Shown here one piece after another: positions 1-64,000 of a stretch of DNA of 64,000 nt. The DNA is taken from IMG/VR virus record IMGVR_UViG_3300037104_000756, positions 34,163 through 98,162 of that record, one strand, 5' to 3'. Each line of letters begins with the position of its first letter. Positions within the stretch are counted from its first letter, which is position 1. The notes beneath the pieces were generated by a model. The model was not told where the DNA came from and searched no databases. It saw only the letters and a program-made list of their open reading frames with translations. Both the position numbers and the translations under genes were made by a program. Source of the DNA: a virus.

Positions 1-2
1 CG

Positions 3-212
3 TATGAATTGACGGGGCTGCTGCCCGCAAAGGCGTGCGTCGCTAACGCGCTGGTGAAATACCCCGCTGATGAGGTTAAAGAAGCCTTGCGGGAATACAC
101 TGACGACCTGCCCGGAAAAGATGCAAAATCAGATATGCGTGCATTTTGGTCGGAAGGTGGGGCTGAAGCGATTATCTTAGCCCGCCGAAGGAGAGCTACC
201 CATGCCAGTTAA
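3..212 (+). CDS. 3' end of hypothetical protein (truncated by window edge)
   Basis: The frame is open from the first bases of the window without a convincing start, so this is the C-terminal ~69 residues of a gene that begins upstream. It ends in a basic tail (RRRRATHAS). No domain is recognised. It overlaps the next gene by 11 bases, which suggests a shared transcript. Confidence 0.6.
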   Translation, partial: YELTGLLPAKACVANALVKYPADEVKEALREYTDDLPGKDAKSDMRAFWSEGGAEAIILARRRRATHAS

Positions 213-525
213 AATTGTGAAAGTGCGAGTAGGACCGAAGCGTCTTCACCCTAATGTGGTCTATATCGGCAGGTCATTCGGCGGTTGGTCGGCGTCACCA
301 TTTTATAGTCCGTTTCAGATCAATAAAGATGGCACGCGCGCCGAAGTGATTGAGAAATTCGCCGCATATTGGTACGCACCAGAACAGGCAGAGCTACGTG
401 CAAAAGCGTTGCAAGTAATCTGGTCTGATGATACACTTGGTTGCTGGTGTAAACCCCTCGATTGTCATGGAGACATCATCGCGGGATATGTTAACTGGAA
501 GAAGGGGCCAACTCTATGGCTTTAG
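202..525 (+). CDS. DUF4326 family protein
   Basis: A 107-residue protein with the DUF4326 signature: an N-terminal YIGRSFGGW-like segment (about residues 21-29) and a C-terminal GCWCKPLDCHGDII block (about 80-93), whose Cys and His residues could bind metal. The family is common in phages and has no assigned biochemical function. The ATG lies inside the end of the preceding gene, and the 3' end overlaps the next gene by 10 bases. Confidence 0.85.
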   Translation: MPVKIVKVRVGPKRLHPNVVYIGRSFGGWSASPFYSPFQINKDGTRAEVIEKFAAYWYAPEQAELRAKALQVIWSDDTLGCWCKPLDCHGDIIAGYVNWKKGPTLWL

Positions 526-794
526 AAGCGGCGGTTGCGTATACGTTTCCTGAAGAACGTGGCGTCTGTGGTTTCTGCGGAGACGCGGAGGGTGGGTACG
601 CTAAACGCAAAGACGGGCAATGGCAAGCGGCATGTTGGAAGTGTGTTAAGCCTGAGACCGCAGGAGCGACTCAATCGAAACGTAAATTGGTCGGCACGAT
701 ATACACCGACGTTGACGCGGACGTGGTTGAACCGGCAACAAAGAAAAAGAATCCTGGGATGGCACCGAGCACGAATCGACCGAGGACAGCATGA
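516..794 (+). CDS. Small zinc-ribbon protein
   Basis: A 92-residue protein with CGFCG (residues 18-22) and a later CWKC, spaced like a zinc ribbon. The C-terminal third is basic and low in complexity. It sits between the DUF4326 gene and thyX with short overlaps on both sides, so it is probably part of the nucleotide-metabolism operon. No function is assigned. Confidence 0.7.
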   Translation: MALEAAVAYTFPEERGVCGFCGDAEGGYAKRKDGQWQAACWKCVKPETAGATQSKRKLVGTIYTDVDADVVEPATKKKNPGMAPSTNRPRTA

Positions 795-1453
795 AGATCA
801 TCGAACCTAGTTTTGAAATTCTGGATTTGACATGCAGAGAAGACGGTGTTAAACTACTTCGTCGGGTTGAATACCTTGCGAGAATCTCCCATCGCAGCGA
901 AGACAAGCAAACAGAGGACTCATGGCAGAGGTTTGTTACGGCGGTTGTCTTGCAACATGGTGATTGGTCTGTAGTGGAACATTGTATCGTCACCGTGGTG
1001 GCTCGCGTCGACCGAGGAGTTACTCATGAGTGGGTCCGAGATCGGATCGGAAGCTACACCCAAGAGTCGACAAGGTTCGTGAATCACGGAAATAAAGATA
1101 TTGAATTCATCAAGCCGTCTTTTGCGGGAGATGATCCTGTTGCGGCGAGCGCGGCATGGAACGCGGAGATGTGGAGAGCAGAGCAAGCGTATAGAGAACA
1201 GCTTGAGATGGGACAGTCACCTCAGATAGCACGTTCTGTGTTGCCGAATGCGACGGCTTCGACGATTGCCGTGACGTATAATTTACGGCAATGGAGAAAA
1301 TTTTTCATGAGTCGAGTTTGTAGGGAGGTTCACCCAGATTTTAGACGGACGACGATTCCACTCCTACAAAAATTTAAGGAGTTGATTCCGATTCTGTACA
1401 GCGATATAATACCAGAAGAAAAACAAAGCATCTCATTTTCGAGGCCGCGATGA
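791..1453 (+). CDS. thyX: Flavin-dependent thymidylate synthase ThyX
   Basis: Makes dTMP from dUMP using FAD and methylene-tetrahydrofolate. The 220-residue length is typical of ThyX. The family signature RHR-X7-S appears as RDRIGSYTQES (residues 83-93): the middle His is Asp, while both Arg and the Ser at the correct spacing are kept. Other supports are the N-terminal LARISHRSED segment and the C-terminal SRVCREVHPDFRR region. The ATG overlaps the previous stop by four bases (ATGA). An endonuclease gene separates it from the ribonucleotide reductase, so phage DNA precursor synthesis is clustered here. Confidence 0.93.
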   Translation: MKIIEPSFEILDLTCREDGVKLLRRVEYLARISHRSEDKQTEDSWQRFVTAVVLQHGDWSVVEHCIVTVVARVDRGVTHEWVRDRIGSYTQESTRFVNHGNKDIEFIKPSFAGDDPVAASAAWNAEMWRAEQAYREQLEMGQSPQIARSVLPNATASTIAVTYNLRQWRKFFMSRVCREVHPDFRRTTIPLLQKFKELIPILYSDIIPEEKQSISFSRPR

Positions 1454-1887
1454 CGGGCGCGGAACGTAGCCGCAAATGGCGTCGAGATCATCCTGGGTAC
1501 TACACCATGTATTTGAAACGATACGGGCCTAAATGGCGGGTGAAACTGAAGCAAAAAGGTTTGTGTGTTCGGTGCGGAAAAAGAAAGGTTTTAAAGTGGA
1601 CTACTTGCAGTGAATGTAAAGAATATCACAAGACAGTGTCGCCCACAATTCGAGCGATTCGTAAAGAGGACCGCCCACTGGCATTACGACGATCTAAAAA
1701 GGCCAAGAGGTGTTGTTGTTGCGGCTCTCGGACGCATAACGGTCGGGGATGGCACATTGACCACGATCACAAAACCAAGAAGTTTCGGGGAATTTTGTGT
1801 AACAACTGCAACCTTGGCCTGGGTCACTTTAAAGATAGCGTTCAAAGGTTATCACAGGCAATTAAATATTTGGAGATCATGTCATGA
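1450..1887 (+). CDS. Recombination endonuclease VII-like HNH protein
   Basis: A 145-residue protein with two Cys pairs (CVRCGK, CSEC) followed by CCCCG and the endonuclease VII core HIDHDHKTKKFRGILCNNCN (about 105-125). In this family the core binds zinc and cuts DNA. The placement, with four-base overlaps to thyX and to the reductase, is typical of a free-standing homing endonuclease lodged next to conserved phage enzymes. It could instead be a junction-resolving enzyme. Two more endonuclease VII-like genes occur in the window (51428 and 58938). Confidence 0.88.
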   Translation: MTGAERSRKWRRDHPGYYTMYLKRYGPKWRVKLKQKGLCVRCGKRKVLKWTTCSECKEYHKTVSPTIRAIRKEDRPLALRRSKKAKRCCCCGSRTHNGRGWHIDHDHKTKKFRGILCNNCNLGLGHFKDSVQRLSQAIKYLEIMS

Positions 1888-3539
1888 TTGAACTACCAAA
1901 AGTCACACTAAGTCACTTTGCTCAGACCATCTGTGACCAAAAATATGCTCACACGATGGACGACGGTTCGTTAGAGCATTGGCACAATATCTCCTATCGC
2001 GTCCCGAAACACGTCCTGCGGGCAGTGCGCGCACCGAAGTCTGTAGTGGCGCGGGTGCAGCAACTGGTTGCGCAGAGAAAGTTCATCCCTGGTGGTCGAT
2101 ACCTTGCTGCGACTGGTCGCCTCTTTCATCAAGTGAATAACTGCTTTCTGTTTCGCCCAGAAGATAGTCGTGAAGGTTGGGCTGACTTTATGCATAAGGG
2201 GGTTTTGTCCCTGATGACGGGCGGCGGTAAGGGTGGATTTTATAGCGGAATACGGGAAGAAGGAAAACTGATTCGAAAAACAGGTGGTTTTGCAACAGGT
2301 CCTATTGCTTTGATGCAGATGATGAACGAATCCGGGCGATTTATTATGCAAGGTGGGAGCCGTCGATCTGCAATCTGGGCTGGCTTGAGTTGGTGGCATC
2401 CAGACATCCATAAATTCATTACACTGAAAAACTGGATACCTGAAGTTCGAGCGCTAAAAGCAGCAGATTATAATTTTCCAGCGACGATGGACGGAACAAA
2501 CATCTCTGTGTGTTTGGATGACGATTTTTTTCTGGCGTATGGGGACGAGAAACACTCCAATCACTCTTCAGCGCACTCGGTTTACTGGTCTACGATCCGC
2601 CAGATGCTGAAGACTGGGGAGCCGGGGTTTTCGATTGACTGCGGCAAAAATTCCAAGGAGAACCTACGAAATGCATGCACAGAAGTTACTAGTGCAGATG
2701 ATAGCGATGTCTGTAATCTTGGGTCTATTAATCTGGCGCGTATCGAATCATTGGATGAGATGCGCGAAGTCACAGAATTGGCGAGTGCTTTTCTATTGGC
2801 TGGCACTGTTTACTCTGATGTGCCTTTTGCTGCGGTAGATAAAATTCGGTCCAAGAACCGCAGGCTCGGACTCGGCTTGATGGGGATTCATGAATGGTTG
2901 TTGATGCATGATAAACGCTACGGCGCGGACAGCGATTTGGAAGAGTATTTGAAGATTTACGCTCAGTCGGGATTGATGGTTAACGGGTATGCGGACAAGT
3001 GGGATTTATCTCACCCCATTAAAACCCGCGCCATTGCTCCAGTCGGCACCATCGGCATTATCGGGGAAACTACGACAGGGATTGAACCGATTTTTTGTGC
3101 TGCATATAAACGTCGGTATCTGAAAGGGTCCTCATGGCAGTACCAGTATGTGGTCGACCCCACAGCCAAGCGTCTGTTAGATGCGGGGGTGCCGTCAAAT
3201 TTGATTGAAGACGCGTACTCCTTGGCGGAAGATGTGGAGCGGCGAGTTTCGTTCCAAGCGTGGGTTCAACAGTATGTCGACCATTCCATTTCGTCGACGA
3301 TCAACCTTCCTAAATGGGGATCGCCACTTAACAACGAAGATACCGTGCAATCGTTCGGCAAGATGTTGATCAAATACCTCCCCCGCCTGCGCGGGATTAC
3401 GGTGTACCCTGATGGAGCACGCGACGGTCAACCCCTCAACGCGATGCCTTTATATGAAGCATTGAGGCATGAGGGTGAAATATTCGAAGAGGCTGGAAAC
3501 GCCTGCGATTTGAGCAAGGGTGGGGAGTGCGGAGCATGA
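1884..3539 (+). CDS. nrdJ: Adenosylcobalamin-dependent (class II) ribonucleotide reductase
   Basis: Reduces ribonucleotides to deoxyribonucleotides with a B12-generated radical. Visible hallmarks are NNC (Cys about 86, first redox Cys), NACTEV (about 262-267, radical Cys and catalytic Glu), CNLGSINL (about 276, second redox Cys) and the substrate loop APVGTIGIIGETTTGIEP (about 384-401). A C-terminal Cys pair, C541 and C549, could be the re-reducing dithiol. At 551 residues it is shorter than most NrdJ proteins. No small radical subunit gene is adjacent, which agrees with class II. It overlaps both neighbours by four bases. Confidence 0.92.
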   Translation: MIELPKVTLSHFAQTICDQKYAHTMDDGSLEHWHNISYRVPKHVLRAVRAPKSVVARVQQLVAQRKFIPGGRYLAATGRLFHQVNNCFLFRPEDSREGWADFMHKGVLSLMTGGGKGGFYSGIREEGKLIRKTGGFATGPIALMQMMNESGRFIMQGGSRRSAIWAGLSWWHPDIHKFITLKNWIPEVRALKAADYNFPATMDGTNISVCLDDDFFLAYGDEKHSNHSSAHSVYWSTIRQMLKTGEPGFSIDCGKNSKENLRNACTEVTSADDSDVCNLGSINLARIESLDEMREVTELASAFLLAGTVYSDVPFAAVDKIRSKNRRLGLGLMGIHEWLLMHDKRYGADSDLEEYLKIYAQSGLMVNGYADKWDLSHPIKTRAIAPVGTIGIIGETTTGIEPIFCAAYKRRYLKGSSWQYQYVVDPTAKRLLDAGVPSNLIEDAYSLAEDVERRVSFQAWVQQYVDHSISSTINLPKWGSPLNNEDTVQSFGKMLIKYLPRLRGITVYPDGARDGQPLNAMPLYEALRHEGEIFEEAGNACDLSKGGECGA

Positions 3540-4162
3540 TACCAATCAATGGAGATGAAGCACTACATCTCGTTAACCAACAAGCTACGGAGATGGCTGC
3601 CGTGGAAGATAAATTCGAACGAGGTTATGCTCACCTGGGGTGGCTGTTGTTGGAAGTGGCGCAAATGCAGTATTGGCGCGTGCGGTATACCACGTTTCGA
3701 GAGTACCTCCGCAGTGTGTCGCTGATTTCAAAGAAGACGCCCGGACAACTTCACCGATACTTCCTAACGGTGCGCGACCTGAGCGACACATTCGAGCCCT
3801 CTCAACTAGAATTGATGGGAATCACCAAGGCGATGAAATTACGCGCTGCCAAGGACTACGCTATTGTCCTACCCTCCATCATCGTTACCGCCGCCCTCGA
3901 CCCCGCCGTAACTGTTCGGGAGTTGAAAAAAATCATTTCGGTGACGCTCAAGATGCCCGAGGAAGAAGGGGACTGGATGGACCTAGAATTTGAATTCATG
4001 GTCACCCCAGAGCAACGCGCGCTTATCACACAAGCGCTCGATGTCGCCATGCACACGGACCCGCTGACGAAGTCGACCATTTCGAAGTCGGCGCAGATGC
4101 TCGACGTTATGACGAAGTTCGCCCAAGAATTCCTTGGGGCGCACTCGGGAGATGGGAATTGA
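3536..4162 (+). CDS. Conserved phage protein of unknown function
   Basis: A 208-residue, largely alpha-helical protein. I place the start at the ATG whose ATGA overlaps the reductase stop; a GTG nine bases earlier is possible. Residues 20-100 look like a helix-rich DNA-binding or regulatory domain (the segment REYLRSVSLISKKTPGQLHR could hold a helix-turn-helix), but I do not recognise a family. It is translationally coupled to the reductase and to the next HNH gene. Confidence 0.75.
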   Translation: MIPINGDEALHLVNQQATEMAAVEDKFERGYAHLGWLLLEVAQMQYWRVRYTTFREYLRSVSLISKKTPGQLHRYFLTVRDLSDTFEPSQLELMGITKAMKLRAAKDYAIVLPSIIVTAALDPAVTVRELKKIISVTLKMPEEEGDWMDLEFEFMVTPEQRALITQALDVAMHTDPLTKSTISKSAQMLDVMTKFAQEFLGAHSGDGN

Positions 4163-4497
4163 GGGATACAGTCTGGGTTAAATTAAACGACGCAGGCATC
4201 CCAGTGCGTATGTTCAGAAACCGCAAGTCCGCACATGCTTCTGGGGTTGAGCGGAACGCTGAGTGGGTGCGATCCGAAGCGGTTTCCTCGATTCGACATC
4301 AAGTTTTTCTACGGTCTAAAGGATATTGTGAATTTTGTGGGGAGATAATAACGGAGAAAACTGGGCATCTTCACGAACAGACTCATCGCGGCAAAGGTGG
4401 GGAAATCTCGTTGGATAACTCGGTCTTCATTTGTCCAACGTGTCATTGCAGGGCTCACGCTGATAGGAGTGTCAAGTTTTCTCGCAAAAACACTTGA
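4159..4497 (+). CDS. HNH endonuclease
   Basis: A 112-residue protein with a zinc-binding HNH core: CEFCGE (about 57-62), the catalytic-type GHLHEQTHRGKGG stretch, LDN and CPTCH-C-RAH near the C-terminus. The start is TTG, inside the preceding stop (TTGA). It is probably a homing or packaging-type nuclease; the position next to the reductase operon favours homing. A sigma70-like promoter begins inside its last codons. Confidence 0.85.
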   Translation: MRDTVWVKLNDAGIPVRMFRNRKSAHASGVERNAEWVRSEAVSSIRHQVFLRSKGYCEFCGEIITEKTGHLHEQTHRGKGGEISLDNSVFICPTCHCRAHADRSVKFSRKNT

Positions 4498-4522
4498 CAT
4501 TTTGGAATTGTTTTGGCATCAT
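4494..4522 (+). promoter_or_regulatory. Sigma70-like promoter
   Basis: Perfect -35 TTGACA (4494-4499), 17-base spacer, -10 CATCAT (4/6). The sequence just upstream (GCAAAAACAC) resembles that before the 8932 promoter (GCGAAAAAAC). It would drive the 4606 operon with a leader of about 75 bases. Confidence 0.6.
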
Positions 4523-4551
4523 GATGGCTAATCCGAATAGCAACGACGAGG

Positions 4552-4584
4552 GGTGGCGAGTCGTATGAGCAACGGTTCGCCACC
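4552..4584 (+). other. Leader hairpin upstream of 4606 gene
   Basis: GGTGGCGA (4552-4559) pairs perfectly with TCGCCACC (4577-4584) across a 17-base loop. It lies between the promoter and the AGGAGG ribosome site, so it may stabilise or control the leader. No U-run follows, so it is not a terminator. Confidence 0.5.
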
Positions 4585-4605
4585 TCAAATAAATAGGAGG
4601 TTATT

Positions 4606-5025
4606 ATGGGACGATCAGTGAGCGCAGTAGCAGCCCGAGCGGTCAAGAATAGTGAGAAGGGCAGCAAGCCTGCGAAAAGAACTGGCGAGGAGAGATTGTC
4701 CGCCATTCGTAGCAGCGTTCCTGCAAAGCTTCACGTTCCTATCGGAGAGGTTGGATTTTTGCTGGAGTTGCATGATGCGCTGGTGGTGTTCATAAAAGAT
4801 GTGGTGAATCCCGCGCTCGAACAGACGCGCCACGAGCGAGACGCCTTCGCTCATCAGTTGTTTGAGTCACAATCAGACTTCTCTACCTTTCGATGTGTCT
4901 CCCTCACGAAAATTGATGAACTCGCCGCGTCACATGCAATTGCGCTGCAGTCCGCTAATCAGGAGATCGACACCCTCAAGGCGCAGCTTGCAGGGTCCGG
5001 GGATGGTCCGAATGCTGAAGGATAA
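4606..5025 (+). CDS. Hypothetical protein, coiled-coil C-terminus
   Basis: A 139-residue protein with a strong AGGAGG ribosome site. The first 35 residues are basic (NSEKGSKPAKR), the middle is hydrophobic-helical, and the C-terminal 60 residues form a probable coiled coil. It is the first gene of an operon that continues with overlapping frames. No family is recognised. Confidence 0.75.
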   Translation: MGRSVSAVAARAVKNSEKGSKPAKRTGEERLSAIRSSVPAKLHVPIGEVGFLLELHDALVVFIKDVVNPALEQTRHERDAFAHQLFESQSDFSTFRCVSLTKIDELAASHAIALQSANQEIDTLKAQLAGSGDGPNAEG

Positions 5026-5314
5026 GGAAGGCAACCGACTGTTCCGAAAAGTTCAGGTGAAAGTAATTTACCCGGACAATATTTTCCCTGCGAAGACGTT
5101 CACGCAGCACGCGGGTCCGCAGCAGGGATTTGGTCCGACCGGGGTGGACGACATTTTGATGAAGATCGCGGACCAGTTGGACACCCTTTACCCGTGGTGG
5201 GATTTCAAGTCCGTGGCGTTGAAGCCAGAAGGTCGCACGCTTCGGTACGTTTTCACTTTTTCTGGATATTGCGCGGGAGCGCCCGCCACAATTACCAATG
5301 AAGGGTTAGACTAA
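5003..5314 (+). CDS. Hypothetical protein
   Basis: The frame is open from 4862, but the part before 5003 shadows the previous gene. The first sensible start is the ATG at 5003 (MVRMLKDKEG), with a second ATG at 5012. About 103 residues, mixed alpha/beta, with an aromatic stretch LYPWWDFKS. No domain is recognised; a four-gene operon is likely. Confidence 0.6.
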   Translation: MVRMLKDKEGNRLFRKVQVKVIYPDNIFPAKTFTQHAGPQQGFGPTGVDDILMKIADQLDTLYPWWDFKSVALKPEGRTLRYVFTFSGYCAGAPATITNEGLD

Positions 5315-5328
5315 CGCGGAGGAGAAAA

Positions 5329-5538
5329 ATGAGCATATTCATCACCGAAGGTCCGAGCGCAGCCGATCCTCTTGATGTAGCTCCAATCACCGTCATAGCT
5401 CCAATCACTGCCTTAGGATTAGGTGGGTACCCTATTCGAATTGTGGCGAACACTTGGCGTTCGCGCGCTGCAGTGTGGTTATTGCGCCGGTATGTTCAGA
5501 GAGTTTTGGAGGCGTCAAATGTCTCACGAACGTTTTGA
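5329..5538 (+). CDS. Small hypothetical protein
   Basis: A 69-residue protein with a very good ribosome site (GGAGGAGAAAAATG). The N-terminus contains a tandem repeat of APIT(V/A) units. The C-terminal half is amphipathic and basic, possibly membrane-associated. It overlaps the next gene by 20 bases. Confidence 0.6.
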   Translation: MSIFITEGPSAADPLDVAPITVIAPITALGLGGYPIRIVANTWRSRAAVWLLRRYVQRVLEASNVSRTF

Positions 5539-5686
5539 GATTTGGGAAGAGACGGACTCGGCTTTTCCGCAATGGCCCTGGCGCGCCCAGGTGGTGAACT
5601 ACGTTGCTCGCTTTGCTAGTCGGGAGTCTGCTGAGAGTTTTGTGAAGAGTGTGAAAGAATATCGCGAGCAAAACAAACTCAAGTAA
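5519..5686 (+). CDS. Small hypothetical protein
   Basis: The ATG at 5519 follows GGAGG with six-base spacing, so the longer upstream extension is rejected. A 55-residue protein rich in aromatic and acidic residues (WEETDSAFPQWPW). It ends tail-to-tail, overlapping the minus-strand gene that follows by eight bases. Confidence 0.65.
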   Translation: MSHERFEIWEETDSAFPQWPWRAQVVNYVARFASRESAESFVKSVKEYREQNKLK

Positions 5687-5855
5687 GGTAGAGGGTAATC
5701 GGTCCGCAGGTTAGTGGTCCGCATTTGCAGTCCGCGCAGGTGGTTTCGTACGATTCCCAACAAAGCGTAAAATAGCACGGCCATTTTGCTCCACAAATTT
5801 TGCAGATGTGTGGCTGGCTCCATGGAGTTTCATATACTGGTGGAGTTTTCTTCAT
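5679..5855 (-). CDS. Zinc-ribbon microprotein
   Basis: A 58-residue protein with CKICGAKWPC, CWES and CADCKC, an eight-Cys zinc-binding pattern. Its ATG overlaps the upstream stop (ATGA), so it is translationally coupled to the 5852-6133 gene and shares its promoter. Confidence 0.7.
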   Translation of the reverse strand: MKKTPPVYETPWSQPHICKICGAKWPCYFTLCWESYETTCADCKCGPLTCGPITLYLT

Positions 5856-6133
5856 CGGAGGTTTGCCAACGCGGTGTTTACCTTCAGGCGGATGTACGAT
5901 TCTTCGAGAGAAGGTTTTTGATGTTGCCAGTATTCGAAGGCTTGGATTTCGAGAACCAGGGTGGTTTCGCGACAATCTCGGCGCAGGTCATTGACAACAA
6001 TTCTGTGGAGTGGGGATGGTTGTCTGTTAGATGCTTCGAGCGCTTCCTGGCACTCAAGAGCACGCTTGCAACGGCGGATAGTCTCTATAGTGATGAGTTC
6101 CCCGTCCGTGAGTTTGACGATCTTCTTTTTCAT
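5852..6133 (-). CDS. Hypothetical protein
   Basis: A 93-residue protein starting MKKKIVKLTDGEL, with an AGGAG ribosome site six bases before the ATG. The predicted structure is a short beta start then long helices. It is the first gene of a two-gene minus-strand unit divergent from the endolysin. Confidence 0.7.
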   Translation of the reverse strand: MKKKIVKLTDGELITIETIRRCKRALECQEALEASNRQPSPLHRIVVNDLRRDCRETTLVLEIQAFEYWQHQKPSLEESYIRLKVNTALANLR

Positions 6134-6152
6134 TGTCTGCTCCTTGGGTGAA

Positions 6153-6181
6153 AGAATATCAGAAAACAGTTGACAACGCAA
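6153..6181 (-). promoter_or_regulatory. Minus-strand sigma70-like promoter
   Basis: On the minus strand, -35 TTGCGT, 17-base spacer, -10 TATTCT. It would transcribe 6133-5679. The -35 box overlaps the -35 and spacer of the endolysin promoter on the other strand, so the two could exclude each other. Confidence 0.5.
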
Positions 6182-6199
6182 CAGGACCTTTGGTATTCT
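6170..6199 (+). promoter_or_regulatory. Sigma70-like promoter of endolysin gene
   Basis: TTGACA (6170-6175), 18-base spacer, extended -10 TGG-TATTCT. Only six bases separate the -10 box from the endolysin ATG, which predicts a leaderless mRNA. Confidence 0.6.
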
Positions 6200-6205
6200 T
6201 TTTTC

Positions 6206-6673
6206 ATGGCTGATTCAACCATCGCGATTGCGGCAACCCTTGTTCACGAAGGTGGGTATGTGAATAATCCTGCCGACCCAGGCGGCGCAACCAATATGGG
6301 GATTACTCAGGCAGATATGCCAGGGCAGGATATGCGCGCACTGACGGTCGCACAAGCCACGACCTATTATTTGGCGCACTACTGGAAATCACTCTACTCC
6401 CAAATTGTCGACCAATCCATCGCCTCAAAACTCTTCGACATGGGCGTCCTGTTCGGTGTCGGGACGGCAGTTAAATGTTTGCAGGGAGTTTTATGTGTCT
6501 CCCAAGACGGTAATTTTGGCCCAGACTCTCTATATCACCTCAACGTGGCGAGCCAATCGGCGACTCTTGGTTCCTATAAAACGGCACTGCTTGCGCATGC
6601 AGGTAGAGTGGCAACATCGAACCCCAAAGAAATTGTGTTTTTGGTGGGATGGCAGAGGAGAATCAATTCGTAA
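6206..6673 (+). CDS. Endolysin, GH108-type N-acetylmuramidase
   Basis: Cleaves host peptidoglycan for lysis. The N-terminal catalytic block HEGGYVNNPADPGGATNMGIT (about residues 17-37) is the glycosyl hydrolase 108 signature, with Glu18 as the expected catalytic acid. The following KSLYSQI and DMGVLFG segments also fit the family. I choose the ATG at 6206; the longer TTG-started frame would run through the promoter. There is no signal peptide, so export probably needs a holin. No holin lies next to it. Confidence 0.9.
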   Translation: MADSTIAIAATLVHEGGYVNNPADPGGATNMGITQADMPGQDMRALTVAQATTYYLAHYWKSLYSQIVDQSIASKLFDMGVLFGVGTAVKCLQGVLCVSQDGNFGPDSLYHLNVASQSATLGSYKTALLAHAGRVATSNPKEIVFLVGWQRRINS

Positions 6674-6675
6674 AC

Positions 6676-6697
6676 AAGACTTTTAATTCAATAAGTG
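6676..6697 (+). promoter_or_regulatory. AAGACT-class element (candidate late promoter)
   Basis: AAGACT followed by TTTAATT and CAATAAGTG, a slightly degenerate copy of the AAGACT-N8-CATAG family. It lies 100 bases upstream of the 6800 gene. The 6698-6799 gap holds no other convincing feature. Confidence 0.45.
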
Positions 6698-6799
6698 AAG
6701 CACAGATTTGAGCCAGTCGGCGGGCGTCAAGGCTCATCATAGGATTGGAGCTAATCAAAGAAATTCGCCGACATACCTTTTTAGAAACGGTGGTGGGTC

Positions 6800-7003
6800 A
6801 TGTCAGGAACCAGCCACGTCTTTACTTTTAAATGCGCCCAGGGTCACGTCACGCATTGCCTATTTCCCCCAGGAACTCGGATTGATGATCACGATGAAAT
6901 GAAATGTGCCGAGTGTTTGAAAACAAATGATTCTAAGCCCGCTTATGTGGTTTTCGTTCGCTCGCAAACCACAAAGGATAAAACCAATGGCGGACGACGC
7001 TAA
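6800..7003 (+). CDS. Small zinc-ribbon protein
   Basis: A 67-residue protein with CAQGHVTHC and a CAEC knuckle, which can form a zinc site. The N-terminus is beta-rich. It overlaps the next gene by 17 bases, so it leads a run of overlapping small genes. Confidence 0.6.
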   Translation: MSGTSHVFTFKCAQGHVTHCLFPPGTRIDDHDEMKCAECLKTNDSKPAYVVFVRSQTTKDKTNGGRR

Positions 7004-7286
7004 TCACGCACACAAGTACTACTGCTCGTACTGCACGAAATACATATATGGTGCAACCCCTGAAATTTTGGCTACGTGTTTGAATGTTCACAACTCAGCG
7101 ATTCATCCAGCAGATTGTGCCCGATGGTGCGCCGCCGACATCGTTCGTTCGACACATTATGTCGGTACATCTTATGTGTCCGAGTATCTTACAGTAGGGG
7201 AGTGGGGCACCGCCAAGAACCCTCCTAGCATCACCGCGCGCGACCGCATTATGCTCGCGAAGGGGTTGGTCCGATGGGATTCCTAG
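6987..7286 (+). CDS. Hypothetical protein with zinc knuckles
   Basis: A 99-residue protein from the ATG at 6987 (AAAGGATAAAACC upstream); the extension to 6927 shadows the previous gene. CSYCTKY, a C-x4-H segment and CARWC could bind one or two zinc ions. Function is unknown. Confidence 0.6.
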   Translation: MADDANHAHKYYCSYCTKYIYGATPEILATCLNVHNSAIHPADCARWCAADIVRSTHYVGTSYVSEYLTVGEWGTAKNPPSITARDRIMLAKGLVRWDS

Positions 7287-7375
7287 CACTCATAGGATGT
7301 TGGATGCTTATCGCTGCGATTGCTGGAGTAGTCGACCGCTGGTATATGAGGAGGGCATCTCACCATGACAATTAG
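7274..7375 (+). CDS. Small membrane protein
   Basis: A 33-residue reading frame overlapping both neighbours. Residues 2-21 (GFLALIGCWMLIAAIAGVV) form one transmembrane helix, followed by a basic end. Overlap spacing and hydrophobicity support it; no family is recognised. Confidence 0.45.
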   Translation: MGFLALIGCWMLIAAIAGVVDRWYMRRASHHDN

Positions 7376-7454
7376 AGATGGTGAAACTGTTTGTGAGCAC
7401 GGAGCCCGCCCATTTGAATGCCCACTGTGCAAAGAGAAACGCAATGCCTCTTGA
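7365..7454 (+). CDS. Zinc-binding microprotein
   Basis: A 29-residue frame after AGGAGGGCATCTCACC. It contains CEHGARPFECPLC, a compact Cys/His zinc site. It overlaps the start of the next gene by 11 bases. It is very short, so confidence rests on the ribosome site and the motif. Confidence 0.45.
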   Translation: MTIRDGETVCEHGARPFECPLCKEKRNAS

Positions 7455-8034
7455 TCTATATTCGGAGGACCACTTTAACCAGAAATCTTGGGAGCGTGTC
7501 GCAAATGCGAAGGCCACCGATTTTGAACCGTGGGCGGAAGCGCGCGAAAGGTACATTGCGGAAAAAGTCGAACCGATGCTGCAGATGTATCGACAAAGCG
7601 ACCACGACTGGTTCAAAGACTTCAATCGTCGCCGGGGTGAATGTATCCATTCCTCGGACTTAATCTACAAACTACAAGGAATTAGTACACATATTTCGGT
7701 GCAGTCTCAGGTAAATTTTCCTGACGATTGGGGGTTGTACTCTTCTGCTCTTGGCCGAGTTCAGTTCCTGACGGGTTTACCAAAAGGCTGGTTGACAGAG
7801 TTTAGCTACGCATTGGTGGACGAACGTGACCTTCCGTTAGAAGAGCGGCGCGGCTGGCGGACAGTGTTGGTCTACTGCCTTATGAAAGGTGCGATCACCT
7901 GGGAACAGGTGCTGGTTGAATTCGGCGAACCCAACGATGCTTGGAATGAAGCCCGCTGGTGTGAAGTGACGGCGGACTTTCGGCACGGTGGTGAGGGTAT
8001 TATCCATAGGAACATAGCAAATGTCATAGAGTAA
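7444..8034 (+). CDS. Hypothetical protein
   Basis: A 196-residue protein from the ATG at 7444; the upstream extension to 7378 is in the frame of the microprotein region and is not needed. The sequence is acidic and Trp-rich (WFKDFNRRRGE, EERRGWRTVLVY). No domain is recognised. Confidence 0.7.
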   Translation: MPLDLYSEDHFNQKSWERVANAKATDFEPWAEARERYIAEKVEPMLQMYRQSDHDWFKDFNRRRGECIHSSDLIYKLQGISTHISVQSQVNFPDDWGLYSSALGRVQFLTGLPKGWLTEFSYALVDERDLPLEERRGWRTVLVYCLMKGAITWEQVLVEFGEPNDAWNEARWCEVTADFRHGGEGIIHRNIANVIE

Positions 8035-8049
8035 GACGGAGCACAAATC

Positions 8050-8328
8050 ATGAGCAGATTCAAGACCTGGGTTATTGTCCAATACTCGATCCATCAGGCA
8101 AACCAACAACTGCGTAGTCGACAGAAGGCGTTGCAAATTATCCCGCCTGACGAAAATCCCTATGAGATTATGAAGGCGTGGAAAACCGAGATGATACGCC
8201 GCTATGGGATTGATGGTATTCAACACTCGGATTGCGCGACCCCCGAGATTCAATCGATTTCTTTGGAGTCTATCTTTCGGCGGGTTAAACGGAGAACCCG
8301 TCGCGTGATTTATGCCATGTTCTTTTAA
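8050..8328 (+). CDS. Hypothetical protein
   Basis: A 92-residue protein with a basic C-terminus (FRRVKRRTRRVIY). A GGAGC ribosome site lies upstream. It is predicted helical and could bind nucleic acid, but nothing specific is visible. Confidence 0.65.
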   Translation: MSRFKTWVIVQYSIHQANQQLRSRQKALQIIPPDENPYEIMKAWKTEMIRRYGIDGIQHSDCATPEIQSISLESIFRRVKRRTRRVIYAMFF

Positions 8329-8413
8329 CTGCTGAAAACTTATTACAGGTTTGTGACTATCTCCCCCATCAGTGTGGAGCACCCAGCACTGAGATTTTCG
8401 AGGAGCAAGTTAC

Positions 8414-8914
8414 ATGGCAAATGAACACGACAACAACCGAAGTTCGGCGCTGACGCCTGAAGCGCTGGCTGTCATCAATACCGCAACATCCAAAGCGGTT
8501 CAGGAAGCGGTATCTGCTTTGCTGCAGGGATTGATGCCTGCTTTCAAGGATATGGCTGTTACGCCTGAGAAGTTGCGCGAAGCCAACCGTCCGTACGAAG
8601 ACCCTGCGAAACTAAAGCGGGAACTCCGCGAATCATTGAAATCCAAGCAGGATGAAGCAGAAATTACCCGCATGAATGATGCGCGTAAAGCCGCCTGCCC
8701 TCATCTCGACAAGAATGGACGATCATCCATTAACCTCGTGCATAACCAACCAGACCACCAGCCGCGCGGAATTTGCGTAGTGTGTGGTGACTGGATTCAC
8801 CCGAAGGAATGGCGGATCGGACCGGCTGACGAAAAGAATCCGAGAGGTAAAGCGTATCTGGTCGAGCCGCATAAAGATTATCGCGTCGTCATGCAGATTG
8901 ACAGCATGAGCTAG
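8414..8914 (+). CDS. Hypothetical protein with C-terminal zinc site
   Basis: A 166-residue protein. The first 100 residues are helical and charged. CPH (about 96-98) and CVVCGDWIHPKEW (about 120-132) resemble a phage zinc-ribbon tail. The ribosome site is GAGGAGCAAG. It ends just before a strong sigma70-like promoter. Confidence 0.7.
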   Translation: MANEHDNNRSSALTPEALAVINTATSKAVQEAVSALLQGLMPAFKDMAVTPEKLREANRPYEDPAKLKRELRESLKSKQDEAEITRMNDARKAACPHLDKNGRSSINLVHNQPDHQPRGICVVCGDWIHPKEWRIGPADEKNPRGKAYLVEPHKDYRVVMQIDSMS

Positions 8915-8931
8915 CTTTTCTGCGAAAAAAC

Positions 8932-8960
8932 TTGACATCTAAGTCCTCTGGAGCTACGAT
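8932..8960 (+). promoter_or_regulatory. Strong sigma70-like promoter
   Basis: TTGACA (8932-8937), 17-base spacer, TACGAT (8955-8960, 5/6): the best plain promoter in the window. It drives the 9002 gene, whose transcript would end at the 9707 terminator. Confidence 0.75.
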
Positions 8961-9001
8961 CAGTCCAGAGGATTTTTTATGTTCAAATCACAGGAGGCTC
9001 T

Positions 9002-9700
9002 ATGAAGAAATTTCTTTTGGCATTGCTGTTTGTATTGATGAGTTTCGCTCCGCTCGCGCACGCGCAAACGCGCCTGTCGGTCGGTCTTGCTGGTGGAAAT
9101 AACGTGGATAACTTGAGCGTAGGACCAGCGGTCGCTATTGAAGTTCCATTCCTGCGGCATTTCGAATTGGATTTGCGCGACACGTTTTCTCCGTACGAGC
9201 GGCACACGGCATTGGGAACCGGGTATGCCAACATCGTCAAGGGCGGCGGCATTATTTGGTTGACTAAAAGTTTTGGAGTTGTGGGAATCGCCGAGTCTTC
9301 GAGCTACGCGGTAACGCAAGTGTCGAAGAGCGCGGTGTACACCAATGCTGGGGCGATCTATCGGACGTTGTTTTTGGGCGCGCCGACACGCTTTGAATTC
9401 GATTATATCCAGCAATCCAACAACGGCATTACGAACGGCATCGAGACCAGCCACTTTCATGGTGGAGAGTTCAGTATCGATACTCGATTCGGATGCGCGA
9501 AGTCTGCATGCTTGCGCGTGCGAGAGCAGTTGGACATCGGTCGCGTGCTCACTCAAGGCAATCCCGCGTGCGATGGCAACGGAATAACCGACCCTCGATT
9601 CTTACCTTGTCCGCGTGGTTCAGCAATCACAGGTGGTGGTTCTGTGTCGCTGATGTTAGAGTTCCCGCGCAGGAAGGTAATCGAAACTACACCATTCTAA
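9002..9700 (+). CDS. Exported protein, probable outer-membrane beta-barrel fold
   Basis: A 232-residue protein with a clear signal peptide (MKKFLLALLFVLMSF, cleavage near AHA-QT). The mature part alternates short beta-strands and Gly/aromatic residues, as in small outer-membrane barrels (LSVGLAGG, FELDLRD, FEFDYIQQ), and ends in Phe. It is a monocistronic unit with its own strong promoter and terminator, suggesting early expression on the infected cell surface. A role such as superinfection exclusion is possible but is only inference. Confidence 0.75.
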   Translation: MKKFLLALLFVLMSFAPLAHAQTRLSVGLAGGNNVDNLSVGPAVAIEVPFLRHFELDLRDTFSPYERHTALGTGYANIVKGGGIIWLTKSFGVVGIAESSSYAVTQVSKSAVYTNAGAIYRTLFLGAPTRFEFDYIQQSNNGITNGIETSHFHGGEFSIDTRFGCAKSACLRVREQLDIGRVLTQGNPACDGNGITDPRFLPCPRGSAITGGGSVSLMLEFPRRKVIETTPF

Positions 9701-9706
9701 GTGGAG

Positions 9707-9734
9707 AGGGGTCTGAATAAGACCCCTATTTTTT
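9707..9734 (+). terminator. Rho-independent terminator
   Basis: AGGGGTC (9707-9713), seven-base loop, GACCCCT (9721-9727), then A and a run of seven T. It ends the 9002 transcript. Confidence 0.9.
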
Positions 9735-9920
9735 ATGGACAATCCAATTCCAAAATCGAATTTCAACGCCACGCTTCGCGCGTCCATAAAATTACAGCGC
9801 GCGATGCCTTGTTGCGTGCCTCATTGTCCTAACCATCGATTCGTTGATTTCTATGTTTGTAAGATGCATTTTGTGGAACTCATGGACGCTGCATTTTTGC
9901 GGACGGTGGCTTATGGCTAA
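9735..9920 (+). CDS. Small zinc-finger protein
   Basis: A 61-residue protein with CCVPHCPNH and CKMH, a Cys/His zinc pattern. The ATG lies directly after the terminator T-run and lacks a good ribosome site. It overlaps the next gene. Confidence 0.5.
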   Translation: MDNPIPKSNFNATLRASIKLQRAMPCCVPHCPNHRFVDFYVCKMHFVELMDAAFLRTVAYG

Positions 9921-10077
9921 AACTGGTCGACCACGAAAATCACAGAAGTGTCCAAAGTGTGGGGAAACTGATTTGACTGCCTTTGCATCCAATCGGACGC
10001 GGCGCGGCGGGCGGCAAGTCTATTGTCGAGACTGTGAGCGCATCCGCCGATTTATCAAATCCGTTAGTTTTGACTGA
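9913..10077 (+). CDS. Zinc-ribbon DNA-binding-like protein
   Basis: A 54-residue protein with CPKCGETDL and YCRDCERIRR, a classic CxxC...CxxC zinc ribbon in a very basic chain (GRPRKSQK, RTRRGGR). The composition suggests nucleic-acid binding. The start is the ATG at 9913 inside the previous gene. Confidence 0.6.
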   Translation: MAKTGRPRKSQKCPKCGETDLTAFASNRTRRGGRQVYCRDCERIRRFIKSVSFD

Positions 10078-10104
10078 ATGAGATGAATTTTGACTGAAAT
10101 GTTT

Positions 10105-10131
10105 TGGACTCGGCACTCCATAGGTGTAGAG
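10105..10131 (+). promoter_or_regulatory. AAGACT-class element (candidate late promoter)
   Basis: TGGACT, eight bases, CATAG then GTGTAGAG. It matches the family in spacing and in the downstream GTAGAG. It lies 34 bases ahead of the first virion gene. Confidence 0.6.
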
Positions 10132-10164
10132 GCTGAATACCCGCCTCCCTGAAGGTAAAATCCA

Positions 10165-11046
10165 ATGGCGACAGGAACACAAAACGAAATCTATTCAAAC
10201 GCGAATTTCCGCCCTGTGCGGGTTCGTGACTCGATCCAGTTCCTGCGCGGGAACGTCGCTCCGTTTGCGCATGAAGGCAGTGAAGCTGGAGTATCCGCTG
10301 TTGTGGCGACCACTGCTAACCCAGGAGCATATCCTAACACCCCGTTCGTTGTGGGCGTGTTCACTGCGTTTAGCGCGCAGTTCGTTCCTGCGAATATTCG
10401 CCCTATCGATTCCGAAATTCTGTTCAACTATCCCGTCACTCCAGATGAGCGCGGCGGCGGGCTCGGCGTCCAGATTCAAACGAATCCGTTTCCTCTCGGC
10501 GCTCCGACGAACTCAGCGGCTGGTAGCGTGGCGGCGGTTCGCGGAGCGATCACCATCGGCGGCGTCTACACAGGCGCGGATGCGGGCTCAGGCACTTCGA
10601 AGACGGACCCGTCCGTTCTGATTGCAACTACCATCTCGGCTGGATACCTCTACGGCGTCCAGGGTAAAATGATTGTTCGCGGTACGCTCAATGCGGGCGG
10701 CAATTACAGCGCGGCTCTTCAAGGGCAACTTGATTTGTCCGCCGCTGTTTTGGTTGGCTCTCCTTTGCAGGCGCTGTGGCTTGACATGGGCGCAACGGCA
10801 TCGGCTAATATCATCTCGATTCCGATACACATCAATGCGATTACCATCACCAACACAACGGCAGCGGTTATCAATTCGGCGCTGTTGTTTATCGGAAATG
10901 CCGCGAACCTGTTTGACGTGACCGATTTGGCGGCAGGCGGACAACATTTCTATCAGCATACTGGCGCAGGTCTCGGCACCATCGGCACCGACTACTTGGT
11001 TGTGGTGGTGAACGGCGTCACGAAACACATCGCGCTGTACGCATAA
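10165..11046 (+). CDS. Virion structural protein (coat-like, short paralogue)
   Basis: A 293-residue beta-rich protein opening the virion module. It is a full-length paralogue of the 11094 product: both start with IYSN-NxRPxxVRDSxQFxRGN, share AVRGAITIGG(V/I)YTGA, YLYGVQGK, LQGQLD and NTTAAVINSA, and end in a KxIxLYA-type C-terminus. This shorter copy lacks the inserted DUF3494-like domain. A coat or decoration role is inferred from position ahead of the tail genes; no HK97 signature is visible. Confidence 0.7.
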   Translation: MATGTQNEIYSNANFRPVRVRDSIQFLRGNVAPFAHEGSEAGVSAVVATTANPGAYPNTPFVVGVFTAFSAQFVPANIRPIDSEILFNYPVTPDERGGGLGVQIQTNPFPLGAPTNSAAGSVAAVRGAITIGGVYTGADAGSGTSKTDPSVLIATTISAGYLYGVQGKMIVRGTLNAGGNYSAALQGQLDLSAAVLVGSPLQALWLDMGATASANIISIPIHINAITITNTTAAVINSALLFIGNAANLFDVTDLAAGGQHFYQHTGAGLGTIGTDYLVVVVNGVTKHIALYA

Positions 11047-11093
11047 AAAGAATTTAGCAGGAAGAGCACGACACAAAAAAGGAAATCACGACG

Positions 11094-12620
11094 ATGTCTA
11101 CACAGAATCCTATTTACTCAAACCAGAACTGGCGTCCGTTGAAAGTTCGCGACAGTTTCCAGTTTGTTCGCGGCAATATCTCAGGGTTTGCGCACACGGG
11201 TAGTGAATCAGGCACGTTGGGTGTTATCGGACCTAACAGCACTCCTGGCGCGCACCCTGACGTTCCGTTTGTGATCGGCGTCTACTCCGCTTATGGCGCA
11301 GCGGCACAGCCTGGAAATCTGCGGGCGGTTGACTCTGAACTTCTCTTTAATTATCCAGGGAGCACCTCAATTACGGTGAACCCGACAGGTATTGACGGCA
11401 CTCCCACAACGCCGAATACGGCATCCTCAAGTATCGTAGCCGTACGCGGCGCGATCACCATCGGCGGTATCTATACAGGCGCGACGGCAGGAACAGGTAC
11501 TGCGGTCGTAGACCCATCACGCACGACCCCCACAACTATCGTGGGCTCGTCCTATCTTTACGGGGTGCAGGGTAAGGTTGTGCTCAACGGCGGTCTCGCC
11601 AATACAGGAGGGAACGGCATCATCGTTACCGGACTGCAAGGGCAACTCGACATTTCACACACTACCGTCATTTCAAGTCCCCTGACCGCAGGCTGGTTTG
11701 ATATCGGCGCATCGGCATCGGCGGCTCTTATCGCTTCGTGGGTTCCAGGTTCTGCTACTGGACTTGACGCTCAACTTGGCGTGGCAGCAAAATATGGTAT
11801 CCTTGCCGCTGCGGGAATCACAAACACAGGCTCTACGGTAGTCGCTGCTCCTGCGGTTATTGGTTCTTTCCCAACTACAACGATTACGTTTGACGGCGGC
11901 ACCGCGACGGTGGACAACATTGACGCGGCGGCAGCCCAAGTGGCTGCGCACGCGGCTTACCTTCACTACTCTGGATTGGCGTTCACTTCTCTGGGCGGCG
12001 CTCTGGACCTATCCACCGCCTTCAGCGGGTCCAACATCGTCACTCCCGGGAACTACAGTTTCGGTGCGGCAACCTGCTCCTTGGGTCTCGTCCTGAACGG
12101 ACCTGGAACATACATCTTCAAGGGTTCTTCAACGATCAATTTGGCTTCTGGTCAGTCCATAACTTTTTCGGGTGGCGCAACGTTGGCTAACACCACTGTT
12201 ATTTGGTTGGTGGGGTCGTCCTTCACTTCCGTGGCGACTTCGAACATGGTCGGGACTATTCTTGCGGACACATCCATCACCCTCGAGGGCGGCACTCTTC
12301 AGGGGCGCGCGTTTGCGGGCGTCGTGACTAGCTCGGGAGCAGTTACTATCGCTGCCGCAAACAACGTGACGGTTTCTTTTAGTCCGCCGACACCCGCGAC
12401 AGGCGGACCGACATTTATCGACATCACCACGCTGTACAACACGACGGCTGCGGTTATCAACTCAGCCTTCCGTATTATCTCGAATTCGACCTTTCTCTTT
12501 GATCTGAGCAGCAACTCAGGCAGCCCATGGCTGACCACTGGAGTTTTGTCCAGTCAGACGAAGAAAATAGCTGTGAACGTAGACGGAGTGACATACTACA
12601 TTCCACTATACGCAGCCTAA
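11094..12620 (+). CDS. Virion structural protein with inserted DUF3494 (ice-binding-like) domain
   Basis: A 508-residue paralogue of the upstream protein. Residues 1-220 and 440-508 align with the short copy. Residues about 225-430 are an insertion with the DUF3494/ice-binding-protein layout: AAAGITNTG start, LGGALDLSTAF, ITPGNYSF-like VTPGNYSFGAA, LVLNGPGTYIFKG, IWLVGSSFTSVAT, VGTILADTSITLEGG and LQGRAFAG end. That domain is a three-sided beta-solenoid that binds ice or acts as an adhesin in bacteria. Here it would be displayed on the virion. This is the clearest domain-insertion event in the window. Confidence 0.8.
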   Translation: MSTQNPIYSNQNWRPLKVRDSFQFVRGNISGFAHTGSESGTLGVIGPNSTPGAHPDVPFVIGVYSAYGAAAQPGNLRAVDSELLFNYPGSTSITVNPTGIDGTPTTPNTASSSIVAVRGAITIGGIYTGATAGTGTAVVDPSRTTPTTIVGSSYLYGVQGKVVLNGGLANTGGNGIIVTGLQGQLDISHTTVISSPLTAGWFDIGASASAALIASWVPGSATGLDAQLGVAAKYGILAAAGITNTGSTVVAAPAVIGSFPTTTITFDGGTATVDNIDAAAAQVAAHAAYLHYSGLAFTSLGGALDLSTAFSGSNIVTPGNYSFGAATCSLGLVLNGPGTYIFKGSSTINLASGQSITFSGGATLANTTVIWLVGSSFTSVATSNMVGTILADTSITLEGGTLQGRAFAGVVTSSGAVTIAAANNVTVSFSPPTPATGGPTFIDITTLYNTTAAVINSAFRIISNSTFLFDLSSNSGSPWLTTGVLSSQTKKIAVNVDGVTYYIPLYAA

Positions 12621-12708
12621 AAAGTTCTTGGCTTGGGGGTGTGACCAACGCATCCCCATCACCTTGATTTTGTACCAGAAGTAAAATCTACGTTTGGAGG
12701 AAATAGTA

Positions 12709-12921
12709 ATGAGCACAACACCAGGGTTGAACGCAATTCAATTAATCGAACAAGAGATTGGGAATTTTCTCAAGCAGCGTGAACAAGCGATTGCGAACGT
12801 TCATGCGGTCGACGGCGCAATTCAGGCTGCCCAGCACCTCGTAGCGAAGCTGAAAGCCGAAGCTGCGAAGGCTGAAGTTGAGGTTGAGAAGGTCATCGAG
12901 TTAGTTAAAAAGGAACTGTAG
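12709..12921 (+). CDS. Small coiled-coil protein
   Basis: A 70-residue protein, GGAGG ribosome site, single long amphipathic helix (QEIGNFLKQREQA through AEVEVEKVIELVKKEL). It could be a scaffold, chaperone or structural accessory given its place between coat and tail genes. No family is assigned. Confidence 0.65.
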   Translation: MSTTPGLNAIQLIEQEIGNFLKQREQAIANVHAVDGAIQAAQHLVAKLKAEAAKAEVEVEKVIELVKKEL

Positions 12922-12947
12922 TCTTACCGATCTTCCAGTTACGAGGC

Positions 12948-13029
12948 TCTGGTGCTGCTCACACCAGACTACAAACCGTTCTGGATGCTCCGAACCGGAC
13001 GCCCGTCATCCTCACTGGTGGCGGGCGTT
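12948..13029 (+). terminator. Two tandem hairpins, possible terminator
   Basis: TCTGGTG/CACCAGA (12948-12968) and GACGCCCG/CGGGCGTT (12998-13029). No clear U-run follows, so termination would be weak or Rho-dependent. They may separate the coat transcript from the endonuclease promoter at 13037. Confidence 0.4.
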
Positions 13030-13036
13030 CGTATTT

Positions 13037-13062
13037 AAGACTTTTTGTGTTATAATTAGAGA
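13037..13062 (+). promoter_or_regulatory. AAGACT-class promoter with perfect TATAAT
   Basis: AAGACT (13037-13042), eight bases, TATAAT (13051-13056), then six bases to the ATG. This copy shows that the second box occupies a -10 position. The mRNA would be leaderless. Confidence 0.65.
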
Positions 13063-13644
13063 ATGAAGTTCTATTCATATCTCTGGCTTCGGGACGACGG
13101 AACGCCGTATTATGCGGGGAAGGGTACGGGTCGAAGAGCGTTTCGCAGTGCGGGACATGGGGTGCACTGTCCTCCAGATCGCACTCGGGTCATAGTCTAC
13201 CCTGTGATGAGTGAAGCGGAAGCTTTTGATTTAGAAATGACGTTGATTGCATGGTACGGCAGAAAAGATATCGGTACCGGGTGTTTGCGGAATTTAAGCG
13301 GGGGTGGAGAGGGTCCGACACTATCCGTTGCGCATCGAAAGAAACTGAGCGAAGCCCACATGGGGCATGTTTCATCCCGCAAAGGGAAAAAATTATCGGA
13401 GAAAGAAAAACAGAATCTCAAGGGGTGGGCTAAGGGGCACATCCCGTGGAACACAGATAAGATGGGCGGTTCTTGGTCTCAGGCTCGAAGAGATTCGTTT
13501 GAGCGGCGAGGCGTATCAGAACAAACTCGCCAAAAGCAGCGGCTGGCGAAATTAGGAAACAAGAATCGATTGGGCGGAAAAAAATATGAACTTCAACCTC
13601 GTGCCTTCGGTGAACCAATCCACAACCATCCAAGCAATGGCTGA
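13063..13644 (+). CDS. GIY-YIG homing endonuclease with NUMOD3 repeats
   Basis: A 193-residue protein. The N-terminal nuclease reads YSYLWLRDDGTPYYAGKGTG, a variant GIY-YIG core with YYAGKG, followed by GRRAF holding the catalytic Arg. EMTLIAWYG carries the expected Glu. SEAHMGHVSSRKGKKLSE and later KGW/WSQ repeats are NUMOD3-like DNA-binding modules. It overlaps the next structural gene by 59 bases, unusual for a homing gene and suggestive of in-frame capture of its 3' end. Confidence 0.85.
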   Translation: MKFYSYLWLRDDGTPYYAGKGTGRRAFRSAGHGVHCPPDRTRVIVYPVMSEAEAFDLEMTLIAWYGRKDIGTGCLRNLSGGGEGPTLSVAHRKKLSEAHMGHVSSRKGKKLSEKEKQNLKGWAKGHIPWNTDKMGGSWSQARRDSFERRGVSEQTRQKQRLAKLGNKNRLGGKKYELQPRAFGEPIHNHPSNG

Positions 13645-14980
13645 TCAACTCCGAATTCACACAAAGCTCCAGAACTTTTTTTCGGTCGGCGGTATTGATG
13701 GTCAACCCATGTTGCGCATTGCCGACAACGTGCAACAAATGTTGCTGACACGTCGCATGCCGTGGAAATTCAATCGCGTAAACATGGGCTCGAACAATCC
13801 AGCAGTCAATCCCCACTTTTTCATGACTCAGCAAGGTTTCCAAGATTTTAAGTTCGCTGGTGCGTCCTGCTTCGCGCTAATCAATAGCGTGACTCCTGGC
13901 GGTCAGCTTCCTGCGGGTGGTGCTGGGGTTGACCTAAATCCGGGCGTGTACCAGAACGGAAACGCAAAGGTGAACTATGGGACGTTCAACGGGGGAAACT
14001 CCTATGGACCTACGGGGAACTGGCAAACGGCTGGTATTATTTTTAATCCTGGGGCTGGCACTTTTACTGTGCAATTTCTTGATCCGCATCCGTTTCAAAT
14101 TGGAAACATTGGCACATCGCAAATTTTGATCGCGGGGGTTGTAAACCCCGCGTACAACAGCACGTTCACGTACAACCAGCTTTCGCAAACCAGTAAATGG
14201 ATTAACAGCTACACACTGCTCGCGATTCCTGACAATTTCCATATCGTGCTGCAGGGCACTCCTGGTCATTTCGGAGCCATCAGTACGATTTCAGCTTCAG
14301 GCACTGTGACAACCGTGTTGGTCCCGAATTCTATGACTCCCGGGGGCATCATGACGTTCACGGGGATCGGCACAAACACGGCGCTGAATGGTTTAAGTGT
14401 CACATTGTTGACCGCAACATCCACTACGGTAACATTTACGACACCTACGGGCGTGACGATCACCAATGGCGCGGATAATGGAACCATATACGCGGCTCCT
14501 TCAGGCGCACCTGGGATTTGGAATTTGGGATGGGTAGAAGCGGCGGCGCTGGTCGACATCAACAATCCTAGTTTTCCCCTGCCCGTCACTCCTGTGGACG
14601 CGGTACACCGCATTGCACCTGAATACACTTCGACGGGAGATAGCATCTCTCTGTCGTGCGAGATTGATTACGGCAATGGCGTGGTAATGTTTCGTCTGTC
14701 GCAGCCTGTGAGCACATATCCTTTTGCGTTCACTGTCGTCTATCAAGCGAAGGCACCGAAGTTCACGAGTGGGCGAAGTATCTTTCAGTTTCCAGATGAT
14801 TTGTCGTATGTGCTGTTCGAGCTAATGTTGTGGCAAGGCATGCGATTCGCGTACGGCATTACGGCGGCAGAGACGCAGGCTCAGATGCAGATGGCTGCGC
14901 TGGCTCTGCAGAATGCGCTTGCTAGCGAGGACCGCGAAGACAACATCATGGGCTTAACTCCCAGTTTCACATTGATGTAG
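13586..14980 (+). CDS. Tail tubular protein A-like connector with inserted Ig-like domain
   Basis: A 464-residue protein. The N-terminus (MLRIADNVQQMLLTRRMPWKF) and C-terminus (YVLFELMLWQGMRFAYGIT then helices) have the layout of podovirus head-tail connector/tail tubular A proteins, and it sits just before fibre and nozzle genes. Residues about 230-305 (GHFGAISTISA to NGADNGTIYAA) form an inserted beta domain related to repeats in the 16452 protein. The assignment rests on gene order and weak similarity. Confidence 0.6.
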   Translation: MNFNLVPSVNQSTTIQAMADQLRIHTKLQNFFSVGGIDGQPMLRIADNVQQMLLTRRMPWKFNRVNMGSNNPAVNPHFFMTQQGFQDFKFAGASCFALINSVTPGGQLPAGGAGVDLNPGVYQNGNAKVNYGTFNGGNSYGPTGNWQTAGIIFNPGAGTFTVQFLDPHPFQIGNIGTSQILIAGVVNPAYNSTFTYNQLSQTSKWINSYTLLAIPDNFHIVLQGTPGHFGAISTISASGTVTTVLVPNSMTPGGIMTFTGIGTNTALNGLSVTLLTATSTTVTFTTPTGVTITNGADNGTIYAAPSGAPGIWNLGWVEAAALVDINNPSFPLPVTPVDAVHRIAPEYTSTGDSISLSCEIDYGNGVVMFRLSQPVSTYPFAFTVVYQAKAPKFTSGRSIFQFPDDLSYVLFELMLWQGMRFAYGITAAETQAQMQMAALALQNALASEDREDNIMGLTPSFTLM

Positions 14981-15003
14981 GACTTCGGGTTCTATAGGTA
15001 GAG
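14979..15003 (+). promoter_or_regulatory. AAGACT-class element
   Basis: AGGACT, eight bases, TATAGG then TAGAG, in the gap after the connector gene. It starts at the connector's stop codon. Confidence 0.6.
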
Positions 15004-15026
15004 ACAAATATGATCACGCTTATGCG

Positions 15027-15155
15027 GTGCAACTGGGAAATCAGTTTGCCAAAGGTGTGAAGCACACCGAAGAATGGAAAGCGACACGCAGTGCCCAGCA
15101 GAAGAAGTGGTGGGCTGAGTGGCGGGCAAAGAGGGTAGCTATATCATCCAATTAA
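15027..15155 (+). CDS. Possible small protein (GTG start)
   Basis: A 42-residue frame with a charged, Trp-rich sequence (KHTEEWKATRS, KKWWAEWRAKR). Composition looks protein-like, but there is no good ribosome site and it overlaps the next gene by 37 bases. Low certainty. Confidence 0.3.
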   Translation: MQLGNQFAKGVKHTEEWKATRSAQQKKWWAEWRAKRVAISSN

Positions 15156-16405
15156 TTAACGGATTTCCCCAGGGACCGAACGCGCTTATTGTGCCGAACG
15201 GTTCAATTTCTTTTTCTCTTAACGTGGATGCGACGGTGGTCGCTGCGCCGTACGGTTTTGTTTGCGCAGATATCCCTGTCGTATTTCAGTTCGACGCCAC
15301 GGGAGCGTTGATTCAGCCCGCAAAGTTGTGGAGTAACGCAGAGTTAAATCCACAACTGTCATCAACACTTTTGGGAACATATTATTTGGTTACGTTTTAC
15401 GATCAAGATGGCGCGCGTCTGAATAAGTCGCCTATGTGGTGGCAGTTTCCAGAAGCCGCAAACGCAACCGTAGATATTAGCGGTATGGTTCCGTACGCGA
15501 CCGTAGGAGGCAATGTGATTTTTTATCCAACATCTTTTGCGATTGGTTCGATTCCGACTCCCAGTCTGACGACCCTCGGCGGCATATTTGCAAATGCAGG
15601 TCTGTTGCATGAAGTTGTGATCGGCATCAATACCGACGGCACTCTGGCGTTCGGCTTTCTTCCTCCACCTACCCTTACGACCCTCGGCGGCGTATTTGCA
15701 AATGCAGGTGTCGCTGGTCAGTTTATCACCGCGATCAATACAGACGGGACTGTTACGCTCGGGACCCCAACAGGCAGCATCACAGGTACGATATCAGCAA
15801 ATCAAATTGCTTTTGGTAGCGCGTCAAACATTCTGGCTGGTAGCGCCAACTTTACGTGGACGAACTCCACGCAAGTGTTGAACATCATTGGAAAAAATGG
15901 ATCAGGAAACGTCGTCATCTTAGACGCCTCTGCTTTGGTGGGCGGGACTGATCACGCGCTTACCATTATTAAAGCGGATTCCGGCGACTTTAATGTCGTC
16001 CATTTCGTCTCAAACCCATCGACCGGCAACGTTGATTTGCAGATGGCAAACGGGCAGTTCAGGATTAATGTAGCCAACGGGGTTGGTATTTTGGAGATAG
16101 ACACCAATATTCTTTCCTATCTTACGACGGTCTCTGGGGGGCAGTTTGTAGCTGGGTGTAGTAGCAATTCCGCCGGTTTTCCGAGTTTAAATTATGTGTT
16201 CGATACTGCCCTCCTTCGGATCGGTGGGTTGATTCTGTCTCAGGTTGCGACCCCCACAACGATTACAGGTCAAATCGGGTTTGGAACGACACTGGACACG
16301 TCTGCGACGGCAGGCAGCAACGGAGATGTTCCGGCTCAAGTTGTTGGCTACCTAGTGTTTGACATCGCAGGCACAAAGTTTAAGTTGCCGTACTACGCGG
16401 CATAA
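15119..16405 (+). CDS. Tail fibre-like protein
   Basis: A 428-residue protein starting at GTG. The N-terminal ~150 residues form a compact domain with WWQFPEA. Two tandem fibre repeats follow, PSLTTLGGIFANAG...INTDGT and PTLTTLGGVFANAG...INTDGT (about 150-215), then a Gly/Ser/Asn-rich beta shaft. The C-terminus ...FKLPYYAA echoes the coat-like proteins. It would sit at the tail or as a short side fibre. Confidence 0.65.
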   Translation: MAGKEGSYIIQLINGFPQGPNALIVPNGSISFSLNVDATVVAAPYGFVCADIPVVFQFDATGALIQPAKLWSNAELNPQLSSTLLGTYYLVTFYDQDGARLNKSPMWWQFPEAANATVDISGMVPYATVGGNVIFYPTSFAIGSIPTPSLTTLGGIFANAGLLHEVVIGINTDGTLAFGFLPPPTLTTLGGVFANAGVAGQFITAINTDGTVTLGTPTGSITGTISANQIAFGSASNILAGSANFTWTNSTQVLNIIGKNGSGNVVILDASALVGGTDHALTIIKADSGDFNVVHFVSNPSTGNVDLQMANGQFRINVANGVGILEIDTNILSYLTTVSGGQFVAGCSSNSAGFPSLNYVFDTALLRIGGLILSQVATPTTITGQIGFGTTLDTSATAGSNGDVPAQVVGYLVFDIAGTKFKLPYYAA

Positions 16406-16407
16406 TT

Positions 16408-16431
16408 AAGACTTTTCACACCATAGTAGAG
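16408..16431 (+). promoter_or_regulatory. AAGACT-class element
   Basis: AAGACT, TTTCACAC, CATAG, then TAGAG. Close to consensus; 21 bases ahead of the long tail gene. Confidence 0.65.
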
Positions 16432-16451
16432 CCCTCTGGGCTCCCCATACT

Positions 16452-19400
16452 ATGGCTAGAAAAGTATCGCAGAGCGACCCCGCGCTCGCCATCGAATTTT
16501 TCCTATCTGGCTTCTATACCCACCGCAGCCAGTTGTTCGCTCCCTATAAAGGGATCGGAGTTAATGTGGTGTCGTTCCACGATCCTGTGATCGCGGGAGA
16601 CAACATGGAGGACACCGATCTTTTTGAATGGCAACGCCGCCCCGGGTTTTCGATATTTTGTGCGCAACCTTTGGCTGACTTGGAGGTTGTAAACCAGTTT
16701 GATTCGAGTCGCAATCTGAAGGGTGTTGTAGTTCCGTGGGTTGATACGAATCAACGCTGGGCGACCTTCTCTCCTACATCCATTACTACAATCGCGGTTA
16801 AGACCACACCTCAGCAGGGGTATGTCAGCACGATTGGAAACATGACATATTTCTCTGATGGCGCGTCCGCTGATCTCTATAAATTTGATGGCACTAAGCT
16901 GAGTGCATGGGGTCTTGCGGCACCGACAATCGCCCCTGTGTCTTCAGGTATGGGTTTCTGGCAGCCGTTTACCAGACTCCAACTCGGCAACTCAATTCTC
17001 GACCCTAACGGCGATGTGGAGTCGGTCACTGCGATTTTAATTCCATCTGGCTCCTTTGAATCTCCAACACTTGCAACTACGAAAGCGCTGGGCGGCAGTC
17101 TCACGCAGACATGGACATATGATCCTGTTAACGGAGGATATTTTGTCCAGATGGGGTATCGCCTCCTGCAGCAGGGGCATAGCAATAGCTTGAGCACCTC
17201 GACAATCTTCACGTTTCCAAACCCAATCGTGATAGGAGATGTGGTTGTTTTGACATTCGGTCAGGGAAATACAGATGTTATTCCGACCGTGGTTTCGGTG
17301 ACAGACAGCCTTGGCAATATCTATACACAACAGGCAACTCGCGTTGGAGCTTTTGCTGGCGGCGGCGGGCATACATTCTATTCTACTGCATGGGTGTGGA
17401 CCGCTCCTGTAACGGTTGGAGGGGCATGCACCGTAACCGTGCAGGTTAGTATCCCCGGTTTCGGTGGTCTTCAAGTTCTCGCGCATGAGTTTTCAGGAAT
17501 CAGCGCCACGATTTCCACCAGCGCGACGAACTATGCGGTTAACGTTGGCTCGTTGAACACCGGCACGGTGACGTTTGGTGGTGCAGATCATCTTGTGGTC
17601 AGTTCATTGTTGCTGTTTAGCACGGGACCCGGTTCCGCACCGCTAGATTATCCCAATGGCGTTTCAAATATTTCTGGCGAGTGGCAACTCTATGATGCGT
17701 TCGCAGGGCACACATCCCCGCAATCTCCGACATGGGGCATTCCAGCGGCAAACGGGCAAGCTCTCGGCATTAGCGTTGTATTTCCCATCACCACACTTGT
17801 GACTGGATACTCCCCATGGCTATTCTTAGGTAGTCTCCCTCTTAACATCCCAGTTGGTGCGACGATCTTGGGAGTACAAGTCAGCATTCCAAAGCGGAAC
17901 GAGTCTGGCGTCGGCGCGGTGATAGACCACTCCGTGACTCTTTTTATTGGGGGAGCCGCCACAGGTACGGGGCTTGCATCGGCTGCCGCATGGTCTCCTT
18001 CGGGATACGCGACCGAAATTTACGGCGGTCCTGACAATGTATTAGGACGATGGGGATTCACACCTACGGCGGCGCAGTTGAACGTTAATGGCACCAGCGG
18101 ATTCGGAGTAGGCATCTCGGCAGCTATCGTGGATACAACAGGCGGTTCTGTCGTGCCCGAGGTTGGGTTTGATAGCCCGAACCAACCCACAGTCACGGTC
18201 TATTTCAAGCAGGCGAGCGGATTTTCTGGACCTGGAATAACAGGCGCGAACGAACCGATTTGGCCTACAGCAATCGGCAATGTGGTTAACGACGGCGGTT
18301 TGACGTGGACGAATTACGGACCTATTCAGACATGGTTTCCTGTGACGGGATACCCTACGCCAGTTGTTGTTCTGGATATTAATGGTAATTTGCAACTCAG
18401 CACATATCTCGCTAATCCGGTCCCAGCATGGGATGTCGCTGTTGGGTACACTACGGGACAGATTGTATATTTTGGAGGTCAGTATTGGTTGAGTGTTTTC
18501 AGTGGAACCAACACGGGAGTCGTTCCGTCGACGCTCTATGCGACAACGGGAACCACCACGGTTCCGTATTGGGTGCTCACAACCACGCCGTTGGTGACAG
18601 GATTGACACCGCCCGTATGGAACACCACCATCGGGGGACCCACCACGGACGGATCGTATACGTGGACAAATATCGGACAGGGCACTGGCTTGGCGTTTGT
18701 TGGGTACGCATATGTTTATGGTTTCCGCACGATTTATGGGCATCTCACGACATCGAGTCCATTTTCGAATAATACTGGCGCAATTCTCGGACCGTTGAAT
18801 GGGACGATCACGAGTTATAACATAACCTACGGAGCGCGGGTTACTAGCGTGGCTTTTGTGGGGAACAACAACTTCGTGCCAGGGAACATATTCACTGTGA
18901 GTGGGTTGACGCAGCAACCAGTGGGGCTGACGCTCAATAATTTAGATTTTACGGTGGTGTCCGCCACTCCATCATCGACATTTCCTTTGACGGCTACTCA
19001 AGTGAGTGGCAGCACGCTGCTCACTGTTACGGCGGTAAATAACCTTGTTGTAGGACAAACGGTCACTTTTAGCGGCGTGAGCACAGATACGTTTTTGAAT
19101 GGAATCACTGTGACGGTTCTTGCCGGGGTGACCGCCACACAATTTACAGCCACGATTCCGACGCATGCTAATTACGGACCAACAACCGAGACGGGTATTG
19201 TTATCGCCAATGGCAGCTATATCGCCACAACCCAGTTGGCGGGGACCGGCGTGAGTGGTGTGATTCTGGATGCGGGGGAAGCTATGCCTCTGCGGTCCAC
19301 CATCACTGGAGCCGGAACTGCATCGCCGCTTTGCAACTCTACGGCATCAATCTCTGCCGTGAGTGTGACTGCCAATATTGTGACGATCACCGCCAGCAAT

Positions 19401-21362
19401 AACTTTCAACCTGGACTCTGGGTAACGTTGACAGGATTCACAACCGCGCTCATCTTTAATAACCAGCAGTTTCAGGTTATCTCGGTGGATAAATCCATAG
19501 GCGTCCAGAACACCTCTTTCCAAGTGTATTTTGAGACTCCGAATTACGGCACAACTGCGGTTCCGATAGCGGAGACAGGAACAGCAACGTTCAATGCCAT
19601 CGAAATATATCGCTTGAGCGACGGCGGCGGTTCCTATTTGTTTGATGGTGCCGTGACGAATCCAGGCACGAGTATGTTTCTGTTTAACGATTTTGTCCCC
19701 GATTCAGACTTAGACATTCTTCTGGTTGCGCCGCTGGCGCATCAAAACGATCCGCCTCCAGGCGCGCCAGGGTCTTCCATCACTCCAACTGGCAACCTCA
19801 CGGCATATTGGAATGGTCGTCTCTGGATGATCGTTGGAAACTACGTGTACTTCGATGCGGGACCTGATTGCGAAAACGGCATTTCCCAAGAGTCATGGCC
19901 TCCCGCAAATCGGTTCCTATTTTCAGGACCTGCGTTTAATTTGGTTAAGACGGCGGATGGCTTAGGCTTGCTTGTCCAATTGGCTGATCGCTTTAATGTG
20001 ATTCTTGGCGGTCCCGAAACCATCAGCTTCTATCCATCAGACGCCCTCGACAATTTTGGAATCTCAAATCCCAACGCGATTTTTCGCGACGGATCGATCA
20101 TTGGTTTGTTTACGACGCAGAAACAATATTTTGAATTGCTTGGCAGTCAGAAGAATGAAATCGGCGAGCATATTGCCGACTATCTGACTGCTAATTTCGA
20201 TCCCGCAAAATCCTATGTGACTATGCACCGTAACGGGCTCGATGTTGGTATGTTTATCAGTAACGGTGTGGATCAAGTGCTTCGATTTGGAAGCAACATC
20301 GCTGCATGGAGCGTTCCTGCATTTCCATCTTTCGGTGCGGGCGCGATGCGGTCGATTGAAACTTCAGTAGGTATTACGACTCTGATGATTGCCGCGCCTG
20401 CGGGCGGGGCTACGACCGTGGTGGGTCCAGCAAATCCCACTTCAGGTACGAGTGCGGGGGTTGGAACTCCGTGGATTAATCCTAACAACATTACTGTTGG
20501 GAACCCGACAACCTACTCAACGGTCACTTTTACGGTGGCGGGCACATCGGCAGCGTTGCGCGCGTCGACATACGCGGTATCAATTCCCAACACTGCAAGT
20601 GTGCAGGGAATTCAAGTCTCGATTGTAGGAAAGCAGTCTGAGACATCTGGGGATTTGACTCTGAACATTACGCCGACCAATCCGGCAATCGGAGCCGAGA
20701 CGCATAATTTTTCATTTGGATTGACCAACACGACGGTATTATTTGGTAGCTCGACGGATTTGTGGGGTATGCCGTGGAGTACACCCCTTGGCGCGGGAGG
20801 GGTCAGCTTTGACATCTCTAGCGTGTTTACTGGATTGAGCGGAACGCCTGAAGTGTTTATTTCAGAAGTGCAGATCACGGTCACATATCAAAACCCAGGG
20901 AACTATCTGTACGCTCGCGATGTGAATTCTTGGGGAGACGCTGGCACCTTTGGCGCAAACAACGGCATACCTTATCCGTTGTGCAATATAGTGCTCGGCA
21001 GCATCACCCTATCGCAGCTTGGGGCTCCGCTGCTCCCACTGCAGCATGTTTGTGGATACTTTGATGCAGTCGGAACCTTAAATAACGGCGGGTCATCATA
21101 TCCCAATATTTGGATTTTGCCGAACGAGGTGAACGTTACGAAAGGCATCGGGTTCGTCTACTTGCCCGAGATATTACAAGAACCGCCCGAGGGGCAGAAC
21201 CAGCCGAGTGCTACTATCCTGGCGCTCAGATGGCCTGTGAATATGGCCAATTCCTTTTTGATGAGCCAATTTATCCACCATTGCCAGATTAAAATTCAAT
21301 TCGAGCCCGAGAACGCTCCGAATACGATCAAGGCTATCGCGTTCAAGGAAGACCAATCATGA
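16452..21362 (+). CDS. Very long tail nozzle-like protein
   Basis: A 1636-residue protein, the largest gene here. The N-terminus (FEWQRRPGFSIF, LYKFDGTKLSAWGL) and the distal part (VKTADGLGLLVQL, FNVILGGPETISFYPSDA, FTTQKQYFELLG) read like the beta-propeller of podovirus tail tubular B/nozzle proteins. Between them lie several inserted Ig/FN3-like modules and Gly-rich linkers (about 220-480 and 760-1080), so it is roughly twice the usual size. No ribosome site precedes the ATG. It is coupled by ATGA to the next gene. Confidence 0.7.
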   Translation: MARKVSQSDPALAIEFFLSGFYTHRSQLFAPYKGIGVNVVSFHDPVIAGDNMEDTDLFEWQRRPGFSIFCAQPLADLEVVNQFDSSRNLKGVVVPWVDTNQRWATFSPTSITTIAVKTTPQQGYVSTIGNMTYFSDGASADLYKFDGTKLSAWGLAAPTIAPVSSGMGFWQPFTRLQLGNSILDPNGDVESVTAILIPSGSFESPTLATTKALGGSLTQTWTYDPVNGGYFVQMGYRLLQQGHSNSLSTSTIFTFPNPIVIGDVVVLTFGQGNTDVIPTVVSVTDSLGNIYTQQATRVGAFAGGGGHTFYSTAWVWTAPVTVGGACTVTVQVSIPGFGGLQVLAHEFSGISATISTSATNYAVNVGSLNTGTVTFGGADHLVVSSLLLFSTGPGSAPLDYPNGVSNISGEWQLYDAFAGHTSPQSPTWGIPAANGQALGISVVFPITTLVTGYSPWLFLGSLPLNIPVGATILGVQVSIPKRNESGVGAVIDHSVTLFIGGAATGTGLASAAAWSPSGYATEIYGGPDNVLGRWGFTPTAAQLNVNGTSGFGVGISAAIVDTTGGSVVPEVGFDSPNQPTVTVYFKQASGFSGPGITGANEPIWPTAIGNVVNDGGLTWTNYGPIQTWFPVTGYPTPVVVLDINGNLQLSTYLANPVPAWDVAVGYTTGQIVYFGGQYWLSVFSGTNTGVVPSTLYATTGTTTVPYWVLTTTPLVTGLTPPVWNTTIGGPTTDGSYTWTNIGQGTGLAFVGYAYVYGFRTIYGHLTTSSPFSNNTGAILGPLNGTITSYNITYGARVTSVAFVGNNNFVPGNIFTVSGLTQQPVGLTLNNLDFTVVSATPSSTFPLTATQVSGSTLLTVTAVNNLVVGQTVTFSGVSTDTFLNGITVTVLAGVTATQFTATIPTHANYGPTTETGIVIANGSYIATTQLAGTGVSGVILDAGEAMPLRSTITGAGTASPLCNSTASISAVSVTANIVTITASNNFQPGLWVTLTGFTTALIFNNQQFQVISVDKSIGVQNTSFQVYFETPNYGTTAVPIAETGTATFNAIEIYRLSDGGGSYLFDGAVTNPGTSMFLFNDFVPDSDLDILLVAPLAHQNDPPPGAPGSSITPTGNLTAYWNGRLWMIVGNYVYFDAGPDCENGISQESWPPANRFLFSGPAFNLVKTADGLGLLVQLADRFNVILGGPETISFYPSDALDNFGISNPNAIFRDGSIIGLFTTQKQYFELLGSQKNEIGEHIADYLTANFDPAKSYVTMHRNGLDVGMFISNGVDQVLRFGSNIAAWSVPAFPSFGAGAMRSIETSVGITTLMIAAPAGGATTVVGPANPTSGTSAGVGTPWINPNNITVGNPTTYSTVTFTVAGTSAALRASTYAVSIPNTASVQGIQVSIVGKQSETSGDLTLNITPTNPAIGAETHNFSFGLTNTTVLFGSSTDLWGMPWSTPLGAGGVSFDISSVFTGLSGTPEVFISEVQITVTYQNPGNYLYARDVNSWGDAGTFGANNGIPYPLCNIVLGSITLSQLGAPLLPLQHVCGYFDAVGTLNNGGSSYPNIWILPNEVNVTKGIGFVYLPEILQEPPEGQNQPSATILALRWPVNMANSFLMSQFIHHCQIKIQFEPENAPNTIKAIAFKEDQS

Positions 21363-21832
21363 ACCCGACAGATAACATCCTAACCCCGCATCCGGGGCAT
21401 ATACCAACTACCCCAATCATATGGCCCGCGCCTCGGCACGTATCAAACCAAGTTCAGCAAACGAAGGGATCAGCGAAACCGCAAGCCGCTAATGTGCTTC
21501 CGACAACGCAGCCGTCTGTTTCTGCGGTCGCTCCCCGCACCACACCAAAGAATGTGAGTCAAGTGCGCGTCGTGACGCGTCGACCTATTGCTGGGCAAAA
21601 GACAGTAACGGTGCAGTTCACTCACCCCGGAGACCCCTATTTTTCAGGGGCGAATGTTTATCTACGCCGCGCAGGGCAACAGCCAACCCTGGTTGCGGGC
21701 GGCGCGCAATCTCCGATTAGTTTTACTGTGCCCGTCAACGCCGCCGCGCATACAGTCCATGTAACCTCGGTGGGGAATTGGGGAGAGACCGACATTCTAA
21801 CCAGTCCTGCGCATCATGTGCATCTGGTTTAA
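21359..21832 (+). CDS. Structural protein with C-terminal Ig/FN3-like domain
   Basis: A 157-residue protein coupled to the nozzle gene. The first 70 residues are Pro/Thr/Gln-rich and probably disordered. Residues 70-157 form a beta-sandwich (KTVTVQFTHPGDPYFSGANVYLRR). It is a likely accessory tail protein. Confidence 0.65.
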   Translation: MNPTDNILTPHPGHIPTTPIIWPAPRHVSNQVQQTKGSAKPQAANVLPTTQPSVSAVAPRTTPKNVSQVRVVTRRPIAGQKTVTVQFTHPGDPYFSGANVYLRRAGQQPTLVAGGAQSPISFTVPVNAAAHTVHVTSVGNWGETDILTSPAHHVHLV

Positions 21833-21874
21833 GATTTCGCGATTGGGTAGTGCGCGTGACGAATCATTGGATTC

Positions 21875-21896
21875 AAGACTAATCAATTCATAAATG
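21875..21896 (+). promoter_or_regulatory. AAGACT-class element
   Basis: AAGACT, AATCAATT, CATAA, ATGTA. It lies 15 bases upstream of the 21911 ATG region and starts the internal virion protein block. Confidence 0.65.
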
Positions 21897-21910
21897 TAAG
21901 GAGCATTGTA

Positions 21911-22384
21911 ATGAGCGAAATACTGGGCTGGAAGTTTCGGTTGGCGGAACCCGCTGACGCAGAAGCCTTTACGCAGTGGACGTTGTCGAATCCACAGATC
22001 GACCCGAAGGATATTGAGGCGGCAAAAAAGGAAAACAATCCTACAGTTATCTATTTTGCGGCTGAAAATGCCGAGGGACAAGTGGTCGCATTCGCGCCTG
22101 TGTACCTGCAGATGATTTTGGCGCATCTGGTATTTAATCCAGACGCCGCAGGAAAAGACAAACTCCGGGCGATGCAATTTTTATTGAACGGCGCGGTTCT
22201 AGTCGCGATACAGCACGGCGTGCGGGAAATTGTGACACTAAGTAAAGAGAATTATCCGGTAGCGAAGTGGGCAGTGAAACACGGATTTGATTTGGAACCG
22301 CGACAACTTTTTAAGTTTGATATCAATCGCGTGTTGGACGCACCAGAGGAAGACAAGACATGTGCAGTTCAGGCGGACAAGTAG
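21911..22384 (+). CDS. GNAT-like internal virion protein A candidate
   Basis: A 157-residue protein with a GNAT acetyltransferase-like pattern: N-terminal FRLAEPADAEAFTQW, central beta-strand VYLQMILAHLVF and a C-terminal AVKHGFDLEPRQLFKF. Podoviruses often carry such a fold at the head of the internal virion protein block (the T7 gp13 position). Enzymatic activity is uncertain because the acetyl-CoA loop is not clear. GGAGC ribosome site. Confidence 0.55.
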   Translation: MSEILGWKFRLAEPADAEAFTQWTLSNPQIDPKDIEAAKKENNPTVIYFAAENAEGQVVAFAPVYLQMILAHLVFNPDAAGKDKLRAMQFLLNGAVLVAIQHGVREIVTLSKENYPVAKWAVKHGFDLEPRQLFKFDINRVLDAPEEDKTCAVQADK

Positions 22385-23196
22385 CGCAAAACGACCAAGC
22401 CTTGCAAGATGCGAATCTTGCAGCGAATACGAATTTCCTGAATAACGCGAAGACTGCGTTTGGTGAACAGCAAGCTGTCCAAGCGAAGCAAACGGCGCTC
22501 GCCAACAATATGATGGCGAATCCCATGGGATATACGCCCCGGGAATTAGCGATTCAGACTACAGGCGTCAACGAGAATTTCGCGCGGTCAGCGCGGCAAG
22601 CTCTCGGGTCTGCAGCGGCTTTTGCGGCGGCACACGGCGGCGCGGATGTCGCGGGCGGCGGCGCAGCGCAGATAGCTGGGCAAATCGGCGCGACGGCGGC
22701 AACTGGAAAAGCAGGCGCGTTAGCGGACATCCAGTCGCGGAATGAAGAGATGAAACGCCAGAGCATGTTGACTGGTCTGCAAGAATTGAATACCGCAGGC
22801 GGCGCGGCTCAAGGTGCAGTCGGTGGCACTATCAGCGGCGCAGGAACAACAGGTGGGACCACAGTAGATGCAGGTACTGCTGTCACAGCAGCACAGCAAG
22901 CAAGCTGGGGAGATGTCACGGGCGTGTTGAGTGGTCTGAGTGGTTTGGCGCAAGCAGGCGCAACCGCATACGCTGGGAGATGCTGGATCGCGGCGGCTAT
23001 TTATGGTGGATGGGATGACCCGCGCACGAGTTTGGTGCGGTCTTATATTTTCGGTGATTTTTCAACCACATGGTATGGACGCGCGCTGGCTTGGCTCTAC
23101 GAACAAACGGGCGAGCGAATCTCAAAGAGACCTTTACTGGTGCGGATGCTGACGCCGATATTTAATTTAGCTCTGCGAAAAGCGCAGGAGAAGTAA
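22360..23196 (+). CDS. Internal virion protein with C-terminal CFI-box-like domain
   Basis: A 278-residue protein. Residues 1-200 are Ala/Gln/Gly-rich and helical, as in podovirus internal virion protein B. The C-terminal 70 residues start at CWIAAAIYGGWDDPRTSLVR and continue TWYGRALAWLYEQTG...LLVRMLTPIFN, which follows the bacterial CFI-box C-terminal domain (usually CFIATAAYG...LRxFRD...W-GRxFV). Such a domain could target the envelope during DNA ejection. It overlaps the previous gene by 25 bases. Confidence 0.65.
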   Translation: MCSSGGQVAQNDQALQDANLAANTNFLNNAKTAFGEQQAVQAKQTALANNMMANPMGYTPRELAIQTTGVNENFARSARQALGSAAAFAAAHGGADVAGGGAAQIAGQIGATAATGKAGALADIQSRNEEMKRQSMLTGLQELNTAGGAAQGAVGGTISGAGTTGGTTVDAGTAVTAAQQASWGDVTGVLSGLSGLAQAGATAYAGRCWIAAAIYGGWDDPRTSLVRSYIFGDFSTTWYGRALAWLYEQTGERISKRPLLVRMLTPIFNLALRKAQEK

Positions 23197-23197
23197 C

Positions 23198-23917
23198 ATG
23201 GCTGAAACTGTAAACATCAAAAAAAGCTACAGCGCCTTGAATGAGGCTCTGGCTAAAACATTCGACGAGAGCGGCGTCAAGCGCAGTTTTACCGTGCCCT
23301 ACATCGAAGGTCAAGCGATGGCAGACCATATCAACTCGGTGGGTCAAGCTGCGTCACAGAGCGGCGGACTGTCGGGCAATCTCATCATGTCCGCGCATCA
23401 CTCTGGCGGTAAAGGGTACGGCAGCGGTGAAGGACATACGGTCGGACATCCTGCAGAAAAATTGCGGCAGACGATGATTCCGAAAGATGACGAGCATACT
23501 AAGACCGCGATTGCGGCAGCGCAAAAATGTATTAACAATTTCAAGTTTCTGTTGGGCGACGACGATTCAACTGTGCAGACGGCTCAAAACCAGTTGAATT
23601 TGGTCAAGCCGACGAATGCAGCAGGGATGTCGCTGTTTGATTTTGGCGTGTTGCTTATCCAGATTATGTTCAAGCCAACCCAAGCGGTTGCGCGGGCTCA
23701 TAATGGGACGAAACCTGGGGGACACTCGGCACATCTGCGAGGACCCGTTCAGGAAGCACCCCAAGCCGGTCAGGAAACGCAGGAAACCGCCCAAGGCGGC
23801 GCTCAAGAGGCTGGGACAGCACCAACAGGCACACCCGAGGCTCCAGAGGCTCAGGCAGCCCCAGAAGCGCAGGGCGCGCCATCTGGGCCAGCACCAGCAC
23901 CCCAAGCGCAAGGATAA
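23198..23917 (+). CDS. Virion-associated protein with Pro/Ala/Gln-rich tail
   Basis: A 239-residue protein. Residues 1-165 are helical (SYSALNEALAKTFDESGVKR). The last 70 residues are low-complexity (EAPEAQAAPEAQGAPSGP), probably disordered. Located inside the internal virion protein block. No family is recognised. Confidence 0.65.
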   Translation: MAETVNIKKSYSALNEALAKTFDESGVKRSFTVPYIEGQAMADHINSVGQAASQSGGLSGNLIMSAHHSGGKGYGSGEGHTVGHPAEKLRQTMIPKDDEHTKTAIAAAQKCINNFKFLLGDDDSTVQTAQNQLNLVKPTNAAGMSLFDFGVLLIQIMFKPTQAVARAHNGTKPGGHSAHLRGPVQEAPQAGQETQETAQGGAQEAGTAPTGTPEAPEAQAAPEAQGAPSGPAPAPQAQG

Positions 23918-23923
23918 ATCATC

Positions 23924-25717
23924 ATGGCTGAAGTGAACGCACAAGAACCTAATCCGCAAGCTACGCCAGAATCTGTGGCCCAGCCCAACGCCCAATACGC
24001 CAACGCTCCGCTGGCGACGGCGAACGATGCTCCGACCGCGAGCGTCCCGTCGACTGCTCCAGCTAACGCACCCGCGAATGTTGGGCAGACTCCTGCTCCT
24101 CATGCTCGGTTGGCTGCGATGGTGCAGGGATTAGCCGATGGTCTTAGCGGACTGTCGGCGGGTATGGCGTCAAAAGGTAGAGTTTCGGGCGCTCAAGTTG
24201 TGCAGGAATTACAAGCAGGGCGTCAGCAGATGGCGCAGTCTAAAGTCGCCGCCGCCCAAGCGCAGAAGAGCGCGGAGATTGACAATAGTTTGAAGACGGC
24301 AGACACGAATCAAATCAACGTTCATACTCATATGCTCGTTGCTCAAGGACCAAATGAACTTGCCAAGACGCATTTAGAGGTGACAGGGGCAGAGCAAGCC
24401 CAAGCGATTACGGGGGCGGATTTCGCAGCGCAACATGGTGGTTCCGATCCTGATGAATTTAAGGCGAAGCTGAAAGACCAAACGCCGCTTAATGCAAATG
24501 GCGATGCAGCGGGATCATTTTTCATGAAGGGGGCGCAACGAGAACTTCGTGGCGCGCAAACGGCAGGAATTCCTGATGATAACCCTGCTGTGCAGAATAT
24601 GCAAAAGGTTCTTGCTGACCCGAAAGCCACTGCGGGCGATGTATATAGTGCGACGCAGCAACTTCAATTGGAAAATGCATCGCAGGGAAAAGCGATTGAC
24701 GAACAAGCGAAACGGCAAGCGGCAGCCGAGACGGCTCCACTCGGGGCAAAGGCAGATGAATTCAACAAGATGAACGAAGATCGGTATCAAATCCTGCACC
24801 CAGGTAAACCTCTGCCAGATGAGTACAAGGTAAATTCTGGCTCTACCCCGAAAGACCTAGATCGTATTCACACTACCTTAAAAGGTGCGGAGGATGCAAC
24901 CGGCACGAAACTGCAGCGAGACCAAGGAAATCAGTTTCGCCAACAAATGTTGGATTTACAGAAAGGGGTAGACATTCCTGGCGATAACACCAAAACGGGG
25001 CCTGAATACTTGGCTTCTTTGAGTAAAGAGAATCCTGCTATGGCTGCGAACGTGAGGCAGATCGGGGAAGGTCGTGGAGCACCCCCACCTGCAGGTGCCC
25101 GTACTCCTGCGGCGTTGAGGTTGTTGGGTGCAGTCAATCTCGCGTACCCAGAGTATGATGCGTCGCGTTTTCCTATATACCAGAAGACGCGCGCGGATTT
25201 CACTTCTGGCGGTCAGGTGGCTAAGTCTCTCAACGGCGGCCACACCGTTCTTCAACATTTGGCGGCGCTCCAGCAATTAAATACGGATGCAAGTCGCATC
25301 CCTGGGACCAAGGCGCACCAAGCATTTCAGAACCAGTTAGACACTCTCGCTCCCGAACTTGCTCGCTTCTACGGAAACGAAACCGTGGAAGGTATTGCGG
25401 GATATAAGTCTACCCTCGGATCGATCCTTAACCGTGACGTAGCTATCCAGCAGCAAGCAAAATCCATGAGGGAAAAATTCAACGGATTTCAAACTCAATG
25501 GGAGAGTGGATCACCTCCAGGCGCGGTGTCGCCCGTAACGATCTTTGGTCCGAAGGAACAGGAAACATACAATAAGATCACAGGCGAGGGTGGAGGGGCT
25601 TCAAGTGGCAAGGCGGTGAGTTTGGCAGAGGCTATGAAGCTGCCAGTAAACGCAGGGAAAACTGAAGATCAAGTTCGCGCGGATATCACATCCCACGGAC
25701 ATCAAGTGGGTCAGTAA
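23924..25717 (+). CDS. Internal virion / DNA ejection protein
   Basis: A 597-residue protein with a disordered Pro/Ala start (residues 1-60), then long Ala/Gln-rich helices without transmembrane segments. Size, composition and position match podovirus internal core proteins (T7 gp15 position). No lysozyme motif is visible. Adjacent to the 25718 gene with no gap. Confidence 0.6.
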   Translation: MAEVNAQEPNPQATPESVAQPNAQYANAPLATANDAPTASVPSTAPANAPANVGQTPAPHARLAAMVQGLADGLSGLSAGMASKGRVSGAQVVQELQAGRQQMAQSKVAAAQAQKSAEIDNSLKTADTNQINVHTHMLVAQGPNELAKTHLEVTGAEQAQAITGADFAAQHGGSDPDEFKAKLKDQTPLNANGDAAGSFFMKGAQRELRGAQTAGIPDDNPAVQNMQKVLADPKATAGDVYSATQQLQLENASQGKAIDEQAKRQAAAETAPLGAKADEFNKMNEDRYQILHPGKPLPDEYKVNSGSTPKDLDRIHTTLKGAEDATGTKLQRDQGNQFRQQMLDLQKGVDIPGDNTKTGPEYLASLSKENPAMAANVRQIGEGRGAPPPAGARTPAALRLLGAVNLAYPEYDASRFPIYQKTRADFTSGGQVAKSLNGGHTVLQHLAALQQLNTDASRIPGTKAHQAFQNQLDTLAPELARFYGNETVEGIAGYKSTLGSILNRDVAIQQQAKSMREKFNGFQTQWESGSPPGAVSPVTIFGPKEQETYNKITGEGGGASSGKAVSLAEAMKLPVNAGKTEDQVRADITSHGHQVGQ

Positions 25718-27061
25718 ATGGCTGTTCCAACAACTCAAGCTGCCGATCCATACGCAGACATCGCGACTCCTATCCAAGCCGCGACGGGTCAGCCGTCCGC
25801 CTCTTCGACAGCACCTGATCCTTATGCATCTATCGCAACCGACATTTCTCCTGCTGAAGGAGCACTCTCTAAAATCGGAGATTTTGCGAAAGGTACTGCT
25901 GAAGGTGCGGTCACATCGATGGGCGAGACGATTCAATCTCTGCCTTGGATCGGGAAGAAGATAATTTCACCTGACGCCATGACGGCGGAACGTGCATACT
26001 TTGCCCCAGGTACGCCAGCAGAAAAATATGGACAGACAACTGGGCATTTAGCCGAACCTCTGTTGGAGTTTGTTCTGGGTGACGCCGCTCTGAAAGGTCT
26101 TACTCTATCTGATAAAATTGGACTGGCGGGAAAAATTTCAAAGATCGCACAAGATTCGCCATATATCGGAAAACTACTACAGCATGGAGTTAACGCGGCT
26201 CGAATGGGAACCGTCGGGACGACCGAAGCGTTAGCAAAGGGTGCCACGCTACCACAAGCGCTTGAGACAGGGGCTGCAACTGGAATCGGCGGCGAAGCCC
26301 TATCTGCCATCGCCGAGCCCGTGGCGAACGCCATCAAGAATCCATTTCGAACCGCCAAGGCGATAGCTAGTCCCTTCACAGGGGGGGCTATTCAACCCGC
26401 TCTAAAATCAGGCATACAGGATGTTTGGGATTCTGTCGCAGAGAGAGCAGGCGTAGCAAAACCCGTCTCTTCTTCTGTGCAAGATTTAGGCCAGGAAGTC
26501 GGCGATAACATTCTGGCGCGATCCAAGGCTAACTACAAAATGATCGATACGGCTACCGATGGCCGATTTTCAGGAACCGAGAAAGCCCTCAAAGATGTGA
26601 ATAAAGAGTTGCAATCTGTAACGAACGACACCGAAGAGCAGGCTCTTCTTGTTCGTAAAACAAGGCTAGAACTACAAATGGATCAGATGATGGATGAGGC
26701 GGCGACTAAGGGGGTTTCTCAGGCCCATGTCGACGCAGCCAAAAGCGATTTCAAGCAGGCCCAAGCTATCTACGACACGAACCATCAAATTCGAATGGCC
26801 ACTGCGGGAGTACGGCCAGGAATGCAGGGCGCAAAGGATGTTCCCGAGGAAGTTAATGCAAAGTCTCTGCTGAATCGACTGAATAAACTTCTGAATAAAG
26901 GTCGCCTACAGCAAGCCGTGGGGGAGGATTCTGCCGAGGATTTGATTGGACACTCCGCAATCGCGCAGAAGGCAGCTAAAGATGTGACCCGTAACCAGAG
27001 AATTGGTGGGGCAGTAGTCGCTGCCGCTGGGTACGGGGGCGCTAAGAAATACCTACCGTGA
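25718..27061 (+). CDS. Internal virion / DNA ejection protein
   Basis: A 447-residue protein starting immediately after the previous stop. Two tandem DPYAxIAT segments occur near the N-terminus (10-17 and 33-40). The middle is rich in hydrophobic Gly/Ala helices (about 95-230), and the C-terminus ends AVVAAAGYGGAKKYLP, a possible membrane-inserting tail. Position fits the last gene of an internal virion block. Its 3' end overlaps a tiny minus-strand frame. Confidence 0.6.
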   Translation: MAVPTTQAADPYADIATPIQAATGQPSASSTAPDPYASIATDISPAEGALSKIGDFAKGTAEGAVTSMGETIQSLPWIGKKIISPDAMTAERAYFAPGTPAEKYGQTTGHLAEPLLEFVLGDAALKGLTLSDKIGLAGKISKIAQDSPYIGKLLQHGVNAARMGTVGTTEALAKGATLPQALETGAATGIGGEALSAIAEPVANAIKNPFRTAKAIASPFTGGAIQPALKSGIQDVWDSVAERAGVAKPVSSSVQDLGQEVGDNILARSKANYKMIDTATDGRFSGTEKALKDVNKELQSVTNDTEEQALLVRKTRLELQMDQMMDEAATKGVSQAHVDAAKSDFKQAQAIYDTNHQIRMATAGVRPGMQGAKDVPEEVNAKSLLNRLNKLLNKGRLQQAVGEDSAEDLIGHSAIAQKAAKDVTRNQRIGGAVVAAAGYGGAKKYLP

Positions 27062-27127
27062 GTTGAATGACGTTAGTAGGATATAAACGCCGTAGGCAAG
27101 CAGCAGCAGACTTAAAATTCCCATCAT
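27053..27127 (-). CDS. Tiny membrane protein
   Basis: A 24-residue frame whose ATG overlaps the HNH stop (ATGA). Residues 2-18 (MGILSLLLLAYGVYILL) are one transmembrane helix. Coupling and composition support it; it is too short for family assignment. Confidence 0.4.
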   Translation of the reverse strand: MMGILSLLLLAYGVYILLTSFNSR

Positions 27128-27681
27128 GATTGTTTTCTCTCTAGGCGATTTGGCGGCGTGATACCCCAGCCGAGACTTCGAAGCCACTCAGCTAGTTCTT
27201 GTTCGCTATGCCCTCGCGAATGATTGCCTTTTAACTGAATACTTAGGTTGGTTAGATCGTTGCAAGCGCGCCCGTTGATCCCATGGTGAACATCTTCGTT
27301 GGGTTTGAGCGGACGACCAAGGAACTGAGCCATAACATGTCGATGCTCTAGGACTCTTTTGCCATTATAGGTGATGACGCGGTATCCATGAGTATCCAGC
27401 GATCCTGCACCGAATGGCGCTTTTATGCCTCTGCTGCATCCTGTGGTGAGACTCGCAGTTACTACGTCGCGCCGTACGCGTCGGATTTTATCCATACAAT
27501 CCCAAGTGGGTTTGGCGGATCGCGTGCGTTTTCCGACGCCGATGACGCGCAAGTTTCCAAACACCATGTTAGTGAGATCGGGACTGTGGCGGCACATATG
27601 CTTTGCGGGTCGGAGACACGGGCGCGCTTCGGTCATGCACCCTCGTTTGATCATTTTGCCGCAAAGTGTTTTGGTCTTCAT
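27124..27681 (-). CDS. HNH homing endonuclease (HNH_3 type)
   Basis: A 185-residue protein. The core is LEHRHVMAQFLGRPL, then VHHGINGRACNDLTNL and GNHSRGHS (about 111-165), the phage HNH_3 layout. The N-terminal 60 residues hold several Cys (LCGKM, PCLRP, MCRHS) that may bind zinc. It interrupts the junction between virion genes and the minus-strand block, as a mobile gene would. Confidence 0.85.
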   Translation of the reverse strand: MKTKTLCGKMIKRGCMTEARPCLRPAKHMCRHSPDLTNMVFGNLRVIGVGKRTRSAKPTWDCMDKIRRVRRDVVTASLTTGCSRGIKAPFGAGSLDTHGYRVITYNGKRVLEHRHVMAQFLGRPLKPNEDVHHGINGRACNDLTNLSIQLKGNHSRGHSEQELAEWLRSLGWGITPPNRLERKQS

Positions 27682-27719
27682 GTTCGTAGTATATCACGAA
27701 GTATCCGCAAGAGTCCACT

Positions 27720-27788
27720 TCAGTTACTAAAGCGGCAGACTGTCCAGCACATCATAAATATTAGCCATATAGACCAGAACACAATCAT
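27720..27788 (-). CDS. Possible tiny membrane protein
   Basis: A 22-residue frame starting inside the preceding stop (ATGA). It is almost wholly hydrophobic (IVFWSIWLIFMMCW). Coupling supports translation; function is unknown. Confidence 0.3.
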   Translation of the reverse strand: MIVFWSIWLIFMMCWTVCRFSN

Positions 27789-27982
27789 CGCGGCCAGCTT
27801 GGTGGTAGCGGTGTGGGACCACCTGGATTAGGCATCGGAGAGCAGGCTGACGGAGGTAGGCCACCGCAAGGGTCGTACGGGCCATTTTGGGCGAGTACCG
27901 ACACTGTGCTGGACAACCCATAAATGAGCAGCCCGAGTGCTAGAACTGCAGAAAGACTAATCGTTGCAAGTGTAATTTTCAT
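27785..27982 (-). CDS. Small exported protein
   Basis: A 65-residue protein with an N-terminal signal (ATISLSAVLALGLLIYGL) and a short Pro/Gly/Cys-rich remainder (PCGGLPPSACSPMPNPGG). The ATG overlaps the upstream stop (ATGA) after AAAGGAGCCGCA. It could act in the periplasm during lysis, but no motif proves it. Confidence 0.6.
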   Translation of the reverse strand: MKITLATISLSAVLALGLLIYGLSSTVSVLAQNGPYDPCGGLPPSACSPMPNPGGPTPLPPSWPR

Positions 27983-28149
27983 TGCGGCTCCTTTACTGAG
28001 AGAATGCGAACTTCAGGACCATCGTTGGCGGAGTCCGCATCATTGAACAGACTGTTGATGAGTGACGCCAACAGTGGCATCTGATACGCCGCCAGTGCGG
28101 CTACGATCATCGTTCGTTCACCAGAGGTGATTTCGATTTTACGTTTCAT
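27979..28149 (-). CDS. Small hypothetical protein
   Basis: A 56-residue protein (MKRKIEITSGERTMI...), AGGAGACCAGC ribosome site, ATGA overlaps on both sides. Helical middle (MIVAALAAYQMPLLASLI) that may associate with membranes. Confidence 0.6.
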   Translation of the reverse strand: MKRKIEITSGERTMIVAALAAYQMPLLASLINSLFNDADSANDGPEVRILSVKEPQ

Positions 28150-28229
28150 GCTGGTCTCCTAGTTTTCTTATCGGGATATTTTGCGAGTGCTTTTTCAACA
28201 AGGCGTTTGATATGGTTGAATTCCTTCAC
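28146..28229 (-). CDS. Small basic protein (GTG start)
   Basis: The stop of this frame overlaps the next ATG, so its 3' end is well placed. The only start downstream of the promoter is the GTG at 28229, giving 27 residues (VKEFNHIKRLVEKAL...). An alternative is a leaderless 14-codon peptide beginning at the ATG at 28239 in another frame. Confidence 0.35.
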   Translation of the reverse strand: MKEFNHIKRLVEKALAKYPDKKTRRPA

Positions 28230-28245
28230 GGTCTTCCATGCGTTA

Positions 28246-28289
28246 AGGATACCAAGGACCTTGCGACAGTGCAATGGTACGAAGGTACT
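28246..28289 (-). promoter_or_regulatory. Minus-strand promoter with GTAC palindrome operator (site 1)
   Basis: Reading the minus strand: AGTACCTTCGTAC, CA, -35 TTGCAC, 17 bases, -10 TATCCT with extended TGG. The palindrome lies two bases upstream of the -35 box. It drives the 28229-27720 genes. Confidence 0.7.
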
Positions 28290-28298
28290 GCCCGGATT

Positions 28299-28321
28299 AA
28301 GACTTTCTCTCGTATAGTGTA
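28299..28321 (+). promoter_or_regulatory. AAGACT-class element
   Basis: AAGACT, TTCTCTCG, TATAG, TGTAG. It lies back to back with operator-promoter site 1 and drives the plus-strand genes from 28336. Confidence 0.65.
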
Positions 28322-28335
28322 GGCAGGAGAATGCT

Positions 28336-28554
28336 ATGGAGCGCTCACCCGTTTGCCCAAAATGCCTCTCGAAATTTTTAGACATCCGAGGGTGCATATA
28401 TCATGGTAAGACCGCCAGCACCATTTGTGAAGATGCATGGCATCGCGGCGCTGATTATAATCCTGACGTGCTAGTTCTGACTGCTCAGGACCGCGATTTT
28501 CTCGCAAGTGTGAAAGTTAGTTTGGAACCGCAAAGGAAGGCACTCCGTGGCTGA
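28336..28554 (+). CDS. Small zinc-ribbon protein
   Basis: A 72-residue protein with CPKC (7-10) and a later Cys/His cluster (CIYHG, CEDAWH). GGAG ribosome site. It overlaps the next gene by eight bases. No function is assigned. Confidence 0.6.
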   Translation: MERSPVCPKCLSKFLDIRGCIYHGKTASTICEDAWHRGADYNPDVLVLTAQDRDFLASVKVSLEPQRKALRG

Positions 28555-28930
28555 AACACAGAATGGTGTTGTGGTAGGGATCGAGGTATTAGCCGAGCGC
28601 ATCGCTAACCTCTCGAAAAAACTAGACGAGCAGATTGCGTTGTCCAAGACATCGGTCGATGCCGCTTTGACCGCTATTCAAGTCGCTAAGTCGGACCAAG
28701 AACGCACGGTGACCGTAGCTTTCGCTGCGAGCCAATCGGCTATTACGAAAACGGAACAATCACAGAAGGAGAGCAACCAGAATATCGGCATCCTGCAGAA
28801 CGACGTGGTCCGCCTCAAGGAATCGCAAGCGCAGTCGAGCGGTAACACGGGCGGCATGAAGGAAATGTACGGGTATATTTTTGCTGTCATTATGGTGATC
28901 GTGGATATATTCATGGGACTCCGCAAGTAA
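28547..28930 (+). CDS. Coiled-coil protein with C-terminal membrane anchor
   Basis: A 127-residue protein starting at GTG. Residues 10-100 form a coiled coil, and residues 108-124 (YIFAVIMVIVDIFMGL) one transmembrane helix. Paired with the next gene, which has the reverse layout; such pairs are candidates for holin or spanin-like lysis accessories, though neither is proven. Confidence 0.6.
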   Translation: MAETQNGVVVGIEVLAERIANLSKKLDEQIALSKTSVDAALTAIQVAKSDQERTVTVAFAASQSAITKTEQSQKESNQNIGILQNDVVRLKESQAQSSGNTGGMKEMYGYIFAVIMVIVDIFMGLRK

Positions 28931-28939
28931 AGGGGAATC

Positions 28940-29257
28940 ATGCATCCACGTTTAGATTTGGTAGATCAGATTATCCGCATTCTTGGCTGGCCCACACTGC
29001 TGGGTGGATTGGGCTGGGCGATCCGCAAATGGGATGACGGTCAACGTGACTTCAAAGTGATGGGGGAGAATACACGAATCGCGGTCGCAAAGATTGCTAC
29101 AGTTGAGACCGAGGTGCTGGCGATTAAAAACAACCACCTTGCTCATTTGCAGGAAGGTATCGTTGCATTGAGCGCAAGCAATGACAAAGCGGTTGAAATT
29201 TTGCAGACTATCAGTAAAGACATTGCGGTGTTGGTTGACCGCACACCACGCGCTTAA
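28940..29257 (+). CDS. Membrane-anchored coiled-coil protein
   Basis: A 105-residue protein with an N-terminal hydrophobic segment (IIRILGWPTLLGGLGWAI) followed by a coiled coil (about 40-100). AAGGGG ribosome site. It ends tail to tail with the minus-strand HTH/KOW gene, overlapping by four bases. Confidence 0.55.
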   Translation: MHPRLDLVDQIIRILGWPTLLGGLGWAIRKWDDGQRDFKVMGENTRIAVAKIATVETEVLAIKNNHLAHLQEGIVALSASNDKAVEILQTISKDIAVLVDRTPRA

Positions 29258-30633
29258 TCCAATCGGACTCCCCAGAACGCTCTTTTGCTAACAGGTGCAT
29301 CTGAGATCAGGCGGACGCAACTCGGGTCTGCCGTCACCACGAACCGCCTTCCTGTTGGAAATCTCACCTCGACTCTTAATGTTTGCGACAGAATATTCAT
29401 ACCCGTTATGGTGCCGCAGTAGTGAGCAGCGGGTCCTGTTAGAATCTCCACAAAATCTTGCGTGACTATCCTCGGGGCGGCAGGGCTATTATGATTTTGC
29501 ATCATCGTTTGAATCTCAGCATCAGGGATGGTGACTGCATGGAGAAAAACACCTTCGTCGGTATATATAGACGCCATTTCTGAGATGCCTCGAACCCGAG
29601 TTAGACCGCGAGTCAGGGTCGGTGATGTGCATCGCGCAAACAGATAATTGAACGCCAACTCTCCGTCATCGTTCGTAGGAGCAAAAATTTGCGCTGCTTG
29701 TTTTCCAAAGAGACGGCGTCCCTGGCTCTTGAGCATCGGAAAGATGAGGCTCATGCGGTGGTCAGACGATATTTCAAACATACACCAGGGCGTGTCTTGT
29801 AGCTTGCTTACGGCTCCAAACGATACCAGCGGGGAGTCATCACCAGGGGGTGCGGTAAATCGTAGCGTCTTGACACGCCGAGTTCGTGCGCGGCAGCGCT
29901 TACTGAGTCCTGCGCCTGTCAAGGACGCTTGATGCGTCAGGCTGCGGAGATACGCTCCAACAGCCACAGCCTTCACATCTTTGCTAGCCAACAGCGCGGT
30001 AATTGCTGGGCGGAATATTTTGCGGATCGCGGGAATCGGCGCTCCAACCGCTTTAGCGACCAGGGCATAGTTCTGACTGATGGCATACATCAGGATTAAT
30101 TGCGTCAGGCTGCCATACGGTGTTTCATCCACGCCTGCTTTTGTGATGATGGGACCGAGGACGAGACCTGTTGGCGCGGTACCGAGGAGAATCATGGACC
30201 CGAGAGTCTGTTCGATGATGCGCAAGTTCTGCCAGATGCGAGTTTGAATCTGCCCATGCGCTTGGGCGATGAAACTTTGAGATTTTTCGAGTAGATAATA
30301 TTCGATGAACAGTTCTTGAAACTCAGCGCGCATTTTTGAGATTAAGGGGAACAGTTTCTCAGGGTATTCGCGCGCGAATGTTTTGAACCCAATCAGGCTG
30401 CTGTTTTCCGGCAGCGCTTCAGCGGATAGGAGTGAATCCGAATCTTGGTTGCGCTCAAAGGATACGACGCTGGCGGCATTTGTCACATGGTCCCAGTAGG
30501 AGTATCCAGCCTCAGAGACTGACCGATATGTTTTGGCTTTGGCTTTCTTCCACGCCGCTGCGTAGTCTGAATGGCTGATCACACCATACATTCGACTGCG
30601 CGCACCCCAAGATATTGTGACCTTATTCGACAT
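29254..30633 (-). CDS. Candidate transcription factor: two HTH segments plus C-terminal KOW domain
   Basis: A 459-residue protein; AGGAG four bases before the ATG fixes the start. Residues 104-145 (FQELFIEYYLLEKSQSF then IAQAHGQIQTRIWQNLRII) resemble a sigma70 region-4 helix-turn-helix. A second HTH-like stretch lies at 186-212 (ALVAKAVGAPIPAIRKIF). The C-terminus (about 395-445, DFVEILTGPAAHYCGTITG...VRFPTGRRFVV) matches a KOW/NusG-type fold. No known family joins these parts. A role in phage transcription, for instance use of the AAGACT promoters, is a hypothesis. It overlaps the SprT-like gene. Confidence 0.6.
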   Translation of the reverse strand: MSNKVTISWGARSRMYGVISHSDYAAAWKKAKAKTYRSVSEAGYSYWDHVTNAASVVSFERNQDSDSLLSAEALPENSSLIGFKTFAREYPEKLFPLISKMRAEFQELFIEYYLLEKSQSFIAQAHGQIQTRIWQNLRIIEQTLGSMILLGTAPTGLVLGPIITKAGVDETPYGSLTQLILMYAISQNYALVAKAVGAPIPAIRKIFRPAITALLASKDVKAVAVGAYLRSLTHQASLTGAGLSKRCRARTRRVKTLRFTAPPGDDSPLVSFGAVSKLQDTPWCMFEISSDHRMSLIFPMLKSQGRRLFGKQAAQIFAPTNDDGELAFNYLFARCTSPTLTRGLTRVRGISEMASIYTDEGVFLHAVTIPDAEIQTMMQNHNSPAAPRIVTQDFVEILTGPAAHYCGTITGMNILSQTLRVEVRFPTGRRFVVTADPSCVRLISDAPVSKRAFWGVRLD

Positions 30634-30967
30634 GCTTCTCCTCTGAAGGTGGTATTTCGACACGCGCTTTTATTTTTCGACGCCTATTGGCAATGCGGAC
30701 GTATCGACGGACAAGGATTTCAAACACGGCTCCATGGGCAAGTTCAGGCTCTGCAACATGAAGCATTTCATGCACAAGCGTGTGCCGCCATCCTCGGATG
30801 TCTTTATTCAAAACGATAATGGGGCGGGCGAACATAGTGCCGTCGTGTAGCGTGACACCACGGCAAGTGGGTATGGTTGCATCCTCGACTAAGACGATTG
30901 TCGCAGCAGGCAATCGTCCCAGCCAGATAAGGTGGTTAAGTCTCCGATACTCTTGCTGTGGGGTCAC
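30623..30967 (-). CDS. SprT-like zinc metalloprotease domain protein
   Basis: A 114-residue protein with the zinc protease motif HEMLH (LVHEMLHVAEPELAHG, about 68-83), where the later His can be the third ligand. Start is GTG; no ATG is available before the motif. SprT-like proteins are common in phages and may process DNA-bound proteins. It overlaps the HTH/KOW gene by 11 bases and shares its promoter. Confidence 0.75.
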   Translation of the reverse strand: MTPQQEYRRLNHLIWLGRLPAATIVLVEDATIPTCRGVTLHDGTMFARPIIVLNKDIRGWRHTLVHEMLHVAEPELAHGAVFEILVRRYVRIANRRRKIKARVEIPPSEEKHVE

Positions 30968-30973
30968 CTGACC

Positions 30974-31003
30974 AATCTACCAGAAATTCTAATCCGCTGT
31001 CAA
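30974..31003 (-). promoter_or_regulatory. Minus-strand sigma70-like promoter
   Basis: On the minus strand TTGACA, 18 bases, TGG-TAGATT. It lies just upstream of the SprT-like gene and lacks the GTAC palindrome. Its -10 ends six bases from the GTG start, again giving a nearly leaderless transcript. Confidence 0.6.
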
Positions 31004-31309
31004 CTCTTTTTGTTCCCAGCAATCATGCATAGTGTTGACGTACCCCTGCGTGACAAGGTCCCGCTCGAACACCGCGATCTCTTTTTGAGCGTGGATCAAC
31101 TGAATGTGGTACTGCGCCCAAGTGCTGCGGTGAATAGCGCGCGTATTCTCCGCAAAGTGGCGCTCGATGCCGTTCCGATATTGCTTAGGCTGTACATTCC
31201 CCGCGCAGCCCTGTTCGTCGAATCCCTGCTCATCCCTGACCGATAGGCGACCAGGGAGTTTGGGCGGGAATAGTTTTGATAGCAAGTGGCTGATCCATGC
31301 AGGCATCAT
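30989..31309 (-). CDS. Hypothetical protein
   Basis: A 106-residue protein with an amphipathic N-terminus (MMPAWISHLLSKLFPPKL). GGAG ribosome site inside the RlpA gene end; the ATG overlaps its stop. The C-terminal half is charged and helical. Could be a lysis accessory because of the RlpA neighbour. Confidence 0.6.
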   Translation of the reverse strand: MMPAWISHLLSKLFPPKLPGRLSVRDEQGFDEQGCAGNVQPKQYRNGIERHFAENTRAIHRSTWAQYHIQLIHAQKEIAVFERDLVTQGYVNTMHDCWEQKELTAD

Positions 31310-31746
31310 GGGGTCTCCTCTAGTTGGATGTTGAAAGTTGTTGATTCAAGATTGAAGAATATAACCGGGTAGACGAAAACGGCAGTCAGACCTTCACCCA
31401 GGTAGTCTAGTTGGTCCGCCGCAGCGGAGGAAAGGTCCAAGATACGATGTAGGCGAAGGTTGGGACCACGATCAGTAATGGTCACAACGACGGATTCGCC
31501 ATTCTTAATGTTTAACACCCTAAGCTCTGTGCCAAACGGAAAGTACCAACTGGCTGCGGTTAGCTTGTGACAATCAAAGCGCTGCCCGTTCGCCATCTTC
31601 CGACCTTGACGGTCCTGTCCATACCATGAAGCGGTACCCATATACTGCATTGTCGCGCGGTGCTTTATGGGTGCTGCAGACGTTGAGGGGGTCCACAGCA
31701 GGCTCGCTACGATCAGCAAACCGAAAACTCGTAGTATAGTCTGCAT
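31306..31746 (-). CDS. RlpA-like double-psi beta-barrel protein, exported
   Basis: A 146-residue protein with a signal peptide (VFGLLIVASLLWTPSTSA) and the RlpA core: GTASWYG (37-43), GQRFDCHKLTAASW, FGTELRVLN, VVVTITDRGP, RILDLSSAAAD. RlpA enzymes cut naked glycan strands of peptidoglycan. The conserved D-R-G-P segment is present. It lacks the SPOR domain of bacterial RlpA. A role in lysis or cell-wall remodelling is likely. Confidence 0.88.
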   Translation of the reverse strand: MQTILRVFGLLIVASLLWTPSTSAAPIKHRATMQYMGTASWYGQDRQGRKMANGQRFDCHKLTAASWYFPFGTELRVLNIKNGESVVVTITDRGPNLRLHRILDLSSAAADQLDYLGEGLTAVFVYPVIFFNLESTTFNIQLEETP

Positions 31747-31792
31747 AGTTAAATCTCCTTTGCGTCAATTTTGTTCAACGGTGCGCGATGTT

Positions 31793-32020
31793 TTATGCAG
31801 CCCTCCTGCGTGCTAGAGTTTTCCTGGCCTGCAGGATGTGTGCGCAGGCGGTACGCCGAAAGAGGAAGTGTTCGCAACTGCAAGCCCAGCTTCGACCTTG
31901 CTTCGTCACCGTGTGATTAACTCGACCAGGGCGCGAGCGGGATTGAATGGTGCCATACGCGATGACGCCCTTGCGGGGTGCGTCGGCGGTTTTTAGACTC
32001 AGGACTCTTGGTGTTTTCAT
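31793..32020 (-). CDS. SWIM-type zinc finger protein
   Basis: A 75-residue basic protein with the SWIM pattern CSC...CAH (WACSCEHFLFRRTACAHIL, about 45-63). SWIM fingers bind DNA or proteins. The ATG is six bases after a -10 box, so the transcript is predicted leaderless; no ribosome site is visible. First gene behind operator-promoter site 2. Confidence 0.75.
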   Translation of the reverse strand: MKTPRVLSLKTADAPRKGVIAYGTIQSRSRPGRVNHTVTKQGRSWACSCEHFLFRRTACAHILQARKTLARRRAA

Positions 32021-32026
32021 GTTGAA

Positions 32027-32070
32027 AGTGTACCAATTCCCGACCCATCGGTCAAGGGTACGAAAGTACT
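32027..32070 (-). promoter_or_regulatory. Minus-strand promoter with GTAC palindrome operator (site 2)
   Basis: Minus strand: AGTACTTTCGTAC, CC, -35 TTGACC, 17 bases, TGG-TACACT, six bases, ATG. Drives the SWIM gene and probably the RlpA operon. Confidence 0.75.
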
Positions 32071-32077
32071 AATATTC

Positions 32078-32099
32078 AAGACTTTTCAATTCATAGATA
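32078..32099 (+). promoter_or_regulatory. AAGACT-class element
   Basis: AAGACT, TTTCAATT, CATAG, ATATA. Nearly consensus; back to back with operator-promoter site 2, and 15 bases before the lipoprotein ATG. Confidence 0.65.
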
Positions 32100-32113
32100 T
32101 ACGAGGGATTTCG

Positions 32114-32437
32114 ATGCGGTGGTTCTGGACATTGTTGTTGTGTCTACTGTTGATTGGATGTGTTTCTGCGCCTTCTATCACCACCTTGACCGTCACAACC
32201 GAAAGTCTTCCCGGGGCTACAATCGGCACTATCTATGCCCAGCAACTCACAGCCAGTGGTGGAGTCCCCCCCTACACCTGGAACGTTGCTGCTGGAAATT
32301 TGCCGAATGGCGTCACGTTGAACGCGTCGGGGGTTCTGGCAGGAAGAGCTACAGAATCAGGCTCGTTCACTTTTATGATTCAGGTTACAGATTCGGCGTC
32401 ATCAGTTTCTACTATTAAAATAGGGGGCGGACAGTGA
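32114..32437 (+). CDS. Lipoprotein with putative Ig (He_PIG) domain
   Basis: A 107-residue protein. The signal peptide ends in a lipobox-like LLIGC (12-16), so the mature protein would be lipid-anchored. Residues 25-100 form one putative Ig domain (LPGATIGTIYAQQL, GGVPPYTWNVAAG, LPNGVTLNASGVLAG). First of three coupled exported Ig-fold genes. Confidence 0.7.
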   Translation: MRWFWTLLLCLLLIGCVSAPSITTLTVTTESLPGATIGTIYAQQLTASGGVPPYTWNVAAGNLPNGVTLNASGVLAGRATESGSFTFMIQVTDSASSVSTIKIGGGQ

Positions 32438-33099
32438 AATTTCTCAAATGGTTTCTATTCTTGGTTCTACTTTTTCCTTGTGTCGTATCGGCGCAGGATA
32501 AGGCAACAAAAACACTCACTCTTGTGGTCAACGCAGGGGCAGTGTCCATCACGACGCCAACAATTCCTAACGGCATGGTGGGGCTGGTATACCAAACCAC
32601 TATCACCGTAACGGGAGGGTTGGCTCCGTACACATTTTCCGTGTCCTCTGGCACACTTCCAGCAGGGATGGCTATAGCGTCAGGCACTGGCGTTCTCTCT
32701 GGGACACCGATAACTGCAGGCACCAGCACTTTTACCGTGCAAGTTACGGATGCTGAAACTCCAGCGGTGATTGCTTCGCAGTCATACACGATCACCATTC
32801 TTGCGCAGTTGGCGATTACAACGAATAGTCTGCCAGCCGCCAACATTGGAGTCGGATATAGCGCTACGATCACGGCTTCGGGCGGCGTAGCACCATATAC
32901 ATTCGCGGTCACGACTGGGACACTGCCAGCGGGGCTTACGTTGAATTCTGTGACAGGTGTGATATCTGGGACACCGACAAGCGCGGGGTCGTTCACAATC
33001 ACCATCACGGTAACCGACTCGGCTAGCAACATAGCGATGTTGGATATCAAAACAACCATTGAGGTCGCGGCAGTCTTTGTGCTAGACTTCAACGCATGA
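32434..33099 (+). CDS. Exported protein with two putative Ig domains
   Basis: A 221-residue protein, GTG start overlapping the previous stop. Signal peptide FLKWFLFLVLLFPCVVSA. Two He_PIG repeats (about 42-125 and 130-215), each with G-APYTF and LPAGxxxxxxTGVxSGTP. Such domains often mediate surface binding. ATGA coupling to the next gene. Confidence 0.75.
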   Translation: MKFLKWFLFLVLLFPCVVSAQDKATKTLTLVVNAGAVSITTPTIPNGMVGLVYQTTITVTGGLAPYTFSVSSGTLPAGMAIASGTGVLSGTPITAGTSTFTVQVTDAETPAVIASQSYTITILAQLAITTNSLPAANIGVGYSATITASGGVAPYTFAVTTGTLPAGLTLNSVTGVISGTPTSAGSFTITITVTDSASNIAMLDIKTTIEVAAVFVLDFNA

Positions 33100-33440
33100 A
33101 AAATAACTGGCTCGGTCTAATCGTCTTGGCTCTCGCGCTGGTGGTTAATCCTACCCGCGCGGGGGCTCAAGATAAGACTTCGAAAATTTTCATCATCATC
33201 GTCGGGCACATAGTGACGATTGGATGGACCGCTTCGACGACTCCAAATGTCACATACAACGTCTATGTGAGTTCTGTTCGAGGAGGACCATATTTGAAGA
33301 TCGGTCACACGGCGGGTACATTTTTCGGGGACATTGACGGCACGTCAGGCAACACCTATTTTTATGTGATCACTGCGGTAGACGCTGCAGGGAATGAGAG
33401 TATCAATTCAACTGAAGTGTCGGTCGTCCTCCCAAATTAG
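33096..33440 (+). CDS. Exported FN3-like protein
   Basis: A 114-residue protein with a signal peptide (LGLIVLALALVVNPTRAGA) and one fibronectin-III-like domain (ITIGW-like VTIGWTAS, YNVYVSS, YFYVITAVDAAGNES). Third of the coupled trio. The C-terminus follows the FN3 G-strand (TEVSVVLP). Confidence 0.7.
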   Translation: MKNNWLGLIVLALALVVNPTRAGAQDKTSKIFIIIVGHIVTIGWTASTTPNVTYNVYVSSVRGGPYLKIGHTAGTFFGDIDGTSGNTYFYVITAVDAAGNESINSTEVSVVLPN

Positions 33441-33443
33441 TTC

Positions 33444-33472
33444 TTGACACTTAACGCAACATCGGGTAAAGT
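33444..33472 (+). promoter_or_regulatory. Sigma70-like promoter of tmRNA gene
   Basis: TTGACA (33444-33449), 17-base spacer, TAAAGT (33467-33472). Expected transcript start near 33479, ahead of the acceptor piece. Confidence 0.75.
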
Positions 33473-33478
33473 GCAGGA

Positions 33479-33889
33479 GTCGAGTTTAAGATCGACACGG
33501 TGGAGGCAGAAATCGTGCCCCAAAAGCTGGTCGTGCAGTTAACACGCGCTGAGCGAGTTCCGTGACGCGAATAGGACGGCGACCTTAAATTACGTTCGTA
33601 TAAAGCCTATGGCTTCTCAGAAAGACGAGGGTTCGACTCCCTCCGAGTCCACCCTGCCACACAGCACGGATGTTCCGACGCCCAAAGGGCTGACGATCTA
33701 ACCACTGTGTGGTACGGTGGGCTCGACTCGGTTTCGATTTTTGAGATAGTGGTGGGGCTACTTCGAACCGTCCTGACAACGACGTTAAAAGAGATCAAAC
33801 CAATAAATGCGATGCCTAAAAAGCTAGCACAGGTGGTTATGTTCGCGCAGCGCCCTGCGGCATTCGTGCCCCAGGCACTCGCGGCATAG
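33479..33889 (+). ncRNA. ssrA: Circularly permuted (two-piece) tmRNA
   Basis: Rescues stalled ribosomes and adds a degradation tag. Order in the gene is acceptor piece, intervening segment, coding piece. T-arm GAGGG-TTCGACT-CCCTC (33627-33643); 3' acceptor strand CGAGTCC (33644-33650) then ACC. Intervening segment 33654-33718, whose ends pair with each other. 5' acceptor strand GGGCTCG (33719-33725) pairs fully with the 3' strand, one wobble. P2: TTTTTGAGA (33738-33746) pairs with TCTCAGAAA (33615-33623). Tag frame probably starts at GCG 33809 (preceded by AATAAAT) and ends ...VPQALAA-stop (33887-33889), the typical ALAA degron. CCA is not fully encoded. The 5' part (33479-33614) is longer than usual acceptor RNAs and may hold pseudoknots. 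Confidence 0.88.
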
Positions 33890-33897
33890 TCGCCGGG

Positions 33898-33932
33898 GGA
33901 GGGAGCCCGAAAGGTTCTCTCCTTTCATTTTT
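33898..33932 (+). terminator. Rho-independent terminator of tmRNA
   Basis: GGAGGGAGCC (33898-33907), loop CGAAA, GGTTCTCTCC (33913-33922), ten pairs with two G-U, then TTTCATTTTT. It closes the tmRNA transcript. Confidence 0.85.
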
Positions 33933-33944
33933 CAGGAGAATTTT

Positions 33945-34175
33945 ATGAGTCATCATTCTTTAGATGGATTCACACCCATCAGTTCGGACCACATTGACGG
34001 TGCAAAGTACAATTCCATGGATCAGAAGCTGACGGTGAGGTTTAAAAACGGGTATGTATATGAAGTTCACGCCGTGTCGCCCAGGGACCACCAAGAATTC
34101 ATGAACGCGCCGTCACAAGGCAAGCACTTTCACACATGCTTCAAGGGAAACTACCACATCGAACGCGTCAAGTAG
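33945..34175 (+). CDS. KTSC domain protein
   Basis: A 76-residue protein matching the KTSC domain: SDHIDGAKYNSMDQKL, FKNGYVYEVHAVSP and the FMNAPSQGKHF...KGNY end. KTSC proteins are frequent in phages and plasmids; biochemical role is unknown. AGGAG ribosome site. It ends overlapping the minus-strand operon end by eight bases. Confidence 0.8.
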   Translation: MSHHSLDGFTPISSDHIDGAKYNSMDQKLTVRFKNGYVYEVHAVSPRDHQEFMNAPSQGKHFHTCFKGNYHIERVK

Positions 34176-34377
34176 TTTTGAGAATGTCGGTGACGGGAGT
34201 CTCGCGAATCACGTCGAGGAAACTTCGCGGATGCATCCAACATCGGAAGTCCTTCGCATCTGAGATGTAGATGCACCACAAGTGGTCATCCCCCAGTATT
34301 TGGATGCGGCAATTTGGATGCGTCTCGCAGTAGGCGGATATTTCATCAGCTTCCGCTTGTGTGATTGGTTCGCTCAT
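34168..34377 (-). CDS. Hypothetical protein
   Basis: A 69-residue acidic protein (MSEPITQAEADEISAY...). Start chosen at the ATG after GGGGGAAG. Contains several Cys/His (CETHPNC, LWC, CWMH). Last gene of the eight-gene minus-strand operon. Confidence 0.6.
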   Translation of the reverse strand: MSEPITQAEADEISAYCETHPNCRIQILGDDHLWCIYISDAKDFRCWMHPRSFLDVIRETPVTDILKTT

Positions 34378-34379
34378 GG

Positions 34380-34550
34380 CTATTCTTCCCCCAGAGTCTT
34401 TTGTAAGACGAGAGTCTCGCGGCATCCTGGGCAAGAGACTTCCAAATGATATGTGTATCCGCAGCACTCGCATTCATCCGCCCACATCGAAAACTGTTCA
34501 GAGGCGAGGACGAATTCATGCCCGCATGTGCATTTTACTGTAAGTTTCAT
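34380..34550 (-). CDS. Zinc-ribbon microprotein
   Basis: A 56-residue protein with CTCGH (7-11), CECCG (27-31) and CPGC (40-43), six or more Cys in zinc-ribbon spacing. AGGAGGG ribosome site seven bases upstream. Shorter than the usual gene-calling threshold. Confidence 0.65.
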   Translation of the reverse strand: MKLTVKCTCGHEFVLASEQFSMWADECECCGYTYHLEVSCPGCRETLVLQKTLGEE

Positions 34551-34559
34551 GGAGCCCTC

Positions 34560-34742
34560 CTAGTCGTTCTCTGGTCGAGCATGGGAAGTAGCAGATTTCT
34601 CGGTTATCATCGAGCACTGGGAGTCGCAGCCATGGGCATCGTCATCACAGCCGCAGTGCCACGCGGGACCGAAGATGCCGTCCCACCAAAATGGTTGGCA
34701 GCCCTTCGCAACAGCAAGCATGAAAATGCGGTCGTGATCCAT
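34560..34742 (-). CDS. Small Cys-rich protein
   Basis: A 60-residue protein with HCGCDDDAHGC...C, a possible metal site. Its last six residues (ARPEND) are identical to those of the next gene upstream, so the 3' ends were probably duplicated. The ATG overlaps the previous stop (TAATG). Confidence 0.55.
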   Translation of the reverse strand: MDHDRIFMLAVAKGCQPFWWDGIFGPAWHCGCDDDAHGCDSQCSMITEKSATSHARPEND

Positions 34743-34936
34743 TAGTCGTTCTCCGGTCGCGCCAACTCACCATACACGATGGTCGGTTCGGTCGCGGGCT
34801 GGTGAACGGATACCGCAGCGTTGAACGAGAATACAACTTCCTGGTCGCCGTCGAGGCGCGCCAACATTCTAGCCAATTTCTGACGCATCTGGCTGACTGT
34901 ACATGCAGCATGCAGGGTAAATTTAAGTGTTGCCAT
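34742..34936 (-). CDS. Small hypothetical protein
   Basis: A 64-residue protein (MATLKFTLHAACTVSQ), GAGGAG ribosome site. Alpha/beta pattern; ends in ARPEND like its downstream neighbour. No function is recognised. Confidence 0.6.
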   Translation of the reverse strand: MATLKFTLHAACTVSQMRQKLARMLARLDGDQEVVFSFNAAVSVHQPATEPTIVYGELARPEND

Positions 34937-34948
34937 TTTCTCTCCTCT

Positions 34949-35155
34949 TTAGATATAGATACCTGCGGATTTGCCGCACGGCTGGGCTGTATCAATAGTG
35001 ATCCAGCCCAAGGTGCGCACAGCTTTGTAAGAAAAAGCTACGGCTCGATCAACGCAGTCTTCGCAGGCATGGAGGGTGCCGTAGGGGCGAATGACGACGG
35101 TACGGTCAGAACATTTTCGCCTTCCGCAGAGATCACACATATCATGGCTGCACAT
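34949..35155 (-). CDS. Zinc-finger protein
   Basis: A 68-residue protein from the ATG nine bases after AGGAGG. CDLCGRRKC (7-15) and ACEDC form a four-Cys zinc site resembling ClpX-type or phage zinc-beta-ribbons. Overlaps the upstream gene by 14 bases. Confidence 0.65.
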   Translation of the reverse strand: MCSHDMCDLCGRRKCSDRTVVIRPYGTLHACEDCVDRAVAFSYKAVRTLGWITIDTAQPCGKSAGIYI

Positions 35156-35681
35156 TTTTGTCGACCTCCTTGACATTCTTCGGAGCGGCGTTGATTCGTG
35201 TTTCAGCCATCGCGATGGTTTGTTTTGCTCGGCGAATTTCGCTGCGCCAGTAGGCTACATTCGATGCCCATGTTTTGTGTTGCTTTTCTTTACATCCCAG
35301 CCGTCTCTTCCGATTAGCCTCATATTCGGTTACGAGGCGCGCGGCATCGGCCAGGGCTCCCAATTGCGTGAGAAACAAATCCTCTTCGTCAACGTGCCAA
35401 CCGCCGCAGGAGTATGTGACGTGATCTACGTCGTCCTGTCTGTGCAGTTCGATTCCAGTGATGGTGGCTTCCTCGGTGCGGGCGACAAACGTATAGGACT
35501 GGATTTTTCCTAGCGATCCGTCCCAGCCATGCTCGCAGCAAACGCACGGGATTGAAACCTGGGACTCGTCGCCCAGAATCACGCGAAGCCGCGCACTGCC
35601 TAAACATTCTGGACAGATAGTCTCGATGGCTTCTAGTCCTGCCTTCGCTCGCCAAACTTTATCGCCGATGTTGAATTTCAT
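35142..35681 (-). CDS. Hypothetical protein with zinc site
   Basis: A 179-residue protein, GAGGAGAGACC ribosome site. Beta-rich N-terminus (KFNIGDKVWRA) as in small SH3-like domains, CPECLGS and CVCCEHGW zinc knuckles (about 23-30, 45-52), then a long helical C-terminus. Largest gene of this operon. Confidence 0.65.
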   Translation of the reverse strand: MKFNIGDKVWRAKAGLEAIETICPECLGSARLRVILGDESQVSIPCVCCEHGWDGSLGKIQSYTFVARTEEATITGIELHRQDDVDHVTYSCGGWHVDEEDLFLTQLGALADAARLVTEYEANRKRRLGCKEKQHKTWASNVAYWRSEIRRAKQTIAMAETRINAAPKNVKEVDKNVQP

Positions 35682-35782
35682 TGGTCTCTCCTCATGGTGG
35701 TAAACACCCACGCCAAAAACAGAAGGTCACAGATAAAAGCAACTCGCAGGGACCACAATAAAATCTGTTGCATGGTGTCCAT
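35678..35782 (-). CDS. Tiny membrane protein
   Basis: A 34-residue frame with GAGG ribosome site and ATGA overlap to the next gene. Residues 6-30 (QILLWSLRVAFICDLLFLAW) are one transmembrane helix. Confidence 0.5.
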   Translation of the reverse strand: MDTMQQILLWSLRVAFICDLLFLAWVFTTMRRDQ

Positions 35783-35825
35783 GTTTCACCTCGCATTTGA
35801 ACGGTATCACACAACTAGCCGAAAG

Positions 35826-36026
35826 TCAATCTCGCAGACCGACCTCTTGCTCCAGACGATACAGCATGCTGAAGTGGGGACCCGTGTCTCCGCAATTACC
35901 ACAGCAACCGTCTACATTGCTGTACCGGGACCCGCTCTTGTTCAAATCGGCGTCCAACTCGGCGCGCAGTTTTTTGAATACCACTGCCAACTTCGCCTGC
36001 TCGCTCTTGGTGAACTTTACAGTCAT
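35826..36026 (-). CDS. Small helical protein with Cys knuckle
   Basis: A 66-residue protein after GAGGAGGCTCCA. Helical first half (KSEQAKLAVVFKKLRAEL), then CCGNCG. First coding gene behind the structured leader. Confidence 0.6.
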   Translation of the reverse strand: MTVKFTKSEQAKLAVVFKKLRAELDADLNKSGSRYSNVDGCCGNCGDTGPHFSMLYRLEQEVGLRD

Positions 36027-36376
36027 TGGAGCCTCCTCAAATTTGCCAGCCGCTTGGCCTTGATCGATGCGCAGGATACGATACTTTCGCAGAGCGTATC
36101 CATTCACACTCTTGGCTGTTGCTGGCCTTCTCTTGCCGACTCTTTCGGTGTCGAGTGGTCCCGCCCGCTCAGAGTCTTTTGTGAGCCTCCTACCTCGCCA
36201 GGGTTTCAGCCCTTCAGGACTTTGGCTGTCCTGTACTGCGGATCGCTGGCGTTAACCATTCGATCTCGTTGGCGTTCTTAAAGGTAGTGCGTGCGGCTCA
36301 GAGTCTGTCGAGAGGGCTCTAAGCTGCGCCCAAACCTACAGGCTTTGCTGGGTTGCTCTTAGTGGCCCTCTCTAAC
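36027..36376 (-). ncRNA. Structured leader or free-standing ncRNA
   Basis: About 350 bases without a credible gene, transcribed from operator-promoter site 3. On the minus strand there is a closing stem GAGAGGGC/GCCCTCTC reinforced by CTAAG/CTTAG, an inner CCCA/TGGG hairpin, CAGGAC/GTCCTG, GGATACG/CGTATCC, and a repeated ACTCTGAGC. The density of exact stems suggests a functional RNA. It does not match RNase P, 6S or tRNA patterns that I can recognise. Confidence 0.5.
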
Positions 36377-36382
36377 AAAACC

Positions 36383-36426
36383 ATTCTGCCAGGATCACTC
36401 GGTTTTGACAATGGTACGAAAGTACT
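36383..36426 (-). promoter_or_regulatory. Minus-strand promoter with GTAC palindrome operator (site 3)
   Basis: Minus strand: AGTACTTTCGTAC, CA, -35 TTGTCA, 17 bases, TGG-CAGAAT. Start expected near 36376, at the beginning of the structured RNA. Confidence 0.7.
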
Positions 36427-36500
36427 GATTTTCTCTAGTACGCGTTTTTTGTGCTTGACAAATCAACACAGAGGTGAGACGCTCTTTAGAGAGGTGCAAT

Positions 36501-36674
36501 ATGATTTTCCTAACAGGTGTCGTGTTGCGTCCCCATGTTTTGCAAGTCCTCGTAGCAGCCTTGGTTTTCTGGCTTGCGGTAGCTACCTGGGTGGCTACGA
36601 AGGTGGGGCGCTTTTTGCGTGAGGAAGAGCGGTTGTTTGGCTTTTCTGTCCCAGTTTGGATGCGGAGGAAATAA
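36501..36674 (+). CDS. Small membrane protein
   Basis: A 57-residue protein, GAGAGG ribosome site. One transmembrane helix (HVLQVLVAALVFWLAVATWVA) followed by a basic, charged tail. TAATG overlap with the next gene. Confidence 0.6.
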   Translation: MIFLTGVVLRPHVLQVLVAALVFWLAVATWVATKVGRFLREEERLFGFSVPVWMRRK

Positions 36675-36850
36675 TGGGAGAATGTTGCAATAGTTGCGGT
36701 GCTTTTGCCCCCCAGGCATCTTTGCGCAAGTGTCAGTATTGTCCGACGTTGATTTGTGACCGTTGTCGAGGTCCTCATGAACCAGTCTGCCAGCAGATGC
36801 AAAAGAAGCGTGCGTTTGGATTGGGTCCAACGGTTCGACCGAGGGATTAA
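36674..36850 (+). CDS. B-box/RING-like zinc microprotein
   Basis: A 58-residue protein with CCNSC, CQYC, CDRC and a later Cys, a two-zinc layout like B-box or double zinc ribbon. GGAGGAAATA ribosome site. Confidence 0.65.
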   Translation: MGECCNSCGAFAPQASLRKCQYCPTLICDRCRGPHEPVCQQMQKKRAFGLGPTVRPRD

Positions 36851-36873
36851 GACTTTTTGATTTAAAGTATACG
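36849..36873 (+). promoter_or_regulatory. AAGACT-class element
   Basis: AAGACT, TTTTGATT, TAAAG, TATACG, three bases before the fibre ATG. Confidence 0.6.
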
Positions 36874-36876
36874 GTC

Positions 36877-38907
36877 ATGTCTCTAACACTAATCCAACTC
36901 GCGACGGATAACTTTACTCGCGCTGACGCTAACCCCATCAGTGGAAGCTGGGATACGGTAGGCGGCGCGGCAGCTTGGCAGATCAAAAGCAACATGGCGG
37001 AATCCACCGTCATCGGAATCAATGCAAATTTAAGCATCTCAACGGCTGTTGTTTGGCCTGCGGATCAGTACAGCGAAGTAACTGTTGGTGTTAGTCCTAT
37101 TAATACAGACTTGGGTGGACCTGCTGTTAGATTTGCTGCGGGGTCTAAAAATGGCTACATCTTATTCTATCAAGGTGGATCGGGACCGATCACTGTTCAA
37201 ACAGTTATTACTCCAGGTTCAGGAACAACCATCGCTTCTTCCGGCACACTGAATGTCTCTATTGGTGATGTGCTCCGATTGGTAGTAATTGGAAATCAGT
37301 TAAGTGCTTATCAGAATGGAGTAGAGATAATTGCTCCATTTACCGACAACACTTTTGCGACAGGTTCTCCGGGGCTCTCCTCCTATATACAAACTGGCAC
37401 CACAGGAAACATTCGATTCTCTTTGTGGTCTGGCGGTTCTGCCAGTATTACTCCTCCTCCTCCTTCACCCGCCAGCATCTCGCCAACGAGTGACGAGCAG
37501 GGGTTCACTGGCAATGTCACTGTAACGGGTACCGCATTTGATTCTTCTGGAACTTCGACGCTGTCATTTTCTGGCACAGACGTTACGGTTAATTCATACG
37601 GCACGCGCAACGCGACGACCATCACCGCCAGCATTACCATTACCAGCGGAGCGGCACTCACTGCGCGAGACGTGGTTATCACCAACGTAGATTCGCAGAC
37701 AGGAACCCTGGTTGCGGCATTTACGGTCACATCTGGTGCTCCGTCTCCAGCCAGCGTTTCTCCGACCAGTGCCGAACAAGGATACATAGGCAATATCACT
37801 ATTGCAGGAACGAATTTTAGCACAGGAACTCTGTCATTCAGTGGCACTGGAATTACAGTCAACTCATATTCGGTCCAGAATACGACGACCATCACCGCCA
37901 ACATTACGATTGCGAATAATGCAACATTATCTGCCCGAGATGTCGTCATCACGAACCTCGATACTCAGACAGGAACCTTGACGGCATCATTTACAGTAAC
38001 TAGCGGCGCACCATTACCTGCGAGCATTTCGCCAACGAGTGACGAGCAAGGTTTCACAGGGAATGTGGTTGTTACAGGTACCAACTTTGATTCAGGCGGA
38101 ACTTCAACTTTGTCGTTCAGTGGCGCAGGCGTTACGGTCAATTCATACGGCACGCGCAATACAACAAATCTGACCGCCAACATCACCATCGCACCCAGCG
38201 CCGCGTTAACAGCCCGAGATGTGATCGTCACCAATGTTGATACGCAAACAGGCACGCTAGCGGCTGCGTTCACAATTACCCCGTCCCCGGTCATTATCAG
38301 CGTGAGTCGGTTGTCTGGGTCGGTGGGCATGTCAATCACTATCACTGGGACCAGTTTCGGGGCAACCCAAGGAACCAGCACTGTCACATTCAACGGGGTT
38401 ACCGCAACGACGACTAGTTGGAGCAACACAAGCATAGTGGTGACCGTACCTGTTGGAGCGACCACGGGCAACATCGTGGTGCGTGTATCCGGTGTGGATA
38501 GTAATGGCTCACTCTTTACCATCACTATCCCAACACGGCCACCCGCGTTTATTCCGCTCCCTTTTAGCAAACGTCTAACCGCCTCGGCAGCGGTATTCGC
38601 GTGCATCGGCATCACGTCTCCACAAGGCGCGCCCAGGCTGACATCAAACGTGCCTATTCTCGTCGCGCTGCAATTGGAGTACAGCCAGTTAATCAACATT
38701 TACCCAGTGTTGATCCACCAGGACACAGCGAACAATCGGGCTGATTTGTATGCAGCCATCGCCAAGGCTACGACGACTGTGGAAAACTTAAATACAACCA
38801 TCGAGTCTATGATGGCGGTGGGCGACGCGGGATTTCAATTGCGGGACATGCAGATTGTTGTGGCCAACGCCTTGACCGCTCTCCACAATGTAGAGATCGA
38901 TGAGTGA
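36877..38907 (+). CDS. Fibre/adhesin with lectin-like head and tandem Ig repeats
   Basis: A 676-residue protein. Residues 1-185 form a jelly-roll/LamG-like domain (DNFTRADANPISGSWDTVGG). Three ~90-residue repeats follow (about 198-480), each beginning PASxSPTS-EQG and ending TQTGTLxAxFT, then one IPT/TIG domain (VIISVSRLSGSVGMSITITG). The C-terminal ~100 residues are helical and may trimerise or dock. No start-proximal ribosome site. A receptor-binding or adhesin role is likely. Confidence 0.7.
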   Translation: MSLTLIQLATDNFTRADANPISGSWDTVGGAAAWQIKSNMAESTVIGINANLSISTAVVWPADQYSEVTVGVSPINTDLGGPAVRFAAGSKNGYILFYQGGSGPITVQTVITPGSGTTIASSGTLNVSIGDVLRLVVIGNQLSAYQNGVEIIAPFTDNTFATGSPGLSSYIQTGTTGNIRFSLWSGGSASITPPPPSPASISPTSDEQGFTGNVTVTGTAFDSSGTSTLSFSGTDVTVNSYGTRNATTITASITITSGAALTARDVVITNVDSQTGTLVAAFTVTSGAPSPASVSPTSAEQGYIGNITIAGTNFSTGTLSFSGTGITVNSYSVQNTTTITANITIANNATLSARDVVITNLDTQTGTLTASFTVTSGAPLPASISPTSDEQGFTGNVVVTGTNFDSGGTSTLSFSGAGVTVNSYGTRNTTNLTANITIAPSAALTARDVIVTNVDTQTGTLAAAFTITPSPVIISVSRLSGSVGMSITITGTSFGATQGTSTVTFNGVTATTTSWSNTSIVVTVPVGATTGNIVVRVSGVDSNGSLFTITIPTRPPAFIPLPFSKRLTASAAVFACIGITSPQGAPRLTSNVPILVALQLEYSQLINIYPVLIHQDTANNRADLYAAIAKATTTVENLNTTIESMMAVGDAGFQLRDMQIVVANALTALHNVEIDE

Positions 38908-38917
38908 GGAGGAGTTT

Positions 38918-39106
38918 ATGTACATCGAACTATCGAGAGAAGACATGCGCGATATCAAGGCTGGGCTGCGGTACGGGTGGGCGTTACAATTACGAACAGA
39001 GGACAGGGACCGCCTCGCCAATTTAGCCGCTCGTATTACGGAAGCGGAGTCTCATTTGCGCATGCCGACCAAGCTTCCACGGTGGATAAGAGAACAGGGG
39101 TTCTAA
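38918..39106 (+). CDS. Small helical protein
   Basis: A 62-residue protein. I choose the ATG after GAGGAGGAGTTT; an earlier ATG overlapping the fibre stop is possible. Charged, helical, unknown function. Confidence 0.6.
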   Translation: MYIELSREDMRDIKAGLRYGWALQLRTEDRDRLANLAARITEAESHLRMPTKLPRWIREQGF

Positions 39107-39439
39107 ATGGCTCCTCGACTATGCCCGCATTGTGCTCGCGTGTTGGATGGTGAGCATGAATTTCGAATTGGCTGTTGCCTTGTGTGTAGGCATTATGGTT
39201 TACTGTGTGGTGTGTGGCCTAATCAAATGAAACCAGGAGAAAAAAACATGAGCATCGATTTGACTGACTCGCAACTTGCTCGGCTGATTTATTTGTGTTC
39301 GAAGATTGCAGAGGTAGTGCTGACCGTACCCGCGCCGCCCCAGGGAATGGGCGGCGAACTGGAGTTGGCGAAAAGCTTACGGAGCAGCATCGAAGCGCAA
39401 AACGGTGTGCTCCTCGAACTTGGCGCGCTGTTGCGATAG
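39107..39439 (+). CDS. Zinc-ribbon plus helical protein
   Basis: A 110-residue protein. CPHC and CCLVC near the N-terminus make a zinc site. A second in-frame ATG (39248) has its own strong GGAG site, so a shorter product may also be made. Confidence 0.6.
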   Translation: MAPRLCPHCARVLDGEHEFRIGCCLVCRHYGLLCGVWPNQMKPGEKNMSIDLTDSQLARLIYLCSKIAEVVLTVPAPPQGMGGELELAKSLRSSIEAQNGVLLELGALLR

Positions 39440-39449
39440 CAGGTCGCGG

Positions 39450-39704
39450 TTAAACTGGAAAGGTTGCGCGAAGCGCCAATGCATCTAGGTACTCCATCAC
39501 CGCTTCGATTTTCGCGAGATTCTCGCGATGTTCTTTGACTGCGATAAAGATTGCCTCGGGACCTTGAGGATAGTAGTCGCGACCGTGAGGACCCGCGTCC
39601 TGCAAGGTGCGACATGCGTCGTGGAGCGCAATATACGCAACGCTCCATTGTTCGATCAGGGACTCTTTACTGGTTCCATTCAAATGAATTGTAGGGTATA
39701 TCAT
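39450..39704 (-). CDS. Hypothetical helical protein
   Basis: An 84-residue protein, GAGGAGC ribosome site, ATGA overlap with the gene upstream. Mainly helical, no motif. Confidence 0.6.
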   Translation of the reverse strand: MIYPTIHLNGTSKESLIEQWSVAYIALHDACRTLQDAGPHGRDYYPQGPEAIFIAVKEHRENLAKIEAVMEYLDALALRATFPV

Positions 39705-39886
39705 TGTTTGCTCCTCGTGTTCTCATCACGGTTAAACTGTAGCCACGTCTTCCCATTCTCCAATTCCCACGCGTCATTAGCGAATAACAGAGCCCCGAAG
39801 GGTTGCCCTGCCAGCAGGCGGCGCTCTGCGGATTTCCGCAGTTCAATAGCTTGCTTGGCTGAGTAGTTGATAGGCGGTTTGCTCAT
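39701..39886 (-). CDS. Small hypothetical protein
   Basis: A 61-residue protein (MSKPPINYSAKQAIELRKSAERR...), AAAGGACC ribosome site, ATGA couplings on both sides. Confidence 0.6.
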   Translation of the reverse strand: MSKPPINYSAKQAIELRKSAERRLLAGQPFGALLFANDAWELENGKTWLQFNRDENTRSKQ

Positions 39887-39975
39887 GATCGGTCCTTTGG
39901 GGTGCAGAACATTACGAACACCAGCACCAGTAGAAAAACCTCGACGGTGATTCTCAGAATAGGTAGCAGGTTCAT
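39883..39975 (-). CDS. Tiny membrane protein
   Basis: A 30-residue frame coupled by ATGA. Residues 9-24 (ITVEVFLLVLVFVMFC) are one transmembrane helix. Confidence 0.45.
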   Translation of the reverse strand: MNLLPILRITVEVFLLVLVFVMFCTPKDRS

Positions 39976-39978
39976 TAT

Positions 39979-40191
39979 CTATGCCCTGCCAATCTTGATG
40001 AATTCGTTTTCGGCGGCGGCGGCATAGACCACGCCGTTATCGTACTGCACGGTCAGGGTGTGAACTTTCAGTTTGCCTGAGAACGCCGAGGTGCCGATTA
40101 CGGTACCTGCAAAGTGGGTCAGGTGGTTCCGAACGCGGTCGCCAATTTGCGGGCGAATGGTGTTGCGGCTGAAAAGCGATTTAAGATTCAT
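39979..40191 (-). CDS. Small SH3/KOW-like protein
   Basis: A 70-residue beta-rich protein. PQIGDRVRNHLTHFAGTVIG resembles the start of KOW/SH3-like phage proteins. ATGA coupling to the gene upstream. Confidence 0.6.
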   Translation of the reverse strand: MNLKSLFSRNTIRPQIGDRVRNHLTHFAGTVIGTSAFSGKLKVHTLTVQYDNGVVYAAAAENEFIKIGRA

Positions 40192-40400
40192 CGGATGCCT
40201 CCCATGACGAAACCATAAAGCTTTTGATTCTCGTGGTGGACCTTGAGTGCGTAGGCAACCATGCGCTTTTCGAATGATTCGGTTACGTTGGGATTCTGGC
40301 GCACACGTCGACGCATGTCGTTCGCGATAGTTTCATCTGCCGTGCCGACGTGAAATCTGTTGACGATAACTTCGATGCTCGCTTTGGGGAGTTTGGTCAT
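40188..40400 (-). CDS. Small hypothetical protein, first gene of operon
   Basis: A 70-residue protein from the ATG nine bases after GGAG; in-frame ATGs at 40415 and 40424 are alternatives, the former lying seven bases from the -10 box. Helical with many Arg. Behind operator-promoter site 4. Confidence 0.6.
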   Translation of the reverse strand: MTKLPKASIEVIVNRFHVGTADETIANDMRRRVRQNPNVTESFEKRMVAYALKVHHENQKLYGFVMGGIR

Positions 40401-40422
40401 TTGGTTGATCTCCATGTCCATC

Positions 40423-40466
40423 ATTATGGGTTATCCACTCGGCTAGGGCAATGGTACCTTAGTACC
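40423..40466 (-). promoter_or_regulatory. Minus-strand promoter with GTAC palindrome operator (site 4)
   Basis: Minus strand: GTACTAAGGTAC, CA, -35 TTGCCC, 17 bases, CATAAT. The palindrome overlaps the last codons of the upstream gene. Confidence 0.7.
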
Positions 40467-40667
40467 TACTTGGGCGGTACTCTCCCTGTAGAGGATCACC
40501 TCCCGCGAGACGTAATCGAATACACAAAACGTCCCCTCGCCCGCCTTCGCCAGTTCTCGCCACATTTGACGGATCGCGCCATCCGTGGGTTTAACACGCA
40601 ACCCATTCGCTCTAATTCGAAAGGCAAATTGCCATCGTTTAATTTCGACGGCACCTGATAGTTTCAT
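40443..40667 (-). CDS. Hypothetical protein
   Basis: A 74-residue beta-rich protein after GGGAGTCACAATC. Its 3' end contains operator-promoter site 4. No motif is recognised. Confidence 0.6.
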   Translation of the reverse strand: MKLSGAVEIKRWQFAFRIRANGLRVKPTDGAIRQMWRELAKAGEGTFCVFDYVSREVILYRESTAQVGTKVPLP

Positions 40668-40828
40668 GATTGTGACTCCCTTCTCCACTGCGCCATAGCC
40701 CATTCGATAGCCTCGCGCTTCAGTTCGAAGCGCGCCACTTCCTTGTCGCCCAGGAGGACCAGCCAGCGCTTAATGCCGCAGCGCCAAACATCTTTGATGC
40801 GGTAGTGGGGGTCCATTACCTGTCCCAT
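40664..40828 (-). CDS. Small hypothetical protein
   Basis: A 54-residue protein (MGQVMDPHYRIKDVWRCG...), ATGA coupling downstream and TAATG upstream. Basic and Trp-rich. Confidence 0.55.
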   Translation of the reverse strand: MGQVMDPHYRIKDVWRCGIKRWLVLLGDKEVARFELKREAIEWAMAQWRRESQS

Positions 40829-41004
40829 TATCGCACCGCCAGGGGTTGTGGGGCATGTTTGCTAACACCACCGCAATTCAGGCAGCGCCCGCCAAAGGTC
40901 ATGTCGTGTGCAGTGCAGGGTCGCGAGGGTGTTGGGAATGTGGCGCGGACCTCCTCACCCATTGCTGCGTTGCGTTGATATCGGAATTGCTCGTAAGGGT
41001 TCAT
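40828..41004 (-). CDS. Small zinc-ribbon protein
   Basis: A 58-residue protein, AGAGGTG ribosome site. C-terminal CTAHDMTFGGRCLNCGG gives a CxH...CxxC zinc site, as found in many phage microproteins. Confidence 0.6.
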   Translation of the reverse strand: MNPYEQFRYQRNAAMGEEVRATFPTPSRPCTAHDMTFGGRCLNCGGVSKHAPQPLAVR

Positions 41005-41462
41005 GACTTCACCTCTGGTTGGTGGCGATAGCATAGCGTTGATCCCTTGACGGCTTGACATTTTTCCAGTTCTGGATGCTTCACACATTCGAGGCAGTGG
41101 TGCGGCCACGGCAGGAGGTGACCATCGTATTGCACCTCTGCGTAAAGTTCGATCAGCTTCTTGATGCCGTCTGCGAACGCTCCGTTATTGTCGGCGTCCC
41201 AGCCGCCGAAGTGGAAACCACCCTGGAGGCTGTTCGTGATATAGAGGGAGGGTGTGCCTGCCGATTCGCCGTTCGATGCGCGAATGACGCGGAATGAGAT
41301 ATTCCAGCCGCCGATGTTGGGCGTGTTAACGGTTTCGAAGCGGCACAACTGATGTGCGTGATAGGTTGAAGGGACGCCTGCGCGCGAGAGTTGGCGCTTG
41401 ATGGTTTGCAGCCGATTATAGATGCGGCTGTTGATTTGCTTGGTGCTGAGTCCTGCTGACAT
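41001..41462 (-). CDS. Hypothetical protein with C-terminal zinc site
   Basis: A 153-residue protein with helical N-terminus, beta-rich middle (FRVIRASNGES, LYITNSLQGG) and HHCLEC...C near the end. TAATG coupling to the gene upstream. Confidence 0.6.
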   Translation of the reverse strand: MSAGLSTKQINSRIYNRLQTIKRQLSRAGVPSTYHAHQLCRFETVNTPNIGGWNISFRVIRASNGESAGTPSLYITNSLQGGFHFGGWDADNNGAFADGIKKLIELYAEVQYDGHLLPWPHHCLECVKHPELEKCQAVKGSTLCYRHQPEVKS

Positions 41463-41683
41463 TATCGCACCGCCTTTGCGCGGTTGTTGCGGGACTGCAC
41501 GCGCTTGAGAATGTTGAAATACTGACCCATCAGTTCGTTGTGACGCTGGGCGTTGGGGTTGGTGCTGGAGAAAACCACGAATCGGGAAGAAGTTTCAATC
41601 CGTTCATGTTGGCATGCCGCGCTCCACGCTTCGTGAATTTTAGTCTCCAGAGCTTTCAGTTGGCTGATGTCTTTGTTGGTCAT
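41462..41683 (-). CDS. Small helical protein, first gene of operon
   Basis: A 73-residue protein. GGAGG eight bases upstream fixes the ATG; an in-frame ATG 15 bases earlier (ATGGAG) mirrors the neighbours. Behind operator-promoter site 5. Confidence 0.65.
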   Translation of the reverse strand: MTNKDISQLKALETKIHEAWSAACQHERIETSSRFVVFSSTNPNAQRHNELMGQYFNILKRVQSRNNRAKAVR

Positions 41684-41709
41684 CTGTGTTGCCTCCATTT
41701 GATGTAACA

Positions 41710-41753
41710 AGTATGCCGAATATCCTTGTGCAGCGCAATAGTACGACGGTACT
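41710..41753 (-). promoter_or_regulatory. Minus-strand promoter with GTAC palindrome operator (site 5)
   Basis: Minus strand: AGTACCGTCGTAC, TA, -35 TTGCGC, 17 bases, CATACT. Confidence 0.7.
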
Positions 41754-42570
41754 ACGACCCCAGCATATGGCTGGGGCGTCGCTCTGCGAGCCGATTCGGG
41801 GAGAGATTCACCGCATTGCCTGTACTCTGACCCTTGGCGTATCCATCACCGTTCCGATTCGAACTGCCGATACCGCGCGACCGTTTCGTTTTCCCGGCTA
41901 GGAAATTTTGCACAGCCAGGGCATCGCGATTGATGTGAACAATTGCATTTGCTGAGACGGCAGCCTGCGCTTTGAGTGTTTCATCGTAGCGTGTCTGCAA
42001 TCGAGCAGCAATGGCGTCGCCGAATCCATTCTTCCAAGATTCGCGGTACTCCTTCATCCAGCGGTTGAATGCGGCTTTTGCCCATGTGGGGATGTTATAA
42101 TCGCTGATCATATTGCGCATGTTGAATTTCAAACCTTGAATTTCGCGGTCGGCGCGAGCAGCTTTTGCAACCAACTCCTCGCCCAACTCGACCAGATGCA
42201 AGTAGAGAATTTTGGCAAGCTGGCGGTCAGATGTGCGACCGACAAAGAAAAACGAGGTGCCGCGAGACGAAGTGTTATTCACCACTTGGCAGGAGTTCAC
42301 GGCAGCAACAACCCGAGCGATTTTTTGCCGCCAGTACACTTTTGTGCGATTCCCGCCTCGGTTGATTTCTTTTCCGTCGACGCACTCCCAATCGATAGGT
42401 TCTCCATCTTCACGCGCCTGGAAGTCGACTTCGGACATATCTAGTTTGTGCGCGGTCAACAGGTCCTGAATGCGCGCCGCGAAAGCTTCGGCTTCCGCTA
42501 AACTGCCGATGGCGCGGGCAGACTGTTCATGCGTAATCAGCTTCCTGAGTTTTTCAATCATTGGATTCAT
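41752..42570 (-). CDS. DUF2786-type protein
   Basis: A 272-residue protein. N-terminal DUF2786 helix pair (MIEKLRKL...GSLAEAEAFAARIQDLL...HKLDMSEVD), then a second conserved block VYWRQKIARVVAAVNSC...FVGRTSDRQLAKILYLHLV. Function of the family is unknown; it is frequent in phages. C-terminus is basic and disordered. ATG at 42585 is an alternative start. Confidence 0.8.
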   Translation of the reverse strand: MNPMIEKLRKLITHEQSARAIGSLAEAEAFAARIQDLLTAHKLDMSEVDFQAREDGEPIDWECVDGKEINRGGNRTKVYWRQKIARVVAAVNSCQVVNNTSSRGTSFFFVGRTSDRQLAKILYLHLVELGEELVAKAARADREIQGLKFNMRNMISDYNIPTWAKAAFNRWMKEYRESWKNGFGDAIAARLQTRYDETLKAQAAVSANAIVHINRDALAVQNFLAGKTKRSRGIGSSNRNGDGYAKGQSTGNAVNLSPNRLAERRPSHMLGS

Positions 42571-42592
42571 TGGTGTGTTCTCCATGTCCGCC

Positions 42593-42636
42593 AGTATGGG
42601 GCTGAGGTGAAATTTATGCAATAGTACGAAGGTACT
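42593..42636 (-). promoter_or_regulatory. Minus-strand promoter with GTAC palindrome operator (site 6)
   Basis: Minus strand: AGTACCTTCGTAC, TA, -35 TTGCAT, 17 bases, CATACT. Divergent from the plus-strand promoter at 42651. Confidence 0.75.
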
Positions 42637-42650
42637 GTTTTCTTTTTTGC

Positions 42651-42679
42651 TTGACAAAGGCATCATTCGCTGGTAGATT
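42651..42679 (+). promoter_or_regulatory. Sigma70-like promoter
   Basis: TTGACA, 17 bases, TGG-TAGATT, ten bases to the ATG at 42690. The extended -10 is the same as in the 30974 promoter. Confidence 0.7.
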
Positions 42680-42689
42680 GAATTTTCTA

Positions 42690-42896
42690 ATGGCTTGTAC
42701 TCGCACCATAGAAGAGATGAAGAGTGACTTGCACGGCGGCGGGTGGGAACTCTACCGCAGCGGTATATGGCGGTCGCCGTCTGGCGCGGTGTACCCAGGA
42801 CCACATAAAGCTTGGCATGTATGGGCTGGGACGCCAATGTGCGACCCACCAGAGCCACCCAAGTTGGGTGCAAGTTCTGGACTAATTCTCTCTTAG
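42690..42896 (+). CDS. Small hypothetical protein
   Basis: A 68-residue protein (MACTRTIEEMKSDLHGGGW...), Gly/Trp/Pro-rich. Near-leaderless start. Opens the plus-strand accessory run. Confidence 0.6.
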   Translation: MACTRTIEEMKSDLHGGGWELYRSGIWRSPSGAVYPGPHKAWHVWAGTPMCDPPEPPKLGASSGLILS

Positions 42897-42954
42897 ATAG
42901 AGAGTTAAGTTGTTGGAGAATCTAAGAGATAGCTCAAATGGAGCGAGCAACCAA

Positions 42955-43203
42955 ATGACGCAGTGGATTCTACTCAGACCTGACGAAGAGTGTCCTGTTT
43001 GGGAAGTGATGCCTGCTGCGCAGGCCACTGCTGGAGCACGAATTCAAGAGGGACACAGTGCTGGGCTGTATTGTAAATGCAAACCGTGCTTCGTGGATGG
43101 CGAGATTAATTCGGTTCTGGTGCATCATATTTTAGTTAGAGGTAAGCCAAAGCGATGCACTGAACCTAACGCGCATGACTGTCATCTGAAGGAGAATCAA
43201 TGA
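42955..43203 (+). CDS. Hypothetical protein with Cys cluster
   Basis: An 82-residue protein from the ATG after GGAGCGAGCAACCAA. YCKCKPC and two later Cys/His may bind zinc. Beta-rich. ATGA coupling to the next gene. Confidence 0.6.
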   Translation: MTQWILLRPDEECPVWEVMPAAQATAGARIQEGHSAGLYCKCKPCFVDGEINSVLVHHILVRGKPKRCTEPNAHDCHLKENQ

Positions 43204-43388
43204 GCAAACCATGGAAGGACATCAAACACAAAGCCAAGCGCGTGACGTGTGAGATTGTCTATCGCGTGCGTTGGTCGGCAGGAGATGTGGACCTCCCCAA
43301 TCAGGAGCGCGCTGACGAACACGCTGCGCGCTTGATGGCGGCAGGGATAGCAGTGCAGGTTGATTCGTTCCGAAGGTCAAAGCAGTGA
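43200..43388 (+). CDS. Small basic protein
   Basis: A 62-residue protein, AAGGAG ribosome site. Ferredoxin-like alpha/beta pattern (TCEIVYRVRW...ADEHAARLMAAGIAVQV), common in small phage proteins. Confidence 0.6.
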   Translation: MSKPWKDIKHKAKRVTCEIVYRVRWSAGDVDLPNQERADEHAARLMAAGIAVQVDSFRRSKQ

Positions 43389-43519
43389 GAACGCGATGGT
43401 ATTGGACAGGGACGACAATTAGACTATCGAGGACCGCGCGCTTTCTTCTGAGGGTCGCATATATTTTTGTCGGGCTGGCAATGGGACTAGACGGCTATCC
43501 GCAACGGAGAGTACGATGA
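43385..43519 (+). CDS. Small membrane protein (GTG start)
   Basis: A 44-residue frame starting in the previous stop (GTGA) and ending in the next ATG. Arg-rich with one hydrophobic helix (LLRVAYIFVGLAMGL). Confidence 0.4.
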   Translation: MRTRWYWTGTTIRLSRTARFLLRVAYIFVGLAMGLDGYPQRRVR

Positions 43520-43791
43520 TCACATCAAAGGGCTACAATACATATGTGTTGGGCGAGCGGGCGTTCTACACTTCAGCGATGCTGGAACAACTGCAGGAGA
43601 ATATATCCGCCTTCGGGCGATGTTACATTTCGAATTGGCGCATCCTTCACATTGACGGCTTCGAGGACGGGTATATATTCTTGCCCGAGCGCGGCGGTTA
43701 TGACATTCACTTTACATGGAGCCAAAAAGTTGGTCAGAAAACACAGGATGGCTCGATTGAGTGGACGAATCTCGGGAAGTACCAAAAATGA
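43516..43791 (+). CDS. Hypothetical protein
   Basis: A 91-residue alpha/beta protein, CGGAGAG ribosome site, coupled on both sides. No motif is recognised. Confidence 0.6.
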   Translation: MITSKGYNTYVLGERAFYTSAMLEQLQENISAFGRCYISNWRILHIDGFEDGYIFLPERGGYDIHFTWSQKVGQKTQDGSIEWTNLGKYQK

Positions 43792-44108
43792 GTGAGACAC
43801 CGAAAATCGAGCAAGATTGGGCGTACAAACAGGCCAAGCAGATTGTAACTATGTTTGACGAGCCTGCATTATGCCCGCTGAGTATTAAGCGAATTGCCTC
43901 GATGCTGCGTCGGGCGTATCGCAAGGGCGGCGAGGCACAACGGATTAACGACAACACCAAAGCGCTGCAGGCGTCCATGCCTAAAATTACGGTAGAGCAG
44001 CGTGTTCCCACAATGCCGAGTGTTCATCTATGCAGACACGGCGTTTATGCTGCGCAGTGCTACGCGTGTGCCGGTAACGCCAACTGTGCTAACAACGAGG
44101 CGGAATAA
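43788..44108 (+). CDS. Hypothetical protein with C-terminal zinc knuckle
   Basis: A 106-residue protein. Helical N-terminus with many Arg/Lys; C-terminus LCRHGVYAAQCYAC...C resembles a CxxH...CxxC zinc site. ATGA and TAATG couplings. Confidence 0.6.
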   Translation: MSETPKIEQDWAYKQAKQIVTMFDEPALCPLSIKRIASMLRRAYRKGGEAQRINDNTKALQASMPKITVEQRVPTMPSVHLCRHGVYAAQCYACAGNANCANNEAE

Positions 44109-44311
44109 TGTTCACAATAGACGAATCATGGAATCAGGTGGTGCTGGCTGAAGGCGAAGCCAAGCGGCTGGTGATGTTTATACTAGATCACCAGGGTCAC
44201 GGTGAGATTACGATTTGCACCAAAGCCGCTGGAGTGGGGAAGGTAGTGGTCGCTGTGTGTGGTCACGTCCCGAGCAGCCAGCAAGATATTACGGATTACT
44301 CAACGTGGTAA
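44108..44311 (+). CDS. Small hypothetical protein
   Basis: A 67-residue protein, probably beta-rich (EITICTKAAGVGKVVVAVC). Coupled to the previous gene. Confidence 0.55.
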   Translation: MFTIDESWNQVVLAEGEAKRLVMFILDHQGHGEITICTKAAGVGKVVVAVCGHVPSSQQDITDYSTW

Positions 44312-44442
44312 GGGCGGCGAGCTATAAGTGCGATCAATGTGGGAAAATCGTTAAGCGTGCCAGTCGGCAGGCACGCCTCAAATCATATTGCATGTTAACA
44401 GGCAAGAGTGTGTGCCTGATTAGAGTGCGGAGGCTGAAGTGA
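44305..44442 (+). CDS. Zinc-ribbon microprotein (GTG start)
   Basis: A 45-residue frame with YKCDQCGKIVKR and C-x-7-C further on. GTG start inside the previous gene, no clear ribosome site, GTGA coupling to the next gene. Confidence 0.45.
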   Translation: MVRAASYKCDQCGKIVKRASRQARLKSYCMLTGKSVCLIRVRRLK

Positions 44443-44621
44443 CAGACATTCAACGGGCTGAAGCAATGGATAAATGGGCGGTAGTAACTCGGCGGTTCGC
44501 TGGTTTGGAATCCGCCATGGATGAAGCCGAGAGCCTTATTCGGCGGGCAGACCATATCGAAATATGGCAGATGCCAAGAGACTGGCTGGTTATCGCACGA
44601 TTTTCTGTTCGGGTGAATTGA
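44439..44621 (+). CDS. Small hypothetical protein (GTG start)
   Basis: A 60-residue protein with GGAGGCTGAA ribosome site. Helical then beta (EIWQMPRDWLVIARFSV). Confidence 0.55.
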   Translation: MTDIQRAEAMDKWAVVTRRFAGLESAMDEAESLIRRADHIEIWQMPRDWLVIARFSVRVN

Positions 44622-44625
44622 ATCG

Positions 44626-44760
44626 ATGAACCACAAACGCAAACGACCGAAGAACCGGCGCGCGGGCTGCTTGATGTGCAAACCACATAAAGCAAACGGC
44701 GTAACAAAGAAGATTCACGTTCGAGGCATCAAGGGCAAGATCAAACTGGAAGACGCCTAG
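44626..44760 (+). CDS. Tiny basic zinc-type protein
   Basis: A 44-residue protein, extremely Lys/Arg-rich with CLMCKPHK. Probably binds nucleic acid. Confidence 0.5.
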   Translation: MNHKRKRPKNRRAGCLMCKPHKANGVTKKIHVRGIKGKIKLEDA

Positions 44761-44773
44761 CGCGGAGGAATAT

Positions 44774-44992
44774 ATGAGCATTGAAACCATGTTGATCGAG
44801 ATCGCCAATCGCGCAGGCGCGCCGACGATGGACTACTGTTCTGAAGCTGTCTTGTGTGAGCAGCGTGAGAGCTTGAACTGGATAGCAGCCAAGGCGGCAG
44901 AGGCAATCAAGCTGTATCGGCAGGCACCGCAGTGGCGCTGTGGTGAGGCTGATTGTCATATTCTCGCGCCGCACAGGCACGTCACTATTTGA
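44774..44992 (+). CDS. Small hypothetical protein
   Basis: A 72-residue protein, GCGGAGG ribosome site. Helical, with CGEADCHILAPHRH at the C-terminus as a possible metal site. Confidence 0.6.
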   Translation: MSIETMLIEIANRAGAPTMDYCSEAVLCEQRESLNWIAAKAAEAIKLYRQAPQWRCGEADCHILAPHRHVTI

Positions 44993-45016
44993 GCGCAACA
45001 CGTGGAGAATACAGCG

Positions 45017-45220
45017 ATGAAGATTGCACTGCAGCACCTCCCAATTTGGGATAGGCATCGCGTGTATCGCGCGTATTATCGGGGTATAACCGCCGCCGAG
45101 CGCATCGAGTTCATAAAGACGCATCTGCATGCCCGAGGGATGGTGTTCAAAGAGTCCGATGGCACATTGCTCTATGCGGACTACTGGCCTGACTTCGCGC
45201 CTTGGTATCTCGGTGAATGA
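45017..45220 (+). CDS. Small hypothetical protein
   Basis: A 67-residue protein from the ATG after GGAGAATACAGCG. Aromatic and basic. ATGA coupling to the next gene. Confidence 0.55.
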   Translation: MKIALQHLPIWDRHRVYRAYYRGITAAERIEFIKTHLHARGMVFKESDGTLLYADYWPDFAPWYLGE

Positions 45221-45525
45221 GCGCGGTCCGCATTCCAGAGGGGCATCACCATCATATTCGTTGCCTCATCATTCCAAAATGGCGACCCGCTGAATTGATT
45301 GGCAAGGCGATACTGACTGAACAGACTAGAGAGGGAGTGATGGTTAACGACATCAATTATTTAGCGCAGTTGATCACGGATGACGCGGTTCCGTTATGGC
45401 TGCATGAATACCTCGCGCAGCATCGCAGTCGGATGATAGCCGAACTGGGGTTGTTTGGAGTATGTGAGGTTCCCACTCCCGATGGTAGGGTAATGGTGAT
45501 TCGTCCGTCAACCGATAGCTTGTAG
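45217..45525 (+). CDS. Hypothetical protein
   Basis: A 102-residue protein with a His run (GHHHHIRC) near the N-terminus. No family is recognised. Confidence 0.55.
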   Translation: MSAVRIPEGHHHHIRCLIIPKWRPAELIGKAILTEQTREGVMVNDINYLAQLITDDAVPLWLHEYLAQHRSRMIAELGLFGVCEVPTPDGRVMVIRPSTDSL

Positions 45526-45574
45526 TCTATCGAGATCACGACAAGTTATAGCTTGTGGGCTATTGGAGGCTGTG

Positions 45575-45796
45575 ATGGTCGAGATACGCATGCTGACCGA
45601 TGAAGAGAAGAAAACGAGATTCGACTTCGTGTGGTCGGTCGAGGGCTGGCCATGGATATGGTATGGACAGAAGGAAGCCGAGCTTGCGTTGCGGCTGGCT
45701 CTGACCTCGGCATTGAGCGAGCATGGCGTATTGTGGAGGAATGCGTATTGTGGAGGATGTGATGTATGTAGGCTGGGCAAGCATTGGATATTGTGA
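45575..45796 (+). CDS. Small hypothetical protein
   Basis: A 73-residue protein after TTGGAGGCTGTG. Trp-rich middle (WSVEGWPWIWYG) and CGGCDVC at the end. Confidence 0.5.
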   Translation: MVEIRMLTDEEKKTRFDFVWSVEGWPWIWYGQKEAELALRLALTSALSEHGVLWRNAYCGGCDVCRLGKHWIL

Positions 45797-45944
45797 ATCG
45801 TTCTGGACCTGGGCGTATCAATCGTGGGATGTGCGGGTTGAACGGCTTGATACATATAGCTCGCTCCGTTGCCGGGGTGTGCGCGTCCTGGGCTTCGAGT
45901 GGTTTGATGAATACATTCTGACGAGCGAGAGCGAGCGCGTGTGA
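45762..45944 (+). CDS. Small hypothetical protein
   Basis: A 60-residue protein after GGAGGATGTG, overlapping the previous gene by 35 bases. Trp/Tyr-rich. An earlier in-frame ATG lies at 45741. Confidence 0.45.
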   Translation: MYVGWASIGYCESFWTWAYQSWDVRVERLDTYSSLRCRGVRVLGFEWFDEYILTSESERV

Positions 45945-46144
45945 GTGAGCGCAACGCGCGGTTCGATTGCCATAGGGGCTAGGTCACTTCGGCTTCATAG
46001 TGTTGCATTCCAAAGCGGCGCAACGCCAGTGCTCGTCAAGGGTGATGGTGACCGATAGACTAAACATAGCGAGTTAAGGTATCGTAGAATGGACCGTAAG
46101 TGGGTTAAGGACCATTATCGTTGACCTTAACTGTGGAGAGCGTG

Positions 46145-46348
46145 ATGTGTGAACATAGGGATTGCATGCATAGCCTCGGGCCAGGAAGTCACTGCGATAC
46201 GTGTGATCGATTGCAAGCGCCGATACTGTTCACTGTCGTGCCCGCGCCACCGACTAAGACATACCGGCGTGTGCGTGAGAAGCAATACACTGAGGAGGAT
46301 ATCAAGCGCTGGCTGAAGGCATGCAAGAAACACTTCGGTGGCGTGTAG
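46145..46348 (+). CDS. Zinc-finger microprotein
   Basis: A 67-residue protein after GGAGAGCGTG. CEHRDCMHSLGPGSHCDTC is a dense Cys/His zinc site at the N-terminus; the C-terminus is basic. The 200 bases before it contain no other gene. Confidence 0.6.
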   Translation: MCEHRDCMHSLGPGSHCDTCDRLQAPILFTVVPAPPTKTYRRVREKQYTEEDIKRWLKACKKHFGGV

Positions 46349-46511
46349 GCTATATCTACGTGGAGGCATGGATATGTGCGCTGGCGTAGTCATATAGGAG
46401 TACATGCGCATGGTGTTTGTAATCATCTAGGAGTACATCGATGGCGTGCGTGTAGCTTTTACCCATGTCGGTGATAGGTGCAGTCCCGCAATTTTGATGC
46501 CGCGCACCGAA

Positions 46512-46556
46512 GTGACGATATATCGTCATATGATTTTAGTGACGAAATGTCGTCAC
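46512..46556. repeat. Two related palindromes GTGACGA-N4-TCGTCA(C/T)
   Basis: GTGACGATATATCGTCAT (46512-46529) and GTGACGAAATGTCGTCAC (46539-46556), centres 27 bases apart. They look like binding sites for a dimeric regulator. Confidence 0.65.
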
Positions 46557-46821
46557 CTATGAAAATGTGGAGATTTGGGTAGATTTGTTACACGAGGAGC
46601 GCGCGCTGCGCAATCAGCGCACACCTCGACCTCGACCACGCTGAATTATCGCCATATTTAAAGCCGCGTGTTATCAATCACTTGCAAAAGGCGAAAGTGT
46701 TTCGCTCCATGCATTTACATCGAACTGTATGAAAGCAATAGACTTGTCAGTAAACATACTATAGTTTATCGGACATAGCCTGCAGCATATTGTTATCGCG
46801 GACATCCGAGCGGACGCGGAC

Positions 46822-46870
46822 GATATGCGCAATTATATAAACTACGCGCAATGATATAGTTGCGCATATC
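46822..46870. repeat. Long inverted repeat (possible cruciform)
   Basis: GATATGCGCAATTATAT (46822-46838) and ATATAGTTGCGCATATC (46854-46870) are complementary over 17 bases with one mismatch, loop 15. The loop repeats the CGCGCAA motif. It could be an origin structure or regulator site. Confidence 0.7.
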
Positions 46871-47152
46871 AGGCTGGAGGACGCCCGGGCGGCACGGCGC
46901 GCCTCGGTCGCGCACGATTTGCGCACCCACCCACGCCCCACAAGTCTAATCGAATCAATGACTGGGCATGCGTGTGCTTGGCTATCAACGTGCTGCCTAC
47001 ACACGTCGAGGGCCAAAGAAATAAAAAGAAAGGGGTCCCTTTGGCATTCCAATTGCGGGCAAAAAGCCCCCAAGGACCCTGCTGCCCAGCCTAGCCTGAC
47101 TACACCCGCATAACACGTTCCATTAATATTCATTACATGGTCAAAATTTCCC

Positions 47153-47181
47153 TTGACAAATTTTCAGGGGTCCTGTACCAT
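47153..47181 (+). promoter_or_regulatory. Sigma70-like promoter
   Basis: TTGACA, 17 bases, TACCAT, then six bases to the ATG: another leaderless arrangement. Confidence 0.65.
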
Positions 47182-47187
47182 CCGCAC

Positions 47188-47364
47188 ATGGTTGATATCA
47201 AAGTTCTGGAGACCGAAGACCATCGTTGGGCTCTGGTGGTAAATGGCGTAGAAATAGGGAGTTCCAAAAACCGCTTCGACGCCGACTTCTCTGTTGTGCA
47301 GTTGCGCAAAGCGCTAAGTGACTTCAGCGACCTTCGGGGAGCGCTGGAAGGACAGGAGTCGTAA
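47188..47364 (+). CDS. Small hypothetical protein
   Basis: A 58-residue alpha/beta protein (MVDIKVLETEDHRW...). Leaderless start; no ribosome site. First gene of a four-gene run. Confidence 0.6.
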   Translation: MVDIKVLETEDHRWALVVNGVEIGSSKNRFDADFSVVQLRKALSDFSDLRGALEGQES

Positions 47365-47486
47365 TGGATTCATTTCACGATGATGGCAACCAGCCGGTAC
47401 TGCCCTGGGTTCGGCGGGTATTGATGTCTCTCTTGATCGGCGCTATGCTGCTCGGGATATATCTCAAGAACAAGGGAGTGATCTAA
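47364..47486 (+). CDS. Small membrane protein
   Basis: A 40-residue protein with one transmembrane helix (VLMSLLIGAMLLGIYL). TAATG overlaps on both sides and an AGGAG ribosome site. Confidence 0.5.
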   Translation: MDSFHDDGNQPVLPWVRRVLMSLLIGAMLLGIYLKNKGVI

Positions 47487-47884
47487 TGATCAAAGAATTC
47501 GTAACACGGTTCGACTTCGCCCGTGCGCAACTGGCGGAAGTATTCTCGAAGGCGCACCCGTCCGAGTACTTTGATATCGTCAAAGCGGTTGTCTTGGCGG
47601 TTGCGGGCGACGCGTACAACGCGATGGACTCCGAGCGCATTCATCAGATTGACGATGGCGATTACCAAGGCACCCTGCTGTTTGTCATTGGCGCTCAGGG
47701 ATACCAGCCTGAGAAGTATTGGTACGTTCGGGTCGATTACGGGTCCTGCAGCACATGCGACACCCTGCAAGGGATACAGGATTACTCTCGCGACGACCCG
47801 CCGACCCTAGCGCAGGTCAATCAATACATGACCCTCGCGCTTCACATTGTCCAAGGTCTGAAGCTGCTGCAGGACGAGGAGTAG
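47486..47884 (+). CDS. Hypothetical protein
   Basis: A 132-residue alpha/beta protein with GSCSTCDTLQGIQDY, a segment that suggests a metal or thiol site. GGGAGTG ribosome site. No family is recognised. Confidence 0.65.
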   Translation: MIKEFVTRFDFARAQLAEVFSKAHPSEYFDIVKAVVLAVAGDAYNAMDSERIHQIDDGDYQGTLLFVIGAQGYQPEKYWYVRVDYGSCSTCDTLQGIQDYSRDDPPTLAQVNQYMTLALHIVQGLKLLQDEE

Positions 47885-47886
47885 CC

Positions 47887-48144
47887 ATGGGCGAAGGACT
47901 TCAGCGCGCGTTCGCCGCAACGTACGGTGTCAAGGTCGGTCAGTTCTGGCAGGACAACGACCCTCGATTTAGGGACCTGCGCACCCTGCGGGTCGACGCC
48001 TTTGAACCATTCACACATCCCAACGGACTCAGGAAGTTGTACGCCCTTTGCACCGTCTGTGAGACGGGTCGCAGGATTAAGATTCAGGTTCACAGGCTGA
48101 AGCCGACATCGAACGGGTATCGGCTGGTTAAGGAGGCATCATGA
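47887..48144 (+). CDS. SH3-like small protein
   Basis: An 85-residue protein. VGQFWQDNDPRFRD, RTLRVDAFEP and a C-terminal RLKPTSNGYRLV resemble the phage DUF-type SH3-like barrel seen in many small phage genes. GAGGAG ribosome site. Inferred from pattern only. Confidence 0.6.
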   Translation: MGEGLQRAFAATYGVKVGQFWQDNDPRFRDLRTLRVDAFEPFTHPNGLRKLYALCTVCETGRRIKIQVHRLKPTSNGYRLVKEAS

Positions 48145-48168
48145 TTCACCGCGCCGAGAAAATCCGTC

Positions 48169-48197
48169 TTGTGCGCCAAGCAAAAGTATGATAGAGT
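48169..48197 (+). promoter_or_regulatory. Possible sigma70-like promoter
   Basis: TTGTGC, 17 bases, TAGAGT. It would drive the 48244 exported protein. Confidence 0.4.
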
Positions 48198-48243
48198 TTG
48201 GTAGTCGAGAGTAAAATCGCAACCCAAGGAGCACCACACAGCT

Positions 48244-48783
48244 ATGAAGATCAAGTCAATCCTCATCGCAATGGTTCTATTCGTCACTCCGGTTTTCGCT
48301 TCACAGAATTATCCGTTAACGACTCCCTACAACATTCCCGCCCTCTCAGCCGTTTTCCCGGCTTCCGACAACAATGCGGGTATTGAAGTTACCCCCTCAT
48401 CTGGAGTCACCACTGTCGACAAGACCTCCTTCACCGGAAACATGTACGTGGTATCGGCACGGAACGGTAACGCCAGTTTCGGCGTGGCCTACTTTGATTA
48501 CGCGACCACGCGCGCCACAGGGTCCGACAACTTGGACAATGTGATAGACGGCAGCATTTCCGCAATGAAGATGGTGTTGGTCCCGAACAGCCGTGAGAAC
48601 ACATCGTTCGCCGGTTTGTTTGCCCGTGAAGGACATTCGGTCTCTGATACATTGGAAGCGTACACAATCACTACCGTTGTCGGCTCGCGGTGCTATCTCT
48701 CCGTGGTTGTGTTCGACAAGTCGCTGCATGGTACTGAACAAGACGCGAATGATTTCTTCGCGTCAGTCAGGCAGGGTCGGTAG
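48244..48783 (+). CDS. Exported protein
   Basis: A 179-residue protein with a signal peptide (SILIAMVLFVTPVFA-SQ). Mature domain beta-rich with a central GVAYFDY and KMVLVPNS. The leader GAGAGTAAAATCG is shared with the 49107 gene. Function is unknown. Confidence 0.65.
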   Translation: MKIKSILIAMVLFVTPVFASQNYPLTTPYNIPALSAVFPASDNNAGIEVTPSSGVTTVDKTSFTGNMYVVSARNGNASFGVAYFDYATTRATGSDNLDNVIDGSISAMKMVLVPNSRENTSFAGLFAREGHSVSDTLEAYTITTVVGSRCYLSVVVFDKSLHGTEQDANDFFASVRQGR

Positions 48784-48816
48784 CTCTTTCATCAACCCCA
48801 ACCTCGTTGATCAACG

Positions 48817-48859
48817 CAAGCCCAACGTCGAGCCGCAAGGCGTTGAAGCGGTGGGCTTG
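48817..48859 (+). other. Hairpin between exported gene and 48878 gene
   Basis: CAAGCCCA (48817-48824) pairs with TGGGCTTG (48852-48859); AACG/CGTT may extend the stem inside. No U-run, so probably a processing or stabilising structure. Confidence 0.5.
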
Positions 48860-48877
48860 AGTGGAGGAACGAGGACG

Positions 48878-49072
48878 ATGCCGAGAATCGGAAGTATTTT
48901 GAACAAGACTCTGCTGGATATGGAGCGGGCTGTAATAAAACTGGAATTGGCAAAAGGATCGGCTTTGAAATTCATCGAGGAGTGGAATCAAACCGTCGAC
49001 GAGTTGGATACACAAATCCAAGGTTATCGGCACGCCTACAAGCTTCTGCTGGAAGAGTCGAACAAAGTTTAA
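48878..49072 (+). CDS. Small coiled-coil protein
   Basis: A 64-residue protein after GGAGGAACGAGGACG. Continuous helix (DMERAVIKLELAKGSALKF). The longer open frame upstream shadows the exported gene. Confidence 0.55.
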   Translation: MPRIGSILNKTLLDMERAVIKLELAKGSALKFIEEWNQTVDELDTQIQGYRHAYKLLLEESNKV

Positions 49073-49106
49073 GGCGGTTGTAGAGAGTAAAATCGAAAGG
49101 AGCAAG

Positions 49107-49634
49107 ATGAAACTCAAGGTCTTCGTTCTATCAGTGGTTCTACTTTTATCGGCAGGGATGGCGATGGCGCAGTATACGTACCCGGTCAATCCTAACCCGA
49201 CTAAATTCCAGACTACATTCTATTCGAATGACCAGTTTCTAGCGACGTTCAATAGCTCGGTGACAGTAACTATTGAACAGAAGAATACCAGCACGGATAC
49301 CATCTACCAGTCGTTTAATCACGGGGTTGTTCAGGCGATATCGGTTCGCATTATCGACCACGACATTCCGGTTGATGTGTCCTCGTCGGATTTCTACATG
49401 AACAACGATCCCCTCGATACACCTATTACGGTTCATTCAACAGGCACATGGGGCGGACGCCCGTTCACGTACGCTTACCGTCAATTTACTTTTTCGGGCA
49501 GTGTGTTCTCCAAGCGCACGCGCGCCATTATCGTTAACGCTCGGGAAGTCATCTTCGTTACCCAAATCGCCGCAATGTCGTACGATGATCAAAACGAGTG
49601 GTTTGACTTCGAATACTCACTGCGCGTCAGGTAG
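49107..49634 (+). CDS. Exported protein
   Basis: A 175-residue protein with a signal peptide (VFVLSVVLLLSAGMAMA-QY). Beta-rich mature chain. The GTAGAGAGTAAAATCG leader is shared with 48244. Ends at a strong terminator. Confidence 0.65.
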   Translation: MKLKVFVLSVVLLLSAGMAMAQYTYPVNPNPTKFQTTFYSNDQFLATFNSSVTVTIEQKNTSTDTIYQSFNHGVVQAISVRIIDHDIPVDVSSSDFYMNNDPLDTPITVHSTGTWGGRPFTYAYRQFTFSGSVFSKRTRAIIVNAREVIFVTQIAAMSYDDQNEWFDFEYSLRVR

Positions 49635-49639
49635 TTCGG

Positions 49640-49667
49640 AGGGGCTTCGCAGAGCCCCTATCTTTTC
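49640..49667 (+). terminator. Rho-independent terminator
   Basis: AGGGGCT, six-base loop, AGCCCCT, then ATCTTTTC. Confidence 0.85.
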
Positions 49668-49681
49668 GGAGAGGAGTCGGT

Positions 49682-50032
49682 ATGATCAAAATCACGAGCA
49701 CAACGGGGAGAGAGTTCAAACTGTTGAAGACTTGCGTTCGCCAAACCATCTTAGGCTTCAACTTATTTACCATGGAGGCGCGTCCGATGAGCTACAGGCA
49801 GGTTCCTCGTGATCAGTTGGCCGTAATCCTTAAATCCCACCCCGATCCTAAAAGCGGGATTCGGTACGGAAACATCGATTCCAAATTTAGTGACGGGACG
49901 ATCTATCATAACCACTGGGCGGTTGTTTTTCGTCCAGCGCGCCACGGAGGGACCCTCTCCATCGGCTGCAGCACCTTTGACCGGAAGACGACCGCAATTA
50001 TTCGTACGTGGGCGCTTGGAGGACGACAATGA
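49682..50032 (+). CDS. Hypothetical protein
   Basis: A 116-residue alpha/beta protein, GGAGAGGAG ribosome site. GTLSIGCSTFD near the C-terminus; no family is recognised. ATGA coupling to the next gene. Confidence 0.65.
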   Translation: MIKITSTTGREFKLLKTCVRQTILGFNLFTMEARPMSYRQVPRDQLAVILKSHPDPKSGIRYGNIDSKFSDGTIYHNHWAVVFRPARHGGTLSIGCSTFDRKTTAIIRTWALGGRQ

Positions 50033-50208
50033 TCGAGCATGTGTTGTATAATGCTGAGACAGGCCAGTGGCATCGATTCACCGATGTGTACATGGTGAGC
50101 GGTGTCGTTGCGGCGACGCAACCTGAAGCGTTCGAGAAACTGTACGGGCATGCGCAACCGATTCCCCCTATCCTGCGCGCGCCGCGCCGAGTTCGTGAGG
50201 AGGCATAA
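50029..50208 (+). CDS. Small hypothetical protein
   Basis: A 59-residue protein. GGAGGACG ribosome site. Helical/beta mix, basic end (RAPRRVREEA). Confidence 0.55.
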   Translation: MIEHVLYNAETGQWHRFTDVYMVSGVVAATQPEAFEKLYGHAQPIPPILRAPRRVREEA

Positions 50209-50507
50209 TGAATTCCAAAGAGATTCGCCGTAAGCAAGACTTGGATGGCTCCAGAACGCCTGCAGTCTACGGCGGGGATAATTTTTGGTTGAGTGAGATC
50301 GCCTACCAACTCGCGGTGTTTAATGAGCGCGAAGCCGCAGAAGTTCAGCGACACGTCCTACCATACAAGTTGGGCAAGGTCGAGTACGCGGACGATATAA
50401 AGACGCCCGCCACGTTCGGCTTCGGCGGGAACGCGATACAGCATCAGACCCATTGCTTTTTGTGCCAGAAGCCCGTGTCGCACTGTATCTGCCATAAAAA
50501 AGAGTAA
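50208..50507 (+). CDS. Hypothetical protein with zinc-finger tail
   Basis: A 99-residue protein, GAGGAGGC ribosome site. C-terminus HCFLCQKPVSHCICHKK is a zinc-binding tail. The 110-base gap downstream holds no clear feature. Confidence 0.6.
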   Translation: MNSKEIRRKQDLDGSRTPAVYGGDNFWLSEIAYQLAVFNEREAAEVQRHVLPYKLGKVEYADDIKTPATFGFGGNAIQHQTHCFLCQKPVSHCICHKKE

Positions 50508-50619
50508 GCACCAAAAAGCCGCGAAAACCATTGACGACCTTATGAACGGCGGTTACAAAACTGACTTGGCGATTCATCAGTAGACGACAGTTCCTGACGG
50601 AGCTATCGGGAGCACTGCA

Positions 50620-51045
50620 GTGAGCATCCTGAGCATAATTCACGATTGGTGGTTGATGCCATCTCAACTGCCGCCCAATGAACCCACATGGAATTGGAGC
50701 ATCCCCGTTTCATCGCATATTTCCAGATTGGAAGCCGACAATAAGCAACTCAGGTTCCTTCTCGGCCAAGCACCGATGATCGACGCCCCGACCGAATACG
50801 AGCGTTTGGTTGCATCGCAATCCAAATTTGCATACATCCATCCAAAGACCATAGCCAAGTACGTTTCGAAACTAAGCAAACCCTTTTTGAAATTTGGAGG
50901 ATCGCCAACCATCTACATCATCACATCGCTGATGCCTGAAGGGTTTATAATCTATTCTCCGAATCTCCTACCGGGATACGAGAATCGCATCGCGACATTC
51001 ATTACGAGGCAGTCCGCATCTTTGAACGCGTGGCGTCCGCTGTGA
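50620..51045 (+). CDS. Hypothetical protein (GTG start)
   Basis: A 141-residue protein after CGGGAGCACTGCA. Mixed alpha/beta, GTGA coupling downstream. No family is recognised. Confidence 0.6.
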   Translation: MSILSIIHDWWLMPSQLPPNEPTWNWSIPVSSHISRLEADNKQLRFLLGQAPMIDAPTEYERLVASQSKFAYIHPKTIAKYVSKLSKPFLKFGGSPTIYIITSLMPEGFIIYSPNLLPGYENRIATFITRQSASLNAWRPL

Positions 51046-51248
51046 GCGATTCGAGTCAGTGGAGTGGTTCGAACGTGCGCTGGTATGGACCGCTGTACTT
51101 GGGCGGCAGCCACCATGCAGTGCCGACAATTTGTGAGTTTGCACTAGACGGCAGATATTTGCAAAACGAAAAAGAGGTTTTGATTACTGCCCTAGAGAAT
51201 TGGTTGCGGGCGGCTTCTGCGAAACAAATTTTGGGACCGCGATGTTGA
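51042..51248 (+). CDS. Small hypothetical protein (GTG start)
   Basis: A 68-residue protein. GTG overlaps the previous stop. Beta-rich start then a helix (EVLITALENWLRAASAKQI). Confidence 0.55.
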   Translation: MSDSSQWSGSNVRWYGPLYLGGSHHAVPTICEFALDGRYLQNEKEVLITALENWLRAASAKQILGPRC

Positions 51249-51257
51249 GGGGATGAC

Positions 51258-51431
51258 ATGGAAACCGTAAAACAGTTCGTAACGATTCGGGGAGTCTCAT
51301 ATCTTGTGACGGAGCATTCAGGATATCTGAAGGCTCACCTTAATGGGTACTTCGGATGGACTTCGGTGTGGGCGGCGTCAGAAGAGGCTTTGCTTCGGCG
51401 CGTTCAACAAGTACGGACGGGCGGACAATGA
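51258..51431 (+). CDS. Small hypothetical protein
   Basis: A 57-residue protein after GAGGGGATGAC. Alpha/beta pattern (VSYLVTEHSGYLKAHLN). ATGA coupling to the endonuclease. Confidence 0.55.
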   Translation: METVKQFVTIRGVSYLVTEHSGYLKAHLNGYFGWTSVWAASEEALLRRVQQVRTGGQ

Positions 51432-51841
51432 GTAAAGTTGGATATGTCCCAGATAAACAGAAGCAACTGGTTAATACAAAGCGATATCTAGCCTCGCCCA
51501 AAGGACAGGAGACGGTCAAGAGATGGCGAGAAGCCCATCCCAATAGACGAAGGGAGATAGCGCACAAGGTTCGTCATGGGGAGCCGTACACAGAAAGACT
51601 TAGACGGCTCGAAGAGCAGGGAAATAGATGCGCTAATCCAGGGTGTCGTACAACAGACCCAGGCATCAAAGGATGGAATACAGACCACGACCATGAAACT
51701 GGGGAAATTCGAGGCGAGTTATGTGGCGGATGTAATCGAGCCCTTGGAAATCTGAAAGATAGTGAACTAAGGGCGGAAGGTCTAGTGGAATATCTGAGGC
51801 AACATAAATGCAAATTAAAAAATTTGGCGTTGTTATTCTGA
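51428..51841 (+). CDS. Endonuclease VII-like HNH protein
   Basis: A 137-residue protein. Residues 50-115 carry the core: CANPGCRTTDPG, WNTDHDHETGEIRGELCGGC and NRALGNLKDS. The N-terminus is basic. Homing role is likely; the 3' end overlaps the next gene by 34 bases. Confidence 0.85.
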   Translation: MSKVGYVPDKQKQLVNTKRYLASPKGQETVKRWREAHPNRRREIAHKVRHGEPYTERLRRLEEQGNRCANPGCRTTDPGIKGWNTDHDHETGEIRGELCGGCNRALGNLKDSELRAEGLVEYLRQHKCKLKNLALLF

Positions 51842-52155
51842 CCAATGGTCCTGTGCGCGTTGAGGATTGGCTTGTCGAACGCGAACCTAGCGATCCTATC
51901 GACGCGACGAACGAACAACTTCTGTTGGATTTTGCAATCACCTGGGCTGAGAGACGGTTTGACGCTGCGCTACAAGACGCCGCGCGTAAGGCGCTCGCGA
52001 AGAAACTATTTGCGAAGTTGCCGAAGAAAATATATGTTGAACCAACCCAAACAGAGTTGAAACGCGTGGGGCACATTCAATGGTACGGGCAGGCGGGAGA
52101 AAACCCGATGCCCTGTCGGTGTGTTTACTGTCTCGAAGATTTGAAGTTGACGTAA
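51808..52155 (+). CDS. Hypothetical protein with C-terminal zinc knuckle
   Basis: A 115-residue helical protein ending PCRCVYCLEDL, a possible zinc site. Overlaps the endonuclease, couples to the next gene. Confidence 0.6.
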   Translation: MQIKKFGVVILTNGPVRVEDWLVEREPSDPIDATNEQLLLDFAITWAERRFDAALQDAARKALAKKLFAKLPKKIYVEPTQTELKRVGHIQWYGQAGENPMPCRCVYCLEDLKLT

Positions 52156-52439
52156 TGAAGTATATTATTCGCCTCAACCCCCGAGCGTTTAATCCGATCA
52201 CGCGGAAGGTGATTGCTTCGCGGCTCTGGGAAGTCGAGCAGTGTGCAACTAGGGATAGCGAGAAAGTGATTTGGCACTGCGCGGAAGTCCGAATTGATGA
52301 CAAGATGATTCAAACGTTGTACACGCTTCCTGGGAAAGAAGACAAGCCGTGGGAAGCGACGTACTTTGGTATCTGTGTTCGAGGGCAGGACAACGCAATT
52401 GAGATTCATACGGGGCGACAAGATGCTTCAGGAAATTAA
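52155..52439 (+). CDS. Hypothetical protein
   Basis: A 94-residue beta-rich protein (MKYIIRLNPRAFNP...). No motif. Overlaps the next gene by 17 bases. Confidence 0.6.
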   Translation: MKYIIRLNPRAFNPITRKVIASRLWEVEQCATRDSEKVIWHCAEVRIDDKMIQTLYTLPGKEDKPWEATYFGICVRGQDNAIEIHTGRQDASGN

Positions 52440-52701
52440 AGATAATGTAATCTTTCAGCAGTTGACGACCGGCAACGCAGCGTCGACGTTCTTCAGTATG
52501 TTCCAGGGTCGCTGCACCTTCGCGGCGATCTGTTTTTCAACGGCGGGAGTTTACGGCTGGCTTCACGGAAAAGATTTGACATCTTTCGCTTTGTTTGTGA
52601 CTGCAGTGCAGGGGCTGCTAGTACTCCACAGTTGGAAAGAAGATAGCGCAGAACAGCAAGAGATTAAGCACAACGGGCAAAACCCAGGAGACCGCAAATG
52701 A
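52423..52701 (+). CDS. Small membrane protein, holin-like layout
   Basis: A 92-residue protein with two hydrophobic helices (about 31-45 and 50-70) separated by a short turn (HGKDLTS), and a charged C-terminus. Two-helix topology and size fit class II holins, but no signature. Lies directly before a secreted protease. Confidence 0.5.
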   Translation: MLQEIKDNVIFQQLTTGNAASTFFSMFQGRCTFAAICFSTAGVYGWLHGKDLTSFALFVTAVQGLLVLHSWKEDSAEQQEIKHNGQNPGDRK

Positions 52702-53414
52702 AACGTTTCTTAACCCTCGCCTTAATTTTTGTTTTGGCTGCGGCATCGTTTGGGGCGACCTCGATTCAAGCGCCCAAAGGATTTGCGGGCACCCTCTATC
52801 GAGGCACTTTAGCACTATACGCTATTCAAGGGGACCGCACGCGCTTCCTTTGCACAACCGAGCCGTTTGAGAAAATCGCGGGCGGTTACCATTTGATTAG
52901 CGCCGGGCATTGCGTGCAACTCGTACCTGCCGATGTTAAATTTTTTGTTGCTGATGACATAGGCGGACCTTTAACGCCGGTCACTATGCTCAAGGCGCAC
53001 CTCGGAGACGACCTGGATTTTTCTGAATTTGAACTCAAGACCGCGCGCGCGTATCCCATCTTTGAGTTGGGCGACGAACGTGACATGCGTGTGGGAGACG
53101 CCGTCATCAATCCAAATTTTGCGGGAGGCGTAGTTAAACAACTCGGCTTCGGCACCATTTCGTCGGGCACTATTCCCGTATCACCCAAATGCGAGGTTGA
53201 TGATTGTGCGGGATATTTCTTGGTGCAGATATATGGCATGGGTGGTTCATCAGGCTCCGCTGTGATTTCGGATAAAACCCACAAGGTGATTGGTCTCGTT
53301 GTGATGGGTTTCGGCGCGCCAATCGGGTTTGGCGTGGAGCCTATTTCGAAGTTCGCTCGTTTTTTGGCGGAACCAAGTCAACCGCATCCTACTGACGAGG
53401 ATGAAGACCAATGA
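52698..53414 (+). CDS. Secreted trypsin-like serine protease
   Basis: A 238-residue protein with a signal peptide (FLTLALIFVLAAASFGA). The catalytic triad is visible: SAGHC (His, about 72), DDLDFSEFEL (Asp, about 113) and GMGGSSGSAVI (Ser, about 187-190, family GNSGG variant). Two Cys pairs may form disulfides. Secreted phage proteases are rare; a periplasmic role in lysis, exclusion or effector cleavage is possible. C-terminus is acidic (PTDEDEDQ). Confidence 0.85.
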   Translation: MKRFLTLALIFVLAAASFGATSIQAPKGFAGTLYRGTLALYAIQGDRTRFLCTTEPFEKIAGGYHLISAGHCVQLVPADVKFFVADDIGGPLTPVTMLKAHLGDDLDFSEFELKTARAYPIFELGDERDMRVGDAVINPNFAGGVVKQLGFGTISSGTIPVSPKCEVDDCAGYFLVQIYGMGGSSGSAVISDKTHKVIGLVVMGFGAPIGFGVEPISKFARFLAEPSQPHPTDEDEDQ

Positions 53415-53731
53415 CTGTTCTCGATAAGAACCAAACTCTGGTTCCTCCTGCAGATCATTTCCTTCACGCTGTGGGGGCTCAAGGTGCGTATATTTGGCTA
53501 GAGTACCACACTAGATCATGGCGTACGGGATACGACACGAGGTACGGTGCGGTGATGATCTACCTGAACGATATGGGGCGGGAAGTAATTCGGACCCAGC
53601 AAGATGTAGACATTCCCCTACCTGTTGAACCCGAGGTTGCGCCAGTGACGCGGTGGATGAAATTTAAGAACGGATTTTTTATGGTGCTAATCGGTATCGA
53701 GGAGATGATCACATGTCGAAACAAGTCATAA
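53411..53731 (+). CDS. Hypothetical protein
   Basis: A 106-residue protein coupled by ATGA to the protease. Ends with a hydrophobic FFMVLIGIEEMI segment. Overlaps the next gene by 19 bases. Confidence 0.6.
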   Translation: MTVLDKNQTLVPPADHFLHAVGAQGAYIWLEYHTRSWRTGYDTRYGAVMIYLNDMGREVIRTQQDVDIPLPVEPEVAPVTRWMKFKNGFFMVLIGIEEMITCRNKS

Positions 53732-54012
53732 GCCAGCGCATGGAACAAGTCTGCGACGCCTGCGGCGCAACCAAGGAATGGGAATTGGTTGGAGCCGACC
53801 AGAACCAAGTCATCATTGATGAAATGCAAGAGTGGTATAGCGTGGGTCGCAAACTCGTGATTGACGGGCGCATGACCCAGCTAGCGGTTGACGCATGTTC
53901 GTTGAATTGTGTTGTCGTTGCGGCAGCGAAGATGGTGCCTCAACCGGAGTCGCCTGCGGACAAAATCGATTTGGCTTCGTTGCGCACAACGAGTTTCAAT
54001 CCATTGAACTGA
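53713..54012 (+). CDS. Hypothetical protein with zinc knuckle
   Basis: A 99-residue protein with CDACG near the N-terminus and CSLNC near residue 64, forming a possible four-Cys zinc site as in FYVE-like or ribbon proteins. Precedes GroEL by 11 bases. Confidence 0.6.
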   Translation: MSKQVISQRMEQVCDACGATKEWELVGADQNQVIIDEMQEWYSVGRKLVIDGRMTQLAVDACSLNCVVVAAAKMVPQPESPADKIDLASLRTTSFNPLN

Positions 54013-54023
54013 CAGAGGAGACA

Positions 54024-55625
54024 ATGCCAAAACTAATCAGGCACGGCAAGGATGCGCGCGACGCAGTTTTGCGTGGTGTAGATTTCTTAGCCGATGCAGT
54101 TAAGATTACGGAAGGTCCCCGAGGGCGCAACATCATACTCGGCCAGCGCGCCCTGGGGCAATCACCCAAGTGTACGCGGGATGGGGTGACCGTATCCAAT
54201 TACGCCGATCCTTCCGATCCAACCGAACAATTGGGGGCAGACTTGGTTCGAGAAGCCGCGCAGAAAACCGATAACGCGGTAGGCGACGGCACGACAGCCG
54301 CAATCGTTTTATCGCAGGCAATGGTTCACGCGGGTTTCGAACTGATTACCGCTGGAGCTAATCCGATGGCGATGGAGCGCGGGATTCACAAAGCTGTTGA
54401 TGCGGTGATCGCCCGATTGCGCGTCATGGCGGTGCCGTGCGAAGGTCCCAAGCTTTTTCAAGTGGCGCAAGTCTCGGCGCATGGCGACAGAGAAATTGGT
54501 GAATTAGTAGCGCGTGCAGTGATTCAAGCAGGTCCGCACGGAGTGGTGACGGCTGAACCTTCATCCACGTCCGACACTTCCGTGGAGACGGTCGTTGGTC
54601 TTGAATTGGAAAAATCCAATTTGCTGCATGGGGCATTTGTTACCCACCCAGAAGAAAATAAAGCAGAGTTGCATGACTGCCGCATTCTTCTTTGGGAGGG
54701 TGTGATTGCCACGGCGAAGTCCATTGTGCCATTGCTGAAACAGGTGAATGAGGCGAATGTCACGGGTGGAACTCCTCTGTTGATTATCGCGGGCGGATAT
54801 GAAGCGGAAGCTCTCGCATGCATTCTCAAGAATAAAGTCAGTCTCGCGCTGCCTCTGATCGCGGTGCGCATGGAAGCGTACGGCGAGCGGCGCAAGGAAG
54901 TGATGCGGGACATCGCGGCACTGACTGGCGGCAAAGCGTATACTGAAGATTTGGGCATGAAGATTGAGACCGTGAAACTTGCTGAATTGGGGATAGCCCG
55001 CAAGGTCATTACGAATATGTCCAAGACTCAAATCATTGAGGGCAAGGGCAATCAAGCTGAACTTGCAGGGCGCGTGGCGCATATCAACGAGGTTATGGAC
55101 GCCGCTGCACCGCTTGAAAAGAAAATTCTCCAGACGCGGCTGGCGGCGCTCCTCGGTGGGATCACGATTATCAAAGTCGGCGGGGTAACTGTAACCGAGA
55201 TGGAGGAAAAGAAAGACCGCGTGGTGGACGCTATGTCTGCTGCGAAGGCGGCGGTGGAGTCAGGGATCGTAGCGGGTGGAGGCACTGCATTGCTGCAAGC
55301 CTCTGCAATCTTATCGGCGTTGAAGTTGCCGCCTGATGAGACGGATGGATTGGAAGTCGTTCACACCGCATGTCGCGCGGTTGTGAAACAGATCGCCGAG
55401 AATGCGGGACTCAGCGGCAACTTCCTACTCGATCAGTTAATGGCAACTCCTGATTTAGGATACAACGCGCTCACGGGAACGTTTGAAAATCTTGTGGAGT
55501 CAGGCATCATCGATCCAGTTAAGGTCGTCATAGAATCCCTCCGTAACGCGGCGGCGGTGAGTTGTAGTATAATCACTATGGGCGCAACGGTCAGTGAAAT
55601 TAAACAGGAGAAAACCCATGACTAA
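54024..55625 (+). CDS. groEL: Phage GroEL-like chaperonin
   Basis: A 533-residue chaperonin subunit. ATP-binding VGDGTTAA (about 84-91) holds the conserved Asp; GIVAGGGTALL (about 410-420) and the RVVDAMSAAKAAVESG segment with the hydrolysis Asp are present. The C-terminal GYNALTGTFENLVESGIIDPVKV matches the family. The Gly-Gly-Met tail of bacterial GroEL is absent. I start at the ATG after GAGGAGACA; the open frame upstream shadows the previous gene. It should fold phage proteins with the GroES at 55787. Confidence 0.95.
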   Translation: MPKLIRHGKDARDAVLRGVDFLADAVKITEGPRGRNIILGQRALGQSPKCTRDGVTVSNYADPSDPTEQLGADLVREAAQKTDNAVGDGTTAAIVLSQAMVHAGFELITAGANPMAMERGIHKAVDAVIARLRVMAVPCEGPKLFQVAQVSAHGDREIGELVARAVIQAGPHGVVTAEPSSTSDTSVETVVGLELEKSNLLHGAFVTHPEENKAELHDCRILLWEGVIATAKSIVPLLKQVNEANVTGGTPLLIIAGGYEAEALACILKNKVSLALPLIAVRMEAYGERRKEVMRDIAALTGGKAYTEDLGMKIETVKLAELGIARKVITNMSKTQIIEGKGNQAELAGRVAHINEVMDAAAPLEKKILQTRLAALLGGITIIKVGGVTVTEMEEKKDRVVDAMSAAKAAVESGIVAGGGTALLQASAILSALKLPPDETDGLEVVHTACRAVVKQIAENAGLSGNFLLDQLMATPDLGYNALTGTFENLVESGIIDPVKVVIESLRNAAAVSCSIITMGATVSEIKQEKTHD

Positions 55626-55794
55626 ACCATACAAGGTTCCCCCCGAAGGATGTTTTCAAAACATGGTAATGGTCGACGGACGGATTTTGCATTTAGTAGT
55701 CGCAGGTCCCATGACGGATGACATCATAGCCGTCTTATCGAAACTCGCAATCGTGGATGCCCGAGTCGGCATAAAGAAGGTAGCCAATGTCTAA
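55618..55794 (+). CDS. Small hypothetical protein between chaperonin genes
   Basis: A 58-residue protein after CAGGAGAAAACCC, overlapping GroEL by eight bases and GroES by eight. Beta then alpha (MVDGRILHLVVAGPMTDDI). Possibly a chaperonin cofactor, but unproven. Confidence 0.6.
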   Translation: MTKPYKVPPEGCFQNMVMVDGRILHLVVAGPMTDDIIAVLSKLAIVDARVGIKKVANV

Positions 55795-56074
55795 TACGTT
55801 TTTAGAACCTGCGACAGACCACATTCTCGTTGTGGACAATCACGAAGGCACCGACATCGGCGGCATTTCTCTGCCCGACAATGTCAGACAGCAGGAAATG
55901 GTTTTCGGGACTGTGTTGTTTGTGGGACCGCTCGCGCCTGCCACAAAAGTAGAAGACCGCGTATGCTACGGTCCTTACGCGGGCAAGACCGTAGTGATAG
56001 ACGGAATTGAATTTCGACTCATTCGTGAAGGACAGATTGAAGGATATCTCAGAAAGAGACCAGACCATGCATGA
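55787..56074 (+). CDS. groES: Phage GroES-like co-chaperonin
   Basis: A 95-residue GroES-fold protein: DHILVVDN start, TDIGGISLPDN mobile loop (GroEL-binding, residues about 21-31), FGTVLFVGP, VEDRVCYGPYAGKTVVIDG and FRLIREGQIEGYL. Sequence is divergent, but the order of motifs is complete. The gene follows groEL, opposite to the usual bacterial order. Confidence 0.88.
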   Translation: MSNTFLEPATDHILVVDNHEGTDIGGISLPDNVRQQEMVFGTVLFVGPLAPATKVEDRVCYGPYAGKTVVIDGIEFRLIREGQIEGYLRKRPDHA

Positions 56075-56576
56075 ACAACCGCCGCGACTCTCATTAGAAG
56101 AGTTGCAAACAACATTAGAGTATCAAAAACTCACCCAGAAGCAGCAACTGTTTGTAGCGACCTACTGCGCTGGGGGTTTGCTGGACGGCAATTACGACCA
56201 TGTCGCTGCGACGCGGACTGCGTACGAGTGCAAGTCTCTGGAAGTAGCCCGCATCATGTCTTACGCGCTCATGGCGAATATTCGTATCGTCGCGGTATTG
56301 AATCGGCATTTCAACGCGACTCCGATTGAAGAATTTATCGTGATGTTGGACCGCGCCATTCGCAATCGAAAATTGACGACCGCCCAGTTGCTGGCTCTGA
56401 AGCTTAAAGGCGATGTGATGGGCTTCACCAGTCGACTCCCAGGAACGGCTAATATGCCGCTCGGATTTATCCCTCCCGCTATACGCGAGGACACGCTTCA
56501 GCGTCAGAAGGCGAAAAAACAAGCGGCTAAAGACGCGAAGCCAAAAAAAGTCGTAGAAGAAGAGTCTTTCTTTTAG
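56067..56576 (+). CDS. Terminase small subunit-like protein
   Basis: A 169-residue protein. LTQKQQLFVATYCAGGLLDG then AATRTAYECKSLEVARIMSYAL is the terminase small-subunit helix-turn-helix layout (LTxkQxxFxxxY...AAxxAGY). The C-terminus is Lys-rich. It recognises packaging sites on phage DNA. No large terminase lies in the window. Confidence 0.7.
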   Translation: MHEQPPRLSLEELQTTLEYQKLTQKQQLFVATYCAGGLLDGNYDHVAATRTAYECKSLEVARIMSYALMANIRIVAVLNRHFNATPIEEFIVMLDRAIRNRKLTTAQLLALKLKGDVMGFTSRLPGTANMPLGFIPPAIREDTLQRQKAKKQAAKDAKPKKVVEEESFF

Positions 56577-56597
56577 GACTAATCTTCTCCTTAGTGT
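56575..56597 (+). promoter_or_regulatory. AAGACT-class element (degenerate)
   Basis: AGGACT, nine bases, CTTAGT, then GT and the ATG. Spacing is one base longer than the family. Confidence 0.4.
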
Positions 56598-56921
56598 ATG
56601 GACTTCATGATGATACCTGGAACCGCTGCGCTCGGGCAACCGCGCATGGGTTCGATTTACGATGAAACTGGCACTCCTGACTCGGGGTATGAGGAAAAAG
56701 GTCCTTACCATTGTTCAGATTGCGTGCATCGAACCGCGCCCGATGAACCCTTCTGCATTCATCCGAAAGTGTTGGGAGACCATGACCTGCAAGCTCAGTT
56801 GGTTCATATTAACGGACGTGCTGCGGTCAAAATAAATTTAGAACACGGGTGCTGTGCGTTTGTTCGGTACCCTGCAGGATTTGTTGAAGAGGCGGAAGAA
56901 CACCATGACCGGCATGAGTAA
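56598..56921 (+). CDS. Hypothetical protein with zinc site
   Basis: A 107-residue protein. YHCSDCVHR and FCIHPK form a CxxCxH...CxH zinc site; HGCCAFVRYPAG follows. Similar proteins occur near phage portal/structural genes. No ribosome site; the start lies close to the promoter element. Confidence 0.6.
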   Translation: MDFMMIPGTAALGQPRMGSIYDETGTPDSGYEEKGPYHCSDCVHRTAPDEPFCIHPKVLGDHDLQAQLVHINGRAAVKINLEHGCCAFVRYPAGFVEEAEEHHDRHE

Positions 56922-57069
56922 AGCCCAGGCGTTCAAAGAAGTCTATGCCAAGACTCCGAAAACGGTCACAGCTACAGGCAAGACTGGCGAAGCTAAGAGG
57001 AAAATGTTGGTGGCTATTGCCTTGAGTAAGGCTGGAATGTCGAAGCCGGGGAAAAACGCCAGAAAGTAG
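56905..57069 (+). CDS. Small basic protein
   Basis: A 54-residue protein after GCGGAAGAACACC. Lys-rich (KRKMLVAIALSKAGMSK). Overlaps the previous gene. Confidence 0.55.
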   Translation: MTGMSKAQAFKEVYAKTPKTVTATGKTGEAKRKMLVAIALSKAGMSKPGKNARK

Positions 57070-57077
57070 GATATTAA

Positions 57078-57317
57078 ATGCCATCAGCAATTATAATCGG
57101 TCAAGGTGGTGGAGTCGGCGGCTCTGGCGGGTCTAACGCTTCCGTTGGTCTAAACGGCGGGATAGGACCCACCAGTTCAACCCAAATTGGAGATATCGTT
57201 GCCGGGGTTTTCACTGCATTCAGCGCCACTAACCCTGTGCCAATTACTGGGACCATCCTAGCCAACAACTCGTCGGTCCAACTGGGTCGCCAGTTCCCCC
57301 GGATGCTACTTTCATAG
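57078..57317 (+). CDS. Fibre protein, N-terminal part (frame broken)
   Basis: A 79-residue frame: Gly-rich start (GQGGGVGGSGGSN) then IGDIVAGVFTAFSATNPVPITGTIL. It stops at 57317, but the next frame continues the same kind of sequence without a start codon of its own, so both parts probably belong to one protein (see 57233-58930). Confidence 0.6.
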   Translation: MPSAIIIGQGGGVGGSGGSNASVGLNGGIGPTSSTQIGDIVAGVFTAFSATNPVPITGTILANNSSVQLGRQFPRMLLS

Positions 57318-58930
57318 GCGTCCAAGACGCCAGCGGGAATCTTGTCGGAGCGAGCGCCGCTAACCCTGTCCGCATAGACCCAACAGGCACGACAATCCAA
57401 CCTGTGAGCGGAACCATCGTTGTCTCGAACTTTCCTGCGACGCAACCTGTTTCAGGCACGATTACGGCAAATCAGGGAACTTCACCTTGGGTCGTCAGTC
57501 TCGCGAGTACGACCATTACAGGTAGCGTAGCCGTCACAGGAACTTTCTGGCAAGCAACCCAGCCCGTCAGCGGCACAATCACCGCGAATCAGGGAACATC
57601 GCCCTGGGTAGTCAGTAACGGCGGAACCTTCGCGGTTCAGGCATCCATCACAACTCTTGGTCAGCAGCTAGCCGCCGCGTCGGTGCCAGTTGTTCTGACC
57701 GCCGCGCAAATTACCGCGCTGACTCCGTTATCCACAGTTTCAGTTACACAAGGCACCTCACCTTGGGTAGTGTCTCTCGCTTCGACTACGATCACAGGAA
57801 CAGTTGCTGAAAATCTAACACAAGTAGCTGGAGTTGTTTTGGGTGCGACCGCCGTGACGGCATACGGTACTGCGCCTGCTGCCGCAAACGTACCTGGCGT
57901 CAACGCATTCATTACGAATACTCCTGCGGTCACTATTTCTACTGGAGCGGGACCTGTCGGTGGTACAGGTTCTTCGCTGAACGTGAACGTCACGAACACG
58001 GCCCCCGCAGTCGGGACGCTCACAAATAATAACGCGGCTCCAGCCGCCACCAATTTCGGAGTACTGCCCGCTCTTGCCAACGCCGCGAACCCAACTTGGA
58101 CGGAAGGCGACCAAGTTCTTTTATCCGAGGATTTATCTGGACACCTGCGTGTTGTTGCAACAGGCGCAGCAGCTACAGGCGCAGCAGTAGTTGGTAATCC
58201 TGTATTAGTTGCCGGTAAAGTTATAGCTACCGGCTTTGCTCAACCGCTCGCTGTAGACGGTCTCGGTGGTGTTTATGTGTCTGGTCTCCAGACGACAATA
58301 GGGGATGCTGTTTCTAATACAGTTGATCTCCAACTAGATGATAATCAAAATATTCTTCGTCAGGCAACTCTTCCATACATTTTTAATGGGACAACTTGGG
58401 ATCGAGCACGGTCGGCGGGGGTTTTCGCAGGGAGCGGCGTCGCCTCTACGGGAATTGCAGCTACTGTCCCCGCTGGTCAATACAGCGGCTCTGCTCCTCC
58501 TGTGTCTTTTGGGCAATATATTCCACTTCAAACAGACTACGCAGGTAGCTTGTTTGTGAAGCCGATTCGCCGCAGTACGACGGCAGCGTCGACCGCGATC
58601 ATTTCAAGTTCGTCAGCGGCAGTTACAGTTATGCCCGCTCAAGCGGCAGGTATCTTTGCGGACATCTCTAGTCTTGTTGTGACTACAACGCCAGCCGCTA
58701 CAGTATCTTTGCCTTTTACGCTGACTCTTTCGGACGGCACTGCTACATATGTTTGGGATATGGAAACGGGCGCTTTGGCGACATCCTCGGCGGATGGAAC
58801 ACTTTTGAATCTGGCTTTCAATCCCCCATTGCCCGCAACAACAGCAGCAACCGCTTGGACGATTGCAACTAACGTAGCAACAGTCACTGTTCACGCAGTA
58901 GCAGTTGCAGTTTTGCAGAAGGCTTCGTGA
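57233..58930 (+). CDS. Fibre/structural protein, C-terminal part (-1 frame)
   Basis: Frame open from 57233; the GTG at 57404 has no ribosome site. About 565 residues: two repeats of PATQPVSGTITANQGTSPWVVS-type units, then Thr/Ala-rich beta sequence and a C-terminal beta domain (FTLTLSDGTATYVWDME). The upstream part aligns as continuation of the 57078 frame by a -1 shift within 57233-57317. CCCCC at 57296-57300 is a possible slip site. A sequencing or assembly indel is equally possible. Confidence 0.6.
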   Translation, partial: PCANYWDHPSQQLVGPTGSPVPPDATFIGVQDASGNLVGASAANPVRIDPTGTTIQPVSGTIVVSNFPATQPVSGTITANQGTSPWVVSLASTTITGSVAVTGTFWQATQPVSGTITANQGTSPWVVSNGGTFAVQASITTLGQQLAAASVPVVLTAAQITALTPLSTVSVTQGTSPWVVSLASTTITGTVAENLTQVAGVVLGATAVTAYGTAPAAANVPGVNAFITNTPAVTISTGAGPVGGTGSSLNVNVTNTAPAVGTLTNNNAAPAATNFGVLPALANAANPTWTEGDQVLLSEDLSGHLRVVATGAAATGAAVVGNPVLVAGKVIATGFAQPLAVDGLGGVYVSGLQTTIGDAVSNTVDLQLDDNQNILRQATLPYIFNGTTWDRARSAGVFAGSGVASTGIAATVPAGQYSGSAPPVSFGQYIPLQTDYAGSLFVKPIRRSTTAASTAIISSSSAAVTVMPAQAAGIFADISSLVVTTTPAATVSLPFTLTLSDGTATYVWDMETGALATSSADGTLLNLAFNPPLPATTAATAWTIATNVATVTVHAVAVAVLQKAS

Positions 58931-58937
58931 GGATGCT

Positions 58938-59375
58938 ATGAAAATATCTCCCGAACAAAATAGAGCGTCTCAAAAGAAGTGGCGTGAGGCGCACCCAGAA
59001 GAAGCACGACTTAAACTTGAGAACCTTGTAAAGTTTCGTCAGTCTCCAGAAGGAAAACGCAGAGATAAAGAGAGAAAGAGCACAGAGGCATATACGACAT
59101 ACAATCGTGATGTACAGCTTCGTCATAAGTATGGAATCACAACTGCGGATAAGGAGCGGATGTATGCGGAGCAAGAAGGGTTATGTGGTTTTTGTGGACT
59201 GCCTTTACCCGATGCCTATAAGGCGTGTTATGACCATAATCACGAAACAGGAGAAGGCCGGGCGTTACTCCATACTCGCTGTAATTTGATTGTAGGAAAT
59301 CATGAAAACAAAGCTCTAGGCGCAAAGGTGGATGCATATCTTTCTAAGCACAAATTGACCAAGAAGGCGAGCTAA
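58938..59375 (+). CDS. Endonuclease VII-like HNH protein
   Basis: A 145-residue protein. CGFCGLPLPDAYKACYDHNH and GEGRALLHTRCNLIVG (about 85-125) form the nuclease core; the N-terminus is long, basic and coiled. GAGGATGCT ribosome site. Lodged between two structural genes, as expected for homing. Confidence 0.85.
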   Translation: MKISPEQNRASQKKWREAHPEEARLKLENLVKFRQSPEGKRRDKERKSTEAYTTYNRDVQLRHKYGITTADKERMYAEQEGLCGFCGLPLPDAYKACYDHNHETGEGRALLHTRCNLIVGNHENKALGAKVDAYLSKHKLTKKAS

Positions 59376-59376
59376 T

Positions 59377-60360
59377 ATGGCAAACATCGCAGCATTTCCG
59401 CTTGTTGTATCTATCGTTGGAGACGGGGTCGCTACGTCGGTTGTAGTCAATTTAGGATATACCCCTACCTCTGCTGCATTGACTGTTGCCTACAATGCAA
59501 ACTATGCGGATGTCTCCGCAAATATCTCTTCTGTTGTAGCTGGGAATTCAAACGTCACGATCAATTTTGTGGCTCCGTTTAGCGGCGCAATTCAAGTAGT
59601 GTTGGCGTTGTCCAGTGCAACCTGCGCTAGTGCTCAATTGCAGCCCGTTCTCGTCCAGCCGCGTGCGACCGCAGGCGTGAGGTTTGCTCAGGTTGCCACG
59701 TCAGCCGTAACCAACGTGCCCGTCAACAAAACCGTGTACACGGAACAGTCCACGAATGCACAGCGGTCGTTCTCGTCTTCATCCGCCAACGACAGTGCCG
59801 CAGGCACGGGCTGCCGAACCATAGCCGTCCACTACCTCGACCAGACTGGCGCAGGCCCGTTCATCGAGATCGTGACCTTGAACGGCACGACCCCGGTCAA
59901 TACGGTCGGCACAAACATTTGCTTCATTGATGTTGTCCTTGCCATAACCGTAGGAAGCACGGGATCGAACGTCGGCACGATCACTATGTTCACGGCAACC
60001 GCAGGCGGCGGCACCGCGATCTGCACCATAGCACCCACTGACAACCGCACGCTCCTTTGCCATCGTTACACTCCTACTGGGGTCACAACTTATTTCACGG
60101 GCATTACAGTCGGTTCCACCAGCACGACGACAGCGCAGGGAGGTATTTACACCTTGGCATCACAGAAGATTCCCACGGCAAACAATCCGTTCAATTCTAT
60201 TAGCGGGGACCTCGTGCTGTTCGGACAAGCGTCAAGCCTCACCCGCGCGTACACTTCGCCGATTGCGGTTGTTGGCCCGGCACGCACTCGTGTGATCGTC
60301 ACACCGGGAGCCGCAGCCAGTCTTATTTTTTACGGGGCGATTGACTTCTTCGAGGTATGA
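59377..60360 (+). CDS. Structural protein
   Basis: A 327-residue beta-rich protein. Residues 1-85 resemble small Ig-like domains (VTINFVAPFSGAIQVVLAL); the rest is Thr/Ser/Gly-rich and ends in FYGAIDFFEV. Surrounded by fibre genes, so probably a virion component. Confidence 0.6.
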   Translation: MANIAAFPLVVSIVGDGVATSVVVNLGYTPTSAALTVAYNANYADVSANISSVVAGNSNVTINFVAPFSGAIQVVLALSSATCASAQLQPVLVQPRATAGVRFAQVATSAVTNVPVNKTVYTEQSTNAQRSFSSSSANDSAAGTGCRTIAVHYLDQTGAGPFIEIVTLNGTTPVNTVGTNICFIDVVLAITVGSTGSNVGTITMFTATAGGGTAICTIAPTDNRTLLCHRYTPTGVTTYFTGITVGSTSTTTAQGGIYTLASQKIPTANNPFNSISGDLVLFGQASSLTRAYTSPIAVVGPARTRVIVTPGAAASLIFYGAIDFFEV

Positions 60361-60512
60361 TGGACATGGGTCATGATATTTAAACAATCAAACCAAGGAG
60401 CGATAGGGTCGGCGACCTTGGCGGTCGCATACTCTTCAAACTTAACTTTAGGCTCTTTCTTAATTGCAACCGTCCAAATCAGCGGCAGGAGCAGCAGTAA
60501 ACGCGACACCAT
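60330..60512 (-). CDS. Possible small exported protein
   Basis: A 60-residue minus-strand frame with a hydrophobic start (MVSRLLLLLPLIWTVAI). On the minus strand, TTGTCC and TAGATG lie 17 bases apart just upstream. No ribosome site. It is the best candidate in the 294-base gap 60361-60654. Confidence 0.35.
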   Translation of the reverse strand: MVSRLLLLLPLIWTVAIKKEPKVKFEEYATAKVADPIAPWFDCLNIMTHVHHTSKKSIAP

Positions 60513-60654
60513 CTACGATTGATTGGGTATTCGGACAAGCCAACGGGCAGGAGTTAGTTTTGCGGGGGGGTGGGCGAGTTTTTTGGTATCTTAATGAGCG
60601 CCGTCGGAACAACCCCCATCATGGATGTTTGCATAGAATGGACGGAGGAGTGAT

Positions 60655-60897
60655 ATGTCACTGGTTTACGTGTACGCACTACTAGTTGTGATTCTCGGGT
60701 TAGAAATTCACCTCGCGGTCAGCGTGGGATATCTGGTCACTCTCGCGCGCCAGGAGCCGAACATCGCGGCTTCGCCAGTGACTCCTGAACTTCCTGCAAC
60801 TCCTGCGACGTGCGGGTCCTGCCATCGCGCGGTCGCTCGATATACCATAACCGAGACGGGGATCGTCTGCGTGAACTGCAAACCTTTGCCGAAATAA
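60655..60897 (+). CDS. Membrane-anchored zinc-ribbon protein
   Basis: An 80-residue protein after GGAGGAGTGAT. N-terminal helix (VYVYALLVVILGLEIHLAVSV), Pro-rich linker, then CGSCHR...CVNC zinc ribbon at the C-terminus. Confidence 0.65.
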   Translation: MSLVYVYALLVVILGLEIHLAVSVGYLVTLARQEPNIAASPVTPELPATPATCGSCHRAVARYTITETGIVCVNCKPLPK

Positions 60898-60919
60898 GAC
60901 TTCACATTTCATAGGTAGA
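60896..60919 (+). promoter_or_regulatory. AAGACT-class element
   Basis: AAGACT, TCACATTT, CATAG, GTAGAG. Close to consensus; ten bases before the next ATG. Confidence 0.65.
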
Positions 60920-60929
60920 GGGATTGCGC

Positions 60930-61133
60930 ATGGCCCATAGTTTAGGTGCTGCTTTGTCTGGATTGAAATCCCCAGGAGCAGGTCACACCCCTGTTGGCGC
61001 TCACGGGCGCGCGGCAGTACGGGCGCTCGGTCGCACAAAAACGACAGGCAACTTTGCAAAGATTGAAAAAGCTAAGGGTCGGGGAGCCGCTATCGGCGCG
61101 TATCAGAATGCTTTGAAAGCGCATAAGGGATAA
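60930..61133 (+). CDS. Small basic virion-associated protein candidate
   Basis: A 67-residue protein, Gly/Ala/Lys-rich. GAGGG ribosome site. First gene behind an AAGACT element; function is unknown. Confidence 0.55.
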   Translation: MAHSLGAALSGLKSPGAGHTPVGAHGRAAVRALGRTKTTGNFAKIEKAKGRGAAIGAYQNALKAHKG

Positions 61134-61138
61134 TCCAA

Positions 61139-61501
61139 ATGCCGCAGAATGACGCAATCACCAAAGCTTTATCTAGTGCGAAGTCTGCGCTTGGACACGC
61201 AAACGCCACTTTCCCTAGTTCTGCGGTGAGTACGCCTGCCAAGACGGCGGTAGCTGCAGCGGTTCCAAAGGCAGCATCGATAGGCGAGGAACTGAACGCA
61301 AAAAAGGCCAACGTCGACCAATATATGAAGACGCTGCCTAAGCTGCACAAGGGCGGTCCAGTCCTGAAGACAGGAGCGTACCAATTGAAGGCAGGCGAGC
61401 ATGTGCTCACCATGTCCGAGGCGGCAACAGCGCGCAAGCACGCAATTATGGCGAGTGGAGTGAAATCTTTGGCGAGACCAGGGAAAGCAAAAAAATCCTA
61501 G
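61139..61501 (+). CDS. Structural-type protein with GG..TG..L..GE motif
   Basis: A 120-residue protein. LHKGGPVLKTGAYQLKAGEHVL (about 69-90) is a short beta motif seen in many phage structural proteins. N-terminus Ala-rich, C-terminus Lys-rich. Confidence 0.6.
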   Translation: MPQNDAITKALSSAKSALGHANATFPSSAVSTPAKTAVAAAVPKAASIGEELNAKKANVDQYMKTLPKLHKGGPVLKTGAYQLKAGEHVLTMSEAATARKHAIMASGVKSLARPGKAKKS

Positions 61502-61511
61502 AGGAGTTGTT

Positions 61512-61820
61512 ATGATCAAAGCAATTGGAAATAGCGGACGTGAAAAGGCACCCACACCGAAGTCGGTGATGGTGTTCAAAGGTATTAAAGGGTTGGTTGC
61601 ATCGGGACCAGGGACAAAGAAAACCCCTGTGATACCGAAAGTGCGCCCAGAGCAAAACGAAGGTGCGAAGATTCCGCAGGACGCAATGAAGAAGACTCCA
61701 ACCATGACTCCCGCGAAGACCGCCATGAAGACGGTCAAGAGTGGGAGAGTCAGCGTCGCCCCGGGGATTCGACCCGAAGGCGCAATAAAACGGGATAGCG
61801 CGAGCGTGATTAAGCCTTAA
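61512..61820 (+). CDS. Basic disordered protein
   Basis: A 102-residue Lys/Pro/Thr-rich protein. GAGGAG ribosome site. Could bind DNA or the capsid lumen; no domain. Confidence 0.55.
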   Translation: MIKAIGNSGREKAPTPKSVMVFKGIKGLVASGPGTKKTPVIPKVRPEQNEGAKIPQDAMKKTPTMTPAKTAMKTVKSGRVSVAPGIRPEGAIKRDSASVIKP

Positions 61821-61850
61821 TTTGTGGTAAAACGGGGCTGGAGGACATTC

Positions 61851-62378
61851 ATGAGAGCGCCGTTCAAAGATATGACAGGGCAACGGTTTGGAAAACTGGT
61901 TGCGCAAGGGGCTTTTGATCTGGTGGGGCATAATCGTCCTTGGATTTGTGAATGCGACTGTGGAAACATCACTACGGTTTTCGCGCACACTCTTCGTAGA
62001 GGAAGAACCAAAAGCTGCGGAGAATGCACAATGCATGGGCATCGGCAACCGGGAGTCGCAGCGAGAAATCAAGTTTGGCATCAGTACAAGTCCAGTGCAT
62101 CGAAACGAAAAGTGGTTTGGGGTTTAACGGCTGAAGACTTTGATCGGTTGACGGGGCTGCCGTGCAGGTACTGCGGAATACCGCCGTCGAAAGTGGAGTC
62201 GGGACCCAACGGCACATTCATTTATAGCGGAATTGATCGCGTAGATAACAAGCGGGGGTACTTAGTGAACAACACAGTGCCCTGCTGTCGGACATGCAAT
62301 CAAGCCAAGCACTGTATGAACGTGGATGATTTTTTGAGTTGGGCAAGACGAGTGGAAAAATTTAACGAGGTGAATTAA
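61851..62378 (+). CDS. HNH endonuclease with zinc-ribbon N-terminus
   Basis: A 175-residue protein. GQRFGKLVAQG and CECDCGN...SCGEC form the N-terminal zinc/NUMOD-like part; CRYCGIPP, GIDRVDNKRGYLVNNTVPCC and CNQAKH are the HNH core (about 112-160). GGAGG ribosome site fixes the ATG. Probable homing endonuclease. Confidence 0.88.
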   Translation: MRAPFKDMTGQRFGKLVAQGAFDLVGHNRPWICECDCGNITTVFAHTLRRGRTKSCGECTMHGHRQPGVAARNQVWHQYKSSASKRKVVWGLTAEDFDRLTGLPCRYCGIPPSKVESGPNGTFIYSGIDRVDNKRGYLVNNTVPCCRTCNQAKHCMNVDDFLSWARRVEKFNEVN

Positions 62379-62379
62379 C

Positions 62380-63006
62380 ATGGGCATTCCGAGGACGATT
62401 GGTGCAGTTTCTGTAGGGGCTCTTCCCCCCACTCCCGTATACACGGGCTCAGTGCTCGCGGCTGCAAGTTTCAGTATTTTGAGTGGGATTGCTACGATTG
62501 TCCTTACGCCGACGATCCCAACCACCGGCTATAATGGCGCAAATGGGTATCCAATCCAGAATGCTACAACTAAATCACAGTTTGATATCCATGGAGGAGT
62601 CGCTCCCGGTATTTCTGGAATGGGACAACAGGTCACCCTCTGGGGTTTTACCACCGCGACATATTTCAATGGGAAAACCGTCACCGTTTTGGATTGCAAT
62701 CCGGCAGCGAATTCATTCCGATTCTATTTCAATCACGCGGATGTGAATTCGACAGCGGATGCAGGACATACAGCAGCCTCGCCGTTTCAACACTATCGAG
62801 TTGTGCGTCTTGAATGCTCTCTGACCTTGGGCACCGACCTGATTTATGTCGGCGATCTCAACGTCAGTTCAACTCGATATTTCGCTGTTCTTTCTTTGAC
62901 AGGTCAATTCTCTATCGAAATTGCGAGTGAAAACATTCCAGCAGATCGCATCTGGATCACCGGCACCGGAGCATCAGATAGCGTTCAGGTCAGTTTGATT
63001 TACTAA
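62380..63006 (+). CDS. Structural protein
   Basis: A 208-residue beta-rich protein beginning one base after the endonuclease stop. IATIVLTPTIP, VTLWGFTTATYFNGKTVTVLD resembles the inserted beta domains of the 13586 and 16452 proteins. Probably a virion component. Confidence 0.6.
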   Translation: MGIPRTIGAVSVGALPPTPVYTGSVLAAASFSILSGIATIVLTPTIPTTGYNGANGYPIQNATTKSQFDIHGGVAPGISGMGQQVTLWGFTTATYFNGKTVTVLDCNPAANSFRFYFNHADVNSTADAGHTAASPFQHYRVVRLECSLTLGTDLIYVGDLNVSSTRYFAVLSLTGQFSIEIASENIPADRIWITGTGASDSVQVSLIY

Positions 63007-63018
63007 CGAGGGGTTTTC

Positions 63019-64000
63019 ATGGCGGTTATAGGCGGAACAGAAATCTGTGCATCGTTTCGAATTGGCGCAAGTAGTGTGGTCGCGTCTATCAATGGTTTGA
63101 CTGGTGCGGTCATTCTCGCTGCTGGTACCGGGATCACTCTCACGCCAGCGGGAAATACGATTACGATTGCCAGTACGGGAATTACCGGCAGTGGGTCAGC
63201 AGGGCAGGTAGCTATTTTTAACGGCAGTGGTGTACTCATAAGTAGCGCCGGTTTTGAAGCTGTAGGGGCATCAATCCAAATAGGGAACATTGGCGCAGGA
63301 CCTGCTCTCATTCAATTTCTAGGCACAACCAGTGGGGCGGCAGCGATTGGTGTGGCAGCTATTGCAGGGTCATCCAATCTAATTCTTCTGCCTCTTGCTT
63401 CAGGAACTATCGGTCAAGTTCTAAGTACTGATGGGAACAGTCCTCAGCAAACCAGTTGGATTTCAGCAGTCACCAGCCTAAATGGCCTTACGGGAGCGGT
63501 TATTTTTGCGGCGGGAAGCGGGGTCACACTGACTCCAGTGGGAAATACGGTCACGATTGCCAGCGCGGGATTGGCGGCGACTGGCGTAGTTCAAGTCGCT
63601 GCTGTGCAGCTATCTGCAGCCCAAATGTTGGCTCTAGCTACGACACCTGTGACGCTGATAGCCGCGCCCGGATCAGGATTTGCCATCATCCCCATACATG
63701 TTGGGTTTCGAGAGCACTTCGTCAGTGCCGCGTATGTAGTGACTGGTGCAAATTTATCTATACTCTATGCTAATGGGCAATCACCTGCAAATGGGATGGG
63801 CTCTTTTGGTTCGGGAACGGGTGTTCTGGATCAGACTTCCAGCCGATCTAGAATGTTTGCAGCCACCGCCAGCAGCGGAATTACTGTCAACTCCAACGCC
63901 GATAATCAAGCTTTACAAGTTCAAAATGTGGGTACTGCCTATACCACAGGAGATGGACTTGTGACCTTTGTTGTGGATTATATGATCGTTCCTAGCTCAC
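63019..64000 (+). CDS. Tail fibre protein, 5' part (runs off the window)
   Basis: The frame is open from the ATG at 63019 (GAGGGG upstream) to the last base, at least 327 residues. Two repeats SINGLTGAVI...GxGxTLTPxGNTxTIAS (about 27-55 and 154-183) are typical of phage fibre shafts; between them LPLASGTIGQVLSTDGN is another fibre motif. The 3' end is missing. Confidence 0.8.
   Translation, partial: MAVIGGTEICASFRIGASSVVASINGLTGAVILAAGTGITLTPAGNTITIASTGITGSGSAGQVAIFNGSGVLISSAGFEAVGASIQIGNIGAGPALIQFLGTTSGAAAIGVAAIAGSSNLILLPLASGTIGQVLSTDGNSPQQTSWISAVTSLNGLTGAVIFAAGSGVTLTPVGNTVTIASAGLAATGVVQVAAVQLSAAQMLALATTPVTLIAAPGSGFAIIPIHVGFREHFVSAAYVVTGANLSILYANGQSPANGMGSFGSGTGVLDQTSSRSRMFAATASSGITVNSNADNQALQVQNVGTAYTTGDGLVTFVVDYMIVPSS

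Follow-up and report, generated by a model that had tools for sequence, protein, structure and literature searches.

A circularly permuted tmRNA gene with a long, clade-conserved tag in a tailed phage

We report a complete and, judging from its sequence, apparently functional ssrA (tmRNA) gene of circularly permuted form in a lytic-type tailed phage, at positions 33444-33930 on the plus strand of a 64,000-nucleotide stretch (hereafter the window) of the virus record IMGVR_UViG_3300037104_000756. The initial annotation had proposed such a two-piece-type gene, and both searches agree with it: ARAGORN returned one tmRNA gene in the window, in permuted form and with the tag AMPKKLAQVVMFAQRPAAFVPQALAA, and Rfam matched positions 33594-33889 to RF04321 (tmRNA_permuted, which merges the alpha, beta and cyano models) with 67.2 bits against a cut-off of 47 (E 9.1e-11). 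RF04321 was the sole RNA family above cut-off in the window and was also above cut-off in a search of the whole record. RF01850 (beta_tmRNA), the top scorer among the three subtype models that the initial annotation had named for a check, gave a full-length alignment in a narrow search (E 1.3e-15), but its 53.5 bits fall below its curated cut-off of 84, so that we call the gene "beta-like" on sequence grounds and do not file it as beta_tmRNA.

The order of the parts defines the permutation, the 3' acceptor strand and the T-arm lying upstream of the 5' acceptor strand with an intervening segment between them. Every part that the initial annotation had named and placed was located in the sequence at the position proposed, and the parts now recognized are as follows:

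33444..33472, plus strand: sigma-70-type promoter-like site TTGACA-17-TAAAGT, 10/12 consensus
33499..33506, plus strand: conserved leader element GGTGGAGG, found in 6/6 clade members
33594..33598, plus strand: 3' strand of the distal P2 helix, GTTCG (acceptor piece), pairing with CGAAC at 33764-33768
33615..33623, plus strand: 3' strand of the P2 helix, TCTCAGAAA, pairing with 33738-33746
33627..33643, plus strand: T-arm GAGGG-TTCGACT-CCCTC (sequence, RF04321 alignment, compensatory changes)
33644..33653, plus strand: acceptor 3' strand CGAGTCC (33644-33650), discriminator A and CC, with seven pairs to 33719-33725
33654..33718, plus strand: intervening segment of 65 nt, in the predicted fold a hairpin that extends the acceptor stem, its ends paired
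33719..33725, plus strand: acceptor 5' strand GGGCTCG, seven pairs including G3:U70 (sequence, RF04321, alignment)
33730..33737, plus strand: GGTTTCGA, conserved, in the tRNA-like domain (D-loop analogue; RF04321 alignment)
33738..33746, plus strand: 5' strand of the P2 helix, TTTTTGAGA (six-sequence alignment)
33764..33768, plus strand: 5' strand of the distal P2 helix, CGAAC (six-sequence alignment)
33769..33784, plus strand: CGTCCTGACAACGACG, the stem that opens the pseudoknot-1 region ahead of the tag (RF04321 alignment; near-invariant in the clade)
33809..33889, plus strand: tag frame AMPKKLAQVVMFAQRPAAFVPQALAA-stop with resume codon GCG (ARAGORN; homologous tags in relatives)
33895..33930, plus strand: intrinsic-terminator-like hairpin (33895-33925; 13 pairs, loop of 5) and T run

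The predicted fold is stabler than that of shuffled sequences (z-score -3.2) and bears out the paired ends proposed for the 65-nt intervening segment, which would be expected, by analogy with known two-piece tmRNAs, to be removed on processing. The acceptor contains both the G3:U70 wobble pair, which specifies alanine identity, and A73. CCA is encoded in part, as ACC with C as the next base, which implies that the terminal A must be added. Since GGTGGAGG occurs in the window gene and in all five relatives, the acceptor piece or the leader probably has a conserved upstream part, with GGTGGAGG probably within or beside a 5' extension of the acceptor piece. In three of the relatives (L355, L356 and L321), a long variable hairpin beginning at GGTTCC follows this element, and in L320 and L355 a TTGACA and a TANNNT separated by a spacer of 17-18 nt likewise lie upstream of the tmRNA.

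Further evidence comes from the relatives. A terminase search yielded seven related viral contigs (61-77% identity), three of which carry a permuted tmRNA gene, while the records of the remaining four are shorter or incomplete; two further contigs (L355 and L356) were found by a pattern drawn from the conserved pseudoknot-1 region. The window gene and those of the five related phage contigs, all distinct, make up a six-sequence alignment. Its stems (acceptor, T, P2, distal P2, intervening segment and pseudoknot 1) are paired in 94.5% of cells, and two-sided changes occur in 20 of 39 pairs, values that none of 500 shuffles reached; when the registers were slid by 1-3 columns, only 27-45% were paired. 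Compensatory changes are seen in the acceptor, T, P2 and distal P2 helices. A scripted run gave the same result, and the compensation of the pairings in homologues, a test set beforehand in the initial annotation, thus came out in favor of the gene. By stem, P2 has 95.8% of cells paired and two-sided change in six of eight counted pairs, one of which appears as UA, CG, GC and AU among the relatives; distal P2 has 100% of cells paired and two-sided change in two of five pairs; and the intervening-segment stem has 84-87% of cells paired in the relatives, with partial covariation support. The G3:U70 pair is invariant (6/6). These figures are to be read with the caution that the sequences are few and that it was the window sequence which supplied the structure, although the double changes in P2 do not depend on this. 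The same pairing of acceptor and P2 is moreover found across at least 121 viral sequences that differ widely in their letters. One member of the clade, L355, has an altered T-loop, and the GroEL frame on its contig has internal stops, which is why this sequence may be error-prone or decaying.

Such conservation bears on the idea that the gene is a relic of a host ssrA, taken up through imprecise prophage excision and since released from selection. Although integration into ssrA is common and pieces of it are known in prophages (PMC9004378), the gene described here is complete and has promoter-like and terminator-like sites of its own, its stems show compensatory changes across the clade, a KTSC-domain gene lies downstream of it in all six phages, and no PF00589 integrase was found in the 98-kb record; we therefore hold a relic to be very improbable. 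As for this downstream gene (PF13619; 33945-34175 in the window), it follows the tmRNA either directly or within about 0.7 kb in the five relatives. The idea that its product is a general tmRNA partner was rejected, the association being confined to this clade: elsewhere among the viral tmRNA loci listed, the gene was seen just once.

That the gene is encoded by a phage, as first proposed, is supported by its surroundings. The window sits within a record of 98,162 bases which, from its gene content, is a genuine tailed phage: outside the window lie genes for a terminase large subunit, an SU10-type portal, a major head protein, a DNA polymerase, a UvrD-like helicase, a primase and RecA, and inside it those for a ribonucleotide reductase and GroEL. 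The phage GroEL (53895-55625; phrog_5725, E 6.6e-117) shares 69-78% identity with those of the five related phages and about 40% with its best matches in the named-phage collection, and a protein with an ice-binding-like domain (PF11999, E 3.3e-15) is encoded at 11094-12620, beside the structural genes. IMG/VR contigs are computed from metagenomes, and bacterial contamination, or else a chance resemblance to tmRNA, might for this reason be suspected; yet the terminase, portal, head protein and replication genes stand on the same 98-kb contig, the same gene recurs in relatives found via their terminase, and the Rfam E-value (9e-11) speaks against chance, so that the clade evidence in practice refutes this reading, to which we give next to no credence.

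As for a host, the nearest named phage by terminase and head protein is Tunturiibacter phage Tunturi_3, whose own host belongs to the Acidobacteriota, but at no more than 23-28% identity. ARAGORN found no tmRNA in Tunturi_3 (L125); this phage has an annotated RF-1-domain release factor at 32469-32807, possibly an alternative ribosome-rescue protein. Forty genomes were sampled from the phylum to which a MAG labelled Acidobacteria belongs; they match the standard tmRNA model and the tags read from them have 8-10 aa, and a recent capture from an Acidobacteria-type host is hence not indicated. The GenBank host labels of the RecA and GroEL matches gave no host pointer, viral contigs yielded no relatives of the neighboring gene at 36877-38907 in a protein search, and megablast of positions 15000-39000 against named phages returned no match. 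Because almost all hosts have SmpB, a phage lacking it is not thereby disqualified from using a tmRNA; no SmpB gene was found in the phage contig or in its relative G006, and the host SmpB would presumably serve.

What is shown here is that the gene exists, how it is built, that it is conserved and that its tag is under selection; it is from known tmRNA biology that we infer its transcription, cleavage, charging, use of SmpB, tagging activity and benefit to the phage. Two-piece tmRNAs were reportedly characterized by Keiler and colleagues and by Sharkady and Williams. Their biology has been reviewed (PMC8012679). On this basis, we regard it as very probable that the gene yields a processed, alanine-charged and SmpB-delivered tagging tmRNA that adds ribosome rescue. 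A single precursor transcript would arise from the gene's own promoter; host tRNA-maturation enzymes would excise positions 33654-33718 and complete the CCA end, and the two resulting pieces, acceptor and coding, would stay joined via the P2 helices. Host alanyl-tRNA synthetase would then charge the tmRNA through G3:U70, and host SmpB would carry it to stalled ribosomes, where translation would resume at the GCG at 33809 and append a tag of 26 residues whose ALAA end would direct the tagged protein to host proteases (ClpXP-type). During infection, the phage would thereby gain extra ribosome-rescue capacity with a phage-specific tag; the initial annotation had suggested that such an RNA could free ribosomes or bypass the ssrA of the host. 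Counting against this proposal are the anomalies of L355, the RF01850 score below cut-off and the origin of the record from an uncultured virus.

Contrary to the initial annotation, which held known phage tmRNAs to be one-piece, two-piece phage tmRNAs are already known. Phage Melnitz, published in 2022, carries one, and ARAGORN suggested 53 two-piece forms among 133 unique phage tmRNA structures, mostly from aquatic phages (PMC9004378); an update of the tmRNA database lists 79 phage sequences (PMC11915505). The RefSeq crAss-like phage cr273_1 (NC_055904.1) has an annotated ssrA that ARAGORN calls permuted, and a pattern scan of IMG/VR gave at least 120 contigs; in addition to the window, ARAGORN reads a permuted tmRNA in 119 of those listed. 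What the present gene adds is a well-supported clade with clear covariation. Like the Methylophilales phage Melnitz, its carrier encodes a complete permuted ssrA and has no integrase found; but the ssrA of Melnitz was reported as related to that of Alphaproteobacteria and placed with a glutamine riboswitch, whereas here the nearest subtype model is betaproteobacterial, the Rfam search of the window shows no riboswitch, and the long tag is of another family than that of Melnitz. With RF04321 members the gene shares the part order, tRNA-like domain, acceptor, T-arm, P2 and resume region, although its score (67 bits) is lower than the roughly 115-165 bits of the bacterial members sampled, and its tag is long: sampled bacterial RF01850 tags have 10 aa against 26 here. 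Phage cr273_1, permuted as well, is unrelated and has a 15-residue tag.

It is this long conserved tag that is the main unusual feature of the gene. ARAGORN recovered the frame first proposed for it, which opens at GCG 33809 and runs for 26 residues, AMPKKLAQVVMF being a segment of it, to an ALAA end. Together with the tags of the other five phages (VKQTLAKVIEFVVPVRSRELAMAA, AKRKLAQVIAFPGVFAVASARPQALAA, AKTKMAKVLAFPAMRTVAPARQFALAA, AKTKLAQVVMFASRTNVASARRLAMAA and AKNKLAQVVMFAKRAVVVPARQYAMAA), AMPKKLAQVVMFAQRPAAFVPQALAA forms a clade-specific family of 24-27 aa. Within the shared K-L-A-Q-V motif, the first, second and third codon positions differ by 0.275, 0.133 and 0.517, respectively, between sequence pairs, which implies a protein-coding sequence; the tag, as read from these differences, is under amino-acid constraint and, if so selected, is by inference translated. 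A different role has been proposed for a related kind of RNA, the tRNA-like-domain-only RNA of mycobacteriophage DS6A, thought to inhibit tmRNA (PMC4131195, PMC11915505), and the gene could by the same token specify a decoy, charged or bound to SmpB, that mainly inhibits the tmRNA of the host. Here, however, the gene has its tag frame, its resume region and its stop, and a tag whose amino acids are conserved in six phages would be needless for a pure decoy, which we accordingly rate as improbable, if somewhat less so than a relic. A tagging tmRNA is thus the reading that we retain.

The length of the tag had also been described as exceeding most, and long it is, although tags of 8-35 aa were already on record (PMC8012679). 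Among the matches listed, viral permuted tags fall into two length groups, of 10-15 and 23-33 residues, the latter comprising 24 of the 76 distinct viral tags in several unrelated-looking families. Long viral families (IMG/VR loci L004-L123 and L242-L311) include ANADTFDFSAMSFTGNTV...ALAA, A[KN]AS[TK]GEVTVSGK...LAV and ANASTFEYFTVEGFTADNGLVAA. The bacterial permuted tags sampled (26 alphaproteobacterial and 6 betaproteobacterial) have 10-13 residues, none of the 32 exceeding 13 and none reaching 23-33. A Fisher test of long tags in viruses against bacteria gives p of about 8e-5, with related sequences that are not independent; because the sample is, in addition, skewed towards what the search pattern picks up and towards the matches listed, and because bacterial contigs may be among the viral ones with short tags, the viral excess of long tags is a lead and not a result. 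With regard to this lead, we tentatively raise the possibility, which we think rather doubtful, that phages have evolved a tag class of their own, long (23-33 aa), clade-specific, selected for its amino acids, without the AND-type start of the sampled bacterial tags and with an ALAA-like end, which would mark rescued proteins for a fate other than that of host-tagged ones. If this were true, phage-tagged proteins could meet another adaptor, a different protease preference or a distinct function, and the gene thereby brings forward a little-studied question, namely the reason for the long conserved tags of many viral permuted tmRNAs, given that the sampled bacterial ones encode 10-13 residues.
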